64,000 nt of DNA from Halorubrum ruber (GTDB taxonomy: Archaea > Halobacteriota > Halobacteria > Halobacteriales > Haloferacaceae), in contig NZ_CP073695.1 in assembly GCF_018228765.1 (NCBI RefSeq), positions 1,922,001 to 1,986,000 of the forward strand, given 5' to 3'. A model generated the notes under the pieces. That model ran no database searches, was not told the origin of the DNA, and worked only from the letters and a program-made list of their open reading frames with translations. Below are positions 1 to 64,000 of this stretch, in pieces (positions within the stretch are counted from its first letter, which is position 1; each line of letters begins with the position of its first letter). A program made the position numbers and the translations under genes.

Positions 1-1
1 G

Positions 2-937
2 ATACAGAACAAGGACGCGCGCTCGGGCAAGTACGAGCCGTACGTCACCGCGCCGCGCCCCTCGCACGGCGACTACACCTACTCCGCGAAGTTCGGCACG
101 CGCAACTGGGGCGGCGGCGGGCGCTCCTCAGCCCGGGAGACCGTCAACTGGGTCGCCGCGGGCGCGGTCGCCGAGCAGGTCCTCGACGCCTCCGACCACG
201 ACGTCGAGATCAAAGCGCACGTCAACCGCATCGGCGACGTCGAGGCCGACCCGGTGAGCTTCGACCAGCTCCTCGCGAACAGCGAGGAGAACGACGTGCG
301 CTGCGCCGACCCCGACGCGGCCGCCGAGATGCAGGAGTTAATCGAGGAGTACCAAGAGAAGGGCGACTCGATCGGCGGCTCGATCTACTTCGAGTGTCGC
401 GGCGTCCCGCGCGGGCTCGGCGCGCCGCGTTTCGACGGGTTCCCGAGCCGGCTCGGGCAGGCGATGTTCTCGATCCCGGCGACGACCGGCGTCGAGTTCG
501 GCCTCGGGAAAGAGGCCGTCGACGTGACGGGCAGCGAGCGCAACGAGGACTGGACGTTCGACGACGGCGAGTCGTTCGACCACGTCGAGAGCGACGAGGG
601 AGACCCCGTCCCCGAGGGGAACGACCACGGCGGCCTTCAGGGCGGGATAACCACGGGAGAGCCGATCTACGGAGAGGCCACGTGGCACGCGCCCACCTCG
701 ATCCCCAAGAAACAGCGCTCCGCCGACTGGGAGACCGGCGAGGAGAAGGAGATTCAGGTCGTCGGGCGCCACGACCCCGTCCTCCCGCCGCGGGCCGTCC
801 CCGTCGTCGAGGCGATGCTCTACTGTACCGTCCTCGACTTCATGCTGCTCGCCGGGCGGATCAACCCCGACCGCGTCGACGGCAACCCGGGGCAGTACGA
901 CACCGACTACCACCCGAGCAGCCCGGAGAACGAGTAG
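2..937 (+). CDS. aroC: Chorismate synthase, C-terminal part (5' truncated by window)
   Basis: Chorismate synthase converts 5-enolpyruvylshikimate-3-phosphate to chorismate, the last shikimate-pathway step, with reduced FMN in the cytoplasm. The window opens inside the gene: 311 residues are visible and roughly 70-80 N-terminal residues are missing by family length. The signature GGGGRSSARET is at fragment residues 37-47, followed by GDSIGG, GLGAPRFDGF and the C-terminal block RHDPVLPPRA. The reading frame is open from base 2 to the TAG at 935-937. It is a normal, intact-looking haloarchaeal copy. Confidence 0.95.
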   Translation: MQNKDARSGKYEPYVTAPRPSHGDYTYSAKFGTRNWGGGGRSSARETVNWVAAGAVAEQVLDASDHDVEIKAHVNRIGDVEADPVSFDQLLANSEENDVRCADPDAAAEMQELIEEYQEKGDSIGGSIYFECRGVPRGLGAPRFDGFPSRLGQAMFSIPATTGVEFGLGKEAVDVTGSERNEDWTFDDGESFDHVESDEGDPVPEGNDHGGLQGGITTGEPIYGEATWHAPTSIPKKQRSADWETGEEKEIQVVGRHDPVLPPRAVPVVEAMLYCTVLDFMLLAGRINPDRVDGNPGQYDTDYHPSSPENE

Positions 938-1017
938 CGGGCGAGGCGGTTCGGAGCGGCTTTTCGCGGTGGCAACTGATTCGAGAGGTGATACGTCGTT
1001 GACTCGCTCACAAATTC

Positions 1018-1035
1018 ATTACAGAATATTACAGA
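1018..1035 (+). promoter_or_regulatory. Direct repeat ATTACAGA x2 before the wHTH gene
   Basis: ATTACAGA occurs at 1018-1025 and again at 1028-1035, a 10-bp period (one helical turn), in the A+T-rich stretch just before the ATG at 1045. It probably includes the promoter and may be an operator for the DNA-binding protein downstream. Confidence 0.45.
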
Positions 1036-1044
1036 CTATGACAC

Positions 1045-1368
1045 ATGTCGATCGGTATCGACGCGTTCGATGACGAGCCGGAGGCGGCACTCGACGTCGC
1101 TTCCGGAACGCAGCCGTATCGAATCCTCGCGTTCCTCGCCGAACACGACGACCAAGCGTTCACCCAGACCGAGATCCACGAGGAGACGGGAATCAAGCGC
1201 GGGAGCGTCGGTGCCGTCCTATCGCGACTCGAGGACCGCGGACTCGTCCGCCATCGGGGTCGCTACTGGGCGATCGCCGAGAACGAGCGGCTCGCGTCGT
1301 TCGCCGCGCAACAGGCGGCGAGCTCGGCGTCGACGACGGACGATTACTACGGCGAGGACGGAGCGTGA
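1045..1368 (+). CDS. Small MarR-like winged-helix DNA-binding protein
   Basis: A 107-residue protein with one winged helix-turn-helix, about residues 25-85. The recognition region reads FTQTEIHEETGIKRGSVGAVLSRLEDRGLVRHRGRYW, split here as FTQTEIHEETGIKRGS then VGAVLSRLEDRGLV. The N-terminus and Ser/Ala/Asp-rich tail are low complexity. In haloarchaea such proteins are often autoregulators or antitoxin-like partners, but no toxin gene lies beside it. The ATG at 1045 was chosen because it starts just before the domain and follows an A+T-rich promoter-like stretch. Confidence 0.75.
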   Translation: MSIGIDAFDDEPEAALDVASGTQPYRILAFLAEHDDQAFTQTEIHEETGIKRGSVGAVLSRLEDRGLVRHRGRYWAIAENERLASFAAQQAASSASTTDDYYGEDGA

Positions 1369-1390
1369 CCGAAGAAGGCGGCCTGGGTCC

Positions 1391-1600
1391 TCACTCCCCC
1401 GGCGACCACTCGCAGGCGTTCCCCGCGGTGAGGTCGTTCTCGTCGACGTGCGCGGAGAGGCACGCGTAGTTACAGAAGTACGTCGGCGAGCCACAGCCGT
1501 CGTCGCAGTCGCGCACACAGATCGGGTCGTGGTCGAAAATCCGCGAGCCGCAGTACGCGCAGGTCTCGTCGGCGTCGGGCGTCGACACGGTCGTGGACAT
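1391..1600 (-). CDS. Small zinc-binding protein (CxxC...C...C)
   Basis: A 69-residue protein with Cys pairs suited to a treble-clef or zinc-ribbon fold: CAYC at residues 16-19, then CVRDC and CGSPTYFCNYAC further on. Cys spacing resembles the small haloarchaeal zinc-finger families (DUF7576-like), but the exact family is not certain. It is convergent with the winged-helix gene, with 22 bp between the stops, and stands alone. Role unknown; protein-protein or nucleic-acid binding is possible. Confidence 0.7.
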   Translation of the reverse strand: MSTTVSTPDADETCAYCGSRIFDHDPICVRDCDDGCGSPTYFCNYACLSAHVDENDLTAGNACEWSPGE

Positions 1601-1651
1601 AGCCGGAGACAGTACCTGCGGCGGTGAAAAGGCGTCGCACGTCTGTGCGAC

Positions 1652-2629
1652 TCACACCACGATGACGGCGTCGACGACGACGAGCAGGACGAAGCCGAAG
1701 AGGAAGGCGCCGGTCGCGGCGTCCGCGTGTCCGTGGCCGTGTGAGGAGGGGATCAGCTCCCGGAAGACGACCGCGAGCATCGCACCCGCCGCGAATCCCG
1801 ACGATATCGGAAACAGCCCGGCGCTGAGCCCGACGAGAGAGAAGCCGAAGAGGGACGCGACGACCTGCGGGACGACCCCCGAGAGCGTGGTGTACCAAAT
1901 CACTCGCAGGTTCGACATCCCCGTCTCGGCCATCGGCACCGCGAACGCGAACCCGTCCGGGACGTTCTGAAGCCCGATCACGACCGCGAGCAGCAGCGCG
2001 ACCTCCTCTAACCCGGAGGCGAACGCGACGCCGATCGCCAGCCCCTCCGGGGCGTTGTGGAGGGTGATCGCCCCGCCGATGAGGATCGCCTTCCGGAGCG
2101 AGGACTCGCGCTCGTCGATGAGCCCGCCGGCGCTCGCCGCCGGTCCGGCCTCGGGGTCTTCGCTTCGGGGAGCGTCCTCGGCGACCGGATCGTCGCTTCG
2201 GGGAGCGTCCTCGGCGACCGGATCGTCGCTTCGGGGAGCGTCCTCGGCGACCGGATCGTCGGCCGGCGCTTCCATCCCCGCGACGTCGTCCTCGGTCGCG
2301 CCGCCCTCCGCGAACCACTCCCGGTACTCCGCGTGGAGGTGCGGGACGAGGTAGTTCCCGCCGAGCAGCGCGAACCCGCCAAAGAGGACGCCCGTCATCA
2401 CCGCTCGGAGCGTCCCCTCTTCCATGCCGGGGATCACGAGGCCGAACACGCTGGCGGCGACCATCAGTCCGGCCGCCAGCCCGAGGGCCGCGTCGTAGAT
2501 CCGGTGTGTCACGCGGTCGCGGAAGAACACGGGGAGCGCCCCGAGACCTGTGGCGAGCCCCGCGACGCTCGTCACGCCGAGGACCGAGGCGAGCGTAGTC
2601 ATGCGTTCCGTGAACGCGCCCGAGTTCAT
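1652..2629 (-). CDS. ZIP family metal transporter
   Basis: An inner-membrane divalent metal transporter of the ZIP family (zinc, iron or manganese uptake; substrate not fixed by sequence). About eight membrane segments are visible. The metal-site helix IV motif HNAPEG is at residues 191-196, and the related QNVPDG follows at 221-226. The cytoplasmic loop before it (residues about 110-175) is very acidic and has three perfect copies of the 11-residue unit DDPVAEDAPRS. A start at the second Met (2602) is possible and would remove nine residues. Confidence 0.9.
   Translation of the reverse strand: MNSGAFTERMTTLASVLGVTSVAGLATGLGALPVFFRDRVTHRIYDAALGLAAGLMVAASVFGLVIPGMEEGTLRAVMTGVLFGGFALLGGNYLVPHLHAEYREWFAEGGATEDDVAGMEAPADDPVAEDAPRSDDPVAEDAPRSDDPVAEDAPRSEDPEAGPAASAGGLIDERESSLRKAILIGGAITLHNAPEGLAIGVAFASGLEEVALLLAVVIGLQNVPDGFAFAVPMAETGMSNLRVIWYTTLSGVVPQVVASLFGFSLVGLSAGLFPISSGFAAGAMLAVVFRELIPSSHGHGHADAATGAFLFGFVLLVVVDAVIVV
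2161..2259. repeat. 33-bp perfect tandem repeat x3 inside the ZIP gene
   Basis: Three identical 33-bp units at 2161-2193, 2194-2226 and 2227-2259, in frame with the minus-strand transporter. Each encodes DDPVAEDAPRS in the loop. Perfect DNA identity points to recent slippage or expansion. Confidence 0.95.
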
Positions 2630-2672
2630 AAATGGGTGGGAGCGAGCGTCGCCGGTCCGCGGGGACCCGGGC

Positions 2673-3236
2673 TTAGCGAACCGCCACGCGCCGGAGGTCC
2701 CGCCCGTACGCCGCGACCGCGACGGCGAGGGTCGCGAGCGCGCTCGCGGGGAGGACGGCGAACCAGCCGGCGGTCGCGCCGACGCCGAACCGGACGCCCA
2801 GCCCCGCCGCCACCCACAGGGTCGCGGCCGCGGCGAGGACGAGGAGGCCGCCTGTGACCCGGCGGTCCTCCCGGCCGAGCGCGACGCCGCTCGTGGCGCT
2901 GCCGGCCGCGAGCAGGTGGAAACCGAGGGCGAGCGGCCACGCTCGGATCGACGGCGGGAGCGTCGCGAACGGTCGCGGCTGGTCGAGGAAGTACGCCCAC
3001 ACGGGGTAGCCGCCGACGCCGCTCCCGTCGCCGCCGAGCGTCACGAACCCCCAGAGGCTCACCAGCGTCGGGGCGTCGTCGCCGCCCGGAACGACCGCCA
3101 TCGGGACCGCGAGCAGCGCGACGACGAGGAGCCACTCGACGCGCCCGCTGGTCGACGGCGAGCCCGCTCTCTCCCGCGAGACGGATCGCGACGTCGATTC
3201 CGCCGCCGAGCGCGACGCGTCGTCCGAACTCTCCAT
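2673..3236 (-). CDS. Small integral membrane protein (TIGR04206-like)
   Basis: A 187-residue protein with a Ser-rich cytoplasmic N-terminus of about 35 residues and then four or so hydrophobic segments (roughly residues 35-55, 95-115, 125-145, 155-175). The first segment followed by a Trp-Gly pair (LVSLWGFVTLGG) resembles the haloarchaeal family TIGR04206; this match is from memory and is tentative. No catalytic motif is visible. It ends 43 bp from the ZIP gene on the same strand and may share its transcript. A TACTTAC stretch at about 3259-3265 is a plausible promoter. Confidence 0.7.
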   Translation of the reverse strand: MESSDDASRSAAESTSRSVSRERAGSPSTSGRVEWLLVVALLAVPMAVVPGGDDAPTLVSLWGFVTLGGDGSGVGGYPVWAYFLDQPRPFATLPPSIRAWPLALGFHLLAAGSATSGVALGREDRRVTGGLLVLAAAATLWVAAGLGVRFGVGATAGWFAVLPASALATLAVAVAAYGRDLRRVAVR

Positions 3237-3324
3237 AGGAGGGGTTCGACGCCCGGGAGTAAGTATGGTCGGGACCGCGCTGGCGCCGAGGGGTTTTTAC
3301 TGTCCTCGGAGGGACCGACCAGCC

Positions 3325-4182
3325 ATGCCAGCCCTCCGCTCGATCCGTCCGGCCGTCGGTAGCGTCGCGAGGAACCCCGTCCTCGTCGCCGTCTCGGCGC
3401 TGTTCGCGCTCGCACAGCTCCCAGACCTGATCGTGGGACCGACGGCGAACCCGGAGCTGTCCGCGGCGGTGTCCGCGCTGACGTTCGGCGTGCTGATCCT
3501 CGTCGCTCCCTTCTTCCAAGGCGGCCTGCTCGCGATGGCGGACGAAGCGCTCGACGGGACGACGGGCGTCGCGACGCTCGTCTCGGGAGGTAAGGAACAC
3601 TATCTCCCGCTGCTGGTCGCGTACCTCGCGCTGCTCGGAGTGAGCCTCGCGTTCGGCTTCCTCGCGTTCTTCGGCGCCCTCCTCGGGATCGCGGGCAGCG
3701 TCGCGAGCGAGCCCGCCGGGTTCCTCGCCGTCCCCGCCGAGGACGTCACGCTCCTGGCGGTGCTGGCGATCATCGTCGTCGGCCTGTTCGCCGCGTACCT
3801 GCTCGTCACGTTCTTTCTCCAGTTTTACGCCCACGCGATCGTCGTCGACGGCGCCGAACTCGTCGCCGGGTTCCGTCGCAGCGTCCGCGTCGTGCGGTCG
3901 AACCTCGGAGCCGCGTTCCTCTACACGGCCCTCCTGACCGGCGGCGGCGCGGCGTTCGGCCTCCTCGTCGCCGCCGCGTCGCTGTCGCTCGCACCGCCGC
4001 CGGCGATGGAGTCCGCCCCGGTGTGGGTCCCGACCGTCGAGGTCGGCACACTCGGCACCGTCGGAGTCGGGGTCGGAGTGATCGCGGTCACCGGCGTCCT
4101 CGGCGCGCTGTGGGCGACCTACTCGGTGGCGTTCTACCGCGCCTGCTCGGAGCGGACGCCCGCGGCGGGGCGTCAGGCGTAA
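3325..4182 (+). CDS. Polytopic membrane protein (DUF7847-like)
   Basis: A 285-residue membrane protein with about six hydrophobic helices and a soluble loop (FRRSVRVVRSN, about residues 175-190) between helices 4 and 5. This layout, with an amphipathic FRRSxRVVRxN loop, is typical of the haloarchaeal DUF7847 family, whose function is unknown. The ATG at 3325 is preferred over upstream in-frame starts: a T-rich box (TTTTTAC, about 3293-3299) lies 26-32 nt before it, as for a leaderless gene. Confidence 0.8.
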   Translation: MPALRSIRPAVGSVARNPVLVAVSALFALAQLPDLIVGPTANPELSAAVSALTFGVLILVAPFFQGGLLAMADEALDGTTGVATLVSGGKEHYLPLLVAYLALLGVSLAFGFLAFFGALLGIAGSVASEPAGFLAVPAEDVTLLAVLAIIVVGLFAAYLLVTFFLQFYAHAIVVDGAELVAGFRRSVRVVRSNLGAAFLYTALLTGGGAAFGLLVAAASLSLAPPPAMESAPVWVPTVEVGTLGTVGVGVGVIAVTGVLGALWATYSVAFYRACSERTPAAGRQA

Positions 4183-4206
4183 CTCGCCGCCCGCCGTACG
4201 GACCGT

Positions 4207-5124
4207 GTGAACACCGACGACGGCGGCCACCACGACGCGGCGGTCGACGCGCTGGCGACCCGGGAGTACGAGCGCGCCGGGGACCGCTACACCCGCGGCG
4301 GGCGACGCGTGCTCGCCGACCCGCGCCCCGAACTGGACCCGTTCGAACCGGACGAGAAGGGGTGGGTCGGCCAGGGGCTCCAACAGCTGCTCGCGGCGGC
4401 GGTCGCGTATCGCGTCGCTGGCGTCGACGAGCGCGCGAACCGACGCGCGGCCGAGGGGATCGCCGCCGCCCGCGACTTCGAGTCAGTCCTCTCGGCACCG
4501 GGACAGGCCGCCTGCCTCGGTGAGTTCGTGGCCGACTTCCGAGTCGCGGGCGGGCTCGGCGGCGCCGACGGAGCGTACGACGACGCCGCGGAGCGGTACG
4601 CCGCCGCGAGCGGCGAAATCGACTCCCCGCAGGCGCTCGCGACGACCCCGCTGTTCGAGGCCGCGGCCGCGACGATCAAGCAGGTCGCGCGGGGGCAGGC
4701 GGACGGCGAGATAGCGATCAAATGGGAGGACCTCCACGGGAGCGACCCGAGCCGACCGGGCGAGTTCCTCGCGCACCGCGCCCGATTCAAGAAACAGCGG
4801 TTCCCGGGGCTGGTCGAGCGCGCGGTCGACGACGGCCATCTCGCCGCGCCGCGGGGGACGACCGAGTACGACAACGACGGCCACCAGTGTCCGCACTGCG
4901 GGTCGAACCACGTGAACTGGGCTGGAACCGGGATCCTCTGTCTGCGGTGTTCGCGGCCGACGGAGGGTTTGAGGGCGCGCGTCGCGGGCGACGAGGCGGA
5001 TCCGGCCTCCGTCGGTGCGACCGCCGTCAGCCCAGCAGGCTCTCGCCGTCGAACTCGTCGTCGGCCTCGACGTCCAGCAGGTCGAGGACGGTCGGCGTCA
5101 CGTCGAAGAGGTTCGCGTCGGTGA
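4207..5124 (+). CDS. Conserved protein with C-terminal zinc ribbon and anomalous Arg-rich tail
   Basis: A 305-residue soluble protein starting at GTG 4207. Residues 1-215 look all-alpha with Ala-rich helices and no recognised catalytic motif. A zinc ribbon is formed by CPHC (228-231) and CLRC (245-248). After about residue 273 the sequence becomes an Arg/Ser-rich tail that is merely the antisense of the convergent phosphatase gene (98-bp overlap, 5027-5124). The natural stop may therefore have been lost by mutation, or a base error hides it. Function unknown. Confidence 0.65.
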   Translation: MNTDDGGHHDAAVDALATREYERAGDRYTRGGRRVLADPRPELDPFEPDEKGWVGQGLQQLLAAAVAYRVAGVDERANRRAAEGIAAARDFESVLSAPGQAACLGEFVADFRVAGGLGGADGAYDDAAERYAAASGEIDSPQALATTPLFEAAAATIKQVARGQADGEIAIKWEDLHGSDPSRPGEFLAHRARFKKQRFPGLVERAVDDGHLAAPRGTTEYDNDGHQCPHCGSNHVNWAGTGILCLRCSRPTEGLRARVAGDEADPASVGATAVSPAGSRRRTRRRPRRPAGRGRSASRRRGSRR

Positions 5125-6369
5125 GATCGAGGTCGGGGTCGGTCGAGTACAACAGCGAGTTCTCGAACTTGTGCATCCCGTTGCGGGGCCCCTCGGTGAA
5201 GACGGCCTCCTTGCCGCTGAACCCGGACTTGAGGTCGAACCCGTCCGCGGGGATGACGACGAGGTCGGGGGCGATATCGTCGTGGTCGCCGTCGAAGACG
5301 GTCTCGCCTTTCACGATCCGCTTGCACACCTGCCGGCCGTCGGGGCCGGTGAGCGATTCGAGGTCGTCGATGAGCTCCTCCCGGGTCGCCTCGTACTCGT
5401 CTTGTGGAACGACGCCCTCCGGCTCGCGCCCCTCTAAGTTGAGATAGAAGCGGCCGGGGATGAGCGAGTACGCGCGCGCCTCGTCGTCGATGTCGGTCAG
5501 CGAGTCGTGGTCGTCGTCCGCGTACGAGAGCCACCCCTCGTCGGCGAGGAACTGGTTGCAGTTCACCTCCCAGTTCAGCTCGGTGAACCCGTGGTCGGAG
5601 GCGACGATCAGCGTGGTGTCGTCGTCGAGCGAGTCGCGTATCTCGCCGATGTACCCGTCGAGCTTGCGGTAGAACTCGAGGAACTCTTCCTTGTACTCGC
5701 CGTCGGTCGCGTAGTCGCCGAACAGGAAGTGGTTCACGCGGTCCGTGCTCATGAAGACGCCGAAGAAGAGGCCCCAGTCGTCCTGTGCGAGGTAGTGGTC
5801 GAACGCCTCGTACCGGGCGTCGAGCGTCGCGTGCGCGTTCTCGATGAACTCCGTCTTGTCGTCGTCGTGGCCGAGCTTGGCGTTGACGTCGATCTTGTAG
5901 TCGAAGCCGTCGAGCGTCGCGCGCAGTTCTTCGTCGCTCGCCGCCGACTCCAGGTCGGGCGAGAGGAAGCCGGAGACCATCCGCTGGACCCGCGTCGACG
6001 GCGGGAACGTGACGGGGACGTTGAGGACGGTCGCGTCGCGGCCGGCGTCGGTGACGCGGTCCCACAGCCGGGTCGCCTCCACGTGGCGACCGAGCGGGAC
6101 GTACGTCTCGTAGGAGTCGCGCTCGCGGTCCTGGAAGCCGTACACGCCCGTGGCGCCGGGGTTCACGCCGGTCGTGAGGCTCGGCCAGCACGCGCTCGAC
6201 TCGGGGGGACGATGCTCTCTAAGCGGCCGCCGGAGCCGGTCTCGGCGACGTCGGTCAGGTTCTCGAAGACGTCGGGGTGGTCCTCGACGAGGTCGAGCGG
6301 TACGCCGTCGATCCCGAGGAAGACGACGCGCTCGTCGTCGTCGCCGCGGAGCCGGTCGAACAGACCCAT
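5027..6369 (-). CDS. Alkaline-phosphatase-superfamily phosphodiesterase/pyrophosphatase (apparent frameshift)
   Basis: A type I phosphodiesterase / nucleotide pyrophosphatase-like enzyme of about 447 residues once one base is restored. The first metal ligand is in VVFLGIDG (Asp about 21), the nucleophile is in ACWPSLTTG (Thr about 67), and later metal ligands are in ASDHGF. The frame breaks at a run of six G on the + strand (6203-6208). A seventh G would join IVPP to ESSACWPSLTTG. Start ATG at 6369 gives MGLFDRLRG; an in-frame ATG at 6396 is also possible. The substrate is unknown; a paralogue lies at 46207-47796. Confidence 0.85.
6203..6208. other. Putative -1 frameshift in G6 run
   Basis: Six G where seven are needed to keep the phosphatase gene in one frame. 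It falls between the first metal-ligand motif and the nucleophile motif, both of which are intact. Confidence 0.85.
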
Positions 6370-6504
6370 GTCCGGAGGTTCCGGTGGAGCCGGCATATCC
6401 CTTGTGTTCCGCGGGACAGCGGCGGCGACCGCCCTCGGTCGGCGCTCCCTCGGGCGCCCGCGATTCAGAAAGCCTATTCGTCTCGGCGGCGACGGCTACG
6501 CCGT

Positions 6505-7476
6505 ATGAGCGACGACTTCCCGGCGAGCGTCGACGTCGATTACACCGACGGTGAGGGGGAGACCCCCGAGGATTACCCGTCGATCCAGCACAAAATCGAG
6601 AAGGCGGTCGAGGTCACCCGCCGCGGGCTCGAACAGTACGACAACCCCGCGGTGATGTGGACGGGCGGGAAGGACTCCACGCTGACGCTGTACTTCATCA
6701 ATCAGGTAGCCGAGGAGTACGGCCACGAGAAGCCGACCGCCGTCTTCATCGACCACTTCCAGCACTTCGACGACATCACCGACTTCGTCGAGCACTGGGC
6801 CGACGAGTGGGATATCGACCTCGTGTACGCCCGCAACGAGGACGTCGGCGACTACGTCGAGGAACACGGCCTCGAACCCGGCGACGACATCCCCGTCGAC
6901 GCACTCTCGGAGCACAACCAGCACCACATCCGGGAGATCTTAGAGTTCGAGGAGGACTCGTTCCCGTTCCTGCTCGACACGTACGTCGGCAACCACCTGC
7001 TGAAGACGGTCGCGCTCAACGACGCCCTCGAGGAGCACGACATCGACGGCGTCATCTCCGGCGTCCGCTGGGACGAGCAGGAGGCCCGCGCGGACGAGAC
7101 GTTCTTCTCGCCGCGCCACGACCCCGACCTGTTCCCGCCGCACGACCGCATCCAGCCCATCCTCCAGTTCGCCGAGGCCGACGTGTGGGAGGCCTTCTGG
7201 AACTTCGTCGTCCCGGACACCGTCGAGGCGTTCCCCGACGAGGGGTACATCCCGCAGGCCGACGACGACCTCCCCGAGGGCGTCACGCAGGAGGACGTGC
7301 CGATCTCGCCGAAATACTTCGCCGGGTTCCGCTCGCTCGGCAGCGAGGTCTCGACGGAGAAGACGACCGAGGAGCCCGCGTGGCTCCAGAACCTCGACGA
7401 GACGACCGAGCGCGCCGGCCGCGCCCAGGACAAGGAGGACCTGATGGAGCGCCTGCGCGACCTCGGCTACATGTAA
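6505..7476 (+). CDS. PAPS-reductase-family ATP-pyrophosphatase-like protein
   Basis: A 323-residue protein of the phosphoadenosine-phosphosulfate reductase / adenine-nucleotide alpha-hydrolase fold. The PP-loop TGGKDST is at residues 53-59. The C-terminal half carries an SPRHDPDLFPPHDRIQPI-type segment and WEAFWNFV, as in haloarchaeal PAPS reductase-like proteins. It could act in sulfate activation or reduction, or in a sulfur-transfer role like other PP-loop proteins. The family is clear; the exact reaction is not. The ATG at 6505 follows CCTATTC about 30 nt upstream, a standard leaderless spacing. Confidence 0.85.
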   Translation: MSDDFPASVDVDYTDGEGETPEDYPSIQHKIEKAVEVTRRGLEQYDNPAVMWTGGKDSTLTLYFINQVAEEYGHEKPTAVFIDHFQHFDDITDFVEHWADEWDIDLVYARNEDVGDYVEEHGLEPGDDIPVDALSEHNQHHIREILEFEEDSFPFLLDTYVGNHLLKTVALNDALEEHDIDGVISGVRWDEQEARADETFFSPRHDPDLFPPHDRIQPILQFAEADVWEAFWNFVVPDTVEAFPDEGYIPQADDDLPEGVTQEDVPISPKYFAGFRSLGSEVSTEKTTEEPAWLQNLDETTERAGRAQDKEDLMERLRDLGYM

Positions 7477-7932
7477 GCCACGCGGGCGACGCGCGGTCAA
7501 TCGACGAACGGCTCCTTCTTCGGTCACGCCCCCGAGATCGACGCCCTCGCGAGGTCGGACTGACTCCGTATTCGGTTCCGACGAGCGGATCACCGGCGTG
7601 TGATTGGACAGATCGCACATCTCTCCGTTCGCCTCTGTTCCCGGAGATCGGCGTTACATATATGCGATGAATGAGCGACAGTAGCGTTTGGCTGTGAAAT
7701 GTGCGGCCGGAGTCGCGACCGAGGTCGTTCCGTCCGGCCGCAGTAGAATTGTGTATACCATACATTTTTGGTTGCGTCGTGCGTTATCGCGTATAGAGTC
7801 CCGAAGCCGGCCGGAGGCGTCGACGGCCGGCCGACCGGATGCTCGAGAGATGACAGAGCGAACGCCCGCCCGACGGAAGAGAGCGTATCGGCACGGCAAG
7901 CGCCCGCATCACGAACTGTCCATGTCCATCAG
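7477..7932. other. 456-bp intergenic region before the ACR3-like gene
   Basis: No supported gene. It is unusually A+T-rich for this genome at 7650-7800 and contains the palindrome at 7752-7764. The permease start at 7933 is about 170 nt beyond that, so a long 5' leader or an unrecognised short ORF is likely. Confidence 0.6.
7752..7764. promoter_or_regulatory. Palindromic element TGTAT-N3-ATACA
   Basis: Inverted repeat TGTAT (7752-7756) / ATACA (7760-7764), within ATTGTGTATACCATACA. The TTGTGTATA core recurs before the next genes in this group (9011, 9855, 10873). Confidence 0.6.
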
Positions 7933-8937
7933 ATGATACGCCCGTTCCTCACCGGAATCAAGGAGAACCTCATCTACGTCGTCGTCGCCTCGCTGGTCGC
8001 CGGGCTGGCCTTCGGCCAGGTCGCGGGCTCGGGGACGAAGGCGCTCCTGCGAGCCGCGGTCGTCCCGATCCTGTTCCTGATGATCTACCCGATGATGATC
8101 AACATCGACCTTCGGGAAGTGATCAACGTCCGCGACCACGCCGGTCCAGTGGGGTTGAGCCTGCTGATCAACTTCGGCGCGGCGCCGCTGTTCGCGGTCG
8201 CCCTCTCGCGAGGCTTCTTCGGCGGCGACATCGAGTACGCCGTCGGACTGTACTTCATCGCGCTCATCCCGACCTCCGGGATGACCGCCGCGTGGACGGG
8301 CCTCGCCGACGGAGACCTCGAGGCGGCGCTGGTCGCGATGGCGGTCAACCTGTTAGCGGCGATCGTGATTCTCCCGGCGTACCTCTCCGTACTCGTGCCC
8401 GCCGACATCGGGTTCGACCCCTCGGCGCTGTACCGACAGCTCGCGCAGGTGGTGGTCATCCCGATGGCCGCTGGGACGGTCACTCGATGGCTGTTGCTCC
8501 GCCGGTATTCCACGGCGGGTTTCAAGCGCCTGAAGCCGTTGTTCGGCGGGCTGTCGTCGCTCGGCGTGATGCTGATCGTGTTCGTCGCGATGACGATGCG
8601 GTCCGGGCAGATCCTCGCGGATCCCGTCGCGTCGGCGGTGACGGTCGTTCCGCTGGTGGTGTTTTACGCGGCGGTCCTCGGCGTCGCCGCGGCCGCCGGA
8701 CGGACGCTGCTCGACCCGCGACGGGGCGTCGCGCTCGTGTACGCGACCAGCATGCGAAACCTGTCGATCGCGCTGGCGATCGTCGTCGCCGGGGACGCGG
8801 TGCCCTCCGGTGCGGTGTTACCGATCGCACTGGCGTACGTTATCCAGCCCCCGCTCGGCGCGGTCTACATGCACTATCGGCGCGACGTCGTCGGTGAGGG
8901 ACGCTCTCTCCGTGAAGCGGTCGCGGAGTTCATCTGA
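7933..8937 (+). CDS. ACR3-like / bile acid:sodium symporter family permease
   Basis: A 334-residue inner-membrane transporter with about ten hydrophobic helices and hardly any soluble parts, of the BASS superfamily and closest in look to ACR3 arsenite efflux proteins. The segments LIPTSGMTAAWTGLADGD and YATSMRNLSIALAI match the conserved crossing-helix regions of that superfamily. The substrate is not proven; arsenite or another oxyanion or weak acid is possible. The chosen ATG 7933 starts just before the first helix; upstream in-frame codons look non-coding. It heads a group of four genes with related upstream elements. Confidence 0.85.
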   Translation: MIRPFLTGIKENLIYVVVASLVAGLAFGQVAGSGTKALLRAAVVPILFLMIYPMMINIDLREVINVRDHAGPVGLSLLINFGAAPLFAVALSRGFFGGDIEYAVGLYFIALIPTSGMTAAWTGLADGDLEAALVAMAVNLLAAIVILPAYLSVLVPADIGFDPSALYRQLAQVVVIPMAAGTVTRWLLLRRYSTAGFKRLKPLFGGLSSLGVMLIVFVAMTMRSGQILADPVASAVTVVPLVVFYAAVLGVAAAAGRTLLDPRRGVALVYATSMRNLSIALAIVVAGDAVPSGAVLPIALAYVIQPPLGAVYMHYRRDVVGEGRSLREAVAEFI

Positions 8938-9010
8938 GCGGCGGGCGTCTCGCCGTCGCGGTCCGGTACCGAGCGAGCGCCACCGGCTCTCGTCGGATCG
9001 ACATCGATAG

Positions 9011-9034
9011 TGTGTGTATAGTACATTACACACA
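9011..9034. promoter_or_regulatory. 8-bp perfect inverted repeat operator, TGTGTGTA-N8-TACACACA
   Basis: Arms 9011-9018 and 9027-9034. It lies immediately upstream of a BRE/TATA-like CAAAGTAATTT (TATA about 9038-9043), which is itself about 30 nt before the amidotransferase start. A repressor or activator site is very likely. Confidence 0.75.
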
Positions 9035-9068
9035 AAGTAATTTGACCGTAGTGCGCCTCGGTAGACAC

Positions 9069-9797
9069 ATGAGCGTAACGTTCGCAGTGATCGATGCGTC
9101 GGTGGGGGAGACGCCCGCGGAGTCGAACCTCCGTCGGGAACTCGACGCGGAGGTCGTCGTTTACAAGGCGAGCGAGGGCGAGTTCCCGCCGTCGGTGTCG
9201 GCGTCCGAATGGCGGTTCGACGGCGTCGTCATCAGCGGGTCACAGACCTCGGCGTACGACGACCGCGACTGGATTCACGAGCTGACGGAGTGGATCCGTC
9301 GGGTCCACCGGGCGGACGTGCCGACGCTGGGCATCTGCTGGGGACACCAGTTCCTCGCGCAGGCCCTCGGCGGGCGCGTCGTCGACATGGCGGAGTACGA
9401 ACTCGGATACGAGCGGATCGTGCGCCTCGGCGACGACCCGCTGTTCGAGGGGATCCCGGAGCGGTTCGTCAGCTTCGAGACGCACTCCGACCGCGTCGCC
9501 GAACTCCCGCCGGGTGCGACGACGCTCGCACGCAACGGCCACGGCGTCCAAGCCTTCCGCATCGGCAGTAGCTACGGGATACAGTTCCACCCGGAGTACG
9601 ACCGCGAGACGGCTGTCTGGGTGACGGAAGGGAAGGACCTTCCGGACGATCGGATCCGCTCCGTGCTGGACGGGATCACCGACGAATCCGTCGAGGCGGC
9701 GCGGGCGAGCAAGCAGATATTCGAGAACTTCCGGCGCCTCGCCGAGCGCCACCAGCCGGTCCGCCGGGCGGACCCGATCCCTCCTCGGACGAGGTGA
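9069..9797 (+). CDS. Class I glutamine amidotransferase-like protein (GMP-synthase-type domain)
   Basis: A 242-residue stand-alone class I GATase domain. The nucleophile elbow GICWGHQ puts the Cys at residue 90, and the His-x-Glu dyad is in FHPEY (His174, Glu176), so the triad is complete. Relatives include GuaA-like domains and gamma-glutamyl hydrolase-like stress proteins. No synthetase partner is next to it, so it may hydrolyse or transfer gamma-glutamyl groups on its own. The ATG 9069 fits the TATA-like box at about 9038-9043. The shared TGTGTA element links it to its neighbours. Confidence 0.85.
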   Translation: MSVTFAVIDASVGETPAESNLRRELDAEVVVYKASEGEFPPSVSASEWRFDGVVISGSQTSAYDDRDWIHELTEWIRRVHRADVPTLGICWGHQFLAQALGGRVVDMAEYELGYERIVRLGDDPLFEGIPERFVSFETHSDRVAELPPGATTLARNGHGVQAFRIGSSYGIQFHPEYDRETAVWVTEGKDLPDDRIRSVLDGITDESVEAARASKQIFENFRRLAERHQPVRRADPIPPRTR

Positions 9798-9854
9798 CCG
9801 GCGAACCCGCTGACGGAGCGGAGTCGCGACGGCCGAGCGGGTTGGCGAGATAGT

Positions 9855-9870
9855 ATTGTGTAGAATTGTG
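9855..9870. promoter_or_regulatory. TTGTGTA element before the NapH-like gene
   Basis: ATTGTGTAGAATTGTGG sits at about 9854-9870, directly upstream of CCAAACTACTAAG (BRE/TATA-like, about 9878-9888). It shares the TTGTGTA core but is less symmetric than the element at 9011. Confidence 0.5.
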
Positions 9871-9923
9871 GTTTTTCCAAACTACTAAGTCTGACGCGCC
9901 GGACAGGATCGTCTGCGTCGAAG

Positions 9924-10829
9924 ATGAGCCTGCGAGACCGAGCAAGCGAACTCGTGGACAGGGCGCGGTCGGTGACGGCCGGTGAGCGAACGAAGCGACT
10001 CGTCGAGAGGGTCCGACGGGTACGCGACGGGGAGCCGTGGTTCGACAAGCGGGGGCTCGACACGATCCGCCGGCGGCCGGTTGGCGATGACTCGATCGAA
10101 CGACGGCGACGCTGGCAGCGCTACCTCGGCGTCGCCTTCGTCGGACTGCTGGCGGCGGCGCTCTGGTACCCCCTCGTCGCGGGGGTCGGCGTCGTCGGCT
10201 GCGCCGCCGCGGCGGTCGGCGTCGGCGCCGTCCGCGGCCGGTTCTACTGTAATCACCTCTGTCCGCGCGGCGGCCTGCTCGACGGCTACGTCCGCCTGCT
10301 CAGCCGTGGAAAGCGGACGCCGGACTGGTTCAAGCATCCGCTGACCCGCGCGGCCGTGGCCCTGACGGCGTTCGGACTCTTGGGGACGGGACTCCACGCC
10401 GCGTGGCGGCAGGGCGGGTCGCTCGGCGTGCCGTTCCTCACGATGCTCGGCGTCAGCACGCTCGTCGCGGTCGTTCTCGGCGTCGTGTACCACCAGCGGG
10501 CCTGGTGTCAGATCTGCCCGGCCGGGACGCTCTCGCACGCCGTCCACCGCGTCGCGGAGGCGCTCGGTCGCGATCCGGCGCCGCGCGTCGAGGTCGACGC
10601 GGACGCCTGCGTGAGCTGCGGTCGCTGCGGGACGGTCTGCCGACAGGAGATCCGTCCGGGGCAGTACGCCGAGGGCGAGGTCACGGACCACGGCGACGTG
10701 TTCTCGCCGGGCGGTCTCGAGGGATCGGCCCGCGAGGTCGACGGCGTCGTCGACCACGCCGACTGCCTACAGTGCGCCGCCTGCGTCGAGGAGTGTCCGA
10801 CGGACGCGCTGTCGCTCGACGAAGAGTAG
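9924..10829 (+). CDS. NapH/NosR-like membrane 4Fe-4S protein
   Basis: A 301-residue membrane-bound electron-transfer protein. It has four hydrophobic helices (about 70-88, 90-104, 142-160, 172-190) and two membrane-adjacent Cys motifs of the NapH/NosR/CcoG type: YCNHLCP (Cys109, Cys113) and WCQICP (Cys195, Cys198). Two ferredoxin clusters follow: CVSCGRCGTVC (229-239) and CLQCAACVEECP (281-292). It probably moves electrons between the membrane quinone pool and a soluble partner; the thioredoxin-reductase-like flavoprotein downstream is one candidate. The N-terminal 65 residues are basic. Confidence 0.88.
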   Translation: MSLRDRASELVDRARSVTAGERTKRLVERVRRVRDGEPWFDKRGLDTIRRRPVGDDSIERRRRWQRYLGVAFVGLLAAALWYPLVAGVGVVGCAAAAVGVGAVRGRFYCNHLCPRGGLLDGYVRLLSRGKRTPDWFKHPLTRAAVALTAFGLLGTGLHAAWRQGGSLGVPFLTMLGVSTLVAVVLGVVYHQRAWCQICPAGTLSHAVHRVAEALGRDPAPRVEVDADACVSCGRCGTVCRQEIRPGQYAEGEVTDHGDVFSPGGLEGSAREVDGVVDHADCLQCAACVEECPTDALSLDEE

Positions 10830-10872
10830 CCGACTGCGACCCGACGACCCGCCTTCATCGCCCGGACGAGAA

Positions 10873-10889
10873 TGTGTTGGATATACACA
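10873..10889. promoter_or_regulatory. Palindromic element TGTGT-N7-ACACA
   Basis: Arms 10873-10877 and 10885-10889. Read on the minus strand it gives TTGTGTATATCCAACACA, close to the element at 7749. It lies about 190 nt before the flavoprotein start, in the 249-bp gap after the NapH-like gene; a second promoter-like AGTATAG is at 11053-11059. Confidence 0.5.
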
Positions 10890-11078
10890 ACGAGGCCGCG
10901 CGGGTGCCCGTCGCGTCGATCGTCGGCGAGTTCGAAGGGGGGGGGTTCAGGAGTACGGAACCGGTCTTCAGGACCGATTCGGGCCGCAAACCATCGATGG
11001 CGGATCGGTGTGGGTCGACTACCGCACGCCGAGCGGGCGCAACGCATAAGGTAGTATAGTGCGTTTGTTACAATACAG

Positions 11079-11999
11079 ATGTCTGGTGTCGCGATCATCG
11101 GCGGCGGACCGACGGGACTGAACGCGGCCATCTACACGGCCCGCGCGGACAAGCGAACGCTGGTGTTTGACGACGGGGGCGGGACGACCCGGGACGTGGA
11201 CACCATGGAGAACGTCTACGGGTTCCCGGACGGCGTCACCGGCCCGGAGCTCGTCGATCTGGGACGGGAACACGCCCAGAAGTACGGGGCCGAGATCGTC
11301 GAGGAGGAGGTCGTTCGGATCGAGCCGGAGGGCGAGCGGTACCGCGTCGAGACGACGGTCGACGAGTACGTCGTCGACGGCGTGATCCTCGCGACGGGCG
11401 CGGACTACGAGCGGCCGGCCATCGCGGACGTCGAGGCGTACGAGGGCCACGGAGTCTCCTACTGCGTCGAGTGTGACGCCTACTTCTACCGCGACAGCCC
11501 CGTCGCGGTCGTCGGCAACGACAACTACGCCGCGACGGAGGCGCTGATGCTGCTCGATTACACCGACGACGTCCGAATCCTCACCAACGGGTCGTCGTTC
11601 GAGGCCGGCGAGGAGCTCAAAGAGCGGGTCGACGACGCCGGGATCCCTGTCATCACCGACGACTTGGACCGACTCGCCGGCGGAGAAGTACTCGAGACCG
11701 TCGTGACAAAGGCGGGAGACGAGATTTCGGTCGACGGACTCTTCGTCGCGTTGGGTACCGCCGGTGGCACCGACCTCGCGGAGATGCTCGGCGTCCCCGT
11801 CGACGGCGACGACATCGTCACCGACCCCGACCAGTCGACGCCGGTCGACCGGGTGTACGCGGCGGGCGACGTCACCGGCGGCCACCAGCAGATCGCGACC
11901 TCCGTCGGCGAGGGCGCCCGCGCGGCGATCAACCTGCTCGAGGAGCTCCGCGGCGCCGACTACATCGACTACAAGAAGCTGGACTCACAGCCGGCCTGA
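11079..11999 (+). CDS. Thioredoxin-reductase-like FAD/NAD(P) oxidoreductase
   Basis: A 306-residue flavoprotein of the thioredoxin reductase family. The FAD-binding GGGPTG is at residues 8-13. The redox pair YCVEC has Cys129 and Cys132, matching the TrxB active-site position. The second FAD motif YAAGDVTGGHQQI is near the C-terminus. The NAD(P)-binding loop GNDNYAA departs from the usual GGGDSA, so cofactor preference or the electron donor may differ from classical TrxB. The context with a membrane ferredoxin suggests ferredoxin-linked reduction. The start follows an AGTATAG box 20-26 nt upstream. Confidence 0.88.
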   Translation: MSGVAIIGGGPTGLNAAIYTARADKRTLVFDDGGGTTRDVDTMENVYGFPDGVTGPELVDLGREHAQKYGAEIVEEEVVRIEPEGERYRVETTVDEYVVDGVILATGADYERPAIADVEAYEGHGVSYCVECDAYFYRDSPVAVVGNDNYAATEALMLLDYTDDVRILTNGSSFEAGEELKERVDDAGIPVITDDLDRLAGGEVLETVVTKAGDEISVDGLFVALGTAGGTDLAEMLGVPVDGDDIVTDPDQSTPVDRVYAAGDVTGGHQQIATSVGEGARAAINLLEELRGADYIDYKKLDSQPA

Positions 12000-12004
12000 G
12001 CGGC

Positions 12005-13276
12005 TTACTCGTCGACGGTCGGCCCGGCCTCGTCGACCGAGGCGGTGAACCCGACCTCGCGCAGTCGCTCCGCGAGCGGGAGGCCGATCCCCGACGCCGG
12101 CGTCAACACGCCGCCCTCGAACGGGGAGTCGACCTCGTCGTGGGCCAGAGAAACGGCCGACTCGCCAAGCATCCGCGCGGTCGCGCCGTAGCCGGGGTCG
12201 CGGTCGGCGCCGAACTCGGCCTCGACGGTGAAGGCACCGTCAGCGCCCGTGCCGCGCCCGAGAAGCCGGATCAGGAAGCTCCCGGCCTCCGCTTCCTCCC
12301 GCGTCGGCCCCTCGCCGGGGTCAGGGAAGAAGTACCGACGGAGCGCCGAGCGGATCGGTCCGACTGACATCGCGGCCGTGAACAGGCCGAGCCCGCCGGC
12401 GACGGCGCCCGCGGTCGCCGCGCCCCGCGGTCCGGTCCCGGTCGGGATGACTTCCGTACACCGGAACTCGCGGCCCCACGAGTAGTCGAGGAGCGCGTTG
12501 CTCCGGCGCACCACGCGCTCGTTCACCGGGGCCATCGGCGAGGGAGCGCTCCACCCGCCTCGAAGCGCGTCTCGCTGCGGCCAGCGCTGTTCGCCGGCGT
12601 CGACGCCGCTCCGCTCGCCCCGCGGCGCCAGCGAGTAGGGGTTCCGGAGCGCCTCCCGGGCGAGGGGGTCGGTCGCGGCCGCCTCGAACAGCTCGCCGAA
12701 GCTCGCCAGCGTGCCGCCGCTGACACTCCCGCTGCCGCCGTCGAGGTAGATCCGGACCGTGTCGCAGGGCGCGTCGTGTTCCTTCCTCGCGAACGACTGG
12801 ACGAGCAGCGTACCGAGGTCCGCCGGGACGGAGTCGAACCCGCAGCTGTGGACGATCCGCGCGCCGTTCTCGACCGCGGCCTCGTGGAACCGGTCGACGG
12901 TCTCGCGCACCCAGTTCACCTCGCCGGTGAGGTCACAGTAGTCCGTGCCCGCCTCGACGCAGGCCTCGACCAGCGGCGACCCGAGTCGGGTGTACGGCCC
13001 GACAGTCGTACAGACGACCCGAGCGTCCTCGGCGATCGCGCGCAGGCTCTGGGGGTCGGTCGCGTCGCCCACGACGACGGGCATGTCGTCCCGCGCGTCG
13101 CCGCGACGGGCGAGGTCGTCGGCGAGCGCGTCGAGCTTCTCCCGGTTCCGCCCGCCGACGGCCAGCGAGAGCTCCTCGGGCCCGTACTGCTCGGTGAGGT
13201 GCTCGGCGGTGAACCGCCCGGCGACACCGGTCGCGCCCCACACCACGACGTCGTGCGTCGGATCGGCGTCGGTCAT
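12005..13276 (-). CDS. Saccharopine-dehydrogenase-like reductase (trans-acting enoyl reductase family)
   Basis: A 423-residue oxidoreductase with an N-terminal Rossmann motif VVVWGATGVAGR (about residues 9-20) and the conserved TTVGPYTRLGSPLVEAC and HSCGFDSVPADLG blocks of the saccharopine dehydrogenase-like family. Haloarchaeal members are often discussed in lipid metabolism (enoyl reductase-like), but the substrate is not proven. A stretch around 283-305 is hydrophobic and could associate with membrane. It is convergent with the flavoprotein gene, with 5 bp between stops. Confidence 0.82.
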   Translation of the reverse strand: MTDADPTHDVVVWGATGVAGRFTAEHLTEQYGPEELSLAVGGRNREKLDALADDLARRGDARDDMPVVVGDATDPQSLRAIAEDARVVCTTVGPYTRLGSPLVEACVEAGTDYCDLTGEVNWVRETVDRFHEAAVENGARIVHSCGFDSVPADLGTLLVQSFARKEHDAPCDTVRIYLDGGSGSVSGGTLASFGELFEAAATDPLAREALRNPYSLAPRGERSGVDAGEQRWPQRDALRGGWSAPSPMAPVNERVVRRSNALLDYSWGREFRCTEVIPTGTGPRGAATAGAVAGGLGLFTAAMSVGPIRSALRRYFFPDPGEGPTREEAEAGSFLIRLLGRGTGADGAFTVEAEFGADRDPGYGATARMLGESAVSLAHDEVDSPFEGGVLTPASGIGLPLAERLREVGFTASVDEAGPTVDE

Positions 13277-13422
13277 TCGGGCGCCACTACGGAGCGGCCG
13301 CGGTAAACTGGTGGGGTCCGGGTCCGCCGAGCGCGCGAACGAGGTCGGCCGGACGGGGATCCGAGCGACGCCGACCCTGCGCCACGCGCTACCTCTTTAC
13401 ATACACAGCCGCAACGACTGGT

Positions 13423-13686
13423 ATGCCAGTCGGCACTCGGTTGTCACTACAGCTCGCGGACTTCGGGACCCGATCGCTCGTCACGCACGCGCTCATGGCG
13501 GGGGGGTTCGTGGGAGCGGTCGTCACGGGGCTGTTCGTGGAGGGGCAGGTCGGCACCGTCTCGATGGCGGCGTTCATCAACTTCACGGCCGGGCTGTGGA
13601 TCTGTCAGTCCATCCACTCGCTCGGGAACGCGGCCACCGACGACGAGTACCAGGGCGTCCTCAAGGAGATCCTCAATCGTGTCTAG
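13423..13686 (+). CDS. Small two-helix membrane protein
   Basis: An 87-residue protein with hydrophobic segments at about 21-40 and 47-67, and a charged C-terminus. TTTACATA at about 13396-13403 lies some 25 nt before the ATG and fits a TATA box. Its stop overlaps the start of the next small membrane gene, so the two are probably co-translated. Function unknown. Confidence 0.7.
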   Translation: MPVGTRLSLQLADFGTRSLVTHALMAGGFVGAVVTGLFVEGQVGTVSMAAFINFTAGLWICQSIHSLGNAATDDEYQGVLKEILNRV

Positions 13687-13888
13687 TGAACCCGGAATCG
13701 ACACCGGCCGCTTCGGGCGAATCTTAGCGCTCGTCGGCTTCGTCACGACCGTCTTCCTGTTCCTCACGGCACAGCGACTGTCGGGCGACGCCTTCCAGAT
13801 CGGCGCCGTCGCCATCGGGATGGTGGGGCTGGTCACCGCGATCATCGGCTTCCTCGTCGCCGCCGGCAGCGCGGTCGACGCGTCCTGA
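13679..13888 (+). CDS. Small two-helix membrane protein, coupled to the preceding gene
   Basis: A 69-residue protein with hydrophobic segments at about 15-30 and 40-62, starting with GTG at 13679 inside the end of the previous gene (8-bp overlap). Together the pair looks like a small membrane complex. No family recognised. Confidence 0.68.
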   Translation: MSSEPGIDTGRFGRILALVGFVTTVFLFLTAQRLSGDAFQIGAVAIGMVGLVTAIIGFLVAAGSAVDAS

Positions 13889-14032
13889 CGCCGATCGGTC
13901 GATGGGAGAGCCCCGCAGTTGGATCTCCGGAGCAACCTGACGTGTCGTCCTAAACGCGTTTTCGTAGAGAGGAACTCGGCCTGAGCAGCGTTTTCGCCAA
14001 ACTGTTATGCCGCTTCACGGAGAAATATGACC

Positions 14033-14305
14033 ATGAGCGTGACCATCCCCGTTGTTTCGACGCCGAACGTACTCGGCGGGAAGCCGCGGGTAGAGGGAAC
14101 GCGCGTCGGCGTCCACCAAGTAGGGTCGCTGGTCCGCGAGCACGACTGGTCGAGGGCGGCCGTCGCCGAGGAGTTCGGTCTGACGGCCGACGAGATCGAC
14201 GCCGCTATCGAGTACTACGAGTCGAATCCCGACGAGATGGAAGCGGTCGCGGCGGAGGCGGAAGCGACTCGTGACCGACTGAGCGACGCGAGTCGGACGC
14301 AATAG
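14033..14305 (+). CDS. DUF433 family antitoxin
   Basis: A 90-residue protein with the DUF433 HTH pattern. PNVLGGKPRVEGTRV is at about residues 11-25, and a predicted helix-turn-helix (WSRAAVAEEFGLTADEIDAAI) follows. It normally neutralises the downstream PIN-like nuclease and represses the operon. An ATG at 14027 is in frame, but TTATGC at 14004-14009 is 29 nt before 14033, which favours the second ATG. Only 2 bp separate it from the toxin gene. Confidence 0.85.
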   Translation: MSVTIPVVSTPNVLGGKPRVEGTRVGVHQVGSLVREHDWSRAAVAEEFGLTADEIDAAIEYYESNPDEMEAVAAEAEATRDRLSDASRTQ

Positions 14306-14307
14306 TA

Positions 14308-14634
14308 ATGCGGCTCCTCTGCGACCAGAACGTCGCACGTCGGTATATCGACGCCTGTATCGAAGCGCCCGACCTTCGGGCAGTCACTGTCCGTGATGCG
14401 CTCGATCCTCGTGCGACCGATCCCGATATCGCGGCGTACGCTCGCGAAAACGGGTATGTCGTGTTAACCGCAGACGATGACTTCTTCGAGTTGTCGGAAC
14501 GATGTGGCTGTCTGTATTTCCATCAACTCGATCAGCCGCCTGTCGGCGACGTACTAACTGCTATCCGGCTGATCGATGACGCGTACGACGACCATACCGA
14601 GATCGTCGAGGTCGTCCCGGACGGGTGGGCCTGA
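14308..14634 (+). CDS. DUF5615 family PIN-like toxin
   Basis: A 108-residue PIN-like nuclease of the DUF5615 (Mut7-C-like) group. Acidic catalytic residues are visible in LLCDQNVA (Asp6), the DIAAYARENGYVVLTADDDF block and the later Asp-rich turn. It should cleave RNA when free of its DUF433 partner. The arrangement antitoxin then toxin with a 2-bp gap is the usual one. The stop lies 1 bp from the convergent epimerase gene. Confidence 0.85.
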   Translation: MRLLCDQNVARRYIDACIEAPDLRAVTVRDALDPRATDPDIAAYARENGYVVLTADDDFFELSERCGCLYFHQLDQPPVGDVLTAIRLIDDAYDDHTEIVEVVPDGWA

Positions 14635-14635
14635 G

Positions 14636-15547
14636 CTACTTGTACGATTCGCACACCATCTCGACGCCCTCCTCGAAGGAGATTTCCGGCTCCCAGCCGG
14701 TCGCCTCGTGGAACGTCGAGTAGTCGGCCATCGTGTCGTGGACGTAGCCGTCGAACGGGCACTCGATGTACTCGGGGTCGGTATCGGTCCCGAGCGCGTC
14801 GTTGATCATCGCGACCATCTCGTTGAACGAGTACGCCTCCTGAGTGCCGACGTTGTACACGCCGGTCAGCTCGTGGTCGGCGGCGAGTTCGCACGCGCGA
14901 GCGACGTCCGAGACGTGCGTGAAGTCGCGCGTCTGGGTGCCGTCGCCGAACAGCTCGGGCGCCTCGCCGTTCGCGATGGCGTCCGCGAACTGCGCGACCG
15001 TGTTCGCGTACTCGCCCTTGTGTTCCTCGTTGCCGCCGAAGCCCTGGTACACCGAGAAGAACCGCAGCCCGGCCATCGCCATGTCGTGGTGGTTGGCGTA
15101 GTACTCGGCGTAGCGCTCGCGCGCGAGCTTGGAAGCCTCGTAGGCGGTGTGGGCCTCCACGTCCATGTCGACCGGGGAAGGCTCGGTGCGGCTGCCGTAG
15201 ATCGAGGAGGTCGAGGCGTAGACGACCGTCTCGCAACCTTCCTTCCGGGCGCGCTCGACGGTGTTGACGAACCCCTCGACGTTGACGCGGCAGCCGCGCT
15301 GGGGGTCGTTCTCGTGCATGTTCCGCGAGGAGAGCGCGGCGAGGTGGAAGACCACGTCGACGTCGACCGGGAACTCGCCGTCGACGACCGAGGCCTCGAC
15401 GAACTCGACGTCGTCGTCGAGGTTCTCGGGCGTGCCGAGGTAGGTGTCGTCGACCGCGATCACGTCGTTGTCGCTTGCGAGCCGGTTCGCGAGGTTCGAG
15501 CCGATGAATCCGGCCCCGCCCGTGACGAGGACGCGTTTGTCCTGCAT
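14636..15547 (-). CDS. NAD-dependent nucleotide-sugar epimerase/dehydratase
   Basis: A 303-residue extended short-chain dehydrogenase. The Rossmann motif VTGGAGFIGSN is at residues 8-18, the catalytic Ser/Thr region STSSIYG at about 115-121, and the YEASK active site (Tyr-x3-Lys) follows. Family members interconvert UDP- or dTDP-sugars (GalE/RmlB-like); the exact product cannot be read from sequence. With the nucleotidyltransferase next to it, it opens the surface-glycan locus. The ATG 15547 sits directly before the Rossmann motif; upstream in-frame codons are Arg/Ala-rich and look non-coding. Confidence 0.88.
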   Translation of the reverse strand: MQDKRVLVTGGAGFIGSNLANRLASDNDVIAVDDTYLGTPENLDDDVEFVEASVVDGEFPVDVDVVFHLAALSSRNMHENDPQRGCRVNVEGFVNTVERARKEGCETVVYASTSSIYGSRTEPSPVDMDVEAHTAYEASKLARERYAEYYANHHDMAMAGLRFFSVYQGFGGNEEHKGEYANTVAQFADAIANGEAPELFGDGTQTRDFTHVSDVARACELAADHELTGVYNVGTQEAYSFNEMVAMINDALGTDTDPEYIECPFDGYVHDTMADYSTFHEATGWEPEISFEEGVEMVCESYK

Positions 15548-15656
15548 AGGCACGACTCCTCGCGGGCGGGGGTTGAGCGCTTCGGTTTCGAGGCCGCCGG
15601 CGGCCGCGGCGGCGCGGTCGACCGCCCCCCGAATTGACCGCCTCACCGTCGCGGGG

Positions 15657-16409
15657 TCAGTCGGTCGTCGGCTCGCCGCCGGTGACCGCCGACTCCGCCT
15701 CGGCGCGCAGGCGGCGCTCGGCGCGGTCGCGGTCCTCCGGGTACCCGACGTCGACCCGCCAGCCGTCCATCAGCGTCGCCTCGATGGTCCGGCCGGACTC
15801 CAGCAGCAGCCCGATTGTGTCCGGGAGTTCGTACTCCCCGCGGTCGGAGGGGCGAACAAGGCGACAGGCGTCGAACACCGCGGGCGAGAAGGTGTAAAAG
15901 CCCGTCATCACCGTGTTCGACGGCGGGTCGTCGGGCTTCTCGACCACCTCGACGATCTCGCCGTCCGCCGTGGTCCGACAGACGCCGTATCGCCCCGCCT
16001 CGTCGAGCGGGACCTCCTCGACTAAGAAGGCGGCGTCGACGTCACCGCGGCGCTGGCGCTCGACGACGTCCCCGAGGTTCGCGCGGAAGATGTTGTCGCC
16101 GAGCATCAGCGCGAAGTCGTCGTCGACGTGCGGCTCGGCCCGAAGTAGCGCGTGCGCGAGCCCGAGCTGCTCCTCCTGGTGGACGTACGTGATCGGCGTC
16201 CCCTCGAACTCGCCCCCGTACCGCTCGGTTATCTGCTCTCTCCGGTGGCCGACGACCACGACGAACTCCGAGATGCCGACCTCGGCCAGCTGCTCGAACA
16301 CGTGTTCCAGCAGCGGTCGGCCGGCGACCTCGACGAGCGCCTTCGGCTTGTCGTCGGTCAGCGGCTTGAGCCTCGTGCCTTTCCCCGCCGCGAGGATGAC
16401 TGCTTTCAT
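15657..16409 (-). CDS. Sugar-1-phosphate nucleotidylyltransferase (AglF/RmlA-like)
   Basis: A 250-residue NTP transferase that activates a sugar-1-phosphate to an NDP-sugar. The signature MKAVILAAGKGTRLKPLT begins the protein, the Lys in DDKPKALVEV is the usual catalytic/binding Lys, and LGDNIFRANLG and VEKPDDPPS match the RmlA/GalU-like core. Haloferax AglF has this type of sequence, so UTP-glucose-1-phosphate uridylyltransferase is likely but not certain. The start ATG 16409 is 32 nt from the promoter T at 16441. Confidence 0.88.
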   Translation of the reverse strand: MKAVILAAGKGTRLKPLTDDKPKALVEVAGRPLLEHVFEQLAEVGISEFVVVVGHRREQITERYGGEFEGTPITYVHQEEQLGLAHALLRAEPHVDDDFALMLGDNIFRANLGDVVERQRRGDVDAAFLVEEVPLDEAGRYGVCRTTADGEIVEVVEKPDDPPSNTVMTGFYTFSPAVFDACRLVRPSDRGEYELPDTIGLLLESGRTIEATLMDGWRVDVGYPEDRDRAERRLRAEAESAVTGGEPTTD

Positions 16410-16435
16410 ATCCGTCTCTCCCCGAAACACGACCT

Positions 16436-16453
16436 AAAGTATGAGCCGCTTAC
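16436..16453 (-). promoter_or_regulatory. Bipartite promoter element for the nucleotidyltransferase
   Basis: GTAA-N8-TACTTT on the minus strand. The first T of the second block (16441) is exactly 32 nt from the ATG at 16409. Confidence 0.6.
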
Positions 16454-16527
16454 GGGCTCTCGCCGGCGTTCGCCCGGTCGTGGGCGGGGATCGACGGGGC
16501 TCGCCTCGGTGCCCCCTTCGGCGGTCG

Positions 16528-17312
16528 CTACCGCTCGGCGCTCGCAGTCGGCGACGGGTCCCGGTCGTTCCCGGCGGCCTCGTGGCGACGCATCCCGCTG
16601 ATCCGGCCCGCGGCCCGCGCCAGGGTGCCGGCACCGTGGAGCAGCGCCGACCGCACCGGGACGCCGAGGTAGTTCGCTGGCGTGAGCGCGTCCCCGGCGA
16701 TCGCCAGCCACTGCTCCCGGCGGTTCCGGCCCGACTTGCTCCACAGGTACGGCTGCTCCCGCTCCTGTCGGTACGTTTTCGTGAGGTAGTCGGTCACCGA
16801 GTCCGCGTACGGGTGGTCGACGACAAGCTCCGGGTCGTAGTAGATCGGGGAGACGGTGAGCGTCCGCTCCGCGAGGTCGACCTCCTCGTGGCCCCACGGG
16901 ATCGCCTCGTCCCACCCGCCGATCTCGTCGAACACGTCCCGGTGGACCCCATGTTACAGCCCCAGAACCGGGTGACGTAGCGCGGCTCGTCGCCGAAGTC
17001 GTAGTGCCCGGTGAGCTTCCCGGCGAAGACGTCGTCGCGTGGGTGGACCGTCCGGCCCGCGACGGCGGTCTCGGTCTCGAACACCTCAGACATCCGAGCG
17101 AGGTAGCCGTCTCGCGGCCGGGAGTCGTCGTCGAGGAACACCAGCTTGTCCGCCTCGGCGCGCTCGATGCCGGCGTTCCGCGCCGACGTCGCCGTCGATT
17201 CGCTCTGAAGGCACACCTCGTAGTCCGAGAAGGAGCCCTCGGCCAGGTAGTCGAGACACTCGACTTCGTCGGGGGGTTTCAGCGTGGGGATAACGACACT
17301 GATGTCCGGCAT
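16528..17312 (-). CDS. GT2 family glycosyltransferase (apparent frameshift)
   Basis: A family 2 glycosyltransferase of about 261 residues when one base is restored; it should transfer a sugar from an NDP-sugar onto a lipid-linked or growing glycan at the membrane. N-terminal DISVVIPTLKPPDEV and the DxD-like FLDDDSRP are in one frame. FDEIGGWDEAIPWGHEEVDL, the acceptor/ED motif, is in another. The break is at four C on the + strand (16947-16950); a fifth would join CNMG to VHRDVFDEIGG. The gene is otherwise complete. Confidence 0.82.
16947..16950. other. Putative -1 frameshift in C4 run
   Basis: Four C where five are needed to keep the GT2 gene open. Both flanking family motifs are intact. 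Confidence 0.8.
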
Positions 17313-17338
17313 GTGGGACCAAACGAATCTCCAAGCTT

Positions 17339-17356
17339 TCGTTATAGATCGCTTAT
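17339..17356 (-). promoter_or_regulatory. Bipartite promoter element for the GT2 gene
   Basis: ATAA-N8-TAACGA on the minus strand (within ATAAGCGATCTATAACGA). T at 17344 is exactly 32 nt from the ATG at 17312. Confidence 0.7.
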
Positions 17357-17662
17357 CGGTTCCCCCCGGTCGCCGCTCCGCTCCGGCGGCTTCCGGTCCG
17401 GTTCGGCGTCCGGGCTTCGGTTCCGACTCACGCGTCCCGACTTGGGGGGTTCGGTGGAGAGGAGGACGGCTCGACGGAGCGGAGAGCCAGCCCGATGGCG
17501 CGGTGGGCCCGACCGATCGAGGCGAAGGCACGACCGATCGAGGCGGAGGTACGGTCTGAGAGCCGTCGGGGTGAGAGGTCTGACCCCCCGGAACCGACGC
17601 GGCGGGGAACTCCGAGCTCCTCGCGACCGAGGTCCGGCGACTCCGACCGGGTCCGCCCGCCG

Positions 17663-17677
17663 GTAAGACGGGATTAC
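17663..17677. promoter_or_regulatory. Palindrome GTAA-N7-TTAC
   Basis: Arms 17663-17666 and 17674-17677, extendable to CGGTAA/TTACCG. It ends 19 bp before the T of the promoter at 17696. The same palindrome occurs at 22984 and 47883. Confidence 0.5.
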
Positions 17678-17683
17678 CGCCGG

Positions 17684-17701
17684 ATAGACCGGGCGTAACT
17701 A
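17684..17701 (+). promoter_or_regulatory. Bipartite promoter element for the AAC(3)-like gene
   Basis: ATAG-N8-TAACTA. T at 17696 is 66 nt before the ATG at 17762, so this unit would have a leader of about 35 nt, unlike most of the set. Confidence 0.5.
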
Positions 17702-17761
17702 CGTGACGACCGCTACGATCGACGAGTACGACCGCGGCGGTCGACCGCGGCGGACCCAGCC

Positions 17762-18579
17762 ATGGCACCCGACCCACTGACCGAGGCCAGCAGGGCCGCG
17801 AACCTGGTCAAACACCAAGCGCTCAAGCGGCTGAACCGGCGACGGAGCGCCGGCGACGCCCCGGTTTCCCGGCTGGAGGCGCTCCTCGATCGCCACGGCG
17901 ACGGGCACTCGAAGGCGTTCGTTCACGTCGGGCTGCGCGACGTGAAGCGGGCGTTCGGCGGCGACCCCTACGCCCTGGTCCGGTCGACGCTCGACGAGCG
18001 ATTTCGAAGCGTGCTCGCCCCGGGGTTCACCGACTACTTCGAGACTTCGGGGGTGTACCACAAGCAGCACTCCCGGCCGAAGCACGGCACCTTCGGGAAG
18101 CTGTTCCTCCGGGACGCCGACTACCGGACCGACGACGCGATGAAGTCGATCCTCGTGCGGGGGCCGTACCGATTCGACGGCTGCCGCCACGCGGACAGCT
18201 ACGCCGAGGACGGCTGCTTCGCCCGCCTCGTCGAGGAGGACACGCTGATAATCGACATCGGGACGCCGTGGATCACCTGCTCGCACCTCCACTACTTCGA
18301 GAGCCGCATGGGTCTCGACTACGTCTCCGAGGAGACGTTCGAGGGCGTGATCTGTTCTGAGGGGACGGCTGCGAGCCGATCGAGCAGACCTGCGGGGTCC
18401 GGACGTCGCCGTTCTACTCGTGGAACAAGCCGAAGCTGACACGGGACCTAGAGCGCGACGGGGCGATCCACAGGTACGACCTGAACGGGTTACGACTCCT
18501 CTTTTTCACGCTCGGCGATCTGAAGTCGTCGCTCGTCCCGCGCCTCGAGGCGGACCCGGCGTACCTCGTGACGCTGTGA
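17762..18579 (+). CDS. AAC(3)-family N-acetyltransferase (apparent frameshift)
   Basis: An aminoglycoside-3-N-acetyltransferase-family protein of about 272 residues after restoring one base. Visible hallmarks are FVHVGLRDVKRAFGGDP at the N-terminus, TPWITCSHLHYFE, which carries the conserved His region, and after the break GCEPIEQTCGVRTSPFY. The break is at four G (18361-18364); five would keep the frame. The family acetylates amino groups of antibiotics, but position inside a glycan locus suggests an amino sugar as acceptor. That is inference only. Confidence 0.8.
18361..18364. other. Putative -1 frameshift in G4 run
   Basis: Four G where five are needed to keep the AAC(3)-like gene open; sequence on both sides fits the family. 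Confidence 0.8.
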
Positions 18580-18651
18580 CGACGCGGCGTGATTCCGTAA
18601 CGCGCAGTCGGGTGTCTCTCCGATACAGGGCCCTCGCGAAGCGTCACCCCG

Positions 18652-18669
18652 GTAGCCGACGGATAACAA
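18652..18669 (+). promoter_or_regulatory. Bipartite promoter element before the GT4 unit
   Basis: GTAG-N8-TAACAA. T at 18664 is 31 nt before the short ORF start at 18695. Confidence 0.7.
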
Positions 18670-18694
18670 ACCTCGCCGCCGGGGAGGCATCGGT

Positions 18695-18778
18695 ATGACC
18701 GACTACTCTCGGCCCGGACGGTCGAGTACAAGTTCGGACGATCCGGCCGACCGTCGCGAGCGGCGAGGGACGAAATGA
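18695..18778 (+). CDS. Short upstream ORF coupled to the GT4 gene
   Basis: A 27-codon ORF beginning MTDYSRPGRSS and ending ERRGTK, rich in Arg, Ser and Asp. Its TGA overlaps the ATG of the glycosyltransferase as ATGA (18775-18778). The ATG is 31 nt from the promoter T, so it would be the first codon of a leaderless mRNA. The product need not be functional; coupling of translation is the likely role. Confidence 0.5.
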   Translation: MTDYSRPGRSSTSSDDPADRRERRGTK

Positions 18779-20064
18779 GCGCCGTCGGCGAGGCAGACGG
18801 AGAGGCGAGCGCTGGGGGAGAGGGATCCGCCGGCGACGACTCGAATGAAGAAGCCGCCGCCGGACGGGGCGCCGAGGCGGCGAGCGTCGACGCGTCAACC
18901 GAGGTGCTCGTCGTCGGCCCCGCGGGGTATCGGACCGAGGGGACGGGGGGCATCGGTCGGTACATCGCCGAGCAGCGGCGGTACCTCGAAGACCGGGTCG
19001 ACCTCGACATCGTCGACACCGCTGTCCGCACCCCGGAGGGACCGGTCGGGTACCTCCGGGCCGCGGCGGTCGTCCTGCTCGGCTGGATCGGGTTCCTCGC
19101 CCGCCGGCGCCCCGACGTCGTTCACGTCCACACGTCCCACTCGCTGTCGTTCTACCTCTCGGCGCCGTACGTCCTGCTCGCGCGGTGGCTGTGGCGACGG
19201 CCCGTGATACTCCACGTCCACGGCTCGTCGTTCGACTCGTTCGTCGAGGACGCGTCGGCGCCGGCCGCGCGGTTTCAGGGCGCGGTGTTCGACGCCTGCG
19301 ACGCGGTCGTCGCCCTCTCGGAGGGGTGGCGAGACGTCCTCTCGGCGCGCGTCCCGCCAGAGCGCATCGTCGTCATCCCGAACGCGGTCGACCCGGACGA
19401 GTACGAGGTGGACCCGACCGCCGACCCGCCGCACCTCGTGTTCGTCTCCAACCACATCGAGCGGAAGGGGATCGTCGAGGTGACCGAGGCGATCAGTGAA
19501 CTCCGGGCCGACGGGGTCCGGTTCCGCGCGACGATCGCCGGCAGCGGGCCGCTCTCGGGGCATGCCGAGGCGGTCGCCGACGCGCACGACGGCGTCGAGT
19601 ACGTCGGCTTCGTCTCCGAGGAGCGGAAGCGCGAGCTCCTCGGCGAGGGGAGCGTCTACGTCCTCCCGACGAGCGCAGAGGGGCTCCCGATCGCCGTCTT
19701 GGAGGCGATGGCCGGGGGGAACGCGATCGTCTCGACCGACGTCGGCGGGATCCCCTCGATCGTCGACGAGGAGAACGGCGCCCTCGTCGCGCCCGGCGAC
19801 GTGCGGGCGCTGACCGACGCCCTCGAGGTCCTGCTCTCTGACTCGGACCGGACCGAGCGCATGGGGCGGGAGAGCCGCCGGCGGATCGAGGCGTCGTACG
19901 CGTGGCCCGACGTGGTCGACGAGCTGCTCGCGCTGTACGCGCGGGTCCTCGACGGCAATCGGGACGCGAACGCGGTCGACGGCGGCTCGGGGGCGACCGA
20001 GGTCGACGGCGACAGAGACGCTGACGCGGCCGCCGACACGCGAGCGCGGAATCCGGATCACTGA
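18775..20064 (+). CDS. GT4 family glycosyltransferase
   Basis: A 429-residue GT-B glycosyltransferase. After an Ala/Glu-rich acidic N-terminus (about 40 residues) come GTGGIGRYIAEQRRYL (acceptor domain start), HVHGSSFDSF, PNAVDPDEYEVD and the donor-site block SAEGLPIAVLEAMAGGNAIV with the retaining EX7E pattern. The C-terminus after about residue 395 is a low-complexity acidic tail. It probably adds a hexose to a membrane-linked glycan on the cytoplasmic side. Two hydrophobic stretches near residues 88-105 and 120-140 may anchor it to the membrane. Confidence 0.9.
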   Translation: MSAVGEADGEASAGGEGSAGDDSNEEAAAGRGAEAASVDASTEVLVVGPAGYRTEGTGGIGRYIAEQRRYLEDRVDLDIVDTAVRTPEGPVGYLRAAAVVLLGWIGFLARRRPDVVHVHTSHSLSFYLSAPYVLLARWLWRRPVILHVHGSSFDSFVEDASAPAARFQGAVFDACDAVVALSEGWRDVLSARVPPERIVVIPNAVDPDEYEVDPTADPPHLVFVSNHIERKGIVEVTEAISELRADGVRFRATIAGSGPLSGHAEAVADAHDGVEYVGFVSEERKRELLGEGSVYVLPTSAEGLPIAVLEAMAGGNAIVSTDVGGIPSIVDEENGALVAPGDVRALTDALEVLLSDSDRTERMGRESRRRIEASYAWPDVVDELLALYARVLDGNRDANAVDGGSGATEVDGDRDADAAADTRARNPDH

Positions 20065-20129
20065 CGCGCGCGCCGTCGGAGAGCGGAGCGAGCGTCGGAA
20101 ATCGGCGAGAAAGCCGTTCCTGTCGGGGG

Positions 20130-20147
20130 GTATGAGCCGTATAATAA
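20130..20147 (+). promoter_or_regulatory. Bipartite promoter element for the NUDIX gene
   Basis: GTAT-N8-TAATAA. T at 20142 is 33 nt before the ATG at 20175. Confidence 0.55.
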
Positions 20148-20174
20148 TCAACACGGCTCCTGTCGGTGGGAGGT

Positions 20175-20681
20175 ATGCGAGACCGCTCCTCCGACGGCTC
20201 CGTCCGGCGGGTACGCGATGAGCGAAGCGCTCCGTCGGCTCCGCCGAGCGTGCCGGAGACCGTGGCGGAGCGGCGAGAACTGAGGGTCGGCGCCAAGGCG
20301 TTCGTCACGGACCGCGACCGGGTGCTACTCGTCGAGGAGCGCCACGAGGACGGCTCGACGTTCTGGACGCTTCCCGGCGGCGGCGTCGAGCCCGGGGAGT
20401 CGTTCGCGGCGTGTCTCCGCCGCGAGCTCCGGGAGGAGATACGGTGTCCGGCGAGCGTCGGCGAGCGGGTCGGTCGCTGCGTCTACCGGCACACGAGCCG
20501 GCCCGCGACGACCGTCTACGCGATCTTCGAGGCGTCCCTCGGATCGGCGCCGGAGCCCAACCCGAGAGAGCGCGTCCTCGACCACGCCTGGCGGCCGCCG
20601 ACGGACCTCCCGCCGGCGACCCTCAACCCCGTCGAACGCTTCGTCGACCGGTCGATGACGGCCGCGGACGGAGACCGCTGA
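20175..20681 (+). CDS. NUDIX hydrolase
   Basis: A 168-residue Nudix-fold pyrophosphohydrolase. The Nudix box is complete: GGVEPGESFAACLRRELREE, with the metal-binding RELREE and the usual Gly and Glu spacing. The N-terminal 30 residues are low complexity. Substrates of such enzymes include NDP-sugars and modified nucleotides; in this locus an NDP-sugar is plausible but unproven. The next gene begins 20 bp downstream and is probably co-transcribed. Confidence 0.87.
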   Translation: MRDRSSDGSVRRVRDERSAPSAPPSVPETVAERRELRVGAKAFVTDRDRVLLVEERHEDGSTFWTLPGGGVEPGESFAACLRRELREEIRCPASVGERVGRCVYRHTSRPATTVYAIFEASLGSAPEPNPRERVLDHAWRPPTDLPPATLNPVERFVDRSMTAADGDR

Positions 20682-20700
20682 GCGGCCCATCGACCACACA

Positions 20701-21225
20701 ATGACAGAACACCGGGAAGACGGACTGAGTCAGGACGCGCTGTTCAGCCTCCTCAGCAACCCGCGGCGACGGTTCATCCTTCAGCACCTGAACGGCATCG
20801 AGGGGAGCGTCAAGCTCCAAGCGCTCGCCGGGGAGGTCGCGGCGTGGGAGAACGAGACGGATCCGGAGTCGCTGACGGACAAACAGCGGAAGCGGCTGTA
20901 CGTCTCGCTGTACCAGACGCACATTCCGAAGCTCGAGGAGGCCGGCATCGTCGAGTACGACCGCGACACGGGAGACATCAGGCTCACCGACCGGGGCAGC
21001 GACCTCAACCGGTACTTGGACAGGGACGCGACCGAGTCCGGCGGCGAGCGCCGCTGGGGACGGTACTACCTCGCCGTCGCGCTGGGCAGCGCCGCGGCGT
21101 ACGCGGCGGTCGCGGTCGTCGGCGGGGCGTCGGACCGGGCCGCGCTGGTCGTGATCGGCGTCGGGTGGCTCCTGATCGCCGGGCTCGCGGCGTTCCACTA
21201 CGCCGAGACGGAAGGAGAGATGTAG
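20701..21225 (+). CDS. DUF7344-type winged-helix protein with C-terminal membrane anchor
   Basis: A 174-residue regulator-like protein. The N-terminal winged helix (about 12-105) contains LFSLLSNPRRRFILQHL and QRKRLYVSLYQTHIPKLEEA, both hallmarks of this haloarchaeal family. Two hydrophobic helices at about 122-142 and 147-165 anchor it to the membrane. Two paralogues lie at 54198 and 54996 in this window. A membrane-bound DNA-binding protein in a surface-glycan locus suggests envelope sensing, which is inference. Confidence 0.82.
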   Translation: MTEHREDGLSQDALFSLLSNPRRRFILQHLNGIEGSVKLQALAGEVAAWENETDPESLTDKQRKRLYVSLYQTHIPKLEEAGIVEYDRDTGDIRLTDRGSDLNRYLDRDATESGGERRWGRYYLAVALGSAAAYAAVAVVGGASDRAALVVIGVGWLLIAGLAAFHYAETEGEM

Positions 21226-21283
21226 CCCCGGGAGGCGGGAGCGGGGGGTCGGCGCTTGGACGCGGACCCGGAGCGAGCCCCAG

Positions 21284-21853
21284 TCATTCGGACCGACGCG
21301 GTCGCCGCAACAGCCCCCAACCCGGTTTCCCGTCGAGGAACCACAGGGCGACGGTCCCGCAGAGCAGGAGCGCCTCGATCAGGAAGTACGACCGACCGGT
21401 CGCGCCGCCGAGGAGCGCCCGGCTGTCTAACAACAGCTGCCACGTCTTCGCGCCGAGCCCGGGCGCCGGCGCGGCGGGCGTCGAGTAGACCGGCCACAGG
21501 AACGCCGGGAGGACCGGGGGGCGACTGAACAGGGCGGCGAAGAGGAGGTCACCGAGGACGTGGCTCGCGTGCCCGACCGCGACCGCGACGCCGAACTCCG
21601 TGTACCCCTTCGACCGGAGGAAGAGCCCGAGTGCGACCGCGGCGGGAACGCCGACGAGCAGGGAGTGCGCAGCGCCGATCCCGTTGCTCAGCAGTCCGAA
21701 CTGCCAGGCGAGCGGCTTGTCGACGAGGTCGGGCAGCTGCGTGGCGACCGCGAGGACAATGACCCCGCGGTCGCTCGGCCGCTCGCCCAGTCCGAGCCGC
21801 AGGAACGCGGAGAAGGCGACGTACCCGACCGCGAGGTGACCCCACGGCCACAT
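21284..21853 (-). CDS. Membrane-bound metal-dependent hydrolase-like protein (YdjM/DUF457 type)
   Basis: A 189-residue membrane protein with about five hydrophobic helices. N-terminal WGHLAVGYV and the later GHASHVLGD and ATQLPDLVDKP carry the His/Asp residues typical of the YdjM-like putative metal-dependent hydrolases. The substrate is unknown for the family. The gene starts 3 bp after the stop of the DUF1616 protein and is in the same minus-strand operon. Confidence 0.78.
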   Translation of the reverse strand: MWPWGHLAVGYVAFSAFLRLGLGERPSDRGVIVLAVATQLPDLVDKPLAWQFGLLSNGIGAAHSLLVGVPAAVALGLFLRSKGYTEFGVAVAVGHASHVLGDLLFAALFSRPPVLPAFLWPVYSTPAAPAPGLGAKTWQLLLDSRALLGGATGRSYFLIEALLLCGTVALWFLDGKPGWGLLRRPRRSE

Positions 21854-21856
21854 CGG

Positions 21857-22813
21857 TCACGCACCGCCCGCGGGCCGGACGTCGACCCAGACGTACACGG
21901 TCCTGTACGCGGAGTCGGCCGTCGGGTTCTCCGGCGGTTCGCCCCGGTAGAGGTGGGTCACGAACCGGACGTTCTCGCCGACGAGCGTCGCGCGGAACGA
22001 CTGGGACTCGCGCCGGCTCTCGCCGTCCGCCAGCTCGAAGGATTGTTGATCGATCCCCCGCTCGTCCACGACGACCACGGAGCGGCCGTCCACCTCGACC
22101 CGCTGGAGCTCCGTGACGGCCGTGTACTCGACCGAGCGGCCCTCGTCGTTCGTCACCCCGACGGTGACCGTCGCGGACTCGCCCTCGGTCAGCGCGTCCG
22201 GGTACTCGTTCGCGACGAGCTCTCCGCCCTGCTCCGTCAGCAGGTGGAGGTCGGTCCTCGCCTCCCCGTCCGCGGGGACGGTCACCGCCGCGCCGAGCGT
22301 CGCGACCGCGAGGAGGGCGGCGACCGCGAGGAGGACGGTCGCGGCGGTCGAACCGTCGGAGAGCCAGCCGGCCGGCCCCGACGCGTCGCCGCCCGCTCCG
22401 ACCCCGCGCGACCGACCGCCGCTGTGCGGGGAGCGACGGGCGCGACGGACGACCGTCGCGCCGGCGACGAGGAGGACGTACGCCGAGACTGCCGCGACGA
22501 GCCCCCACCGGGTCAGCTCCCCAGCGACGAGGGAGACGAGGAGCGCCGCGAGTGGGAGCACCGCGAGGCTGCCGCCGAGCGAGAGCGCGAACCGCTCGGC
22601 GAGCGCGGCGAACGTCCACGGCCCCCGCTCGCGCTCGGCGTACGCGAACGCCGCCGTCACGTAGCCGGGCAGCACTAGCAGGAGCAGCGCAGCGAACGGG
22701 AGCCGGACGACGCTCGTCGTCCCGACCGCGACGACGACGATCGCGACCGCGACGAGGGCGCCGACCGCGAACAGGTCGCGGCTCGCCAGCAGCTCGTCGG
22801 CCGTCGAGCTCAT
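21857..22813 (-). CDS. DUF1616 membrane protein
   Basis: A 318-residue protein with four N-terminal helices (about 15-110), one more at about 160-180, and an extracellular beta-rich domain with YPDALTEGESATVTVGVTN and QSFRATLVGENVRFVTHLY. This is the DUF1616 layout, commonly found in haloarchaeal glycosylation and envelope loci, function unknown. The ATG at 22813 is contained in ATGA shared with a short upstream ORF. Confidence 0.85.
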   Translation of the reverse strand: MSSTADELLASRDLFAVGALVAVAIVVVAVGTTSVVRLPFAALLLLVLPGYVTAAFAYAERERGPWTFAALAERFALSLGGSLAVLPLAALLVSLVAGELTRWGLVAAVSAYVLLVAGATVVRRARRSPHSGGRSRGVGAGGDASGPAGWLSDGSTAATVLLAVAALLAVATLGAAVTVPADGEARTDLHLLTEQGGELVANEYPDALTEGESATVTVGVTNDEGRSVEYTAVTELQRVEVDGRSVVVVDERGIDQQSFELADGESRRESQSFRATLVGENVRFVTHLYRGEPPENPTADSAYRTVYVWVDVRPAGGA

Positions 22814-22896
22814 CGCACTCGACCGCGCCGACGGTCCGTCCGGAGTCTCGCGCCGACGCCGCGCGACGCGGTCGACCTGGGGTGCCGATTGCTCAT
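22810..22896 (-). CDS. Short Arg-rich upstream ORF coupled to DUF1616
   Basis: A 28-codon ORF (MSNRHPRSTASRG... ending RRRGRVR), about one third Arg. Its TGA overlaps the DUF1616 ATG (ATGA). The start is 35 nt from the promoter T at 22931. Confidence 0.5.
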   Translation of the reverse strand: MSNRHPRSTASRGVGARLRTDRRRGRVR

Positions 22897-22925
22897 CTTA
22901 CCGTCTCCTCCGCCGCGTCGGCGTA

Positions 22926-22943
22926 TCGTTATGCGGCGCCTAT
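22926..22943 (-). promoter_or_regulatory. Bipartite promoter element for the DUF1616 unit
   Basis: ATAG-N8-TAACGA on the minus strand; T at 22931. Confidence 0.6.
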
Positions 22944-22983
22944 CTCGGCCGTCCGCGGCGACCGACCGGCGGCCGCCGGCGCG

Positions 22984-22998
22984 GTAAGCCGACGTTAC
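22984..22998. promoter_or_regulatory. Palindrome GTAA-N7-TTAC
   Basis: Part of the perfect 7-bp inverted repeat GCGGTAA (22981-22987) / TTACCGC (22995-23001) between divergent units. Confidence 0.55.
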
Positions 22999-23117
22999 CG
23001 CCGGAGGGCGTTCGGATCGTCGGCCGCGAACCGGCCGAATTCGGGCGACCAGACCGCCGCGTTCGCCTCGGTAAACGATCTCCACGCCTTATGAGCGTCC
23101 GGCGGGAAGGGGGGCCG

Positions 23118-23420
23118 ATGGAGAACGAGCGGAACGAAGACGCCACCGACGACTGGGACCAGATCGGGTTCATCATCAGCTCCAAGTACCGGACCGCGGT
23201 GCTGGGCGAACTCGTCGACGGCCCGTCCATCCCCTCGTCGATCGCGTCCCGGACCGGGCTCCCGATCACGCACATCTCGCGGGCGCTGCGCTCGCTCCGG
23301 GAGCGCTCACTTGTCGAGCTGCTCGTCTCAAAGGAGAAGCGGAAGGGACGCATCTACGGCGTCACGGAGAAGGGGAAGCGCCTCTGGAACCGCATCGAGG
23401 TCGAGGGGCTGGCGGACTAG
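23118..23420 (+). CDS. Winged-helix transcriptional regulator
   Basis: A 100-residue protein with one winged helix. FIISSKYRTAVLGELVDG (helix 1), PSSIASRTGLPITHISRALR (recognition region) and KGRIYGVTEKGKRLW (wing) are clear. ATG 23118 is preferred because CCTTATGAG lies about 30 nt upstream; an in-frame ATG at 23091 would add nine residues. It is divergent from the DUF1616 unit across a palindrome and its stop overlaps the end of the large membrane gene by 4 bp. It could regulate the local genes. Confidence 0.8.
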   Translation: MENERNEDATDDWDQIGFIISSKYRTAVLGELVDGPSIPSSIASRTGLPITHISRALRSLRERSLVELLVSKEKRKGRIYGVTEKGKRLWNRIEVEGLAD

Positions 23421-25513
23421 CCCATCGGTCGCGCCGCTCGTTCCCCGTCGACCGCCGTCGCGAACTTTCCGTCGACGGCCGCTGCGGACGCGTTCGCGGG
23501 GGTGTCGACGAAGTAGATGGTGAGCTCGCCGTTGTCCCTGACCACTCCGACGTCGGGCTGTGCCGCCACGGCCTCGAAGCTCTCCTCTGGGTACCGCAGC
23601 CCCCGGTACGCGATCACCTCGCGCTGGCGGTCGGCCTCCGCGACCGCGAAGTAGTGGTCGCGCCTGACCGCCTCGTCGGCGCTGTTTGCGTAGTACGCCG
23701 GTAGCCCGTCGAGCATCCCCTGCGCCGGCACCGGCCCGCTCGACCGCGGTCTCGGCGTCACCGGCCCCTCCCACGGCGCCGACTCCGACCCGTACAGCGC
23801 GACCTCGTAGCGGTCGGAGGAGTGTCGCACGCCGCCGAACCACACCGGCGACCCCTCGGACTGGCTCGCGAACGTCCGCTCGTAGCCGTCCATCTCCCCC
23901 TCTGGGACGTGCGAGCCCGAGAGGTAGACGAACGGCGAGGGGAACACCGTGGCCAGCGACAGCGACAGCACCAACACGACCGCGACGACCGCGACGACCG
24001 ACCGGGCCTCCGGGAGGGCGGCGGCGATCCGGCTCCACGTCGACCGGGCCCCGGCCGACGCGGCGCCGACGTCCGTCAGGGGCGACTCGTCGGCCACAAG
24101 GTACCGGACGCCGACCGCTCCGAATATCGTGGCGAGCATCATGAGGAAGCCGACGTGCCGGAACAGGTACGTCGAGATGGAGCCCACGAAGTGGGCCGCG
24201 AGGAACGGGAGCAGGGCCACGAGGCCCGCGAAGAACAGCGCGGTGACGTCCCGCGTGGTGTCGGTCTCCCGCCGCATCGACCGGTGGTCGTCGAGCGGGC
24301 CGAGGAACCCGGAGATACGGCCCAACACGACGGCCGCTGCCAGAAGCGAGTAGACTGCTCCGACGCCGAACAGCTTGACGAACAGCTCCGGCAGGCTCGC
24401 GCCGATCGAGGAGGCGGACTGCCCCTGCTCCTCGACGCGGGGCGTCGCGCTCCCGTCGCCCCTAACGAACTCGCTCACCGACTGGATCATCGCTTCCGCG
24501 GTGCTGACGAACGCCCAGTCGTGGGTCGCGATCCAGACCGCGAACGTCACCGTCAGCAGCGCCGTCTGCGCCGTCAGAAGCCGGTACCCCGCGACCGAGT
24601 GGGCCGGGCGGAACCGTCGGAACGCGTGCTGCGCGACCGTCATCCCGCCGAGCAGGAACAGCACGTTCAACGCGATCTGGGGGTGGACCACCACCAGCGC
24701 GATCACGACCGGTGGCAGGAGGTACGTCGTGGGGACGGGCCGGGTCGACCCCGCGGTCACGCTGACGGTGTCGCCGAACCGCGCCGCGTTGCGGCCGGCC
24801 GCGCCGGCCCCGTCCGCGAGGCGCTCGACGGTTCGCTCCCGCCCGTCGCCGCCGATCAGGTGCGCGAAGACGAGGTAGAGCACGAACGGGGTGAACAGCA
24901 TGCCGATCGAGTACGTGTGGAAGTGGAGGTACGTACTCACGTTGTTGATCGGTAAGAGCAGGAACGCGGAGAACGCGCCGACCGCCAGGGCCCGCCGGTC
25001 CGGGACGAGGAACCAGACGCAGCACGCGACGCTCGCGAAGAACGACAGCGTGTACGTCCACATGACGAGCATCATGGCGCGGGTGATCTCCACGCCCGCG
25101 ACCTTCGTGAGGCTCGTCGCGATCAGGTGGCCGCCGGGGTAGAGCAGGTCGAGCGGATCGCCGCCGCCGCTGATCGTCCGTGCGAAGCCGAGGTGGACGA
25201 GCGAGTCCGCCCGGCCGTAGAAGTGGTAGCCGCGGATCAGCGGGAGCCCGGCGACCGTCGCGGCCCCGAGCCCCGCGAGCAGCACCGCGGGCGCGAGGTA
25301 CCGCTCGTCGGAGAGGCAGACGGCGATCGAGACGCCGCCCGCGACCGCGAGCGCCGCCCACGTCACCGCCGGCGTCGCCGCGTACACCGACACCTCGTAG
25401 CCCGTGGCTGGCGCCGCGCGGGCGGCGGCGATCCCCGACGCCAGCGCGAGGTAGCCGCCCGCGAGCGCGACCGGGGCGACTACCCCGCGGTCCGGTTTCG
25501 TCCGGGCTCTCAC
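23417..25513 (-). CDS. Large polytopic membrane protein (GT-C or polymerase-like candidate)
   Basis: A 698-residue protein with about 12-14 membrane helices spread over residues 15-530 and a C-terminal soluble domain of about 150 residues. Early in the protein RGYHFYGRADSLVHLGFAR puts an Asp in the first external loop, as in GT-C glycosyltransferases that use lipid-linked donors. No further family signature was recognised. In this locus it could be a GT-C enzyme or the glycan polymerase (Wzy role). Starts with GTG, overlapped as GTGA by a short upstream ORF. Confidence 0.72.
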   Translation of the reverse strand: MRARTKPDRGVVAPVALAGGYLALASGIAAARAAPATGYEVSVYAATPAVTWAALAVAGGVSIAVCLSDERYLAPAVLLAGLGAATVAGLPLIRGYHFYGRADSLVHLGFARTISGGGDPLDLLYPGGHLIATSLTKVAGVEITRAMMLVMWTYTLSFFASVACCVWFLVPDRRALAVGAFSAFLLLPINNVSTYLHFHTYSIGMLFTPFVLYLVFAHLIGGDGRERTVERLADGAGAAGRNAARFGDTVSVTAGSTRPVPTTYLLPPVVIALVVVHPQIALNVLFLLGGMTVAQHAFRRFRPAHSVAGYRLLTAQTALLTVTFAVWIATHDWAFVSTAEAMIQSVSEFVRGDGSATPRVEEQGQSASSIGASLPELFVKLFGVGAVYSLLAAAVVLGRISGFLGPLDDHRSMRRETDTTRDVTALFFAGLVALLPFLAAHFVGSISTYLFRHVGFLMMLATIFGAVGVRYLVADESPLTDVGAASAGARSTWSRIAAALPEARSVVAVVAVVLVLSLSLATVFPSPFVYLSGSHVPEGEMDGYERTFASQSEGSPVWFGGVRHSSDRYEVALYGSESAPWEGPVTPRPRSSGPVPAQGMLDGLPAYYANSADEAVRRDHYFAVAEADRQREVIAYRGLRYPEESFEAVAAQPDVGVVRDNGELTIYFVDTPANASAAAVDGKFATAVDGERAARPMG

Positions 25514-25593
25514 GCCGTATCACGTCGGTTCCGTTCCCGCGGGTCGCGGGTCCCCTGCCGGCCCCCGCGCCCGGCGGACTGGTGAACGAACAC
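25510..25593 (-). CDS. Short Arg-rich upstream ORF coupled to the membrane protein
   Basis: A 27-codon ORF starting GTG (FVHQSAGRGGRQ... ending ERNRRDTA). Its TGA overlaps the downstream GTG as GTGA. The start is 33 nt from the promoter T at 25626. Confidence 0.5.
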   Translation of the reverse strand: MFVHQSAGRGGRQGTRDPRERNRRDTA

Positions 25594-25607
25594 TACCCCG
25601 AACGACC

Positions 25608-25641
25608 CCGGTAGCGACTTTTGTTATACATCGGCTACCGG
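25608..25641. promoter_or_regulatory. 8-bp inverted repeat around the minus promoter, CCGGTAGC-N18-GCTACCGG
   Basis: Perfect arms at 25608-25615 and 25634-25641. They flank the TATAACAAAAG box of the minus-strand membrane gene and lie about 45 bp before the plus-strand promoter. This could be a shared operator for the divergent units. Confidence 0.6.
25621..25638 (-). promoter_or_regulatory. Bipartite promoter element for the membrane-protein unit
   Basis: GTAG-N8-TAACAA on the minus strand; T at 25626, 33 nt from the short ORF start. Confidence 0.7.
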
Positions 25642-25685
25642 GTTCGGGGGCGTGCACGTCCCGGGTCCCGCCGCCCGGCGGCGAG

Positions 25686-25703
25686 GTAAGCGATCCATTA
25701 CAA
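25686..25703 (+). promoter_or_regulatory. Bipartite promoter element for the DUF354 gene
   Basis: GTAA-N8-TTACAA. T at 25698 is exactly 32 nt before the ATG at 25730. Confidence 0.7.
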
Positions 25704-25729
25704 TCGGCCGGTCGGCCGGAGACGACCCC

Positions 25730-26854
25730 ATGCGAGTCGTCTTCTTCACGAACACGCCCGCCCACGTCCACCTGTACAGACACGCCGTCGACCGGCTCGA
25801 ACGCGCCGGACACGACGTGCTCGTGCTGGGGCGAGACTACGGCTGTACGGTCGCGCTGTTAGACCGGTTCGACCTCCCGTACCGGGTGTACGGGGCGTGC
25901 GGGACGACGAAGGGGTCGGTGTTCCGGAACCTCCCGCGCCACTACGCGAACATCGTCCCCGCCGTCCGGTCGTTCGGTCCGGACGTGATCTTCGGCGTGG
26001 GCGCCTACGCGGCCCACGCCGGCCTGGCGAGCCGGACACCGGCGGTGCTGGTCCTCGACTCGGAGCCGACCTCGATCGACCACGCCATCTCGCGGCCGTT
26101 CGCCGCTGCGTTCCTCACGCCGCACGCCTTCCGGAAGGACCTCGGCGAGAACCACTACCAGTTCCGCGGCTTCTGCGAGACGGCGTACCTCCACCCGGAC
26201 GTGTACCAGCCGAATCCTGAGATACGCGACGAGCTCGGACTCGACGCTGACGAGCCGTTCGTCCTGCTGCGGTTCAACGCGTTCGGCTCCCACCACGACG
26301 TCGGCCAGTCCGGGTTCACGCCGGAGCAGCGTCGGCGGCTGGTCGAGACGTTCGCGGAGCACGCCACGGTGTTCGTCTCGGACGAGGGCGGGACGGTCGA
26401 CCTCGACGCGCTGCCGGCCCGCGAGTTCGACGTCCACCCGGCGCTGCTCCACGACGCCCTCTCCGCGGCGCGGCTCGTCGTCACCGACACGCAGACGGTC
26501 TGTACCGAGGCCGCGCTGCTCGGCACGCCGGTCGTCAGGTCGAACTCCTTCGTCGGGGACGGCGACATGGGGAACTTCACCGAGCTCGAACGGCAGGGGC
26601 TCGTCGTCAACACCGCCGACTTCGACGAGGTCCTCTCCACGGGCGTCGGCGTCCTGCTCGACGAGTCGATCGGCGTCGAGTGGCGGCGGCGCCGCAACGA
26701 GTACGTGGGCGGACTGGTCGACCTCACGGGGGTCATCGTCGCGTGCGCCGAGGCGGGCGGCCCCGAGGGCGTCCCCGGGCTCGAACGCTGGCGGGCCGGC
26801 ACGGAGGAGTCCGGTCCGGACCGGAGCGCGCCCGTCACGGAGGAGTCGACGTGA
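25730..26854 (+). CDS. DUF354 family protein (GT-B / epimerase-like fold)
   Basis: A 374-residue soluble protein of the DUF354 family, related in fold to UDP-GlcNAc 2-epimerases and GT-B transferases. VFFTNTPAHVHLYRHAVDRL opens the first Rossmann-like domain. FGVGAYAAHAGLASR, LRFNAFGSHHDVG and DTQTVCTEAALLGTPVVRSN mark the family core. It may modify or transfer a nucleotide-activated sugar. The last 30 residues are low complexity. Its TGA overlaps the next start as GTGA, so both proteins are made together. Confidence 0.8.
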   Translation: MRVVFFTNTPAHVHLYRHAVDRLERAGHDVLVLGRDYGCTVALLDRFDLPYRVYGACGTTKGSVFRNLPRHYANIVPAVRSFGPDVIFGVGAYAAHAGLASRTPAVLVLDSEPTSIDHAISRPFAAAFLTPHAFRKDLGENHYQFRGFCETAYLHPDVYQPNPEIRDELGLDADEPFVLLRFNAFGSHHDVGQSGFTPEQRRRLVETFAEHATVFVSDEGGTVDLDALPAREFDVHPALLHDALSAARLVVTDTQTVCTEAALLGTPVVRSNSFVGDGDMGNFTELERQGLVVNTADFDEVLSTGVGVLLDESIGVEWRRRRNEYVGGLVDLTGVIVACAEAGGPEGVPGLERWRAGTEESGPDRSAPVTEEST

Positions 26855-28188
26855 CGGCATCCGGCGCCGCGACGCGGCCGCTGGAGACGCCGGAGCGCGA
26901 CGGGGAGGGCCGGCGCGTCACCGACGACGAGGCGGCGCGGGCGCTGGAGGCGACGCTCGCGTACGCCAGGGAGCGGGAGTACACGGGCTGGGACTACTTC
27001 GACGGGATGAGCAGCCGGTTCCGCCGGTGGCTCCCGGTCGAGAACAAGTGGCTGAACATCGCGGTCCAGGAGGGGATAAAGCGGTTCCCGGTCAACGTCC
27101 GCCGGCCGATGCTGGTGGAACAGCGGCAGAGCTTCAAGGGGACGGCGCTGTTCGTCATGGCCAATCGGGCGGCCGCCGAACGCGCCGCAGACGAGGGAGC
27201 CCCGGAGTCGAATCGACTGGACGCGGAGGGGTACCGCCGCGAGGCAGACCGGCTGTCCGCGTGGCTCGTCGAGAACCGGAGCCGGGGGTACGCGGGCTTC
27301 TGTGGCGGCCACCAGCACGCGACGCAGGGGCTCGACGAGCGGCTCCCGGCGCGACACCCCGGGATCGTCTCGACCGGCTACGCCGTGCGGGCGCTGCTGT
27401 CCGGGAGCGAGGCGAGCGGGGAGGGCACACGAGTACCCGATCGATTCGACGGGCTCGACCTCGACGCCGCCGGCTCGGCCGAGGGGTTCGCCGCGGTCGC
27501 GGAGTCGGCGCTCCCGTTCGTGTTCGAGGACCTGAACTACCGGGAGACCGGCGAGACGGCGCGGATCGACTACCACGCCAGCGCCGAGCCGGGCGAGACG
27601 ACCGTCATCAACGCGAACGCCATCGGCGCCCGGCTCCTCCTCGACCTCCACGCGCGCCGGCCGCGGCCCGAACTCCGCGAGCGGGCGGAGCGGATCCTCG
27701 ACTACGTCGCGGAGCGGCAGGCCCCGATCGGCGGGTGGTACTACACCGACCCGCCGTCCGCGTCGCACCTCTCGATGGACAACCACCACAACGGGTTCGT
27801 CCTCGAGTCGCTCCTCCGTTACCGGGAGGTGACCGGATCGACCCGGTACGACGAGACGCTGGAGCGCGGCCTGCGGTTCTACCGGGAGACGCTGTTCGAG
27901 CCGTCCGGTGCCCCGAACTGGGACGAGACGAGCGCCTACCCGAAGGACGTCCACGCCGCCGCGGAGGGGATCGTGCTGTTCAGCGCGGCGGGCGACACGG
28001 CGTTCGCGTCGCGGATCCTCGACTGGACGCTCTCGGAGCTGTACGCCGGCGACGGCCGCTTCCGCTACCAGAAGCGGCGGTTCTACACCAAGCGGTTCAC
28101 GCTGATGCGGTGGTGCCAGGCGTGGATGGCGTTCGCGCTGGGCGAGTACCTCCGCGCGCGGCGGCGCGAAGAGAGCTCGAAGGACTGA
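26851..28188 (+). CDS. Alpha/alpha-toroid protein of a glycan locus
   Basis: A 445-residue soluble protein starting at GTG 26851. Repeated helix pairs with HATQGLDERLPARHPGIVST, NANAIGARLLLDLHA, APIGGWYYTDPPSASHLSMDNHHNG and SAYPKDVHAAAEGIVLF indicate a six-hairpin (alpha/alpha) toroid as in glycoside hydrolases and lyases or terpenoid-cyclase-like folds. Haloarchaeal relatives are often labelled antibiotic ABC transporter permease, which the sequence does not support, as no membrane helix is visible. A glycan- or lipid-modifying role is inference from context. Confidence 0.7.
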   Translation: MTASGAATRPLETPERDGEGRRVTDDEAARALEATLAYAREREYTGWDYFDGMSSRFRRWLPVENKWLNIAVQEGIKRFPVNVRRPMLVEQRQSFKGTALFVMANRAAAERAADEGAPESNRLDAEGYRREADRLSAWLVENRSRGYAGFCGGHQHATQGLDERLPARHPGIVSTGYAVRALLSGSEASGEGTRVPDRFDGLDLDAAGSAEGFAAVAESALPFVFEDLNYRETGETARIDYHASAEPGETTVINANAIGARLLLDLHARRPRPELRERAERILDYVAERQAPIGGWYYTDPPSASHLSMDNHHNGFVLESLLRYREVTGSTRYDETLERGLRFYRETLFEPSGAPNWDETSAYPKDVHAAAEGIVLFSAAGDTAFASRILDWTLSELYAGDGRFRYQKRRFYTKRFTLMRWCQAWMAFALGEYLRARRREESSKD

Positions 28189-28231
28189 ACAGAAAAAAGG
28201 CCGTTCGACCGCGACCGCTTCGCTCCTGCCG

Positions 28232-29341
28232 TCACTTTTCGGCCGCGCGTTCTGCTACCGACGAGCCGTCGCCGAGTACCGACTCCAGTGCGTCGACGGT
28301 CCGACCGGCCGCGTCGCCGCCGCCGTAGAGCTCGGGCTTCGGCGGGAGCGGCGAGCGGTCGGTCAGCGCGGCCGCGATGCGGTCGGCGTCGCCGCCGACC
28401 AGGACGTTCCACCCCGCTTCGACGGTCTCGACCCACTCGGTCTCCTCGCGGAGCGTGACGCAGGGCGTGTCGAGGTAGAACGCCTCCTTCTGGACCCCGC
28501 CGGAGTCGGTTGCGACCTTCGACGCGTCCGCCAGCAGGCGAAGGAAGGCGACGTAGCCGACCGGGTCGACGAGTCGGAGCCGTTCCGCGGCGTCGTCGTA
28601 CAGCCCGTGCTCGTGCAGCGCGGCCTCGGTCCGCGGGTGGAGCGGCAGGACCACGGGGTCGTCGACGGCCGCGAGCCCGTCCAGGATGGCGGCCAGCCGG
28701 TCCGGGTCGTCGGTGTTCGCCGCGCGGTGGACCGTCGCCAGCACGTACTCGTCGGGCCGGATCCCCGACACCGGGAGCGGCGTCGACTCGTCGAGCGCGC
28801 GGTCGCGGACCGCGAGAACGGCGTCGTACATCACGTCGCCGGTGACGACGACCTCGCCGCGGACGTTGTCCCCGCGGAGGGTCTCCGCGGCGTTCGCCGC
28901 GGGGGTGAGGAGGAGGTCCGAGCAGTGGTCGGTGAGGACGCGGTTCACCTCCTCCGGCATCGACCACTTCCCGCTCCGGAGACCGGCCTCGACGTGCGCC
29001 AGCGCCGGCTCGCGCTTGGCCGCGACCAGCGCGGCCGCGAGCGTCGAGTTCGTGTCGCCGTACACCAACACGACGTCGGGCGCCTCCTCGGCGATCACCT
29101 CGTCGAGCAGCCGCATCATCTCCGCCGTCTGCGGGGCGTGGTCGCCGGAGCCGACCCCGAGGTTGTAGTCCGGCTCGGGGATGTCCAGCTCCTCGAAGAA
29201 CACGCCGGAAAGCGCCTCGTCGTAGTGTTGCCCCGTGTGGATCAGCACCTCCTCGTGGGCCTCTCGCAGCCGCCGCGAGACGGGGAACGCCTTCACGAAC
29301 TGGGGGCGCGCGCCGACCACCGAGCAGACTCGCACGGTCAC
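28232..29341 (-). CDS. UDP-N-acetylglucosamine 2-epimerase family (WecB/WbpI-like)
   Basis: A 369-residue non-hydrolysing UDP-sugar 2-epimerase. SVVGARPQFVKAFPVSRRL, HTGQHYDEALSG, VLVYGDTNSTLAAAL and VATDSGGVQKEAFYLDTPCV are all conserved family blocks. In the six-gene operon it is best read as the last step, converting UDP-2,3-diacetamido-2,3-dideoxyglucuronate to the mannuronate epimer (WbpI role). Plain UDP-GlcNAc to UDP-ManNAc (WecB) is the alternative. Starts at GTG overlapping the previous stop (GTGA); last gene of the operon. Confidence 0.88.
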   Translation of the reverse strand: MTVRVCSVVGARPQFVKAFPVSRRLREAHEEVLIHTGQHYDEALSGVFFEELDIPEPDYNLGVGSGDHAPQTAEMMRLLDEVIAEEAPDVVLVYGDTNSTLAAALVAAKREPALAHVEAGLRSGKWSMPEEVNRVLTDHCSDLLLTPAANAAETLRGDNVRGEVVVTGDVMYDAVLAVRDRALDESTPLPVSGIRPDEYVLATVHRAANTDDPDRLAAILDGLAAVDDPVVLPLHPRTEAALHEHGLYDDAAERLRLVDPVGYVAFLRLLADASKVATDSGGVQKEAFYLDTPCVTLREETEWVETVEAGWNVLVGGDADRIAAALTDRSPLPPKPELYGGGDAAGRTVDALESVLGDGSSVAERAAEK

Positions 29342-30558
29342 TCCTCCCCCGCCGGGGTCTCCTCACCCGGCGAGGCGTCCTCGGTCTCGACGTCGACCCG
29401 CCACGGGGGCGCTTCCGAGTCGACGCGAACCTCCAGGTCGGCGTTCCGCCGCCGCTCGCCCGCGACGCCCGCGAGGAACGCGGCGACCCCGACCAGCGCG
29501 AGCGCGACGCCGACGGAGGCCGCCGCGGGGACGAGCGAGAGCAGCGACCCGAGCCCGACGGCGAGCCCGGCGCCGACCGACCCGATCCCGAACAGCTGCG
29601 CGGCTGCGGTCGGGTCGCCGAACCCGCGGCCCCGCGCCGCGAACAGCCGTCCGAGGTAGCTCCGCAACAGGAGCAGCGAGAGCGCGGGGACGAACGAGCC
29701 GTAGCGGATGTGGCTGGTCTCGTCGCCGTACACCGCCCGCATCGGGACGTCGGCGATCCGGAGCCCCTGTCGGTTGAGCCGGACGAGCAGGTGGTTGCAG
29801 AACCCGTAGTCGTCGTACAGCGACTCGAAGGCGACACGGTCGAGCGCGGTCCGGGAGATGGCCGTGTACCCGTTCTGCGGGTCCGTCATCCGCCAGTAGC
29901 CGCTGGCGACCCGGGTGAGCCCGGTGAGCAGGACGTTGCCGAACGTCCGCCACCCGGACATGTCGCGCCGGTACTCCGTGTGCCAGAGCCGGTTCCCCTT
30001 CGCGTAGTCCGCGTCGCCGCTCACAACCGGGTCGATGATCCGGTCGAGGATCGACGGGTCCATCTGGCCGTCCCCGTTCATCACCGCCACGACGTCGACG
30101 CCCGCGTCGTCGGCGACGGCGTTGCGGTAGCCGGTCTTTATCGCGCCGCCGACGCCGGTGTTCTCCCGGTGGCGGAGCGCGACGATCCGCCGGTCCGGGA
30201 GCGCCGTCCCGGAGCGGGCGTCCCGGGCGGCGATCCGGTCCCGCCAGGCCGGCCCGGTCCCGTCGGGAATCGGCCCGGTCCCGTCGGGCATCGGCCCGGA
30301 GCCGTCGGCTATCGGCCCGGAGCCGTCGGTCCTGACCCCCGACGCCTCGGGGATCCCCCGCAGCCGACCGCCGGGCCGCTCCGATCCCTCGAACCCGTCG
30401 AGGGTCTCGCGGATCTCCGTCCACGTGTCGTCGGTCGAACGGTCGTCGACGACGTACACGCGGTCGACGAACGCGGGGACCGTCTCGATCACCTCGCCCA
30501 CGAACCCCGCCTCGTTGTAGGCGGGGATCACGACCGCGACCGTGGCGCCCTCGTACAT
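29338..30558 (-). CDS. GT2 family glycosyltransferase with C-terminal membrane helices
   Basis: A 406-residue GT-A enzyme of the DPM1/GtrB type. VAVVIPAYNEAGFVGEVI opens the domain, VYVVDDRSTD and VVAVMNGDGQMDPS give the DxD region, and FCNHLLVRLNRQGLRI follows. Two hydrophobic helices near residues 325-375 anchor it. Between the first beta strands there is a tandem repeat DGSGPIADGSGPMPDGTGP (residues about 76-105) not expected in the fold. It probably makes a polyprenyl-phosphate sugar or extends the glycan. ATG 30558 overlaps the dehydrogenase stop (TGATG). Confidence 0.88.
   Translation of the reverse strand: MYEGATVAVVIPAYNEAGFVGEVIETVPAFVDRVYVVDDRSTDDTWTEIRETLDGFEGSERPGGRLRGIPEASGVRTDGSGPIADGSGPMPDGTGPIPDGTGPAWRDRIAARDARSGTALPDRRIVALRHRENTGVGGAIKTGYRNAVADDAGVDVVAVMNGDGQMDPSILDRIIDPVVSGDADYAKGNRLWHTEYRRDMSGWRTFGNVLLTGLTRVASGYWRMTDPQNGYTAISRTALDRVAFESLYDDYGFCNHLLVRLNRQGLRIADVPMRAVYGDETSHIRYGSFVPALSLLLLRSYLGRLFAARGRGFGDPTAAAQLFGIGSVGAGLAVGLGSLLSLVPAAASVGVALALVGVAAFLAGVAGERRRNADLEVRVDSEAPPWRVDVETEDASPGEETPAGEE
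30248..30331. repeat. 21-bp tandem repeat x4 in the GT2 gene
   Basis: Four imperfect 21-bp units (30248-30268, 30269-30289, 30290-30310, 30311-30331) with core ATCGGCCCGG. They encode seven-residue DG(S/T)GP(I/M)(A/P) units in frame. Confidence 0.9.
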
Positions 30559-31951
30559 CACTCCCACCCCCGGCCGACGGTGTAGACGTCGTGGGCCGTC
30601 GCGGAGAGGTCGAGCGCCTGCCGGCCGTCCACGACGGGGATCCCGGTCCGCTCGCCGTCCGGACCCGTCCGCTCGAACGCGGTCCAGTCGAAGTCGTCGA
30701 ACTCGTTGTGCGCGGTGACGAGGACCGCGGCGTCGACGTCGCGGGCCGCGATCTCGTCGAGCGGGACGTGTTCGCCGGGCATCTCCGGCAGCGCGTCGAG
30801 GATCGGGTCCACCGCGAGGACGGTGGCCCCGAGGCGGTCGAGCCGGTGGGCGATGTCGATCGCCGGCGACGCCCGCGTCTCCGGGACGCCGGCGCGGTAG
30901 GCCACGCCGAACAGCGCGACCGTCGCGCCGTCGACCGACCCCGTCGCCTCGAGTTGGTCGACGAGCGTTTCGACGACGAACCCCGGCATCCGCTCGTTGA
31001 CGTCGCGTGCCGTCCGGATCAGCGCCGCGCGGTCGTCGATCCCGTCGAGGAGGAAGTACGGGTAGTACGGGATGCAGTGGCCGCCGACCCCGGCGCCCGG
31101 CGTCAGGATGTCGCAGAACGGCTGCGTGTTCGCGGCCTCGATGGTCTCGACCACGTCGACCCCGAACTCGTCGGTCAGCGTCGCCAGCTCGTTGGCGAGC
31201 GCGATGTTGACGTCGCGGTAGACCCCCTCGAACAGCTTGACGCACTCCGCGGTCCGCGCGTCGCTGGTGCGGATCACCTCGTTGTCGGTCAGCTCGTCGT
31301 AGACGAACTCGGCGACGCGGGCGCTCTCGGCGTCGACCCCGCCGACGATCTTCGGATACGACCCGCGGATGTCCTCCAGCGCGCGGCCGCTGGCGGTGCG
31401 CTCCGGGGTGTGTGCGAGGCCGAACTCGCCCGGCTCGCGGTCGCCGGCGGTCAGGATCGGCCCGATAACGTCGGCGCACGTCCCCGGGGGACGGTCGACT
31501 CCACGAACACCGCGTCGCCCGGGTCGAGGCCGGCGCGAACGGTCTCGGCGGCCGCCTCGAGCGCCGCGAGGTCGGGGTCGTCGTCCCCGTCGATCACGGT
31601 GGGGACGACGATCACGTGGACGCGCGCGGCCGACGCCGCGGCCTCGCCGTCCGTCGTGGCGACGAAACGCCCGTCGGCGACCGCGTTCGACAGCAGCGAC
31701 GACACCCCCGGCTCGTGGTCGAAGGGGTTGGCCCCGTCGTTCAGCGCCGCGACCCGCCCGGGGTCGATATCCACGCCGGTGACCGCGCCGGTCGCCTCGG
31801 CGTACACGAGCGACAGCGGCAGGCCGATCTTCCCCATCCCGTACACCGCGACGGGGACCTCTCCCGCGCGGAAGGCCGCCCGCTGGCGCGCCGCGCTCGC
31901 GTCGGCGCCGTACAGCCCGACGGTCTCCGTCGGCGGGGCATTCGCGGTCAT
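30558..31951 (-). CDS. UDP-GlcNAc/ManNAc 6-dehydrogenase (WbpA/WecC-like; apparent frameshift)
   Basis: A UDP-sugar 6-dehydrogenase of about 464 residues once one base is restored. AVYGMGKIGLPLSLVYAE is the NAD-binding Rossmann motif, and HVIVVPTVIDGDD and FVESTVP lie before the break. After it come PGTCADVIGP, LAHTPERTASGRA, ECVKLFEGVYRDVNIALANE (catalytic Lys region) and GAGVGGHCIPYYPYF (catalytic Cys). The break is in a G run at 31486-31490 on the + strand. In pathway context it oxidises UDP-GlcNAc to the uronate (WbpA role). ATG overlaps the upstream stop as ATGA. Confidence 0.87.
31486..31490. other. Putative -1 frameshift in G5 run
   Basis: Five G where six are needed to join STVP to PGTCADVIGP in the dehydrogenase. 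Both sides are well conserved. Confidence 0.85.
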
Positions 31952-32934
31952 CGTCCACCCGTCCCGGCGACGGTCGCCTCGGGACCGTCGACCGCGTCGC
32001 GGATCCGGCGGACCAGCTCGATCGCTCGGAGCCCGTCCTCGCCGGTGACCTCGGGGGTCGACCCCGTCTTCGCCGCCGACACGAACGACTCCAGCTCCGC
32101 GCGGAGCGGCTCGCCGTTGGCGACCTGCGGCCGCTCGACGACGCTCTCGGAGCGGTACCGGACGTCGCCGTCCGACTCGACGTAGCCGGGGAGCGAGCGC
32201 CGGTGTATCTTCACCGACTGCGTGAGGTAGTCCACGGTCACCCGGCACTCGCGGCCGGTGACGGCGAGCTCGCGGACCTTCTGGTGGGTGATCCGGCTCG
32301 CCGTCAGCGTCCCCAACACGCCGTTGTCGAGCGTGAGCGTCGCCGCGACGTGAGGGTCGCCGTCGACCCCGGCCGCGTACGTCTCCGCGACGTCGGCGTC
32401 GAACAGCGACAGCACGACGTCGAGGTCGTGGATCATCAGGTCCTCGACCACGCCGTCCGCGTTCTCGCGGTCGACCGGCGGGCCGAGCCGCCGCGCGTCG
32501 ACCGCGAGCACCTCCATCTCCGGTAACACGTCGCCGAGGGCCCGCACGGCCGGGTTGAACCGCTCGATGTGCCCGACCTGGAGCCGGAGGTCGTTCCGGT
32601 CGGCGAGCGCGATCAGCTCGCGGCCCTCGTCGGGGTCGTCGACGAACGGCTTCTCGACGAGGACGTGGGTGTCGGCCTCCAGCGCCTCGCGCACGATGGG
32701 CGCGTGGAAGCGGGTCGGGACGACCACCGAGACGGCGTCGACCGCCTGGAGCAGCGTCCCCCGGTTGAGCGCCCGCGTCCCGTGTTTCTCGGCGACCTCC
32801 GTCGCGCGGTCCCAGTCGGTGTCCGCGACGCCGACGAGCTCGGCGTCAGGCGTGTTGGCGTACACGCGGGCGTGGTGCGCGCCCATGCTCCCGACGCCGA
32901 CGACGCCGACGCGGAGCGGCCCGTCGTCAGTCAT
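31948..32934 (-). CDS. Gfo/Idh/MocA oxidoreductase (WbpB/WlbA-like 3-dehydrogenase)
   Basis: A 328-residue NAD-dependent oxidoreductase. VGVVGVGSMGAHHARVY is the Rossmann motif, HVLVEKPFVDD contains the catalytic EKP, and EDLMIHDLDVVLSLF supplies the His/Asp of the active site. In the operon it fits the WbpB/WlbA step, oxidation of the C3 hydroxyl of UDP-GlcNAcA. It overlaps the aminotransferase gene by 8 bp and the dehydrogenase gene by 4 bp. Confidence 0.86.
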   Translation of the reverse strand: MTDDGPLRVGVVGVGSMGAHHARVYANTPDAELVGVADTDWDRATEVAEKHGTRALNRGTLLQAVDAVSVVVPTRFHAPIVREALEADTHVLVEKPFVDDPDEGRELIALADRNDLRLQVGHIERFNPAVRALGDVLPEMEVLAVDARRLGPPVDRENADGVVEDLMIHDLDVVLSLFDADVAETYAAGVDGDPHVAATLTLDNGVLGTLTASRITHQKVRELAVTGRECRVTVDYLTQSVKIHRRSLPGYVESDGDVRYRSESVVERPQVANGEPLRAELESFVSAAKTGSTPEVTGEDGLRAIELVRRIRDAVDGPEATVAGTGGR

Positions 32935-34054
32935 CGGCGGCCACCTCCGTCTCGGCGAGGCCGTAGTGGCCCCGCACGGCGGCGGCGACCCGGTCGACCG
33001 CCTCGTCGGTGAGCCCCGGGTGTACCGGCAGCGACACGACCTCGTCGGCGAGCCGGCGCGCCGTCGGAACCGCCGGGTCGTACCCGTCGTACGCCGGCTG
33101 GTCCGGGATGGTCGTCGGGTAGTAGACGGCCGTGTCCACCCCGCGCTCGTCGAGGTGCTCGCGGAGCGCGGCCCGGTCCTGACACCGGACCGTGTACTGG
33201 TGGTAGACGTGGCGCCGCCCCGGCGGCTCCGTCGGGAGCGTCAGCTCGGGGACGTCCTCCAGCGCCGCGGAGAGCCGCACCGCGTTCTTGCGGCGGCGGG
33301 CGTTGTACGCCGGGAGCTTCCGGAGCTGCTCGACGCCGATCCCGGCCGCGAGGCTCGTCATCCGGAGGTTATGGCCCACGGAGACGTGGTCGTAGCCGCG
33401 CTCGGCGCCGTCCGCGCGCCCGTGATTGACGAAGCGGGCGGCGCGGTCGGCGACCTCCTCGTCGTCCGTGACGACCATCCCGCCCTCCCCGGTCGTCATG
33501 TTCTTCGTCGGGTAAAACGAGAAGCAGCCGGCGTCGCCGAGCGCGCCGACGGACGTCCCCTCGTAGGCCGCCCCGTGCGCCTGCGCGGCGTCCTCGATCA
33601 GCGCGAGGTCGTGCTCGTCCGCGATCGCATTCAGCCGGCCCATGTCCGCCGGCAGCCCGTACAGGTGGACCGGCAGGATCGCGGCGACGTCGTCGGTCGC
33701 CGCGACCGCGTCCTCGACCGCGTCCGGGTCGATCGTGTACGTCTCGGGGTCGACGTCCGCGAACACCGGCTCGGCGCCGCAGAGTCGGACCGCGTTCGCG
33801 CTCGCGACGAAGGAGAACGGGGTTGTGACGACCGCGTCGCCCTCGCCGATCCCGAGGCCCTCCAGCGCCGCGTGGAGGGCCGCGGTCCCGTTGGCGACCG
33901 CGACGCCGCGCTCGGCGCCGCAGTGGTCCGCGAAGGCGCGCTCGAACTCCCGGACGACGGGGCCGTCGGCCAGCCGACCGCCCGTGAGCACCTCGCGCAC
34001 CCGCTCTATCTCCCGCTCGCCGACGTCGGGGTCGGCGATGGCGACCCGGCTCAT
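32927..34054 (-). CDS. DegT/DnrJ/EryC1 aminotransferase (WbpE/WlbC-like)
   Basis: A 375-residue PLP-dependent sugar aminotransferase. ANGTAALHAALEGLGIGEGD, TTPFSFVASANAVRLCG, LIEDAAQAHGAAYEG (Asp that binds the pyridine N) and CFSFYPTKNMTTGEGGMV (the Schiff-base Lys) are all present. Its expected role is amination at C3 of the keto-sugar to UDP-2-acetamido-3-amino-glucuronate. Four-base overlap with the acetyltransferase gene upstream. Confidence 0.9.
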   Translation of the reverse strand: MSRVAIADPDVGEREIERVREVLTGGRLADGPVVREFERAFADHCGAERGVAVANGTAALHAALEGLGIGEGDAVVTTPFSFVASANAVRLCGAEPVFADVDPETYTIDPDAVEDAVAATDDVAAILPVHLYGLPADMGRLNAIADEHDLALIEDAAQAHGAAYEGTSVGALGDAGCFSFYPTKNMTTGEGGMVVTDDEEVADRAARFVNHGRADGAERGYDHVSVGHNLRMTSLAAGIGVEQLRKLPAYNARRRKNAVRLSAALEDVPELTLPTEPPGRRHVYHQYTVRCQDRAALREHLDERGVDTAVYYPTTIPDQPAYDGYDPAVPTARRLADEVVSLPVHPGLTDEAVDRVAAAVRGHYGLAETEVAADD

Positions 34055-34671
34055 GCTATCGAGTTCGAGCCGTCGAGCGGTTCCGGGAGGTCACGGGGCG
34101 CGGCGGGGACGCCGGCCGCGAGCGTCTCGGGCGGGACGTCCTCGGTGACGACCGCGCCGGCGGCCACGAACGCCCGCTCGCCGACGGTGACGCCGGGGAG
34201 CACGGTCGCGTTGGCCCCGACGGAGACTGAGTCGGCGAGCTTGGGTCCGTCGAGGTCGACATCACGCCGGACCGGGTACGGGTCGTTCGTCAGCACCGCG
34301 TTCGGGCCGACGAACACGTCGTCGCCGATCGCGGTCTCCTGCGGGACGTACACCCCGCTCTGGAGGCTGACGCGCGAGCCGATCGTCGTCTCGCCGTCGA
34401 CGATCGCGTTCGTCCCGACGAGCACGTCGTCACCGAGCTCGGTGTGTTCCCTGACGAGGGCGTTGTGTCCGGTCGTGAACCCGTCGCCTGCCCGCACGTC
34501 GGCGTACACGACCGATCCGGACCGCACCGTCGCGTCGTCGCCGACGACCGTGGGACCGGCGTCGTCGGCGTACTCGTACCCGAGCGTCGCCCGCTCGCTT
34601 ACCGTCGACCCCGCGCCGAGCCTGACGTCCGCGACCGTCGACTCCGGGGCGCTTCGTTGTGAGTCTCGCAT
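34051..34671 (-). CDS. Hexapeptide-repeat acetyltransferase (WbpD/WlbB-like)
   Basis: A left-handed beta-helix acyltransferase of 206 residues (218 if an in-frame ATG at 34707 inside the promoter box is used). Hexapeptide turns such as VRSGSVVYADVRAG, TTIGSRVSLQSGVYVP, VSVGANATVLPGVTVGE and AGAVVTEDVP are regular. In the operon it would acetylate the 3-amino group. ATG 34671 is chosen because the box at 34712 would put the transcript start near 34680. First gene of the operon. Confidence 0.86.
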   Translation of the reverse strand: MRDSQRSAPESTVADVRLGAGSTVSERATLGYEYADDAGPTVVGDDATVRSGSVVYADVRAGDGFTTGHNALVREHTELGDDVLVGTNAIVDGETTIGSRVSLQSGVYVPQETAIGDDVFVGPNAVLTNDPYPVRRDVDLDGPKLADSVSVGANATVLPGVTVGERAFVAAGAVVTEDVPPETLAAGVPAAPRDLPEPLDGSNSIA

Positions 34672-34706
34672 GGTTCGTTCGTGTGGCGCTGGGGCCGGTC
34701 CGGCCA

Positions 34707-34725
34707 TTGTTATAGAGAGGCTTGC
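34707..34725 (-). promoter_or_regulatory. Bipartite promoter element of the diacetamido-uronate operon
   Basis: GCAA-N9-TAACAA on the minus strand, with CTATAACAATG. T at 34712 is 41 nt from ATG 34671, so a short leader of about 9 nt is expected. Confidence 0.6.
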
Positions 34726-35039
34726 CGGGGTACGATCCCCATACCCGGCCGGTAGCGGCGTCCAGGCGACGGCCGAAGACGGGTCTCGAGGGCGCCGCAG
34801 TCGGCGAGTTCGAATCGGAGCGAGGCGGAGTACGGCGGGCGACCGCGCCGGCGGTCCACGCGCTCGGAGCGGATCGCTCCCGCGGATCGACGGACGGAGT
34901 AAGGGCGGGGCGGCCGGAGTGTGGCCAGCGTTACTCGAATTCGGCTCCCGACGTGGCCCGCGTTACTCGCCGCCGGATCGCGGCGGATCGAAACGGCGGC
35001 GACGCGGCGAACCGGCACTCAGCGCCCCCGAGACCGGAG
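34726..35039. other. Divergent intergenic region with duplicated GCGTTACTCG
   Basis: No supported gene. GCGTTACTCG occurs at 34928-34937 and 34960-34969; the same ten bases occur at 58484-58493 before a TrmB-family gene. Confidence 0.55.
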
Positions 35040-35057
35040 GTATGTCCATCGTAACAA
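35040..35057 (+). promoter_or_regulatory. Bipartite promoter element for the CARDB-like secreted protein
   Basis: GTAT-N8-TAACAA. T at 35052 is exactly 32 nt before ATG 35084. Confidence 0.7.
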
Positions 35058-35083
35058 TGTCGGTGTCCGCCGCATCCCTCGCC

Positions 35084-36856
35084 ATGGAACTCACATCGGT
35101 TCACGCGGCGCTGGTGCTGCTAGTGGTCGTCGGCGGGGCCGTCGGCGCCTCGTCGGTCGCCGACCTCGGGGGCGGGGAGTCGCTGACCGTCGAGGGGACT
35201 GACGCGGCGACGTCGCCCGACGGCGACGCCGCCTTCGAGGTCCGGACGACGCTCAACAACACCGGGTCGGCGAACGTCACGCGGACCGTCGCGCTCGTCG
35301 TCGAAGACGACGCGAACGCCTCGTTCACCGCGGACGAGCGGACGGTGACGCTGGCGCCGGGGGAGACCCGGCAGCTGACGCTGTCGGCCCCGCGGGACGC
35401 CCTGACCGCGGGGGAGTACGAGTACGCGCTCGACGACGAGACGGGGACGCTGGCGGCGGGGACGGTCGCGCTCGACCCCTCCGTCTTCGCCGTCTCCGAG
35501 GCCGACGCGGACCCGGTCGTCCGCGGGGATGAGGGCGCTGTCGCGGCGACCGTCGCCAACGACGGCGACTTCCGGGGGGTCCGAACCGTCGAACTGCGGC
35601 TGGACCGGGACGGCGACGGCGCGTTCGACGACGCCGAGACGGTCGCCACACGGTCGCCGACGCTGCGCCCCGGAGGGGAGGCGTCCGTGCGGTTCGCCGT
35701 CCCGACCGAGGAGCTCGAACCCGGGCGCTACGCCTACCGCGTCGAGGCGGCCGGCGGCGCGCGGGAGGGGACGCTCGTCGTCCACCGCCCCGCGAGCCTC
35801 CGCGTCGAGGCGGCGTCGATGACGACCGACGCCGTCCGCGGCGACCGGTTCGAGGGGTCGGTGACCCTGCGGAACGTCGGCGACGTCCCGGGCACCGAGA
35901 CGGTCCGCCTCGACGGCCCGACCGAGGCGTTCGGCTGGAACCGGACGGTGACGCTCGCCGGGAACGAGACGGCGGCGCTGTCGTTCGACGCCGCGACGGG
36001 CGGCCTCGACCGCGGGAACTACTCGGTCGCCGTCGCGACGGGGAACGACTCGGCCTCGGAGACGCTCCGCGTCCGGGAGAGCTTCCTCAAGGTCGCCGAC
36101 GTGGACGGATCGGAGTCGGCCGACGTGGACGACGACGTCGGGTTCACCGCGCGGGTGTCGAACATCGGTGACGCCGCGGCGAACGAGACCGTCGAACACC
36201 GCATCGATCTGGACGGAGACGACGACCCGGAGACGGTGACGGGCAACCGGACCGTGACCCTCGCCCCGGGTGAGCGGACGACGGTCGAATTCGCGATCGC
36301 CGCCGACGACCGCGAGCGGTTCACCGACCGCGACCTGCTCGGTACGCACGTCTACGGCGTGTACACCGAAGACACCAACGCGACCGGCGTCGTCGTCGTC
36401 CGCGACTACTACTCGGGCGGTGGCGGCTCCGACTCGTCGCCTTCCCCCTCCGACGAGGCCGAGACGGTCTCGAAGGACGCGATCACTCAGGAGAAGTACG
36501 GGCTCGACTACGACGAGGTCAGCGGCGAGACGGCCGAACAGGTCGACGAACTGTACGAGCGGCAGCCGTTCGCGAACGGGCTCGCCGTCACCGAGGTGCT
36601 GACTCGCGAGGAGATCGCGCGACAGGAGTTCGGGCTCGACGTCGAGCGGAACGACGACTTCGATTTCACGTCGATCGACGTCGAGACCCAACAGGAGATC
36701 GAAGCCGCCTTCGACGCGCAGTTCGAGTCCGGCGACGGGGACCGGATCGAGTCGTGGGACGAGCTGGCCCGCGCGGAGTTCAACAGCGAGTACGAGGCGC
36801 TCACGGAGAGCCAGCAGGCGACGATCCGAGAGCGGTACGACGAGCAGTTCGAGTGA
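35084..36856 (+). CDS. Secreted multi-domain CARDB-like protein
   Basis: A 590-residue exported protein. A Sec-type signal or N-terminal anchor (about residues 4-22, LVVVGGAVG) is followed by four beta-sandwich units of the CARDB/adhesion type, each with a pattern like RTVTLAPGETRQLTLSAP, up to about residue 445. A Gly/Ser/Pro linker and an acidic alpha-helical C-terminal domain complete it. It has about ten N-x-S/T sequons, so it is a candidate acceptor for the glycan made here. No PGF-CTERM or LPxTG-like tail is seen. The ATG 35084 was chosen by the 32-nt promoter spacing and because the signal peptide begins there. Confidence 0.82.
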   Translation: MELTSVHAALVLLVVVGGAVGASSVADLGGGESLTVEGTDAATSPDGDAAFEVRTTLNNTGSANVTRTVALVVEDDANASFTADERTVTLAPGETRQLTLSAPRDALTAGEYEYALDDETGTLAAGTVALDPSVFAVSEADADPVVRGDEGAVAATVANDGDFRGVRTVELRLDRDGDGAFDDAETVATRSPTLRPGGEASVRFAVPTEELEPGRYAYRVEAAGGAREGTLVVHRPASLRVEAASMTTDAVRGDRFEGSVTLRNVGDVPGTETVRLDGPTEAFGWNRTVTLAGNETAALSFDAATGGLDRGNYSVAVATGNDSASETLRVRESFLKVADVDGSESADVDDDVGFTARVSNIGDAAANETVEHRIDLDGDDDPETVTGNRTVTLAPGERTTVEFAIAADDRERFTDRDLLGTHVYGVYTEDTNATGVVVVRDYYSGGGGSDSSPSPSDEAETVSKDAITQEKYGLDYDEVSGETAEQVDELYERQPFANGLAVTEVLTREEIARQEFGLDVERNDDFDFTSIDVETQQEIEAAFDAQFESGDGDRIESWDELARAEFNSEYEALTESQQATIRERYDEQFE

Positions 36857-36923
36857 GCGCCACGGCGGTCTCGCGGACGCGGACCGCCCGTTACCACGAA
36901 TTAGCTGAGTTGCGGCGGATCGG

Positions 36924-38135
36924 TCATCGACCGTCGATCGCGGGCGTCTCGTCGGCGACCCGCGCTATTTCCTCCGACGGGACGCGGATCACGGACTCGA
37001 CGTCGCCGCGCGCGTTGAACGGGTTGACGAACAGGCCGAGCTCCTCGTCCGCCGCTAGGAACACGTACGTGCTCGCGGTCGGGACGCCCGGCACCCGCGC
37101 GCCGAGCGGCCGGCGCCGCGGGAAGGCGGCGAGCTCGTACCACTCCTCGTACGCCGAGGCGGAGGAGGCGACCAGCACCCGCGCAGCGTCGCCGCTGCGG
37201 TTCCCCCGGCCCTCGGGCGCGGTGCTGTCGGCGCCGACCTCGGCGGCGGTCGCGACCGCGACCCAGCGCTTGCCGTCGACCGGCAGCGTCGCGGCGTAGT
37301 AGGCGGAGGCGTCGGTCCGCCCGACCGTGATGGGGTCAGCCGATCCCCCACGGTCCAGCCGGAGGAGCTCGACGGACGAGGCGTACGAGCAGTCCATCCC
37401 CCACACCACCGACGAGGGGGTGAACGCAAGGCCGACCGCCCGCCACCGCTGGCTGCCGGTCCCCGCGCGGACGAACTCGTCGCCGTCGATCGTCCCCACT
37501 GCGCTCTCGTCGTCGGCGTCGCCCGACGTCGCCCACAGGTCGCCGCCGTACGGGTCGCTGAAGACGCCGTGGAAGTGGCGGACCGCGGTCGTCTCGACGC
37601 GCGTCTCCCACGTCCGGCCGCCGTCCCCGCTCCGGAGGATCCGGGCCGGGTCGTCGCCGAGCGTGTACTCGGCGAGGTAGACGTCGCCGCCGTGGAGACA
37701 GAGGGAGGTCGGGAGGACGCCCATCGGGCCGGAGGAGTCGGGGAGGCGGTACACGGGCGCCCACGAACGCCCGTCGTCGCCGGAGCGGAACACGCGGTGC
37801 CCAACCGTCGCGAGCAGCGCGTCGCCGCGCAGCGGCCACAGGTTCGTCGTCGTCCACGAGCCGACGAGCGGGCGCAAGAGCCCCTTCGCGAGCCGCCCGT
37901 GTCGGAGCCGGAACGCGGCGTCCGCGCCGCCCTCCGGGGTCGGGAGCGTCCCGAGCGTCACGCGGCCAGCGCCCGGCGTCCAGGCGCCGACCGTCCGCCC
38001 GCGCGTCCAGTAGAGCCGCCCGTCGCGGACCCCGGCGACCCGCGCCTCCGTGCCGAGGCCGAGCGGCTCGCCCCGGGCGGCGATCCCGTTCCCGGTCGTC
38101 GGATCCGCGTCGGTTCGGTCCATCGGCGGGGTCAC
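36924..38135 (-). CDS. BNR-type beta-propeller protein without signal peptide
   Basis: A 403-residue protein with several Asp-box/BNR-like motifs: RSGDDGRSWAPVYRLPD and RSGDGGRTWETRVE are the clearest. This suggests a sialidase-like propeller. No signal peptide or membrane helix is visible, so it is probably cytoplasmic. Starts with GTG at 38135, overlapping the oxidoreductase stop (GTGA). The coupled partner is a sugar oxidoreductase, so it may bind the same sugar or glycan. Function unknown. Confidence 0.75.
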   Translation of the reverse strand: MTPPMDRTDADPTTGNGIAARGEPLGLGTEARVAGVRDGRLYWTRGRTVGAWTPGAGRVTLGTLPTPEGGADAAFRLRHGRLAKGLLRPLVGSWTTTNLWPLRGDALLATVGHRVFRSGDDGRSWAPVYRLPDSSGPMGVLPTSLCLHGGDVYLAEYTLGDDPARILRSGDGGRTWETRVETTAVRHFHGVFSDPYGGDLWATSGDADDESAVGTIDGDEFVRAGTGSQRWRAVGLAFTPSSVVWGMDCSYASSVELLRLDRGGSADPITVGRTDASAYYAATLPVDGKRWVAVATAAEVGADSTAPEGRGNRSGDAARVLVASSASAYEEWYELAAFPRRRPLGARVPGVPTASTYVFLAADEELGLFVNPFNARGDVESVIRVPSEEIARVADETPAIDGR

Positions 38136-39400
38136 CGGTCGGGGGCGGACTCCCCGTTCGGGTCGCCCGCGTCCCTGCCGTCGTCCGCGTCCCTGCCGTC
38201 GTCTGCGTCCCTTCCGCCGTCAGCGGCGGCAGGCGCGGGTTCGACCGCCGCGTCCTCCGAATCCGGGCCGAGCCGCCCCGAGTCGATCATGGCGACGAGC
38301 GGGTTGTCGTCGATCTCGAGCGGGAGGTCGACCCGCCCGCCGCGCCGCGTCGACTCCCAGGCGGCGAACACCACCTCCGTCGCGCGGAGCGCGTTCCGCC
38401 CGGAGAGCTCGGGCTCTTCGCCCGTCCGTAACCCCTCTACCGCGTCGGCGACCGCGCGCTCGATGAACACCGGCGACTCGCGGTCCGCCGTCGAGAGCAG
38501 CGGCACCCGGTTGCGGACCTTCTCCAGCGCGGCGCCGAGGTACCCCGGAGAGTCGCGGCCGTGGAGGTTCTCCCCGTCCGTATCGACAGTCGTCCACGTC
38601 CCGTCGTCCGTCCGGTAGCGCAGCGTCGGCCCGTCGTCGACGCCGAGTTCGACGACGCCGTCGGCGCCGACGAGCCGGAGGTAACACGCCCCCGGGGGCC
38701 TGGAGTCGCCGGTCGTGGCGAGCCCGAACGTCCCGTCCTCGTAGCGCCACTGGACGAGCGCCTGCGTGGCGTTCGGCGTCCCGAACCAGACGTTCTCCGC
38801 CCGGTAGTCGACCTGCGCGGCGACCCACTCCACGTCGGCCTCGTCGACGAAGTACTGACAGAGGTCGACCTGATGGATGCCGGCGTCGAACAGCGTCTCG
38901 CCGGCGAACTCCAGCCGCCGCAGCGGCCCGACCTCGCCGTTCTCGACCAGCCGCTTCGCCTTGCGGAACGGCGCGCCGAACCGGCGCTGGTGGTTGACCG
39001 TGAGCTGGACATCGGCGTCGTCGCACGCGCGGACCATCGCCCGGCAGTCCGCCCACGTGTCCGCCATCGGCTTCTCGCAGTGGACGCCGTCGACGACCCC
39101 GCTCTCGGCGCAGTCGACGACGATCTCGGCGTGGATCCCGGGCGGGACGCAGACGCTCACGAGGTCGGGCTCGACGGCGGCGAGCATCGCCTCGTACTCC
39201 TCGTAGGCGGCGTCCGCCCCGAGGTCGAACGTCCGGGCGAACGCCGCCCCGTTCTCGGGGACGATGTCCGCGCAGGCGACGAGTTCGCACTCCGGGTTGC
39301 TCGCGTAGGCGCGTCCGTGCCGGTACCCCATCGCGTAGCCGTCTCGACCGGGATCCTCGGGGTCGGGGCCCGTGCCGATGACCGCGACGTCGTAGACCAT
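38132..39400 (-). CDS. Gfo/Idh/MocA oxidoreductase with repeat tail
   Basis: A 422-residue NAD(P)-dependent sugar oxidoreductase. VAVIGTGPDPEDPGRDGYAM is a modified Rossmann entry with an insertion, VHCEKPMADTWADC contains the EKP motif, and ETLFDAGIHQVDLCQYF supplies the active-site His. The C-terminus has an acidic tail with GRDADD repeated three times. Substrate unknown. Probable first gene of a two-gene operon with the propeller protein. Confidence 0.84.
   Translation of the reverse strand: MVYDVAVIGTGPDPEDPGRDGYAMGYRHGRAYASNPECELVACADIVPENGAAFARTFDLGADAAYEEYEAMLAAVEPDLVSVCVPPGIHAEIVVDCAESGVVDGVHCEKPMADTWADCRAMVRACDDADVQLTVNHQRRFGAPFRKAKRLVENGEVGPLRRLEFAGETLFDAGIHQVDLCQYFVDEADVEWVAAQVDYRAENVWFGTPNATQALVQWRYEDGTFGLATTGDSRPPGACYLRLVGADGVVELGVDDGPTLRYRTDDGTWTTVDTDGENLHGRDSPGYLGAALEKVRNRVPLLSTADRESPVFIERAVADAVEGLRTGEEPELSGRNALRATEVVFAAWESTRRGGRVDLPLEIDDNPLVAMIDSGRLGPDSEDAAVEPAPAAADGGRDADDGRDADDGRDAGDPNGESAPDR
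38169..38222. repeat. 18-bp tandem repeat x3 at the 3' end of the oxidoreductase gene
   Basis: Units 38169-38186, 38187-38204 and 38205-38222; the first two differ at one base, the third is more diverged. They encode the DADDGR tail repeat. Confidence 0.85.
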
Positions 39401-39429
39401 GTCGCCCGGAGAACGCCGACGCCGTCCAA

Positions 39430-39447
39430 AGAGTATAGACCGCCTAC
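39430..39447 (-). promoter_or_regulatory. Bipartite promoter-like element for the oxidoreductase/propeller operon
   Basis: GTAG-N8-TACTCT on the minus strand. T at 39435 is 35 nt from ATG 39400. A weaker member of the set. Confidence 0.45.
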
Positions 39448-39494
39448 CCCCGCGGCCCCGTGCTAACTCGGCGGATCGGCGGCGGACGCCCCCG

Positions 39495-39512
39495 GTACGG
39501 CTCACATAACAA
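39495..39512 (+). promoter_or_regulatory. Bipartite promoter element for the GT2 gene at 39.5 kb
   Basis: GTAC-N8-TAACAA. T at 39507 is exactly 32 nt before GTG 39539. An ATG at 39512 lies inside the box and would give a longer protein. Confidence 0.65.
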
Positions 39513-39538
39513 TGTCCGTCGTCGCGGACGCTCCCGGT

Positions 39539-40510
39539 GTGGCTCCCCAATCCGATCCGCCGACCCCCGACCGCGCAGGCGCGGACGCGAGCGACGCCGA
39601 TCTCCCGTTCGTCTCGGTCGTGATCCCGGTGTACAACGACCCGGAAGGGATCCGGGCGACGATCGACGCGCTGCGCAGGCAGACGTTTCCCGCGTCCGGG
39701 TACGAGGTGATCGTCGCGGACAACGGGTCGACGGACGAGACGCGCGACGTCGTCGAGGGGTACCTGGAGGCGTTCGACGGGCTCCGGCTCGTCGTCGAGG
39801 ACGAGGTTCAGGGCTCGTACGCCGCCCGCAACGCGGGGATCGCCGCCGCGACGGGGGAGGTGATCGCCTTCGTCGACGCCGACATGATCGTCGACCCCGA
39901 CTGGGTCGGCGCCGTGGCGTGGCGGATGGCGCGGACGGACGCCGACTACCTCGCCTGCGACGTCCGGCTGTTCACGCCCGGCGACGAGGGGGTCGTGGCC
40001 GAGTACAACCGGCGCAACGACCTCCACGTCGAGCGGTTCGTCGCGGAGCTCTCGTTCGCGCCGACCTGCTGTCTGGTCGTGCGGCGGTCGCTCCTCGCGG
40101 ACGTCGGCGGCTTCGACTCCCGGCTTCAGTCCGGCGGGGACTACGAGTTCGGCAACCGCGTCGCGGCGAGCGGCCGCGACCTCGAGTACGCGTCGGACAT
40201 CGCCATGTACCACCCAACGCGGACGACGCTCGGCGCGCTGCTCCGGAAGTCGCGGCGGGTCGGTCGCGGGAAGACGCAGCTCCGCCGGTACTACCCCGAC
40301 CGCTACGGGCGACCGCTCTTCGCCGCGCTTAACCCGGCCGCGTTCCTGCCGCCGCGACCGAGCTTCATGCGGCGCTCCGTCCGCGGCTGGAACGACCTCT
40401 CCGCGCGGCGACAGGTCGTCTTCCTCCTCGTGAGCTACATCGCGTCGCTCGCGAAGGCGTACGGGCAGCTGCTCGAACTGGCGTCACCCACCGAGACGGG
40501 CGCCGAGTAG
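39539..40510 (+). CDS. GT2 family glycosyltransferase
   Basis: A 323-residue GT-A enzyme (332 from the ATG at 39512). SVVIPVYNDPEGIRATIDAL opens the domain. VIVADNGSTDETRD, YAARNAGIAAATGEVIAFVD and the DxD ADMIVDPDW follow, and the acceptor-side motif is GGFDSRLQSGGDYEFG. The tail is basic and lightly hydrophobic. It probably adds a sugar to the lipid-linked glycan. The GTG start is chosen on promoter spacing and because codons 1-9 of the longer form add only low-complexity sequence. Confidence 0.88.
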   Translation: MAPQSDPPTPDRAGADASDADLPFVSVVIPVYNDPEGIRATIDALRRQTFPASGYEVIVADNGSTDETRDVVEGYLEAFDGLRLVVEDEVQGSYAARNAGIAAATGEVIAFVDADMIVDPDWVGAVAWRMARTDADYLACDVRLFTPGDEGVVAEYNRRNDLHVERFVAELSFAPTCCLVVRRSLLADVGGFDSRLQSGGDYEFGNRVAASGRDLEYASDIAMYHPTRTTLGALLRKSRRVGRGKTQLRRYYPDRYGRPLFAALNPAAFLPPRPSFMRRSVRGWNDLSARRQVVFLLVSYIASLAKAYGQLLELASPTETGAE

Positions 40511-40626
40511 CGGACTCGACCGCAAAAAGCGAACGCTCGACCGAAACGCGATCCGACCGCCGACCGAGATTCGGTCGTCGAAGACGGCAGCCCACCGGAG
40601 TTCGGTCGTCGAAGCCGGCCGCCGCG

Positions 40627-40860
40627 TTACTCCTCTGCCGCTCCGTCCGCTCGGAACGCCTCGACGCCCGGGAGCTCGGAGACGCCCTCGTGTTGGCCGA
40701 CGTACTCGGCGGCCGCGGTCGCGTCCGCGAACGCCGCCTCGTCCGGGTACTCGCGGACGGTCAGGACGCGCCCGTCCTCGACGGCGAACACGATCTCCAC
40801 GGACCCGTCGTCGTGTCGGTACTCCGCGGCCTTCCTCGCCGAGTCGGCTGGCTCTTCCAT
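40627..40860 (-). CDS. Small conserved acidic protein
   Basis: A 77-residue soluble protein with an alpha/beta pattern (EIVFAVEDGRVLTVREYP then helices). No motif recognised; haloarchaeal small proteins of this composition are common. It lies alone between the GT2 gene and another small gene on the same strand. Coding is supported by codon bias and by its sensible hydrophobic pattern. Confidence 0.6.
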   Translation of the reverse strand: MEEPADSARKAAEYRHDDGSVEIVFAVEDGRVLTVREYPDEAAFADATAAAEYVGQHEGVSELPGVEAFRADGAAEE

Positions 40861-40942
40861 CTCTTTCCCGGACGCGCGTCACGGCCTTACCCGTTTCGCC
40901 CGGACTCGGCTCGACGCGTCAGATTCTCGCCGGCGCCCGAGC

Positions 40943-41161
40943 CTACCTCTCGTCGAGCAGGTCCGCCACGTCCGCCGGCGCGGCCACGACGAACGCCTCC
41001 TCGCGGAGCAGCTCCTCGTCCCCGGGCAGGTAGAGGAACTTCTCCGAGTCGACGCCGGCCGCCCGGATCCGCTCCCACTCGTCGAGCTCGTAGCCGAGGT
41101 CTTCGCCCCCGGGATCGTCGGGCTGCGCCTCCCACTCGCCTTCGAGCGAGCTTCGGGTCAC
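40943..41161 (-). CDS. Small acidic protein of unknown function
   Basis: A 72-residue acidic protein (LEGEWEAQPDDPGGEDLGYE, then LDEWERIRAAG). No family recognised. The composition and codon use are those of a real haloarchaeal gene, but it is short. It ends 82 bp upstream of the next small gene on the same strand. Confidence 0.5.
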   Translation of the reverse strand: MTRSSLEGEWEAQPDDPGGEDLGYELDEWERIRAAGVDSEKFLYLPGDEELLREEAFVVAAPADVADLLDER

Positions 41162-41293
41162 CGCGCTTCCCTCCGGTCGCTCCGTGGCGTCGCGGTCGCC
41201 GCGGCAGTACAGCCGCGACGCCGGTCGGTCGACGCGTCGCTGCGGTCCCGATGCCGGTCAGTCGTCGGACCGTTCAGGTGCGCTCCCATCGGG

Positions 41294-44167
41294 TCACCTC
41301 CGGAAGGTGAGCGAGGCGTCGCCGTCGACGCGCATCCGCACGACGTCGCCGGAGAAGCCGAACGTGTCGCGGTCGTCCGCGACCGTCCCGCTGGCGACCG
41401 CGCCGTCGGCGGCATCCGCCGCCTCGGCGCCCCAGCCGCCGTCGCGCTTCGCGACCGCTCCCGTCGTCTCGACGAGGTAGCTCGCCTCGGCGCCGTCGCC
41501 GACGACGACCAGCTCGTGCGGGAGGTCGTCGGCGTCGGCGTCGAGCGCGTCGGGGTCGACCCGCTCGCCGTCGACCCGCACGACCGGGTCGCCGTCCGTC
41601 TGGAAGTTGGTGAACTCGCCGGTGACCTCGTAGGAGTCGATCCCGCCCTCGACCTGGCCGGTGACGGTCGCCCCGTCGATCGCGTCGCTCTCGTTCGCAC
41701 GGTCGCCGGGCTCGACGGTCCCGTCCGTGCCGAACGTGTACGCGAGGCGGTCGCTCGTGTGGCTCCCGTCGACCTCGACGAGGCGCGCGGTCGAGACGAG
41801 CTCGTCCGGGTCGACCGGCTCGCCGTCCAGCCGGACCTCGGCGTCGGCGCCGATCTCGAACGCCGTGAACGCGCCGGCGACCTCGTAGGAGTCGATCCCG
41901 CCCTCGACTAGGCCGGTGACGGTCGATCCGTCGATCTCGTCGCTCTCGTTGGCGCGGTCGCCGGGCGCGACGCTCCCGTCCACGGTGAACGAGTAGTCGA
42001 TCCGGTCGTACGTGGCGCTCCCGTCGACGACGAGCGTCTGGGCGTCGCTCGCCTCGTCGGTGGTGTCGTCGTCGGTCGAGCCGTCGTCGGTCGCGTCCCC
42101 GTCGTCCGCGGACGGAGAGTCCTCGGTGTCGTCGCTCGACTCGTCCGTCTCGCCGTCCGATTCGCCCGTCTCGTCACTCGACTCGTCCGTCTCGCCGTCC
42201 GATTCCTCGGTCTCGCTCTCCGTCTCCTCGACGACGAGCTCCGCCGGGTCGACCGGATCGCCGTCCAGCCGCACCTCGGCGTCCCCGTCGACCTCGAACG
42301 CGGTGAACTCCCCGGTCACCCAGAAGGAGTCGATCCCCCCCTCGACCTGCCCCTCGACGCTCGCGCCGTCGATCTCGTCGTTCTCGTTGGCGCGGGGGCC
42401 CGGGTCGACGGTCCCGTCCGTCGCGAACGCGTACGCGATCCGGTCGCTCGTGTGGCCGCCGTCGATCACGAGCTCCAGGCCTCCGTCCGGGCCGGTCGGT
42501 GCGTCGTCGTCGGTCGTGTCGTCCGTCTCGTCGGTCGTGGTGTCTTCGGTCTCCTCGGAGTCGCTCGTCGACCCCGACGACGCCGGCTCGGGGTCCGGGA
42601 GCGGACACGACCCCTCCCGCGTTATCGACGACGTCGACGCCGTCGAGTTCTCGAAGGTGACCTCCGTCCCGGTGACGTCGATGGTCGAGTCCTCGACGAC
42701 GCCGTCGTCCGAGTCGACGAAGTTGATCCCGTCGCGGCTCGACCCGGACTGGTGGACACAGCAGTTCCGGACGACGGAGCCGTCCGCGCCGACGATCCGG
42801 ACCGCCTCCCGGCCGGACGCGGACCCGGTAATGCTGACGTCCTCCAGCCGGACCCAGTGGGGTTCCGGCGGCGTCTCCTGCCACTCGCGCCAGTCGATCG
42901 CGCCGGGGCGCCCTCGGCGGACCGCCCACATTCCGTCGACGTCCGTGCGGATGCGGGTGTTCTCGACCGAGAGGCTCCGCCCCTGCGGCGAGACGTTCAC
43001 GAGGGCGATCCCGTTCGGGGCGTTCCGCGCCACGAGCTCGCAGTCGCGGACCGCCGCGCCCGCCGGGATCGACTCGGCGCCCTCCAGCTGAACGCCCTGT
43101 TCGACCTGGACGCCGCGCATCCCGAACCCGGACCCGGTGTCCTCGATCTCCGGGCCGGTGTACTTCTCGAAGTCGACCTCGACCGTACAGTTCTCGACGT
43201 AGCTCCCCTCGCCGCCGATCCGGACGTTCGAGGCGTTGTTGTTGAGGAAGTAGCTGTCGACGATCTCCACCTGCCCGGGCGTCCGCGAGCTGTACGTGCC
43301 GTTGTTGCCGAACTCGCGGAAGTCGCACCCCTCGATCCGGACGGTCCCCTTGTTCGTCCAGCCGACCCAGACGCCGATCCGACCGTTGCCGCCCGCGTAC
43401 CCGTCCACCCGGGAGCCCTTCTTCGCGACCGCGTCGCGCAGGACCCCGCGGCCGTCCTCGTCCGTGATCCCGAGCAGGAACGCGCTGACCTGCCCGGAGT
43501 TATCGGTGAGCCCGCGGCCGAGGAACTCCACGTCCTCGATGTGGAACCGGCTCCGACACCGGAGCCGGATCCCGGTCGTCGTCCCGTCGGCGCGCATGTC
43601 GACGTCGACGTTCTCGATCAGCACGTCGTCCGGCACCGGGTCGTAGTTGAACAGGAACCCCGTGTACCCCGTCTCGGGGACGAACCGGACGTCGCCCTCG
43701 CCGAGGACGCCGACGCGGTCGGCGTCGACTTCGAACTCCCCGTCGAACAGGTAGTCGCCCTCGGGGAACCGCACCAGTGTCCCTTCGGTCAGCGCGTCGT
43801 CGAGTCGGCCGTTCACCGGCTCGGTTCCGGAGGGGTCGAGTCCGAGGTCGTCGACCGCGTCGAGTACACGGTCGAACGCGATCCCGTGGCGGGTCGTCCC
43901 CTCGGCCGCGGTCGCGCCGGCCGACCCGGCGGCGACAGCCGCCGCGGCCGTCCCGGCCAGCTTCAGGTAGCCGCGCCGGTCCAGCAGCCGACCGTCGTCG
44001 CCGTCCGGCTCGTCGCCCCCGGCCCGGTCGCCGTCGTCGCCAGGCTCCGCACCGCCGAGCCGAGCGCCGTCACCCGGTTCGTCGCCCGCGTAATCATCTC
44101 CTACCGAGGTTGGATCGTCGTAATCGTCTCCTACTGTGCGGTCGTCCGGTGTCCGTTTCTTGGACAT
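41294..44167 (-). CDS. Secreted Tat-dependent right-handed beta-helix protein with C-terminal repeats
   Basis: A 957-residue surface or secreted protein. An acidic N-terminal extension of 60 residues precedes the Tat motif DRRGYLKLAG (Arg64, Arg65) and an Ala-rich core. Residues about 95-530 form a parallel beta-helix with regular turns such as NKGTVRIEGCDFREFGNNG and GEGSYVENCTVE. Then come four copies of an about 75-residue module with core DRIAYAFATDGTVDPG and AEVRLDGDPVDPAELV, two of them separated by a Glu/Ser/Asp/Thr linker. It may bind or process the surface polysaccharide. A paralogue of the helix part is at 44486-46210. Confidence 0.85.
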   Translation of the reverse strand: MSKKRTPDDRTVGDDYDDPTSVGDDYAGDEPGDGARLGGAEPGDDGDRAGGDEPDGDDGRLLDRRGYLKLAGTAAAAVAAGSAGATAAEGTTRHGIAFDRVLDAVDDLGLDPSGTEPVNGRLDDALTEGTLVRFPEGDYLFDGEFEVDADRVGVLGEGDVRFVPETGYTGFLFNYDPVPDDVLIENVDVDMRADGTTTGIRLRCRSRFHIEDVEFLGRGLTDNSGQVSAFLLGITDEDGRGVLRDAVAKKGSRVDGYAGGNGRIGVWVGWTNKGTVRIEGCDFREFGNNGTYSSRTPGQVEIVDSYFLNNNASNVRIGGEGSYVENCTVEVDFEKYTGPEIEDTGSGFGMRGVQVEQGVQLEGAESIPAGAAVRDCELVARNAPNGIALVNVSPQGRSLSVENTRIRTDVDGMWAVRRGRPGAIDWREWQETPPEPHWVRLEDVSITGSASGREAVRIVGADGSVVRNCCVHQSGSSRDGINFVDSDDGVVEDSTIDVTGTEVTFENSTASTSSITREGSCPLPDPEPASSGSTSDSEETEDTTTDETDDTTDDDAPTGPDGGLELVIDGGHTSDRIAYAFATDGTVDPGPRANENDEIDGASVEGQVEGGIDSFWVTGEFTAFEVDGDAEVRLDGDPVDPAELVVEETESETEESDGETDESSDETGESDGETDESSDDTEDSPSADDGDATDDGSTDDDTTDEASDAQTLVVDGSATYDRIDYSFTVDGSVAPGDRANESDEIDGSTVTGLVEGGIDSYEVAGAFTAFEIGADAEVRLDGEPVDPDELVSTARLVEVDGSHTSDRLAYTFGTDGTVEPGDRANESDAIDGATVTGQVEGGIDSYEVTGEFTNFQTDGDPVVRVDGERVDPDALDADADDLPHELVVVGDGAEASYLVETTGAVAKRDGGWGAEAADAADGAVASGTVADDRDTFGFSGDVVRMRVDGDASLTFRR

Positions 44168-44485
44168 GGCCGGGTATTCCGGGATTACTATGATATTCGT
44201 TTTCGCCAGTAACTGACCGGGTGCCGACGCGTGGGTTCGATTGGTTACCAGCTGGTCGCCGGCTGGTTGCGGTACCGTTCGTCGAGCGGTAAGAGCCGGC
44301 TACCGAAACGGGGTCGCGACCCCGATTCGACCCGGCACGCGATCGGTGCGCGTTCGGCGCGCGATCGCCGCGAGACCGTCCGCACCGGCGAGTAGGACGC
44401 TATTACCGCGGGGTCCGGGGTCCGAAACCGATCCGCCGGCCGGAGGCGAGCCGCGGACCGGCGACGGCGCGCGGGAGCGCCGCCG
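44168..44485. other. 318-bp region between the two beta-helix genes
   Basis: No supported gene. It contains GTAG-N7-TTAC at 44392-44406, a variant of the palindrome seen elsewhere, and an A+T-rich stretch just before the 44167 start, GAATATCATAGTAATC on the minus strand, that does not match the bipartite element. Confidence 0.5.
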
Positions 44486-46210
44486 TCACGACCGGTTCAG
44501 GAACCGACCGACCGGGACGCCGTCGTCGAGCGCATCGATGCCGAACCGGAGCGAGTCGGGATCGGAGCTGTCGCCGAACGCGGCGGACCCAAGCCCGAAG
44601 CAGACGCGGCCGTCGCTCCGGACGAGCGTCCGCAGCAGGGACGGGTCGGCCGTGAGTCCGCCGGCGTCTCCGTCCTCGTCGAACCGCTCCAGAACGGTTT
44701 CGAGGCCGAGGCACAGGAGGCTGTCCCCCGTCGCGGTCGCGTCGGCGTCGACGACGATCGGGTGTCCGTCGGTCCGGATCGAGCTCCCGGTCACCTCGCT
44801 GCGCGGCGAGAGGTCGAGTAGGACCCCGTCCCGGTCCGCGCCCCGACAGGTGATCTCGCAGTCGGTCACGCGCGACTCGGGCGCCAGCCGGAGGTCGACC
44901 GCGACGCCGCCGGCCGCGCTCCCGCCGACGCTGACGTTCTCCAGCCGCGTCCAGTGCGGGAGCGGCGGTCGCCGCCGGTCAGGCCGGTACGGAAGCGACC
45001 CGACCGGGCCGCGGCGCACCGCCGACGTCCCGTCGATGTCGCACCGGATCTCCGTGTCGCGGACGGTGAGGCTGCGCGCGACCGGCGACTGCTCGACGAC
45101 CGACTGCGAGCGCGGCGAGCTGAGCGCGCGGAGCGTGCAGCCGCGGATCTCCGCGCCGGCCTCGATCGGCGGCGAGCCCGCGCGCTGGATCCCCTGCTCG
45201 ACGACGATCGCCCGGGTGTTGAACTCCGTCGTGGTGTCCACCGCCCCGCCGGTGTACCTGTCGAGGTCGATCTCGACCGTACAGTTCTCGACGTAGCTCC
45301 CCGCCCCGCCGATGCGCGGGCCGCAGACGTTGTTGTTGAGGAAGTAGCTGTCGACGATCTCGACCTGCCCGGGCGTTCGAGAGCCGTACACGCCGTTGTT
45401 GCCGAACTCGCGGAAGTCGCACCCCTCGATCCGGACGGTCCCCTTGTTCGTCCAGCCGACCCAGACGCCGATCCGGCCGTTCCCGCCCTCGTAGCCGTCG
45501 ATCCGGGAGCCCTTCTTCGCCACCACGTTCCGCAGCACGCCCCGGCCGTCCTCGGCGCGGATCGCGAGCAGGAACGCGCTCGTCGTCCCGCCCGGCGACC
45601 CGTTCGTCCCGCGGCCGACGTACTCGACGTTTTCGACGTGGAACCGGTTGCGACAGTTGAGCCTGATGCCGGTCGTCGTCGCCGGCGCACGGATGTCGAT
45701 GTCGACGTTCTCGACCAGCACGTTGTCGAGGGTCACGCCCTGCCCGTCGAACAGCAGGTCGCTGAAGCCGAAGTCGGGGACAAACGCGACGCCGCCCAGC
45801 CCCAACACCCCGATCCGCTCCGATTCCAGCCCGACGGTGTCTTCGAACCGATAGGTTCCCTCCGGGAACGTCACGAGCGTCCCCGAGGTCGACAGCGCCG
45901 TTTCGAGGTCCTCGTTGGCCGCGGTCTCCCCCGCGGGGTCGAGTCCGAGGTCGTCGACCGCGTTGAGCACACGGTCGAACGCGATCCCGTGGCGGTCGTC
46001 CAGTCCGTCGACGTCGATCTCGTCGTCGTCGGTCTCGTCGCCGCCGTCGGTTCCGTTCGCCGGGGCGTCGGATCCCCGGTCTCTCGGGTCGTCGTTCCCG
46101 GAACCCAGACAGCCGGCGACCGACGCCGCCGCGGCGCCGAGCGCGCCGAGGTACGCGCGCCGGCCGCGAGCCCCCTCGGCATCGTCGGCGCGCTCGTCGT
46201 CGGGGATCAC
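44486..46210 (-). CDS. Lipobox-type Tat-exported beta-helix protein, paralogue
   Basis: A 574-residue protein with Tat/lipobox signal RRAYLGALGAAAASVAGC (Cys about 34 as lipid anchor), an acidic linker, and a beta-helix domain closely related to residues 95-530 of the neighbour. DNA at 45250-45490 is nearly identical to 43170-43410. It lacks the C-terminal repeat modules. Its ATG overlaps the stop of the phosphatase-superfamily gene (4 bp), so the two are co-translated. Probably displayed on the outer face of the membrane. Confidence 0.85.
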   Translation of the reverse strand: MIPDDERADDAEGARGRRAYLGALGAAAASVAGCLGSGNDDPRDRGSDAPANGTDGGDETDDDEIDVDGLDDRHGIAFDRVLNAVDDLGLDPAGETAANEDLETALSTSGTLVTFPEGTYRFEDTVGLESERIGVLGLGGVAFVPDFGFSDLLFDGQGVTLDNVLVENVDIDIRAPATTTGIRLNCRNRFHVENVEYVGRGTNGSPGGTTSAFLLAIRAEDGRGVLRNVVAKKGSRIDGYEGGNGRIGVWVGWTNKGTVRIEGCDFREFGNNGVYGSRTPGQVEIVDSYFLNNNVCGPRIGGAGSYVENCTVEIDLDRYTGGAVDTTTEFNTRAIVVEQGIQRAGSPPIEAGAEIRGCTLRALSSPRSQSVVEQSPVARSLTVRDTEIRCDIDGTSAVRRGPVGSLPYRPDRRRPPLPHWTRLENVSVGGSAAGGVAVDLRLAPESRVTDCEITCRGADRDGVLLDLSPRSEVTGSSIRTDGHPIVVDADATATGDSLLCLGLETVLERFDEDGDAGGLTADPSLLRTLVRSDGRVCFGLGSAAFGDSSDPDSLRFGIDALDDGVPVGRFLNRS

Positions 46211-47796
46211 AGATACCCCAGCCCGCGGAGCCGCTCCTCGACCGCCTCCTCGCTCCCGGGGGCGTCGGTCGGCGTGTCGGACGCGCCGCGGTCGACCCGC
46301 GATACCTCCCGGGTCGCGGGCGCGGATCCGGGCTCGAACGCCTCCGTCAACACCCGCCCCTGCGCGGCCGCGGGGACCGGCTCGCCGAGCGCGTGGAGCA
46401 GGGTCGGCGCCACGTCGACGACCGACGCGCCCTCGACCGTCGCCCCGGACGCAATCGAGGGGCCGCGGGCGAAGAACACGCCCTCCGGTCGGTGGTAGCC
46501 GGCGATCCCGTCGGCGTCGACCACGGTCTCCTCCGCGAGCCCCGGCTTGACGTGGTACCCCGCGACGCCCTCGACGACCACGTCGGGCGCGAACTCGTCC
46601 TCGGGGTTGAGCTCGTCGCCGTCGTGAACCGTCAGGACCCGCTCTCCGGTCTCGGGGTCCGTGAGCGCGGAGAGCGTCCGCATCACCTCGGCCTTGACCC
46701 GGTCCACGTCGGACGGGTCGACCGCCCCCCGGTCGAACCGGGCGGTGTCGTTGACGTACACGCTGCCGAGCCCGTGGAGGAACGCCGACGTGCGCTCGGC
46801 CTCGACGTCGTAGAGGGCGTGATCGCCCGGCACCGTCCGGGCGACGCCGTCAACGACCGACGCCGGGAGCCGTTCGACGAGCGTCTCGTCGTCGACCCCG
46901 ACCCGCGATAAGGCGTCGAGGACGCGCGACTTCGTCACGCCCGTTCGCGAGAGAGCGGCCCGGACGCCGGTCGCCTCCTTCGGCATCAACAGCCCCGCGT
47001 CCGCCAGCGCTCGGTTGACGTTGACGACCCGCGAGACCGGCCCGAACCCGTGGTCGGAGACGACGTACAGCGTCGCGCCGAGCCGGTCGCAGTACGCCAT
47101 TACCTCCGCGAGGACGGCGTCGAGTTCCCGGTAGTGGTCTAGGATGACGTCCTCGTCCCAGATCAGGTGCTGGAGCCGGTCGGGCGCCGTGAACACGAAG
47201 AAGAACAGGCGCCACGCCTCCCGCTCCATGAGCGAGCGCAGCAGCTCGCGCCGCCCCGCGAACAGCGTCTCGAACTCCTCGCGGAACTCCTCGCGCCGGT
47301 CGTCGCCGTACCGGTGCCACTTGAGCCCGACCCGGTAGTCCGGAATCTCCTCGCGGATCGCCGCGCCCAGCTCGGGCGGGTACGCGAACCCGTCCGAGTC
47401 GGGCGACGGCGTCATCATCCCGGCGACCATCGCCCCGTCCTCGCCGACGCCGCCGGCGGGGTACGTCATCGGCACGTTCGCGACGACCGACGGCGAGAGC
47501 AGGTCCCACAGCGGCGGCTGCCGGATGTCCTCACGGTTGTACGGGCGCTGCCCGTGGTCGGCGCCGAGCTTCACGAACTCGTATATCCCGTGCCGGTCGG
47601 GCCAGGCCCCGGTCGCGATGGAGGGCCACGCGACCGGCGTGTTCGCGGGCGTCGAACTCCGGAGCGGCCCAGAGGCGCCCTCGGCGACCAGCTCCGCGAA
47701 CGCCGGGAGCTCGCCGTCGTCGATCCACGAGTCGATCAGCCGCCACGGAACGCCGTCGAGCCCCAAGACGAACGCGCGCTCGCCGTCCGCGGTCAC
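46207..47796 (-). CDS. Alkaline-phosphatase-superfamily phosphodiesterase
   Basis: A 529-residue enzyme of the type I phosphodiesterase / nucleotide pyrophosphatase group. FVLGLDGVPWRL carries the first metal ligand (Asp14), WPSIATG the nucleophile Thr62, VVSDHGFGPVS further ligands and FFARGP the C-terminal site. No signal peptide is seen. It could act on a phosphodiester or pyrophosphate linkage in glycan or lipid-carrier metabolism. Starts with GTG, overlapped as GTGA by a 13-codon upstream ORF. It is first in an operon with the lipoprotein-like beta-helix gene. Confidence 0.87.
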   Translation of the reverse strand: MTADGERAFVLGLDGVPWRLIDSWIDDGELPAFAELVAEGASGPLRSSTPANTPVAWPSIATGAWPDRHGIYEFVKLGADHGQRPYNREDIRQPPLWDLLSPSVVANVPMTYPAGGVGEDGAMVAGMMTPSPDSDGFAYPPELGAAIREEIPDYRVGLKWHRYGDDRREEFREEFETLFAGRRELLRSLMEREAWRLFFFVFTAPDRLQHLIWDEDVILDHYRELDAVLAEVMAYCDRLGATLYVVSDHGFGPVSRVVNVNRALADAGLLMPKEATGVRAALSRTGVTKSRVLDALSRVGVDDETLVERLPASVVDGVARTVPGDHALYDVEAERTSAFLHGLGSVYVNDTARFDRGAVDPSDVDRVKAEVMRTLSALTDPETGERVLTVHDGDELNPEDEFAPDVVVEGVAGYHVKPGLAEETVVDADGIAGYHRPEGVFFARGPSIASGATVEGASVVDVAPTLLHALGEPVPAAAQGRVLTEAFEPGSAPATREVSRVDRGASDTPTDAPGSEEAVEERLRGLGYL

Positions 47797-47834
47797 CGGA
47801 ACCGCCCCCGCCGCCGCGGTTCGATCCGAGTCAT
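47793..47834 (-). CDS. Very short Arg-rich upstream ORF (13 codons)
   Basis: Encodes MTRIEPRRRGRFR. Its TGA overlaps the next gene's GTG as GTGA. The ATG is exactly 32 nt from the promoter T at 47866. Confidence 0.5.
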   Translation of the reverse strand: MTRIEPRRRGRFR

Positions 47835-47860
47835 TGTGCCCGCTTCGGGCGGGGGCGGAT

Positions 47861-47878
47861 TTGTTATAGCCGCCGTAC
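47861..47878 (-). promoter_or_regulatory. Bipartite promoter element for the phosphatase/beta-helix operon
   Basis: GTAC-N8-TAACAA on the minus strand; T at 47866. Confidence 0.7.
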
Positions 47879-47882
47879 CGGA

Positions 47883-47897
47883 GTAAGCCACTGTTAC
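47883..47897. promoter_or_regulatory. Palindrome GTAA-N7-TTAC
   Basis: Arms 47883-47886 and 47894-47897, starting 17 bp upstream of the promoter T at 47866. Confidence 0.55.
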
Positions 47898-47935
47898 CGG
47901 GTGGGGGACCGTCGTCACTCGAGGTCGAGTGCGGG

Positions 47936-49109
47936 TCACGCGCCGCCGTCCCCGGACTCGTTGTACCAGAGGTCGACGTGGTGGTCCGGGGTGTACGACT
48001 TGCCGACGACGTCCGGGAGCCCGGAGCCGGTGAGGTCGACCGCCTTCGCCTCGTGGGTCTCGACCCCCTCCGCGACGACGGTCCGCTCGAAGCGGCCGTC
48101 GCCGTCGTTCCTGAACACGTAGTGGCGGGGGGTCTCGTTCTCGCCGAGGCTCATCTCCGCCGCGTAGATGTCGAGATGCCCGTTCCCGTCGAAGTCGGCT
48201 AGCTGGAGGCTGTGCGGGCAGAATAGGTCGTCCGCGAGCACGGTCCCCGCCCAGCCGTCCTCGCGCCGGTCGAACCAGCCGACCCGTCCGGGGTGAGTGC
48301 CGTAGGTGGGGGAGTCGCCCTCCGCCAGCACGACCTCCGGCTCGCCGTCGCCGTCGACGTCGCCGACCGCGACGCGGACGTCGTCCCAGCCCTCGGCGAT
48401 CGGCTCCGCGTCCCACTCGTGGGTCCCCTCGCGGCGGCGGTAGAGGTCCGTCCCGACGACCAGCTCGGTGCGGCCGTCGCCGTCGACGTCGCCGATCCAC
48501 ACGCCCTCGGCGCGGCTGTCCCCGTCCACGACGTGGCAGTTCGCCTCGGGCCACGGACCCTCGGTCGGGTCCGCCGGCACGTCGTAGTAGAACACCGTCT
48601 CCGAGCGCTGCGAGAGCCCGACCACCTCGGGGCGGCCGTCGTCGTCCACGTCGCCGAACGCGAGGTCGTGGTACTTCTCAAAGCGGTCCGTCACCAAGTG
48701 TCGGTCCCAGCTCCCCCGGGGTCGGCGGGCCGTTCGAACCAGAAGACGCCGCTGTTGTGGATCCCCTGCCCGGCGAGGACGTCGACGCGGCCGTCGCCGT
48801 CGACGTCGCCGAGCGCGCAACCGACGCCGAGCTGCGGGACGTCGGAGATGGCGTGGCGCTCCCAGCCGGGGTTCTCGTACCAGAACAGGTTCGGCCCGGC
48901 GAGCCCCGTCGCCTGCCGGATCCCCTCGGCGCTCGGGAGCCGGGTTCGACCGCCGCCGACGAACAGCTTCGTCTCCGGGCCGGCCCCGCCGACGACCACG
49001 TCCGGCCGGCCGTTGCCGGTGAGGTCGGTCGTCAGGCAGGTGCCCAGCTTCGTCGTCGGGGGGCGGGGTCGAGGACCTCGTGGCGAAAGCGGAGTCGCTG
49101 TGTCTGCAT
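47936..49109 (-). CDS. FG-GAP/VCBS-type propeller protein (two apparent frameshifts)
   Basis: About 391 residues after restoring two bases. Repeats with calcium-loop cores GDVDGDGRVDVLAG, GDVDDDGRPEVVG, GDVDGDGRTELVVG and GDVDGDGEPEVVLA show an FG-GAP (integrin-like) propeller. Breaks lie at a G6 run (49058-49063) and a C5 run (48713-48717). MQTQRLRFRHEVLD at the start is not a signal peptide, so the protein may stay inside the cell, unusual for this fold. ATG 49109 is exactly 32 nt from the promoter T. Confidence 0.8.
48713..48717. other. Putative -1 frameshift in C5 run
   Basis: One base short of keeping PADPGG joined to SWDRHLV in the FG-GAP gene. Confidence 0.8.
49058..49063. other. Putative -1 frameshift in G6 run
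   Basis: Six G where seven are needed to join VLDPAPP to TTKLGTCLTTDL in the FG-GAP gene. Confidence 0.8.
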
Positions 49110-49135
49110 GGGTTCACCTTCGCGGGAGGTCGGCA

Positions 49136-49153
49136 TTGTTACCGATCGCTTAC
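49136..49153 (-). promoter_or_regulatory. Bipartite promoter element for the FG-GAP gene
   Basis: GTAA-N8-TAACAA on the minus strand, here an exact GTAA direct repeat with 11-bp period. T at 49141 is exactly 32 nt from ATG 49109. Confidence 0.7.
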
Positions 49154-49216
49154 GGAGAATCAAGGAGAAAGCCTCGCGCTTCAGCGCGGAGAGGATGTCA
49201 AGTGTTCCGTCGGCGC

Positions 49217-50722
49217 TCAGATCGCTCCGGCGAAGCTCCGGAGCGTCTCCCGCAGGTTCCAGTTCAGTCCGAGTTCGAGCGCCGCGACCGCGGCTCCGTA
49301 CACCGCGCCGCCGGCCGCGACGAGGACGATCAGTTCGAGGATCGCCCACTCGAACGCCAGCGTCGACTGGAGCCAGAAGACGACCCCGCCCATGAGGAGG
49401 CTCGCGACGGCCGGGTACGACATCTCCCGGAGCAGCCGACCGAGGCTCGTCTCGACCGAGTTGATCACGAGGTACACGTCGATCGGCATCATCGGGAAGA
49501 CGTAAACGCCGAGAACGGTCGCCGCGGTCCCGACGATGCCGAACTCGCGGGTGACGGGAATGATGATGAGCGCCGTCAACACGAGTCGGAAGACACCGAG
49601 CTTCGCCATATAGTCGGGGCGACCGAGCGCCTTCCACACCGGGGAGTACGCCGAGCCGAGCGCGATGAGCAGCCCGTACACCGCCACCACCCGCATCACC
49701 GGGACTGCCGGCTCCCACCCGGGGCCGAGGACGGCCTCGACGAACGTCGGGGCGACGACCGCGATGCCGACCGCGGCGGGAAAGGAGATCACCATCGTCA
49801 CCTGGAGCGTCCGGAAGAACGCCGCTCTGAGCGCCGGGATGTCGTCCTGGAGCTGGGAGTACGCCGGGAAGGCGACGCTGGAGATGATCTGCGAGATCTC
49901 CGTCGCCGGCGCCTTGGCGAACTGGTAAGCGACCTGGTAGAGGCCGAGCGACGACGCGGACAGCAGCCAGCCGATCACCGCGTCGTCGCCCTGGTTGATG
50001 AGGAAGTAGACGCTCTCGGAGCCGGTGATCCACTTTCCGAAGCCGAGGAGGTCGCGCACGACCTCTACGTCGAGCTCCGGCCACGGGCGGTAGCCGTGGA
50101 CGGCGTACGACGCCAGCAGGCGCGCGGCGTCCGAGGCGACGTACCCCAACACGAGCGCCCAGACGCTCTGGGTGGCGAGCGCCACGGCGAGCGCGACCGC
50201 GAAGTTCGTCACCGACCCGCTCATCGTGTAGACGAACTGCTTGTGGAACTCCAGATTCTTCCGGAAGTAGACGATACCGGGGTTGCGAAACCCGAGCAGC
50301 AGGGGCGTGAGCGCGATGACCCGGAGCAGCGGGGCGGCGCGCGGCTCGCCGAAGAAGCCGGCGACGAGCGGCGCGACGAGAAAGAGGAGACCGCCGAGCG
50401 CGGCGCCGCGGAGGATCTCGATGCTCCAGTACGTGTTGAGGTAGCGGTCGACGTTGCCCGACGCCTTCTGGATGAGCGCCTGGTCGAACCCGATGTTCGA
50501 GAACCGCTTGAACGCCGTCAGCGTCAGCAGGGCGATCCCCAGCAGTCCGAAGTCGGCCGGCGTGAGCATCCGGGCGAGTATCGCGATCATCAGCAGCTGG
50601 AGGCCCCGGTCGAGGACGTTCGTGACCGTGGCCCAGATGCCGCTTTTCACCGTCTGTTCAGTGAGATCGCCGCCCGGGGTGAGACGGACAAGGAGTCGAC
50701 GGAGCGAAGAGAGCGGTGACAT
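49217..50722 (-). CDS. Wzx-type oligosaccharide flippase 1
   Basis: A 501-residue polysaccharide transport protein of the MATE-like PST/Wzx family, with about 12-14 membrane helices. N-terminal KSGIWATVTNVLDRGLQLLM and ARMLTPADFGLLGIALL, plus FSNIGFDQALIQ, are characteristic. It should flip a lipid-linked glycan across the membrane. Starts at ATG 50722. A clear paralogue, 59669-61168, has the same blocks. Confidence 0.9.
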   Translation of the reverse strand: MSPLSSLRRLLVRLTPGGDLTEQTVKSGIWATVTNVLDRGLQLLMIAILARMLTPADFGLLGIALLTLTAFKRFSNIGFDQALIQKASGNVDRYLNTYWSIEILRGAALGGLLFLVAPLVAGFFGEPRAAPLLRVIALTPLLLGFRNPGIVYFRKNLEFHKQFVYTMSGSVTNFAVALAVALATQSVWALVLGYVASDAARLLASYAVHGYRPWPELDVEVVRDLLGFGKWITGSESVYFLINQGDDAVIGWLLSASSLGLYQVAYQFAKAPATEISQIISSVAFPAYSQLQDDIPALRAAFFRTLQVTMVISFPAAVGIAVVAPTFVEAVLGPGWEPAVPVMRVVAVYGLLIALGSAYSPVWKALGRPDYMAKLGVFRLVLTALIIIPVTREFGIVGTAATVLGVYVFPMMPIDVYLVINSVETSLGRLLREMSYPAVASLLMGGVVFWLQSTLAFEWAILELIVLVAAGGAVYGAAVAALELGLNWNLRETLRSFAGAI

Positions 50723-50765
50723 AGTGCGGTGAGAACTCTGTTCCGGCAGACCCGCGTCGCGGGCA

Positions 50766-50783
50766 TTGTTATGTACGCGTTAC
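50766..50783 (-). promoter_or_regulatory. Bipartite promoter element for flippase 1
   Basis: GTAA-N8-TAACAA on the minus strand. T at 50771 is 49 nt from the ATG, implying a leader of about 17 nt. Confidence 0.6.
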
Positions 50784-50875
50784 CGATCCGAGGCGGCGGG
50801 ACGGCTCGCCGCGACGGGACGACGCCCGCGGGGCCGAAGCGGTACCGGAGCGGTCGGCGCCGCCGAGATCCGCCC

Positions 50876-50894
50876 GTAACGACCGTCCTAACAA
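50876..50894 (+). promoter_or_regulatory. Bipartite promoter element for the GT2 gene at 50.9 kb
   Basis: GTAA-N9-TAACAA. T at 50889 is 33 nt before ATG 50922. Confidence 0.6.
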
Positions 50895-50921
50895 TACCCC
50901 TCCCGCGGCCACGTCGAACCG

Positions 50922-51875
50922 ATGGACACGCAGGACCGACCGCTGGTCAGCGCGGTCGTGATAACGCGCGATCGCCCGGCGAAGCTGAAGGGGGCGCTCG
51001 CCAGCCTCCGCGGTCAGACGTACCCGAACCTCGAGGTCGTCGTCGTCGACGGCTCCGCGGACTCGGTCGAGCCGCTGGTGCGCCGCGGCGCCGGGGACCT
51101 CCCTGTGACGTACCGGCGCGACGACGGCGAGGGGCCGGGCGCCGCCCGCAACGTCGGGATCCGCGCGGCGAGCGGGGAGTACGTGGCGTTCCTCGACGAC
51201 GACGACAGGTGGGTCCCGGAGAAGACCGAGCGACAGGTGAACGCGTTCGCCCCCGGCGTCGTCGCCGTCTACACCGGGCAGTTCGCCGTGCGCGACGGGG
51301 AGCGCGTCGGCGGTCGCACCCCGTCGCTGTCCGGCGACGTCACGGAGGCCCTCCTCCGCGGAGCGGCCTCCGGGCCGACATCGACGGTCATGGTCCGGAA
51401 GACGGCGATCGACGCCGCCGGCGGGTTCGACGAGGAACTCCCGATCTGGGAGGACCGCGAGTGGTACGTCCGCCTCTCGAAGCACGGGCGGTTCCGGGCG
51501 ATCAGCGAGGAACTGGTCCGACGCGGGTTCGGGGAGTACGACCAGCTCACCGACGACTTCGAGGCCGCCCGCGACGTGGCCTACCCCCGGTTCGTCGAGA
51601 CGCACCGGGAGCTGGCCGCCGAGTTCGGCCCCGACTGCGAGCGCGCGCTCGTCGCGTCGCTCTCCTTGACCCTCGGCGCGACCGCGATGGAGGCCGGGCG
51701 GTACGGCGAGGCGCGTCGGTGGCTGCTGCGCTCGCTCCGACGCGAGCCGGGGCGGAGACGGACCTGGCTGTACCTGACGCTGTCGCTCGGGGGCGAGCCT
51801 GCGCGACGCGGCGTCAGGCGGCTGCGGCGGGCGTACGAGTCGCTCGCGGCGCGACGACCCGGCCTCAGACTGTGA
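50922..51875 (+). CDS. GT2 family glycosyltransferase
   Basis: A 317-residue GT-A enzyme. VSAVVITRDRPAKLKGALAS opens the domain, LEVVVVDGSADSVEPL and YVAFLDDDDRWVPEK give the DxD, and AAGGFDEELPIWEDREWYVR is the acceptor motif. The C-terminal 90 residues are helical and basic. It should extend the lipid-linked glycan in the cytoplasm. Its 3' end overlaps the glmS gene by 11 bp tail to tail. Confidence 0.88.
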   Translation: MDTQDRPLVSAVVITRDRPAKLKGALASLRGQTYPNLEVVVVDGSADSVEPLVRRGAGDLPVTYRRDDGEGPGAARNVGIRAASGEYVAFLDDDDRWVPEKTERQVNAFAPGVVAVYTGQFAVRDGERVGGRTPSLSGDVTEALLRGAASGPTSTVMVRKTAIDAAGGFDEELPIWEDREWYVRLSKHGRFRAISEELVRRGFGEYDQLTDDFEAARDVAYPRFVETHRELAAEFGPDCERALVASLSLTLGATAMEAGRYGEARRWLLRSLRREPGRRRTWLYLTLSLGGEPARRGVRRLRRAYESLAARRPGLRL

Positions 51876-53679
51876 CGCTCTTCGCGAGGTTGCGCGGCTT
51901 GTCGATCGACCGGCCGCGGCGCTTCGCGGCGTGGTAGGCGACGAGCTGGAGCTGGACGTTCGCGAGGACGCCCACGAGGTCCGGGTGCGTGGCGGGGACC
52001 GGCAACACGTGGTCGACCGCGTCCGCGACGTCCGGCGCGTCGCCGCTCGCCACGGCGACGACCGGCCCGCCGCGGGCCCGGATCTCCTGGACGTTGCCGA
52101 GCGTCTCGGTGTCCCCGTCGCGGCCGTCGAACACCGCGAACACCGGCGTGTCTTCGGTGACGAGCGCAAGGGGCCCGTGCTTCAGCTCGGCGGCGGTGAA
52201 CCCCTCGGCGTGCTCGTAGGTGATCTCCTTGAACTTCAGCGCCCCCTCCAAGGCGACCGCGTGACCCGGCCCGCGGCCGATGAAGAAGTACGCCTCTGAG
52301 TCGGCAAAGGAGTCGGCGACCCGCTCGGCCGCGCCGCTCTCGACCACCTGCTGTACCTGGTCCGGCAGCGCCGTCAGCGCCGACAGGAACGCGGCCGCGT
52401 CCGGCGACGGCGAGCCGACCACGTCCCGGCGGAGCCGCTCGGCGAGCAGCGACAGCGTCGCCACCTGCGAGGAGAACGACTTCGTCGCGGCGACGCCGAT
52501 CTCCGGGCCGGCCCGGACCAGCAGCGCGTCGTCGCACTCCCGCGTCAGCGACGAGCCGACGACGTTCGTCACCACCAGCGTCCGCTCCGCGCTCGCCGCC
52601 CTGACGGCCGCGATGGTGTCCGCGGTCTCGCCGCTCTGGGAGATCGCCACCACGAGCGTGCCGTCCTCCGCGGGCGGGGGCGCCGTCGCGTACTCGGAGG
52701 CCATGAACGCGCGCGCCGGGACGCCCCGGCTCGCGAGCAGCGACTCGGCGTACATCGCCGCGTGGTAGGAGGTTCCCATCGCGACCAGGTGGACCCGCTC
52801 GATCCCCTCGAAGGTCCCCGGCGGGAAGCCGTCGAGGTCGACCGTCCCCGCCTCGGGGTCGGCCCGCCCGCGGACGGACCGGCCGAGCGCGGTCGGCTGC
52901 TCGTTGATCTCCTTGAGCATGTAGTGGTCGTAGCCGCCCTTCCCGGTGTCCTTGGGGTCCCAGTCGACGGTCTCGACCGGCCGGTCGACCGGCTCGCCGC
53001 GCTCGTCGGTGACGGTGAACTCGTCCGGGGTGAGCCGGACCACGTCGCCGTCCTCTAAGTACGCCACGCGGTCGGTGAACTCTAGGAATGCGGGGACGTC
53101 GCTGGCCAAGTACCGCGTCGAGTCGCCGACGCCGACCACGAGCGGCGAGTCGTTGCGGGCCGCGTACACGACGTCGCGGTCGCCGACGACGGCGGCGACG
53201 GCGTAGCTCCCCTCGATGCGGTCGACGGCCGACCGGAACGCCTCGGCCGGGGAGGCGCCGTCCGCCAGCGCCGACTCGATCAGGTGGGGTACGACCTCGG
53301 TGTCGGTGTCGCTGTCGAACCGGTGGCCAGCCGCCGAGAGGGCGTCGCGGAGCTCGTCGTAGTTCTCGATGATTCCGTTGTGGACGACCGCCACGTCGCC
53401 CGTACAGTCCGTGTGCGGGTGGGCGTTGGCGTCCGTCGGGGGTCCGTGGGTGCTCCAGCGCGTGTGGCCGATCCCGACGGCGCCGCGCGGCGGGTCCGCC
53501 GCGACCGCGCTCCGCAGGTCGTCGATGCCGCCCGCGCGCTTGCGGACGTCCAGGCCGCGGTCGCTCCGGACGGCGATCCCGGCCGAGTCGTAGCCGCGGT
53601 ACTCGAGGTTGTCGAGGCCGACGAGCAGCTCGTCCGTCGAGTCGTCGCCCTCGCCGACGCGAGCCACGATGCCGCACAT
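51865..53679 (-). CDS. glmS: Glutamine-fructose-6-phosphate aminotransferase
   Basis: A 604-residue enzyme making glucosamine-6-phosphate, the entry to UDP-GlcNAc. N-terminal CGIVARVGEGD gives the nucleophile Cys2 of the Ntn-glutaminase. HTRWSTHGPPTDANAHPHTD and VHNGIIENYDELRDAL follow. Two SIS domains contain SQSGETADTIAAVR, NVVGSSLTRECD and GPEIGVAATKSFSSQ. The C-terminus DKPRNLAKSVTV is the conserved end. It is complete and in the expected length range. It supplies precursor for the diacetamido-uronic acid pathway in this locus. Confidence 0.95.
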   Translation of the reverse strand: MCGIVARVGEGDDSTDELLVGLDNLEYRGYDSAGIAVRSDRGLDVRKRAGGIDDLRSAVAADPPRGAVGIGHTRWSTHGPPTDANAHPHTDCTGDVAVVHNGIIENYDELRDALSAAGHRFDSDTDTEVVPHLIESALADGASPAEAFRSAVDRIEGSYAVAAVVGDRDVVYAARNDSPLVVGVGDSTRYLASDVPAFLEFTDRVAYLEDGDVVRLTPDEFTVTDERGEPVDRPVETVDWDPKDTGKGGYDHYMLKEINEQPTALGRSVRGRADPEAGTVDLDGFPPGTFEGIERVHLVAMGTSYHAAMYAESLLASRGVPARAFMASEYATAPPPAEDGTLVVAISQSGETADTIAAVRAASAERTLVVTNVVGSSLTRECDDALLVRAGPEIGVAATKSFSSQVATLSLLAERLRRDVVGSPSPDAAAFLSALTALPDQVQQVVESGAAERVADSFADSEAYFFIGRGPGHAVALEGALKFKEITYEHAEGFTAAELKHGPLALVTEDTPVFAVFDGRDGDTETLGNVQEIRARGGPVVAVASGDAPDVADAVDHVLPVPATHPDLVGVLANVQLQLVAYHAAKRRGRSIDKPRNLAKSVTV

Positions 53680-53810
53680 CAGGCGGTCACCCCGGGCGCG
53701 TCGGCGGGCGCTGTCGTCTCGGGACCACTCGCGTCGCGGGCGGGGTTCGCGGGCCGCACCGTACGGCCGGGAGGCGCGGCGACCGCGGTCGCCTCGGATT
53801 CGCGTTGCAT
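53679..53810 (-). CDS. Upstream ORF (43 codons) coupled to glmS
   Basis: Starts MQRESEATAVAAPPG and ends PADAPGVTA, rich in Ala, Pro and Arg. Its TGA is joined to the glmS ATG as TGATG. The start is 31 nt from the promoter T at 53841. An in-frame GTG eight codons earlier is possible. Because GlmS is often feedback controlled, a leader role is worth noting but unproven. Confidence 0.5.
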   Translation of the reverse strand: MQRESEATAVAAPPGRTVRPANPARDASGPETTAPADAPGVTA

Positions 53811-53835
53811 ACCCGCTCGTTCCGGGATGTTCACT

Positions 53836-53855
53836 TTGTTATGGACCGAATTTAC
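53836..53855 (-). promoter_or_regulatory. Bipartite promoter element for glmS
   Basis: GTAA-N10-TAACAA on the minus strand, wider spacing than most; T at 53841. Confidence 0.55.
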
Positions 53856-54138
53856 GACCGGCCCGCGAGTAAGCTGCTAGTACCTGCGTTGGTCGTCCCG
53901 ATCCTCGACGCCCTCTAACCCCGACAGAGCCCCTCTTGAGGCCCGTATTGGTGCCATTCGGACACCGTTGTGGCGTCCGGGTGTCGACCCCTTAGAGTGT
54001 CACTCAGTCACTCACAACAGAAAACCGCCGTGAAAATGTCACCTATATATACCGATGTGGCGACGTTGACGGGTCAAGCGAGACCTTCTCTGCACAGAGC
54101 CGAGCACCACAATTGAGACACACGACACGTCGACACCA
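53856..54138. other. Divergent intergenic region
   Basis: No supported gene. It has GTAAGCTGCTAGTAC at 53867-53881 (a GTAA-N7-GTAC half-palindrome) and a classic TATATATA at about 54043-54050 preceded by GAAAA, pointing to the plus strand. Confidence 0.5.
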
Positions 54139-54201
54139 ATGAACGGAACCACGGGCGGACCAAGCACAGATCAGACGGCACGGAGCGGGAGAGAGACATG
54201 A
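54139..54201 (+). CDS. Upstream ORF (20 codons) coupled to the DUF7344-type gene
   Basis: Begins MNGTTGGPSTDQ and ends SGRET; its TGA overlaps the next ATG as ATGA (54198-54201). The bipartite element is not evident here, only the distant TATATATA, so this is the weakest member of the coupled-ORF set. Confidence 0.35.
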   Translation: MNGTTGGPSTDQTARSGRET

Positions 54202-54794
54202 GCGCCGAACCGGAGGGCGAGCGCCGCGAACAGGAGCAGACCGACGCGGAGACAGAGGCCCCGGCGACCACCGCGTCGGACGTCGAGACGCCGGCGATCG
54301 AGGACGCGCCGATCGGGTTCGACCAGCTGTTCGAGATCCTGAAAAACGAGCGCCGCCGGCGCGTGCTCGGGTACCTCATCGAGAGCGGCGAAGAGGTGAC
54401 CCTGGACGAGCTGGCCGAGGCCATCGCCGCGCGCGAGACGGGGAAGGACGTGCGACAGATCACCTCACAGGAGCGCAAGCGGGTGTACGTCGGGCTCTAC
54501 CAGTGTCACCTGCCGAAGATGCACGACTACGGCGCCATCTCGTACAACAAGCCGCGCGGCCGGATCGAGCCCGGCGAGCACACGCTCCTGTTCGAGCGGT
54601 ACCTCTCGGTCGACGAGGGGCCCGACGACTCCGCGTGGACGCGCTACCACTCGACGCTGTCGCTCACCGCCACGCTCCTGCTCGTCGTCCCCGTCCTCGT
54701 CGGCGCGGTCACCTCGAACGCGCCGCTACTGATCGTGGCCGCGCTCCTCGTCGGCGGGCTGGTCGGCGTCTCGACGCTCCGGTTCCTGCGGTAG
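54198..54794 (+). CDS. DUF7344-type winged-helix protein with C-terminal membrane helices
   Basis: A 198-residue protein. After an acidic N-terminus of 35 residues, FDQLFEILKNERRRRVLGYL and QERKRVYVGLYQCHLPKMHD mark the winged helix (about 37-135). Hydrophobic helices at about 153-172 and 174-192 follow. It is a paralogue of 20701-21225 and 54996-55550. It may bind DNA from the membrane near the glycan genes. Confidence 0.82.
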   Translation: MSAEPEGERREQEQTDAETEAPATTASDVETPAIEDAPIGFDQLFEILKNERRRRVLGYLIESGEEVTLDELAEAIAARETGKDVRQITSQERKRVYVGLYQCHLPKMHDYGAISYNKPRGRIEPGEHTLLFERYLSVDEGPDDSAWTRYHSTLSLTATLLLVVPVLVGAVTSNAPLLIVAALLVGGLVGVSTLRFLR

Positions 54795-54907
54795 TTCGCG
54801 CGGCGCAGCGCTGTCGCCGCCCCGTCCGCGCTCCGAGAGCCACCGCTCCAGCTCTGTCTCGACTTCGACTCCCGCCCCCGACGCCGGGTAGGAGTCTCGT
54901 ACTCCCG

Positions 54908-54926
54908 GTAATACGGTCCATAACTA
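54908..54926 (+). promoter_or_regulatory. Bipartite promoter element for the second DUF7344-type unit
   Basis: GTAA-N9-TAACTA. T at 54921 is 31 nt before the short ORF at 54952. Confidence 0.6.
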
Positions 54927-54951
54927 ACGCCCGTATGTGGGACACACGGGC

Positions 54952-54999
54952 ATGGACGTGGACCGAACCGACAGCCGAGACCGGTGCCCGCGGCGATGA
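54952..54999 (+). CDS. Short upstream ORF (15 codons) coupled to the second DUF7344-type gene
   Basis: Encodes MDVDRTDSRDRCPRR. Its TGA overlaps the next ATG as ATGA (54996-54999). Confidence 0.5.
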   Translation: MDVDRTDSRDRCPRR

Positions 55000-55550
55000 G
55001 CGCCGCCGACGCGGAGCGGCTGACGCCCGACGGGGTCTTCGAGCTGCTGAGCAACCACCGCCGCCGAATGGTGTTGTACTACCTCCGAACGCGCGGCGAG
55101 GCGGTCGGGATCCAGGAGCTCGCCACGGAGATCGCGTCGATGGAGAACGACGTCACGGCCGAGGAGCTGACCAGCCAGCAGCGCAAGCGCGTCTACGTCT
55201 CCCTCTACCAGACGCACCTCCCGAAGATGGCGGAGATGAACACCATCGAGTATGACAAGGACGCCGGCGAGGTCCGGCTGGCCGCCCGGGCCGACGACAT
55301 CGACGACCACCTCACGACGGAGTCGGACCCGTCGTACCCGTGGCGGTTTCACTACCTCGTCCTCGCGGTCACGGGGACGGCCGCGCTGGCGCTGCTCACC
55401 GTGAACGCGCCGGGGTTCGGCGCGCTCCCGACGCCGATTCTGGCCGTCGGGATCGGCGTCGCGTTCGTCGGGTCGGCCGTCGGCCAGTACTGGCACGAGC
55501 GGACCGCGACCGAGGAGATCCCGGTCGAGCTGAGCCAGTACGACCGGTGA
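54996..55550 (+). CDS. DUF7344-type winged-helix protein with C-terminal membrane helices
   Basis: A 184-residue paralogue. VFELLSNHRRRMVLYYLRTR and QRKRVYVSLYQTHLPKMAEM mark the winged helix (about 12-105). Helices at about 120-140 and 145-163 follow. ATG 54996 is chosen because it lies in the ATGA overlap; an ATG-like GTG at 54984 would add four residues. Confidence 0.82.
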   Translation: MSAADAERLTPDGVFELLSNHRRRMVLYYLRTRGEAVGIQELATEIASMENDVTAEELTSQQRKRVYVSLYQTHLPKMAEMNTIEYDKDAGEVRLAARADDIDDHLTTESDPSYPWRFHYLVLAVTGTAALALLTVNAPGFGALPTPILAVGIGVAFVGSAVGQYWHERTATEEIPVELSQYDR

Positions 55551-55662
55551 ACCCCCGAGCGGCCCGGTAAGGGGAGGGCCGCGTGCGGCCCGGGTCGAGT
55601 AAGCACGCGGGTGCGCTCGATATGTGGCTTATTATTAACCGGTCGCCGTGTGATTCGAGGGT

Positions 55663-55926
55663 ATGAGCCGGGTTTGCGAAGAGATCTGCGTGACCGTGAC
55701 CGAGACCGTCTCCGACGCGCTCGGCGAGCCGGTGGACGCGCTCCCGCCGCTCTCCGAGTCGGTCGACACCGACGGGCTGGACGCGTTAGTGACGAGCGAG
55801 CACGCGCACGACGTGGCCGTCACGTTCTCGTACGCGGGGATGGCCGTCCTCGTGCGGGGCGACGCCACGGTGTACGTCCGACCGCAGCGCGACCCGATCA
55901 CCGGGTCGCCGGACCGGCGCGTCTGA
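55663..55926 (+). CDS. HalOD1 output-domain protein
   Basis: An 87-residue single-domain protein. VTVTETVSDALGEPVDALPPL, the SVDTDGLDALV helix and the beta strands VAVTFSYAGMAVLVRGD fit the haloarchaeal output domain HalOD1, thought to work in signalling. TTATTATTAACC at about 55629-55640 lies some 30 nt before ATG 55663, a leaderless arrangement. Confidence 0.8.
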   Translation: MSRVCEEICVTVTETVSDALGEPVDALPPLSESVDTDGLDALVTSEHAHDVAVTFSYAGMAVLVRGDATVYVRPQRDPITGSPDRRV

Positions 55927-56016
55927 GGGTGGTGCTGAGGGCGGGTCAGGCCTCCCGGGAGCGGGCGCGGAATCCACAAGAATTACTACCGGGTTCGTCA
56001 GAGTTCAGGTAAGCCG

Positions 56017-56331
56017 ATGACCGACGTAGACCGAGTCGCCGTCGAATCGAGCGCCGAGCGCGGTCGCGAACACCGCGATACCTACGACTGGACCGCGACG
56101 TCGCCGAGCGCCGGCGTCGTCGAGACCGTGGCGACCGCGACGGGCCGCGACCCGCTGGCGCTCCCGCAGCTGTACGACTCGGTCGAGACGGACGCGCTGG
56201 ACTCGCTGGTCCGAGCCAGCGGCTGCGGCCTCTCGGTCACGTTCGGGTTCGCGGGCTGTGAGGTGACCGCCGAGAGCGACGGGACGGTCTCCGTCCGGCC
56301 GCTCGGCGCGGACGACGACGCGGAGCCGTAG
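56017..56331 (+). CDS. HalOD1 output-domain protein
   Basis: A 104-residue protein with the same domain (about residues 28-92): VVETVATATGRDPLALPQLY, SVETDALDSLV and LSVTFGFAGCEVTAESDG. Distinct N-terminal acidic stretch. TTACTACC lies about 34 nt before the ATG. Probably a partner or competitor of the neighbouring HalOD1 proteins. Confidence 0.8.
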   Translation: MTDVDRVAVESSAERGREHRDTYDWTATSPSAGVVETVATATGRDPLALPQLYDSVETDALDSLVRASGCGLSVTFGFAGCEVTAESDGTVSVRPLGADDDAEP

Positions 56332-56362
56332 GCGGGCCGAGCGCGGTCCCGAGTGCGTTCTC

Positions 56363-56380
56363 GTAGGACGCCCATAACGA
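56363..56380 (+). promoter_or_regulatory. Bipartite promoter element for the DUF7511-like gene
   Basis: GTAG-N8-TAACGA. T at 56375 is 35 nt before ATG 56410. It shows the element is not limited to glycan genes. Confidence 0.55.
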
Positions 56381-56409
56381 TAGGCTTCGTCGCTGTACAC
56401 CGAGACCGG

Positions 56410-56586
56410 ATGAACACTGACTCACGGGCTCCCGAATACGAGGTGTTCGAGGCGGCGATCGTCAGCGACGACGGGGCGGCGACCGAGTGTACGATCTTCC
56501 CGAGAGACGCCGGCGAGGACGAGCGGACGACCGCGTGGATCACCGCCCGCGAGGGCGCGTACTGCTCGGCGGCCTCGATGCGCTGA
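56410..56586 (+). CDS. DUF7511-like small protein
   Basis: A 58-residue protein ending in TTAWITAREGAYCSAASMR, the typical close of haloarchaeal DUF7511-type proteins, after FEAAIVSDDGAATECTIFP. Function unknown. It lies among HalOD1 genes, a common neighbourhood for this family, so a role in the same signalling network is plausible. Confidence 0.75.
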   Translation: MNTDSRAPEYEVFEAAIVSDDGAATECTIFPRDAGEDERTTAWITAREGAYCSAASMR

Positions 56587-56882
56587 CCGGCCGGACCGGA
56601 GGTCGACGCGAGCGGCGCGCCGCCCGGGTGAGCGGTCGCTCCGGGCGGCGTTCTTTTTGATGACAGCGAGGAGCGGCGAGCGGGTGGGCGGCGCGTCCGC
56701 GACGGATCCGAGCGCCGGAGCCCGGTCGGCGGAAGGAGACCAACGGCTCGATCGCACGGGACGGGCAGTCCGACGACACGGTGCGACCGATCCGGCGATG
56801 TGGGACGAAACTGCCCCGGTATCAGGCTCCTACCGCTCGGAACGGGCTGATTACTCAAGTTACTACGGCTTAACGAGTACGT
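56587..56882. other. 296-bp region before the 34-residue gene
   Basis: No supported gene. Its end (GATTACTCAAGTTACTACGG, 56849-56868) has two TTACT repeats; the first T at 56851 is 32 nt before ATG 56883. Confidence 0.5.
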
Positions 56883-56987
56883 ATGGAAAGCTCCATCACG
56901 GAAGCCGACAAGCAGCGCATCGCGACGTTCGTGGCCACGCCGAAGTACGATCGCGACCCGGAGATGCTGGTCCCGAGCGAGGAGTAA
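56883..56987 (+). CDS. Small conserved-looking protein of 34 residues
   Basis: Begins MESSITEADKQRIATFV and ends PEMLVPSEE. The helical N-terminus and the TPKYDRDPEML segment look like a real small protein rather than chance. The start is leaderless by spacing (TTAC at 56851, 32 nt upstream). Function unknown. Confidence 0.6.
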   Translation: MESSITEADKQRIATFVATPKYDRDPEMLVPSEE

Positions 56988-57020
56988 CGTCTCCGTAGGA
57001 CGGAACGCGACGGAGTACGG

Positions 57021-57257
57021 TCAGGAAAACGTGCCGACCCGCTCGCCGTCGACGAGGATCCGGTCGTTGCCGGTGACCTCGACGACGTGGTCCGGCGTCT
57101 CGAACTGGAGCCGCCACGAGTCGCTGTCGTGGGCCACGAGGTCGCGGATCGCGTCGGTCGGGACGTGGTCCTCCAAACAGACGTCGAGTTCGTCGGGCTC
57201 CACCGACTCGGCGTCGGCGATAGCTCGCGCGATCTGTTCTGGGAGGGCTCGCGCCAT
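57021..57257 (-). CDS. HalOD1 output-domain protein
   Basis: A 78-residue protein, the third HalOD1-type domain in 2 kb: LPEQIARAIADAESVEPDEL, VPTDAIRDLVAHDSDSWRLQ and HVVEVTGNDRILVDGERVG. ATG 57257 is preferred over the TTG two codons earlier; TTTTTTACG about 25-30 nt upstream is a plausible TATA box. Confidence 0.75.
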   Translation of the reverse strand: MARALPEQIARAIADAESVEPDELDVCLEDHVPTDAIRDLVAHDSDSWRLQFETPDHVVEVTGNDRILVDGERVGTFS

Positions 57258-57308
57258 TGGCAAAAGTTGCTCGCCGGTCGTAAAAAAGGCTGTCCGTATC
57301 GATCGCCG

Positions 57309-58106
57309 TCAGTCCGCTGGCTCCGGGCCGAGCCGCCACGCGAAGATGGCCTTCAAAACGACGACGAGGCTGTTCGTCTCGCCGGCGCCCCAGATGGCGG
57401 TCTCCGACCGGGGGTCCGTCGGGGACGCGTCCGCGCCGTTGACGAGTACGCTCGCGAGCGTCTCCCGGCCGTCCACCAGCATGATCCGCCCCGCCGGAGT
57501 ATCCGACCAGAGCCACAGCGACTCGAACATCGTCGCCCCGGGGATGTCGTCCTGGATGCGCGCCTGTACCTCCGGGGAGACGCCGCCGAGCTTGATCGTG
57601 ACGCCGCGCTCCGCGGCCGCGCTCAGCGCGTCGATCACCTTGTCGGTGAGGAGGTCCTCGACGGTCATGTAGACGACCTCATCCTCGGCGTCCGCGAGGA
57701 ACTCGACGACCCGTCCGGTGACCGCCTGCTGGCCCGTGACCGTCCACACGCCCTGCTGTTCGGTCCGGTGGCCCGCGGGCTCGAGTTCGCCAAGCGCCGT
57801 CCGCAGGAGCTCGGTCCGGTGTCGGAGCTCGTGTTCGAAGGTCCGGCCCGCGGTCTCGGCGGACGTCGCCCGGAACTCCTTGGGCGACGACTGGAGGACG
57901 TCGACGAGCCCCCGGTCGCGCAGCTCGTCGATCGCGTCGTACACGCGGGTACGCGGCACCGTCGACGCCTGGCTCACCTCCCGTGCCGTCCCCGACTCCA
58001 GACTCGAAAGCGCGACGAACGTCCGGGCGGCGTACTCGCTCAGCCCGAACTGCTCCAGCTGTTCGACGGCGACGGCGCGAGGGTCGTCGGCGGGGTCGTC
58101 GTTCAT
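57309..58106 (-). CDS. TrmB-family transcriptional regulator
   Basis: A 265-residue TrmB-type regulator. The N-terminal winged helix (about 15-85) reads LEQFGLSEYAARTFVALSSL and EVSQASTVPRTRVYDAIDEL. The C-terminal effector region (about 110-265) resembles the TrmB sugar-sensor / PLD-like domain with DEVVYMTVEDLLTDKVIDAL. It may sense a sugar or nucleotide-sugar. It is divergent from a second TrmB gene across 464 bp. ATG 58106 starts the domain; upstream in-frame codons look non-coding. Confidence 0.85.
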   Translation of the reverse strand: MNDDPADDPRAVAVEQLEQFGLSEYAARTFVALSSLESGTAREVSQASTVPRTRVYDAIDELRDRGLVDVLQSSPKEFRATSAETAGRTFEHELRHRTELLRTALGELEPAGHRTEQQGVWTVTGQQAVTGRVVEFLADAEDEVVYMTVEDLLTDKVIDALSAAAERGVTIKLGGVSPEVQARIQDDIPGATMFESLWLWSDTPAGRIMLVDGRETLASVLVNGADASPTDPRSETAIWGAGETNSLVVVLKAIFAWRLGPEPAD

Positions 58107-58570
58107 CGGTGTGGTCGAGCGCGAAAGACAGTCCGGCCACCCTCTGACGGCGTGGCCGGAACGGCACGCGGCAGCGCGGTGGTTGGGACACAGAGCTGAT
58201 CCGCGTGCGATCGAACGGTCGATTCCCACGGGCTTATTCCTTGTGTGATTAACCGGGTTACATAGTTGGCGGGTCAGGCGACGGGCCGCCCCTCCGGGAA
58301 GCTTCTCTGACACTTCGAGCTCTCGAATTTTCTCAGACTCAGGTACGTCTCAAAAAGACGCGAAATACCTCGATGCCCCGGGAGGGAGTTCGGGCCACTG
58401 TGTGATCGAAAGAATAACAGTGTGTCCTTCTTTGGTCAGGCTGTTACGCAAAAAGTCAAAAAAGATTTTTCACCCGGTTTCGGCGTTACTCGCAGAGTAA
58501 CAATACCTATCCGTTCCGGGGGACAATCATCGTCTGAATCTCGGGACGCGCTCCCGAGAGGTTGGGACAC
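58107..58570. other. 464-bp divergent intergenic region between two TrmB genes
   Basis: No supported gene. A+T-rich by local standards, with AAAAAGTCAAAAAAGATTTT at about 58451-58470 and the palindrome at 58485-58501. The minus-strand gene has TGTAACCCGGTTAATCAC about 140 nt upstream. A long regulated promoter region is likely. Confidence 0.6.
58485..58501. promoter_or_regulatory. Perfect palindrome GTTACT-N5-AGTAAC with promoter
   Basis: Arms 58485-58490 and 58496-58501. The right arm continues as TAACAA (T at 58498), the promoter second block. It lies 73 nt before the TrmB gene at 58571 and resembles sites known for halobacterial TrmB (TACT...GAGTA), with a shorter spacer. Confidence 0.65.
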
Positions 58571-59374
58571 ATGGACACATCAGAAAACGTGGCGGAGGCG
58601 GTCGAGATCCTTCAACAGCTCGGCCTGAAGGAGTACGAAGCGCGGTGTTTCGTGGGACTGACCCGGCTCGAGACGGGGACCGCGAAGAAGCTCAGCGAGA
58701 TCACCGAGGTCCCCCGGACCCGCGTGTACGACGCGATACGCGTCCTCGAGGCGCAGGGGTTAGTCGAGATCCAGCACTCGAGCCCCCAGCGGTTCCGCGC
58801 GGTCCCGCTCGAAGAAGCGACGGAGACCCTCCGCGACCAGTACGAGGACCGCGTCGAGCGGCTCCGCGGCGCCCTCGACACGGTCGACCTCGCCGACGAG
58901 GACGATTCCAAGCCCGCCCAGCAGATCTGGGCGATAACCGGGAGCGACGCGATCGAGAACCGGACGGGCCAGCTCATCGAGAAGGCGACCGAGGAGATCG
59001 TGTTGGTCCTCGGCGACGAGTCGCTGCTCACGGACGAGCTCGTCGAGACGCTCAACGGCGTCGACGGCGACACCGACCTGATAATCGGCGCGCTGACCGA
59101 GCCGCTCCAGGACGAGATCCGCGCGGCCGTGCCGGACGCCACGACGTTCGTCTCCGGGCTGGAGTGGCTGCGCGGCACCGACCCGGTCGACGACGAGACG
59201 GCGGTCGGGCGGCTCCTCCTGGCCGACCGCTCGACGCTGCTCGTGAGTTCGATCCTCCGACAGAGCGGCCGGGAACAGGCGATCTACGGCGAGGGGTTCG
59301 GCAACGGCCTCGTCGTGATCTCGCGCCGGCTGATGGCGCAGGGGCTGATTCCCGGCCGCGACCCGAAACCCTGA
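58571..59374 (+). CDS. TrmB-family transcriptional regulator
   Basis: A 267-residue paralogue of the divergent gene. LQQLGLKEYEARCFVGLTRL and KLSEITEVPRTRVYDAIRVL give the winged helix (about 12-80), and the C-terminal domain includes EEIVLVLGDESLLTDELVET. The DNA-binding recognition helix is nearly identical to that of the neighbour (TEVPRTRVYDAI versus STVPRTRVYDAI), so both may read the same sites. It is the best local candidate to control the GTAA/TTAC promoters of the glycan locus, an inference. Confidence 0.87.
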   Translation: MDTSENVAEAVEILQQLGLKEYEARCFVGLTRLETGTAKKLSEITEVPRTRVYDAIRVLEAQGLVEIQHSSPQRFRAVPLEEATETLRDQYEDRVERLRGALDTVDLADEDDSKPAQQIWAITGSDAIENRTGQLIEKATEEIVLVLGDESLLTDELVETLNGVDGDTDLIIGALTEPLQDEIRAAVPDATTFVSGLEWLRGTDPVDDETAVGRLLLADRSTLLVSSILRQSGREQAIYGEGFGNGLVVISRRLMAQGLIPGRDPKP

Positions 59375-59509
59375 GTCGCGGCTCGGCACGCCGTCGCGAG
59401 CGACCTGTTAGCGGTACTCGCCAGTGACCTCGCGATCGAGACGCGCTTTTCGGCGACGAGGAGGCCCGGAGCACGGTCCACGAAGGACGGGTCGGGGGCG
59501 AATCGCACG

Positions 59510-59527
59510 GTAGGACACGCATACTAA
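59510..59527 (+). promoter_or_regulatory. Bipartite promoter element for the flippase 2 unit
   Basis: GTAG-N8-TACTAA. T at 59522 is 40 nt before the short ORF at 59562. Confidence 0.5.
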
Positions 59528-59561
59528 ACCGGCCGTCGTCGCCCTACTGGAACGTATCTAT

Positions 59562-59672
59562 ATGACAGGTCGGCGTCTCCCCGAACCGGACGCAGTCGCG
59601 ACGAGCTTCTCGGCGGACCGCTCCGTCCCCCACCTTCCCACGGACGTCGACGGCGTCCGATTCAGCCGATGA
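59562..59672 (+). CDS. Upstream ORF (36 codons) coupled to flippase 2
   Basis: Starts MTGRRLPEPDAVATSF and ends DVDGVRFSR; its TGA overlaps the flippase ATG as ATGA (59669-59672). Confidence 0.45.
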   Translation: MTGRRLPEPDAVATSFSADRSVPHLPTDVDGVRFSR

Positions 59673-61168
59673 GACGGCTGCTGCGGTGGCTCAAGCGGGC
59701 GCTCTCCCCGTCCGGCAGTCTCTCGTCGCGCACGGTGACGAACGGCATCTGGACCGCAGTCACCAACGCCAGCGGACAGCTCCTCCAGATCACGTTGCTC
59801 GTCGTCCTCGCCCGTCTCCTCTCGCCGGCGGACTTCGGGCTGTACGGGATCGCGACGCTCACGCTCACCGCCCTCCAGCGGTTCTCGCGGCTCGGCTTCG
59901 ACACGGCGCTCATCCAGCGACAGGAGGAGAACGTCGACCCCTACCTCGACACCGTGTTCACCCTCCAGATCCTCCGCGGGGCCCTCATCGCCGGGATCAC
60001 GATCGTCGGCGCTCCCCTCATCGCGACCTTCTTCGCGGAGCCGCGCGCGACGGCGATTCTGCGGGCGATCGCTCTCGTAATGCTGTTACAGGCGCTGTAC
60101 AACCCGGGGGCGGTCTACTTCGAGAAGGACCTGAAGTTCCACAAGGAGTTCGCGATGTCGTTCAGCGGCGCCGCCTCCCGGTTCGTCGTCGCCGTCGGCT
60201 ACGCCCTCGTCACCCCGAGCGTGTGGGCGCTCGTCGCCGGGGCGGTCGTCGGCAACCTCGTCCAACTGGTGGCGTCGTACGTCATCCACGACTACCGCCC
60301 GTGGCCCCGGTTCGACCGCGACCGCGCCGCGATGCTGATAAACTACGGGAAGTGGATATTCGGAGAGTCGGTGATATCCTTCTTTTACACCGACGGCGAC
60401 GACATCTTCGTCGGGCGACTTCTCGGCTCCGCCAGCCTCGGCCTGTATCAGGTCGCCTATCGGCTGTCGAACGCGCCGGCGACCGAGATCGCACACACCA
60501 TCTCCCGCGTGTCGATGCCCGCGTACTCGAAGATCCAAGACGACGAGGCCGCCCTTCGGGAGGGATTCCACCGGGTCCTCCAGTTCTCCTCGCTGGCGTC
60601 GATCCCGATGGGCGTCGGGATCGCCGTCGTCGCACCCGTCTTCGTCCCGACCTTCCTCGGCGACGGATGGGGGGCGATGGTCGCGCCAATGCAGGTACTC
60701 GCGGTCTTCGGCGTCCTCCGCTCGGTCCGGACCTGCGCGTCGCCGCTGTTCCGCGCGCTCGGCCAGCCCGACTACAACGCGAAGATCCACGCGATCCGGC
60801 TGGTTCTCATGGTGGTCACGATCTATCCGCTGACACAGGCGTACGGGCTCGTCGGGACGGCGCTGTCGGTCCTGGTAACGAGCGTCGTCGGCATCCCGAT
60901 CGCGACGGTGCTCGTGCTCCGGCTTATCGACGACGATCTGCGTTCGCTCGTCGCGGTCGTGGCGGTGCCGGTCGCGGGGAGCCTGCTCATGGGCGCCTGT
61001 GCGCTCGCCGTCCGGCGGGCCGTCACCGCGACGACCGGGCCGGCCGTTTCGTTCGTCGCCACGGTGCTCACCGGAATCGCGGTGTACGGGCTCTTCCTGC
61101 TCGCTGCCGAGCGGCGGTACGAGATCGGGCTTCAGGCGTTGCTCGGTCAATTCAGACGGAGCCTCTGA
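59669..61168 (+). CDS. Wzx-type oligosaccharide flippase 2
   Basis: A 499-residue PST/Wzx-family flippase with about 12-14 membrane helices, paralogous to 49217-50722. Shared blocks include ARLLSPADFGLYGIATL, FSRLGFDTALIQRQEEN and QVAYRLSNAPATEIAHTISR. A second flippase suggests either two glycans or two export steps. The ATG lies in ATGA with the upstream ORF. Confidence 0.9.
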   Translation: MRRLLRWLKRALSPSGSLSSRTVTNGIWTAVTNASGQLLQITLLVVLARLLSPADFGLYGIATLTLTALQRFSRLGFDTALIQRQEENVDPYLDTVFTLQILRGALIAGITIVGAPLIATFFAEPRATAILRAIALVMLLQALYNPGAVYFEKDLKFHKEFAMSFSGAASRFVVAVGYALVTPSVWALVAGAVVGNLVQLVASYVIHDYRPWPRFDRDRAAMLINYGKWIFGESVISFFYTDGDDIFVGRLLGSASLGLYQVAYRLSNAPATEIAHTISRVSMPAYSKIQDDEAALREGFHRVLQFSSLASIPMGVGIAVVAPVFVPTFLGDGWGAMVAPMQVLAVFGVLRSVRTCASPLFRALGQPDYNAKIHAIRLVLMVVTIYPLTQAYGLVGTALSVLVTSVVGIPIATVLVLRLIDDDLRSLVAVVAVPVAGSLLMGACALAVRRAVTATTGPAVSFVATVLTGIAVYGLFLLAAERRYEIGLQALLGQFRRSL

Positions 61169-61473
61169 TGGGGAGCCCGCACGAGGGGTGAGCGCCGCCG
61201 CGTAGCCGCCGACTTACCGGCGGCGACCCGAGAAACGGCACCCGGACATGGAGGACTTCCGCGACGGGCTTCGCGACGGCGGCGGCGGCGGCGGGCCGCG
61301 GACGGAGCAAGCGGCGTCGCGGGCCGCCGACTCCGAGTCCCGAGAGCGACGGCGAACCGAGCCCGAGGCCGGCGCGCGACGCGGCGACTCCGCGGCCGGC
61401 GACGCCGCCGGGTCAAGCGCGTTCCGACCGTAGCGACCCGAAACGTCTTTTCGCCCCGCGGAGAAGCCGCGGT
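61169..61473. other. 305-bp region before glmM
   Basis: It contains an open frame at 61248-61433 encoding 61 residues of Gly/Arg/Glu/Ala-rich low complexity, which I do not regard as a supported gene. CCCGAAACGTCTTTTC at about 61438-61453 is a BRE/TATA-like promoter for glmM. Confidence 0.5.
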
Positions 61474-62814
61474 ATGTTCGGAACCAGCGGCGTGCGCGGA
61501 CGCGTCGGCGAGGCGGTCACGGCCGACCTCGCGCTCGACGTGGGGCGCGCGCTCGCGACGGACTGCGCGGAGACGGTCGTGCTCGGTCGCGACGCGCGAG
61601 ACAGCGGCCGGATGCTCACGCGGGCGCTCACGGCGGGGCTCACCGAGTGCGGGGCGGACGTGATCGACGTCGGGGTCGAGGCCACGCCCACCGTGGCCCG
61701 CGCCGTCGCCCGCGAGGGCGCCGACGCCGGCGCCGTCGTCACCGCCTCGCACAACCCGGCGCCCGACAACGGGATCAAGCTGTGGCGGAGCGACGGGCGG
61801 GCGTTCGGCGAGGACGCGAACGCGCGGATCACCGAGATCGTCGAGACGGAGGCGTTCGCGCTCGCCGGCCACGACGGGATCGGCGCGGTCGAGGAGCGGG
61901 ACGTGGTCGCCGGGGGCGACGCCCGACGGCTCCACGAGCGCGCCCTCCGCGAGAGCGTGCCACTCCCGGACGACCTGTCGGTCGTCGTCGACCTCGGCAA
62001 CGGCGTCGGGCGCGTCACCGCCGACGCGCTTCACGCCGCCGGCTGCGACGTGGAGACGCTTAACGGCCAGCGCGACGGCCGGTTCCCGGGCCGGCCCAGC
62101 GAGCCGACCGCGGCGAACTGCGAGACGGCCTGCGAGGTGGTCGCGGCGACCGACGCCGACCTCGGGGTCGTCCACGACGGCGACGCCGACCGGATGATGG
62201 CGGTCGACGAGCGCGGGCGGTTCGTCGCCGGCGACGCGCTGCTCGCGCTGTTCGGCCGCCGCGCGGCCGACGCGGGCGACCGCGTGGCGGTCCCCGTTGA
62301 TACCAGCCTGCTCGTCGCCGACGCGCTCGCGGAGGTCGGCGCCGAGGTGACGTACACGCCCGTCGGCGACGCGTACGTGGCCGCGGAGGCGGCGAAGCCG
62401 GGCGTCGCCTTCGGCGGCGAGCCCAGCGGCGCGTGGATCTGGCCCGAGCGGACCCTCTGTCCGGACGGCCCGCTCGCGGCCTGCGTGCTGACCGCGCTCG
62501 TCGGCGCGGAGGGGTCGCTCGCCGCGCTCGTCGACGCCCTTCCCTCCTACCCGATCCGCAGAGATTCGGTGCGGACGGAGTACAAAGGGGAAATCGTCGA
62601 CCGCGTCGGCGAGGTCGCGGCCGCCGAGTACGACGACGTGTCGACGCTCGACGGCGTCCGGGTCGAGACGGACGCCGGCTGGTTCCTCGTGCGCGCGAGC
62701 GGCACCGAGCCGCTGGTGCGGATCACGGCCGAGGCGCGCGACGAGGCCGACGCGGACGCGCTGTTCGAGACGGCGCGCGACCTCGTGGAGCGGGCCGCCG
62801 CGGACGCGTCTTAG
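61474..62814 (+). CDS. glmM: Phosphoglucosamine mutase / phosphohexomutase
   Basis: A 446-residue alpha-D-phosphohexomutase converting glucosamine-6-phosphate to the 1-phosphate (or hexose phosphates). FGTSGVRGRVGEAV opens it, the catalytic Ser is in VVTASHNPAPDNGIK, the metal loop is VHDGDADRMMAVDE, the sugar loop is GGEPSGAWIW, and the phosphate-binding VRASGTEPLVRI is near the end. With glmS at 51865 it supplies UDP-GlcNAc for the locus. GlmM is favoured over phosphomannomutase by the GlmS and possible GlmU context, but substrate is not proven. Confidence 0.88.
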   Translation: MFGTSGVRGRVGEAVTADLALDVGRALATDCAETVVLGRDARDSGRMLTRALTAGLTECGADVIDVGVEATPTVARAVAREGADAGAVVTASHNPAPDNGIKLWRSDGRAFGEDANARITEIVETEAFALAGHDGIGAVEERDVVAGGDARRLHERALRESVPLPDDLSVVVDLGNGVGRVTADALHAAGCDVETLNGQRDGRFPGRPSEPTAANCETACEVVAATDADLGVVHDGDADRMMAVDERGRFVAGDALLALFGRRAADAGDRVAVPVDTSLLVADALAEVGAEVTYTPVGDAYVAAEAAKPGVAFGGEPSGAWIWPERTLCPDGPLAACVLTALVGAEGSLAALVDALPSYPIRRDSVRTEYKGEIVDRVGEVAAAEYDDVSTLDGVRVETDAGWFLVRASGTEPLVRITAEARDEADADALFETARDLVERAAADAS

Positions 62815-63266
62815 GCGGATCGGTCCGACTCGTCGTGGCGTCGCTCGACGCGCTCCGCGACCCAGTCGAGAACCGAGAACAGGACGTCGAGGTGGTGGTC
62901 GCCGAGCGGTGACGGTTCGACGCCGTTCGCGTCCGACGGCGGGTGGAAGTGGGTCCTCGGCGCGTCGGTCTTCGGGTGGCGGCCCCAGCGGCACTGGAAG
63001 CGAGACGCTCCCCGCTCTTCGACGTAATGAAAGTAGTAGTCGCCCGTCACGAACCAGTGGACGTCAATCCGGGCGGCGTCGACCGCGGACGGATACGCGG
63101 TCGCGTCCAGCGTGAGCACCAGCGACCGGGGAGCGATCCGGTCCGGCTCGAACCGCCAGGACTCGACCAGCGGGTCTGTCGCCGCCCGGCGCCCGATCGT
63201 TTCCATCGTCGTCCGGTCGAGCCGACCGCTGTCTGCCGCGGTCTCGGCGTCGTCACCGTCCGACAT
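62811..63266 (-). CDS. TumE/DUF6516-like protein (putative toxin)
   Basis: A 151-residue protein with DVHWFVTGDYYFHYVEER and RWGRHPKTDAPRTHFHPPSD, the pattern of the haloarchaeal TumE/DUF6516 type. It lies 15 bp after the winged-helix gene on the same strand, a widespread two-gene arrangement annotated as toxin-antitoxin-like. Toxic activity is not shown for these haloarchaeal forms. The 3' end overlaps glmM by 4 bp. Confidence 0.75.
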   Translation of the reverse strand: MSDGDDAETAADSGRLDRTTMETIGRRAATDPLVESWRFEPDRIAPRSLVLTLDATAYPSAVDAARIDVHWFVTGDYYFHYVEERGASRFQCRWGRHPKTDAPRTHFHPPSDANGVEPSPLGDHHLDVLFSVLDWVAERVERRHDESDRSA

Positions 63267-63281
63267 GTGGCTCGGGAGGCC

Positions 63282-63839
63282 TCAGGCCGACCCGCGGAGG
63301 TCGGTCCCGTCGCGCCCGCGCGCCTCGGCCCGCGAGACGGCCCGCTGGAGGAGTTCGATGTCGTGCCGCACCGTGCGCCACCGCGACAGCGACTCCAGCC
63401 GGTCGTGGACCGCCGCGTGGTCGCCGCCTTCGACCGGCGCGACCGAGACGGCGTCCGGGTCGGGAACGCCGAACGACTCCTGGAGGTCGGCGTCCTCGGC
63501 GAGGAGGTCGTCTAAGCGCTCACGGAGCGCCGCTGCGGTGTGGTCGTCGGCCAGCGTCTCGACGCGCTTCCACTCGAAGTACGACTCGTTGCGGCGGTAC
63601 TCGGCGGGACGACTCCCGCGCCGGTCGACGATCCCCAGCTCGGCCAGCTGAGTGAGCGCGTTTCGCGCGCCGTCGGGCGAACAGTCCGCGCGCTCGGCGA
63701 TCTCGCTCGCCGACGCGTGTTCGGTCACGCCGGTCATCACGTCGTACACCCGCTGAAACGTGGTCCGGTCGCGTTTCCATCGACGCCGGGCCTCGCGGTC
63801 CTGATCCGACGACGAGTCGGCGGCGGTGTCGTTCGACAT
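63282..63839 (-). CDS. DUF7342-like winged-helix regulator, partner of the TumE-like protein
   Basis: A 185-residue protein. The winged helix (about 25-90) contains VYDVMTGVTEHASASEIAER and CSPDGARNALTQLAELGIVD. A coiled C-terminal half (LRERLDDLLAEDADLQ) follows. It probably represses its own operon: an inverted repeat covers its TATA box. ATG 63839 starts the conserved part; an ATG at 63866 lies inside the operator and is less likely. Confidence 0.78.
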   Translation of the reverse strand: MSNDTAADSSSDQDREARRRWKRDRTTFQRVYDVMTGVTEHASASEIAERADCSPDGARNALTQLAELGIVDRRGSRPAEYRRNESYFEWKRVETLADDHTAAALRERLDDLLAEDADLQESFGVPDPDAVSVAPVEGGDHAAVHDRLESLSRWRTVRHDIELLQRAVSRAEARGRDGTDLRGSA

Positions 63840-63865
63840 ACCGTCTAGTCGCGGTGTAAGAGACA

Positions 63866-63889
63866 TATATCTTTGGTAGCAGAGATATA
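63866..63889. promoter_or_regulatory. Operator-like inverted repeat over the TATA box, TATATCT-N10-AGATATA
   Basis: Arms 63866-63872 and 63883-63889. The left arm forms the minus-strand TATATG about 26-30 nt before ATG 63839, so a bound repressor would block TBP. Confidence 0.7.
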
Positions 63890-63967
63890 ACGTCCAATAC
63901 TACGTATTCGATCCCGGCGACCGCACCGACCGCAGCGGCTAAACCCCGCCCCGCCGTCGGCCCGTCC

Positions 63968-64000
63968 ATGTACGGAGTCGTGCTCGCGGCCGGCCGCGGG
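63968..64000 (+). CDS. Nucleotidyltransferase, N-terminal start only (3' truncated by window)
   Basis: Only 11 codons are visible: MYGVVLAAGRG. This is the start of the NTP-transferase glycine-rich loop. Bifunctional sugar-1-phosphate transferases (GlmU-like) in haloarchaea often begin this way; a MobA-type enzyme is the alternative. With glmS and glmM nearby a GlmU role is attractive. Confidence 0.65.
   Translation, partial: MYGVVLAAGRG

Follow-up and report, generated by a model that had tools for sequence, protein, structure and literature searches.

Only a small number of archaeal small-RNA targets are known to have been defined by experiment, and most of these come from a single genus. 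In Methanosarcina mazei, sRNA162 is encoded beside the transcription-factor gene MM2441 and masks its ribosome-binding site, and the same RNA also makes contact with the 5' UTR of an adjacent gene (PMC3510493). In the copy control of plasmid pMV158, the repressor CopG and the antisense RNA RNAII jointly fix the output of a single gene, that of the replication initiator, with the RNA acting at translation (PMC4485353). Among regulators of the TrmB family, sugar-sensing members carry the PF11495 domain and residues around G320/E326 near the C-terminus, whereas the 264-aa TrmBL2 and TrmBL3 are devoid of both (PMC4158304; PMC10817205).

We analysed a 64,000-nt stretch of the Halorubrum ruber genome (the window), which holds two divergent TrmB-HTH genes, P1 (58571-59374, plus strand, 267 aa) and P2 (57309-58106, minus strand, 265 aa, 36% identical to P1). 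With a probability of about 0.7, the region between them (58107-58570) would control a module conserved among haloarchaea, one that combines operators with an antisense RNA pairing with the P1 leader, so that the P1 regulator is probably under dual control by a DNA-binding protein and an antisense RNA. In the proposed mechanism, TrmB-type dimers (P1 and/or P2) would occupy three operators, repressing the two promoters or keeping them in balance, and a minus-strand RNA would start just downstream of operator 1 and display CCCAACC in a hairpin loop. This loop would pair with GGUUGGG of the P1 mRNA over a contact of ~11 bp, and the resulting duplex would block ribosome access to P1, whose output would be set jointly by the transcriptional and the antisense-RNA layers. 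Which protein binds the operators, and in which direction each step acts, is here what we infer. Such a module would resemble sRNA162/MM2441 in that an archaeal RNA encoded beside a regulator gene acts on the ribosome-binding region, as predicted here from sequence. However, sRNA162 is 191 nt long, pairs through a single-stranded linker with an ArsR-type target and has homologues in only two other Methanosarcina species (PMC3510493), whereas the P1 module would use a hairpin loop against a TrmB-type target and is found in many haloarchaeal families. Likewise, it would share with pMV158 the setting of one gene's output by a repressor and an antisense RNA at translation (PMC4485353), but its target is a regulator gene and its RNA, unlike RNAII, is encoded divergently without target overlap.

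Membership of both proteins in the TrmB family is evident from the PF01978 HTH, which scored 71.8 bits in P1 and 63.6 in P2 against a gathering score of 25.6, and the Tyr-Asp pair of the recognition helix (Y53, D54) is invariant across 36 sequences. The sugar-binding domain PF11495 found no match in P1, and in P2 it reached 19.1 bits (cut-off 22.2) over ~66 of its 233 positions; neither protein thus has the complete lobe that typifies sugar-sensing TrmB. The haloarchaeal TrmB equivalog NF047392 scored 55.3 and 53.4 bits, far below its cut-off of 500. Rather, P1 and P2 are TrmBL2-like, that is, of about 264 aa with a TrmB HTH and without the sugar lobe, and the predicted fold lies nearest to TrmBL2. 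Sugar sensing by P1 or P2, of sugar or NDP-sugar as the sequence-only reading had it, was therefore rejected on domain content, given their 265-267 aa, the want of a complete PF11495 and the TrmBL2-like fold. TrmBL2/TK0471 of Thermococcales (PDB 5bpd, 5bqt) resembles P1 in length, HTH and absent sugar lobe and is the closest by both sequence and fold, at an identity of ~20%. As a chromosomal protein, TrmBL2 binds DNA broadly (PMC4158304), whereas the P1 module shows a specific conserved dyad. In Halobacterium (VNG1451C) and Haloarcula, sugar-sensing TrmB has the PF01978 DNA-binding domain in common with P1 and P2, and its site is partially palindromic like the P1 operator, but it differs from them in its ~350-360 aa, its PF11495 sugar domain and its metabolic regulon (PMC10817205). 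The TrmB-like regulator family to which P1 and P2 belong is widespread and largely uncharacterised in haloarchaea.

In the P1 mRNA, a GGTTGGG(ACAC) stretch is flanked by a leader hairpin on one side and by the start codon on the other. The hairpin (TCTCGGGA-CGCGC-TCCCGAGA, 58539-58559, plus strand) abuts element B (GGTTGGGACAC, 58560-58570, plus strand), which lies directly before the P1 ATG and complements the loop bases of hairpin 1, a predicted minus-strand RNA structure at 58162-58210 with its CCCAACC loop at 58187-58181. Read on the plus strand, this loop and its closing bases constitute element A (GTGGTTGGGACAC, 58179-58191), which matches element B. A leader stem of at least 6 bp occurs in 41 of 87 loci, versus 6.8% in shuffles, and is built from 28 different stems. 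Comparison of orthologous loci revealed that the P1 start-region variants GGTTGGGACCC, GGTTGGGCC, GGTTGGGCTC, GGTTGGGACCA and GGTGGGGACCA are each found as the same variant in the upstream loop, the co-changing suffixes across Halobacteria being ACAC, ACCC, GCC, GCTC and ACCA. A and B fall into the same suffix class in 86 of 101 genes (ACA/ACA 58, CC/CC 19, ACC/ACC 8, CT/CT 1), and permuted A/B partners reached the observed pairing in 0 of 5000 trials; the permutation, like the Fisher tests, is uncorrected for relatedness. On the P1 tree, complementarity is kept through sequence change on about four independent co-changes (CC once, ACC twice, CT once). One locus (L201) carries TGGTGGGGACCA in both loop and target, and another (L191) a 14-nt match. 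The duplex energy was −17.9 kcal/mol with the own partner versus −13.4 kcal/mol between classes, and the hairpin loop region of the window would pair with the P1 leader at −26.5 kcal/mol.

The two elements are also lost together: element A accompanies 80 of 111 genes with an intact B and 1 of 20 with a degenerate B, the 111 including loci whose A, one mismatch off, was missed by the strict rule. Intact B without a recognisable A occurs, for example, in L024, L039, L055 and L061, where A seems truly absent. At some loci a loose automatic search for element A fell on a false hairpin within P2 at about −580, and a separate element table was used there. Comparative genomics yields a predicted hairpin RNA, the precise site that it would target and, in many haloarchaeal families, natural variants that match between the two. 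Such variants lend themselves directly to compensatory mutation as a test of whether a loop controls a ribosome site in archaea. We propose repression, and not activation, because the contact adjoins the start codon. The same pairing might act with the opposite sign, the minus-strand RNA activating P1 or the P1 mRNA regulating P2 through the contact; binding of the RNA could remodel the leader hairpin that abuts element B, and in loci with both genes the loop-target contact also touches the P2 leader. The predicted duplex, however, covers the nucleotides directly before the P1 AUG, and we consider this opposite sign unlikely, if worth keeping in sight.

We further assessed hairpin 1 by folding, covariation and strand bias. 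In the window it folds at −23.9 kcal/mol (z −4.2). In alignment A1 (23 in-register sequences), 9 of 18 pairs changed on both sides, with 16 two-sided cells versus 5.0 in shuffled alignments. Clade A4, which comprises lone P1 genes from other families with different stem sequences and is independent of A1, had 10 of 15 pairs changed on both sides, 31 two-sided cells versus 9.9 shuffled, and 92.9% pairing versus 37-48% when the arms were slid; de novo prediction with RNAalifold agreed with the hairpin 1 structure in this clade. Hairpin 1 thus covaries as a structured RNA does. Read on the minus strand, clade A4 holds ~38 G-U versus 4 A-C mismatches, as counted from the alignment tables, and isolated mismatches in hairpin 1 are 36 G-U versus 12 A-C; this excess of G-U over A-C indicates an RNA encoded opposite to P1. 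The strand was assigned from isolated mismatches and the in-register clade only, a looser test that included helix ends and whole arms giving 138 G-U and 117 A-C.

These data bear on whether elements A and B (GGTTGGGAC as DNA) could instead be direct-repeat sites of a protein, with the hairpin incidental. Both lie in the same plus-strand orientation and co-change, as the sites of one protein would. Yet A is placed within the loop of a hairpin whose stem differs between clades and still keeps pairing, the stem mismatches are G-U with hardly any A-C on one strand, the sites of TrmB-type proteins are a different, palindromic motif, and the two elements occupy distinct positions, A between the operator-1 promoter and P2 and B directly before the ATG. 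Stem covariation and strand bias disfavour a plain DNA repeat, which we hold to be decidedly unlikely. Genome-wide tests relied on pattern and model searches. The hairpin model gave one strong match in the H. ruber genome and, in 99 genomes, 34 of its 38 matches lay on the strand opposite to a P1 gene and no more than 600 bp upstream of it. Rfam 15 returned no family match up to E = 1 for 57000-59700, and a literature search turned up no account of a small RNA beside a gene of this kind; the hairpin RNA is apparently undescribed so far.

A TATA-like element near 58235, ~25 nt from the start of the hairpin, would place the transcription start at the hairpin. Downstream of hairpin 1, a second hairpin (UCCGGCCAC..GUGGCCGGA, 58132-58160, minus strand) is followed by the U-rich CUGUCUUUCG; this hairpin 2 is present at most loci and looks terminator-like in some loci without P2. 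Loci devoid of P2 keep the operator-1 box ~56-65 bp from element A, then hairpin 1, and hairpin 2 of lone loci ends in a U tract in L064 (UUUUU), L066 (UUUU), L080 (UUUUUU) and L070/L075 (UUU). In P1/P2 pair loci hairpin 2 stays at a kept offset (median 27 nt) and the U tract is mostly weak. Where P2 is missing, the minus-strand RNA would be a free small RNA, and where P2 follows, the P2 leader, a free small RNA in pair loci being uncertain. This RNA and both of its ends, like the leader of P1, are sequence predictions. That one RNA serves both as the P2 5' leader and as a trans-acting antisense RNA against P1, with two TrmB-like proteins sharing the three operators, we propose tentatively, at somewhat less than even odds; if true, this would be a two-gene, two-layer switch with a small-RNA/mRNA pair occurring across many families of Halobacteria in unrelated contexts. 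Placement of the hairpin within the P2 leader of pair loci, where hairpin 2 could serve as an attenuator, would also suit a cis-acting leader of P2 only, with a third factor, RNA or protein, binding both leaders. But the hairpin and the operator-1 box persist in loci without P2 and, as RNAs, loop and target are complementary rather than alike, which makes a purely cis-acting leader quite improbable.

At the transcriptional layer of the preferred module, the palindrome GTTACTC-GCA-GAGTAAC (GTTACTCGCAGAGTAAC, 58485-58501) lies 70-86 bp upstream of the P1 ATG (58571) and, as the sequence-only reading had placed it, in the promoter of one of two divergent TrmB-family genes. Its right arm, AGTAACAA, continues into the conserved P1 promoter block ACAATACCTATCC (58500-58512, plus strand) uncovered by comparison of orthologous upstream regions. 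The exact palindrome occurs once in the 3.02-Mb genome, with no other site at up to one mismatch in a pattern search. As a palindrome it is nevertheless unremarkable, 7-bp arms around a 3-bp spacer being common in the window (13 versus 18 expected), so that the functional case for this one rests on conservation. Orthologous P1 promoters read GTYA-N9-TRACAA, with spacing identical to that of the window palindrome: the left half-site GTYA stands at exactly N9 in 46 of the 72 loci having the right arm, while other offsets score 0-1. Upstream regions of haloarchaeal P1 relatives (80 sequences fetched, more added from whole genomes) have GTCAt-N5-gAGTGACAATACCTATCCGT in common, and the extended box AGTRACAANRCCTAT gave 28 matches in 99 genomes, nearly all directly 5' of a P1 orthologue, versus a handful for the reversed control pattern. 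On this comparative evidence, the palindrome is functional.

The same dyad recurs further upstream. GTNA-N9-TNAC was found 110 times upstream of P1 orthologues beyond the promoter copy versus 5.5 in shuffles, with an excess only at spacing k=9 and two clusters at ~−180 and ~−254, which therefore evidences three copies of one operator in the intergenic region. These are operator 1 (GTGATTAACCGGGTTAC, 58245-58261), at the promoter of the predicted minus-strand RNA and P2; operator 2 in the middle (GTGATCGAAAGAATAAC, 58402-58418), from the dyad search and intergenic comparison; and operator 3 (GTTA-N9-TAAC, 58485-58501), which is the palindrome itself and adjoins the P1 promoter block. The two outer operators are located at the two promoters. 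The window as a whole holds 13 such dyads where shuffles give 4.1, and three of the 13 cluster in a 260-bp span of the P1-P2 intergenic region. Autoregulation by one of the two TrmB-type proteins is probable. Sugar-sensing TrmB binds TACT-N7-8-GAGTA. Operator 3 also reads TACT-N4-GAGTA, and the conserved dyad is GTNA-N9-TNAC. Elsewhere in the window, intergenic dyads of the same type at 50876 (before a GT2 gene), 53999 (near glmS) and 54908 (before a DUF7344 gene) are leads to possible further targets.

The divergent P1-P2 pair was recovered in 58 distinct haloarchaeal loci, with intergenic lengths mostly of 360-400 bp (324-503 bp overall; 464 bp in the window). Contexts of the pair are unrelated, include plasmids, and comprise plasmid replication genes, transporters, stress genes and, rarely, polysaccharide genes, and a match to any of nine glycan proteins of the window stood within reach in 7 of 86 orthologous loci. 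The palindrome is, by this distribution, part of a self-contained regulatory module rather than a glycan-locus switch, and the idea of a paralogue devoted to surface glycan synthesis found no support. Control of a locus-wide surface-glycan regulon by a sugar- or NDP-sugar-sensing TrmB paralogue through the same half-sites is highly improbable and was rejected: P1 indeed borders a glycan cluster (flippases, GT2, GlmS, GlmM) and dyads stand at 50876 and 53999, but neither protein has a complete sugar-binding lobe, the pair sits elsewhere in unrelated contexts with few glycan matches, and the other palindromes of the window have reversed half-sites. In a viral contig collection, no relative was found. 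Three loci (L053, L054 and L136) have lost element B together with the loop of the upstream hairpin, while L053 and L136 at least retain the divergent genes. One P1-like subfamily (L174-L180, L079), devoid of GGTTGGG, has its own conserved leader, roughly CATGACAGGACCACCTAATG; in it no matching upstream repeat of at least 9 nt was found.

As for the same half-sites recurring across the locus, two operator geometries had been mixed. GTAA-N7-TTAC is present at 17663, 22984 and 47883, that is, three copies in the window versus 0 in shuffles, out of 10 genome-wide. Its half-site order, GTAA..TTAC, is the reverse of the TTAC..GTAA of the operator, and GTAA-N7-TTAC was for this reason rejected as a relative of the P1 operator. 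The longer GGTAA-N7-TTACC occurs only twice in the genome, at 17662-17678 and 22983-22999, within 5.3 kb, and this pair is probably the site of a separate regulator. GCGTTACTCG was confirmed at 34928 and 34960 and in the palindrome region, at 58483; the first two, offset by 32 bp, form a direct repeat upstream of 35085, where a predicted secreted protein starts. Boxes of the form GTAACAATG(T/C)CG at 35051 (plus strand) and 49142 (minus strand) stand 33 nt before the ATG of a predicted secreted protein and of an FG-GAP protein, respectively, which suggests a promoter type common to leaderless surface-protein genes.
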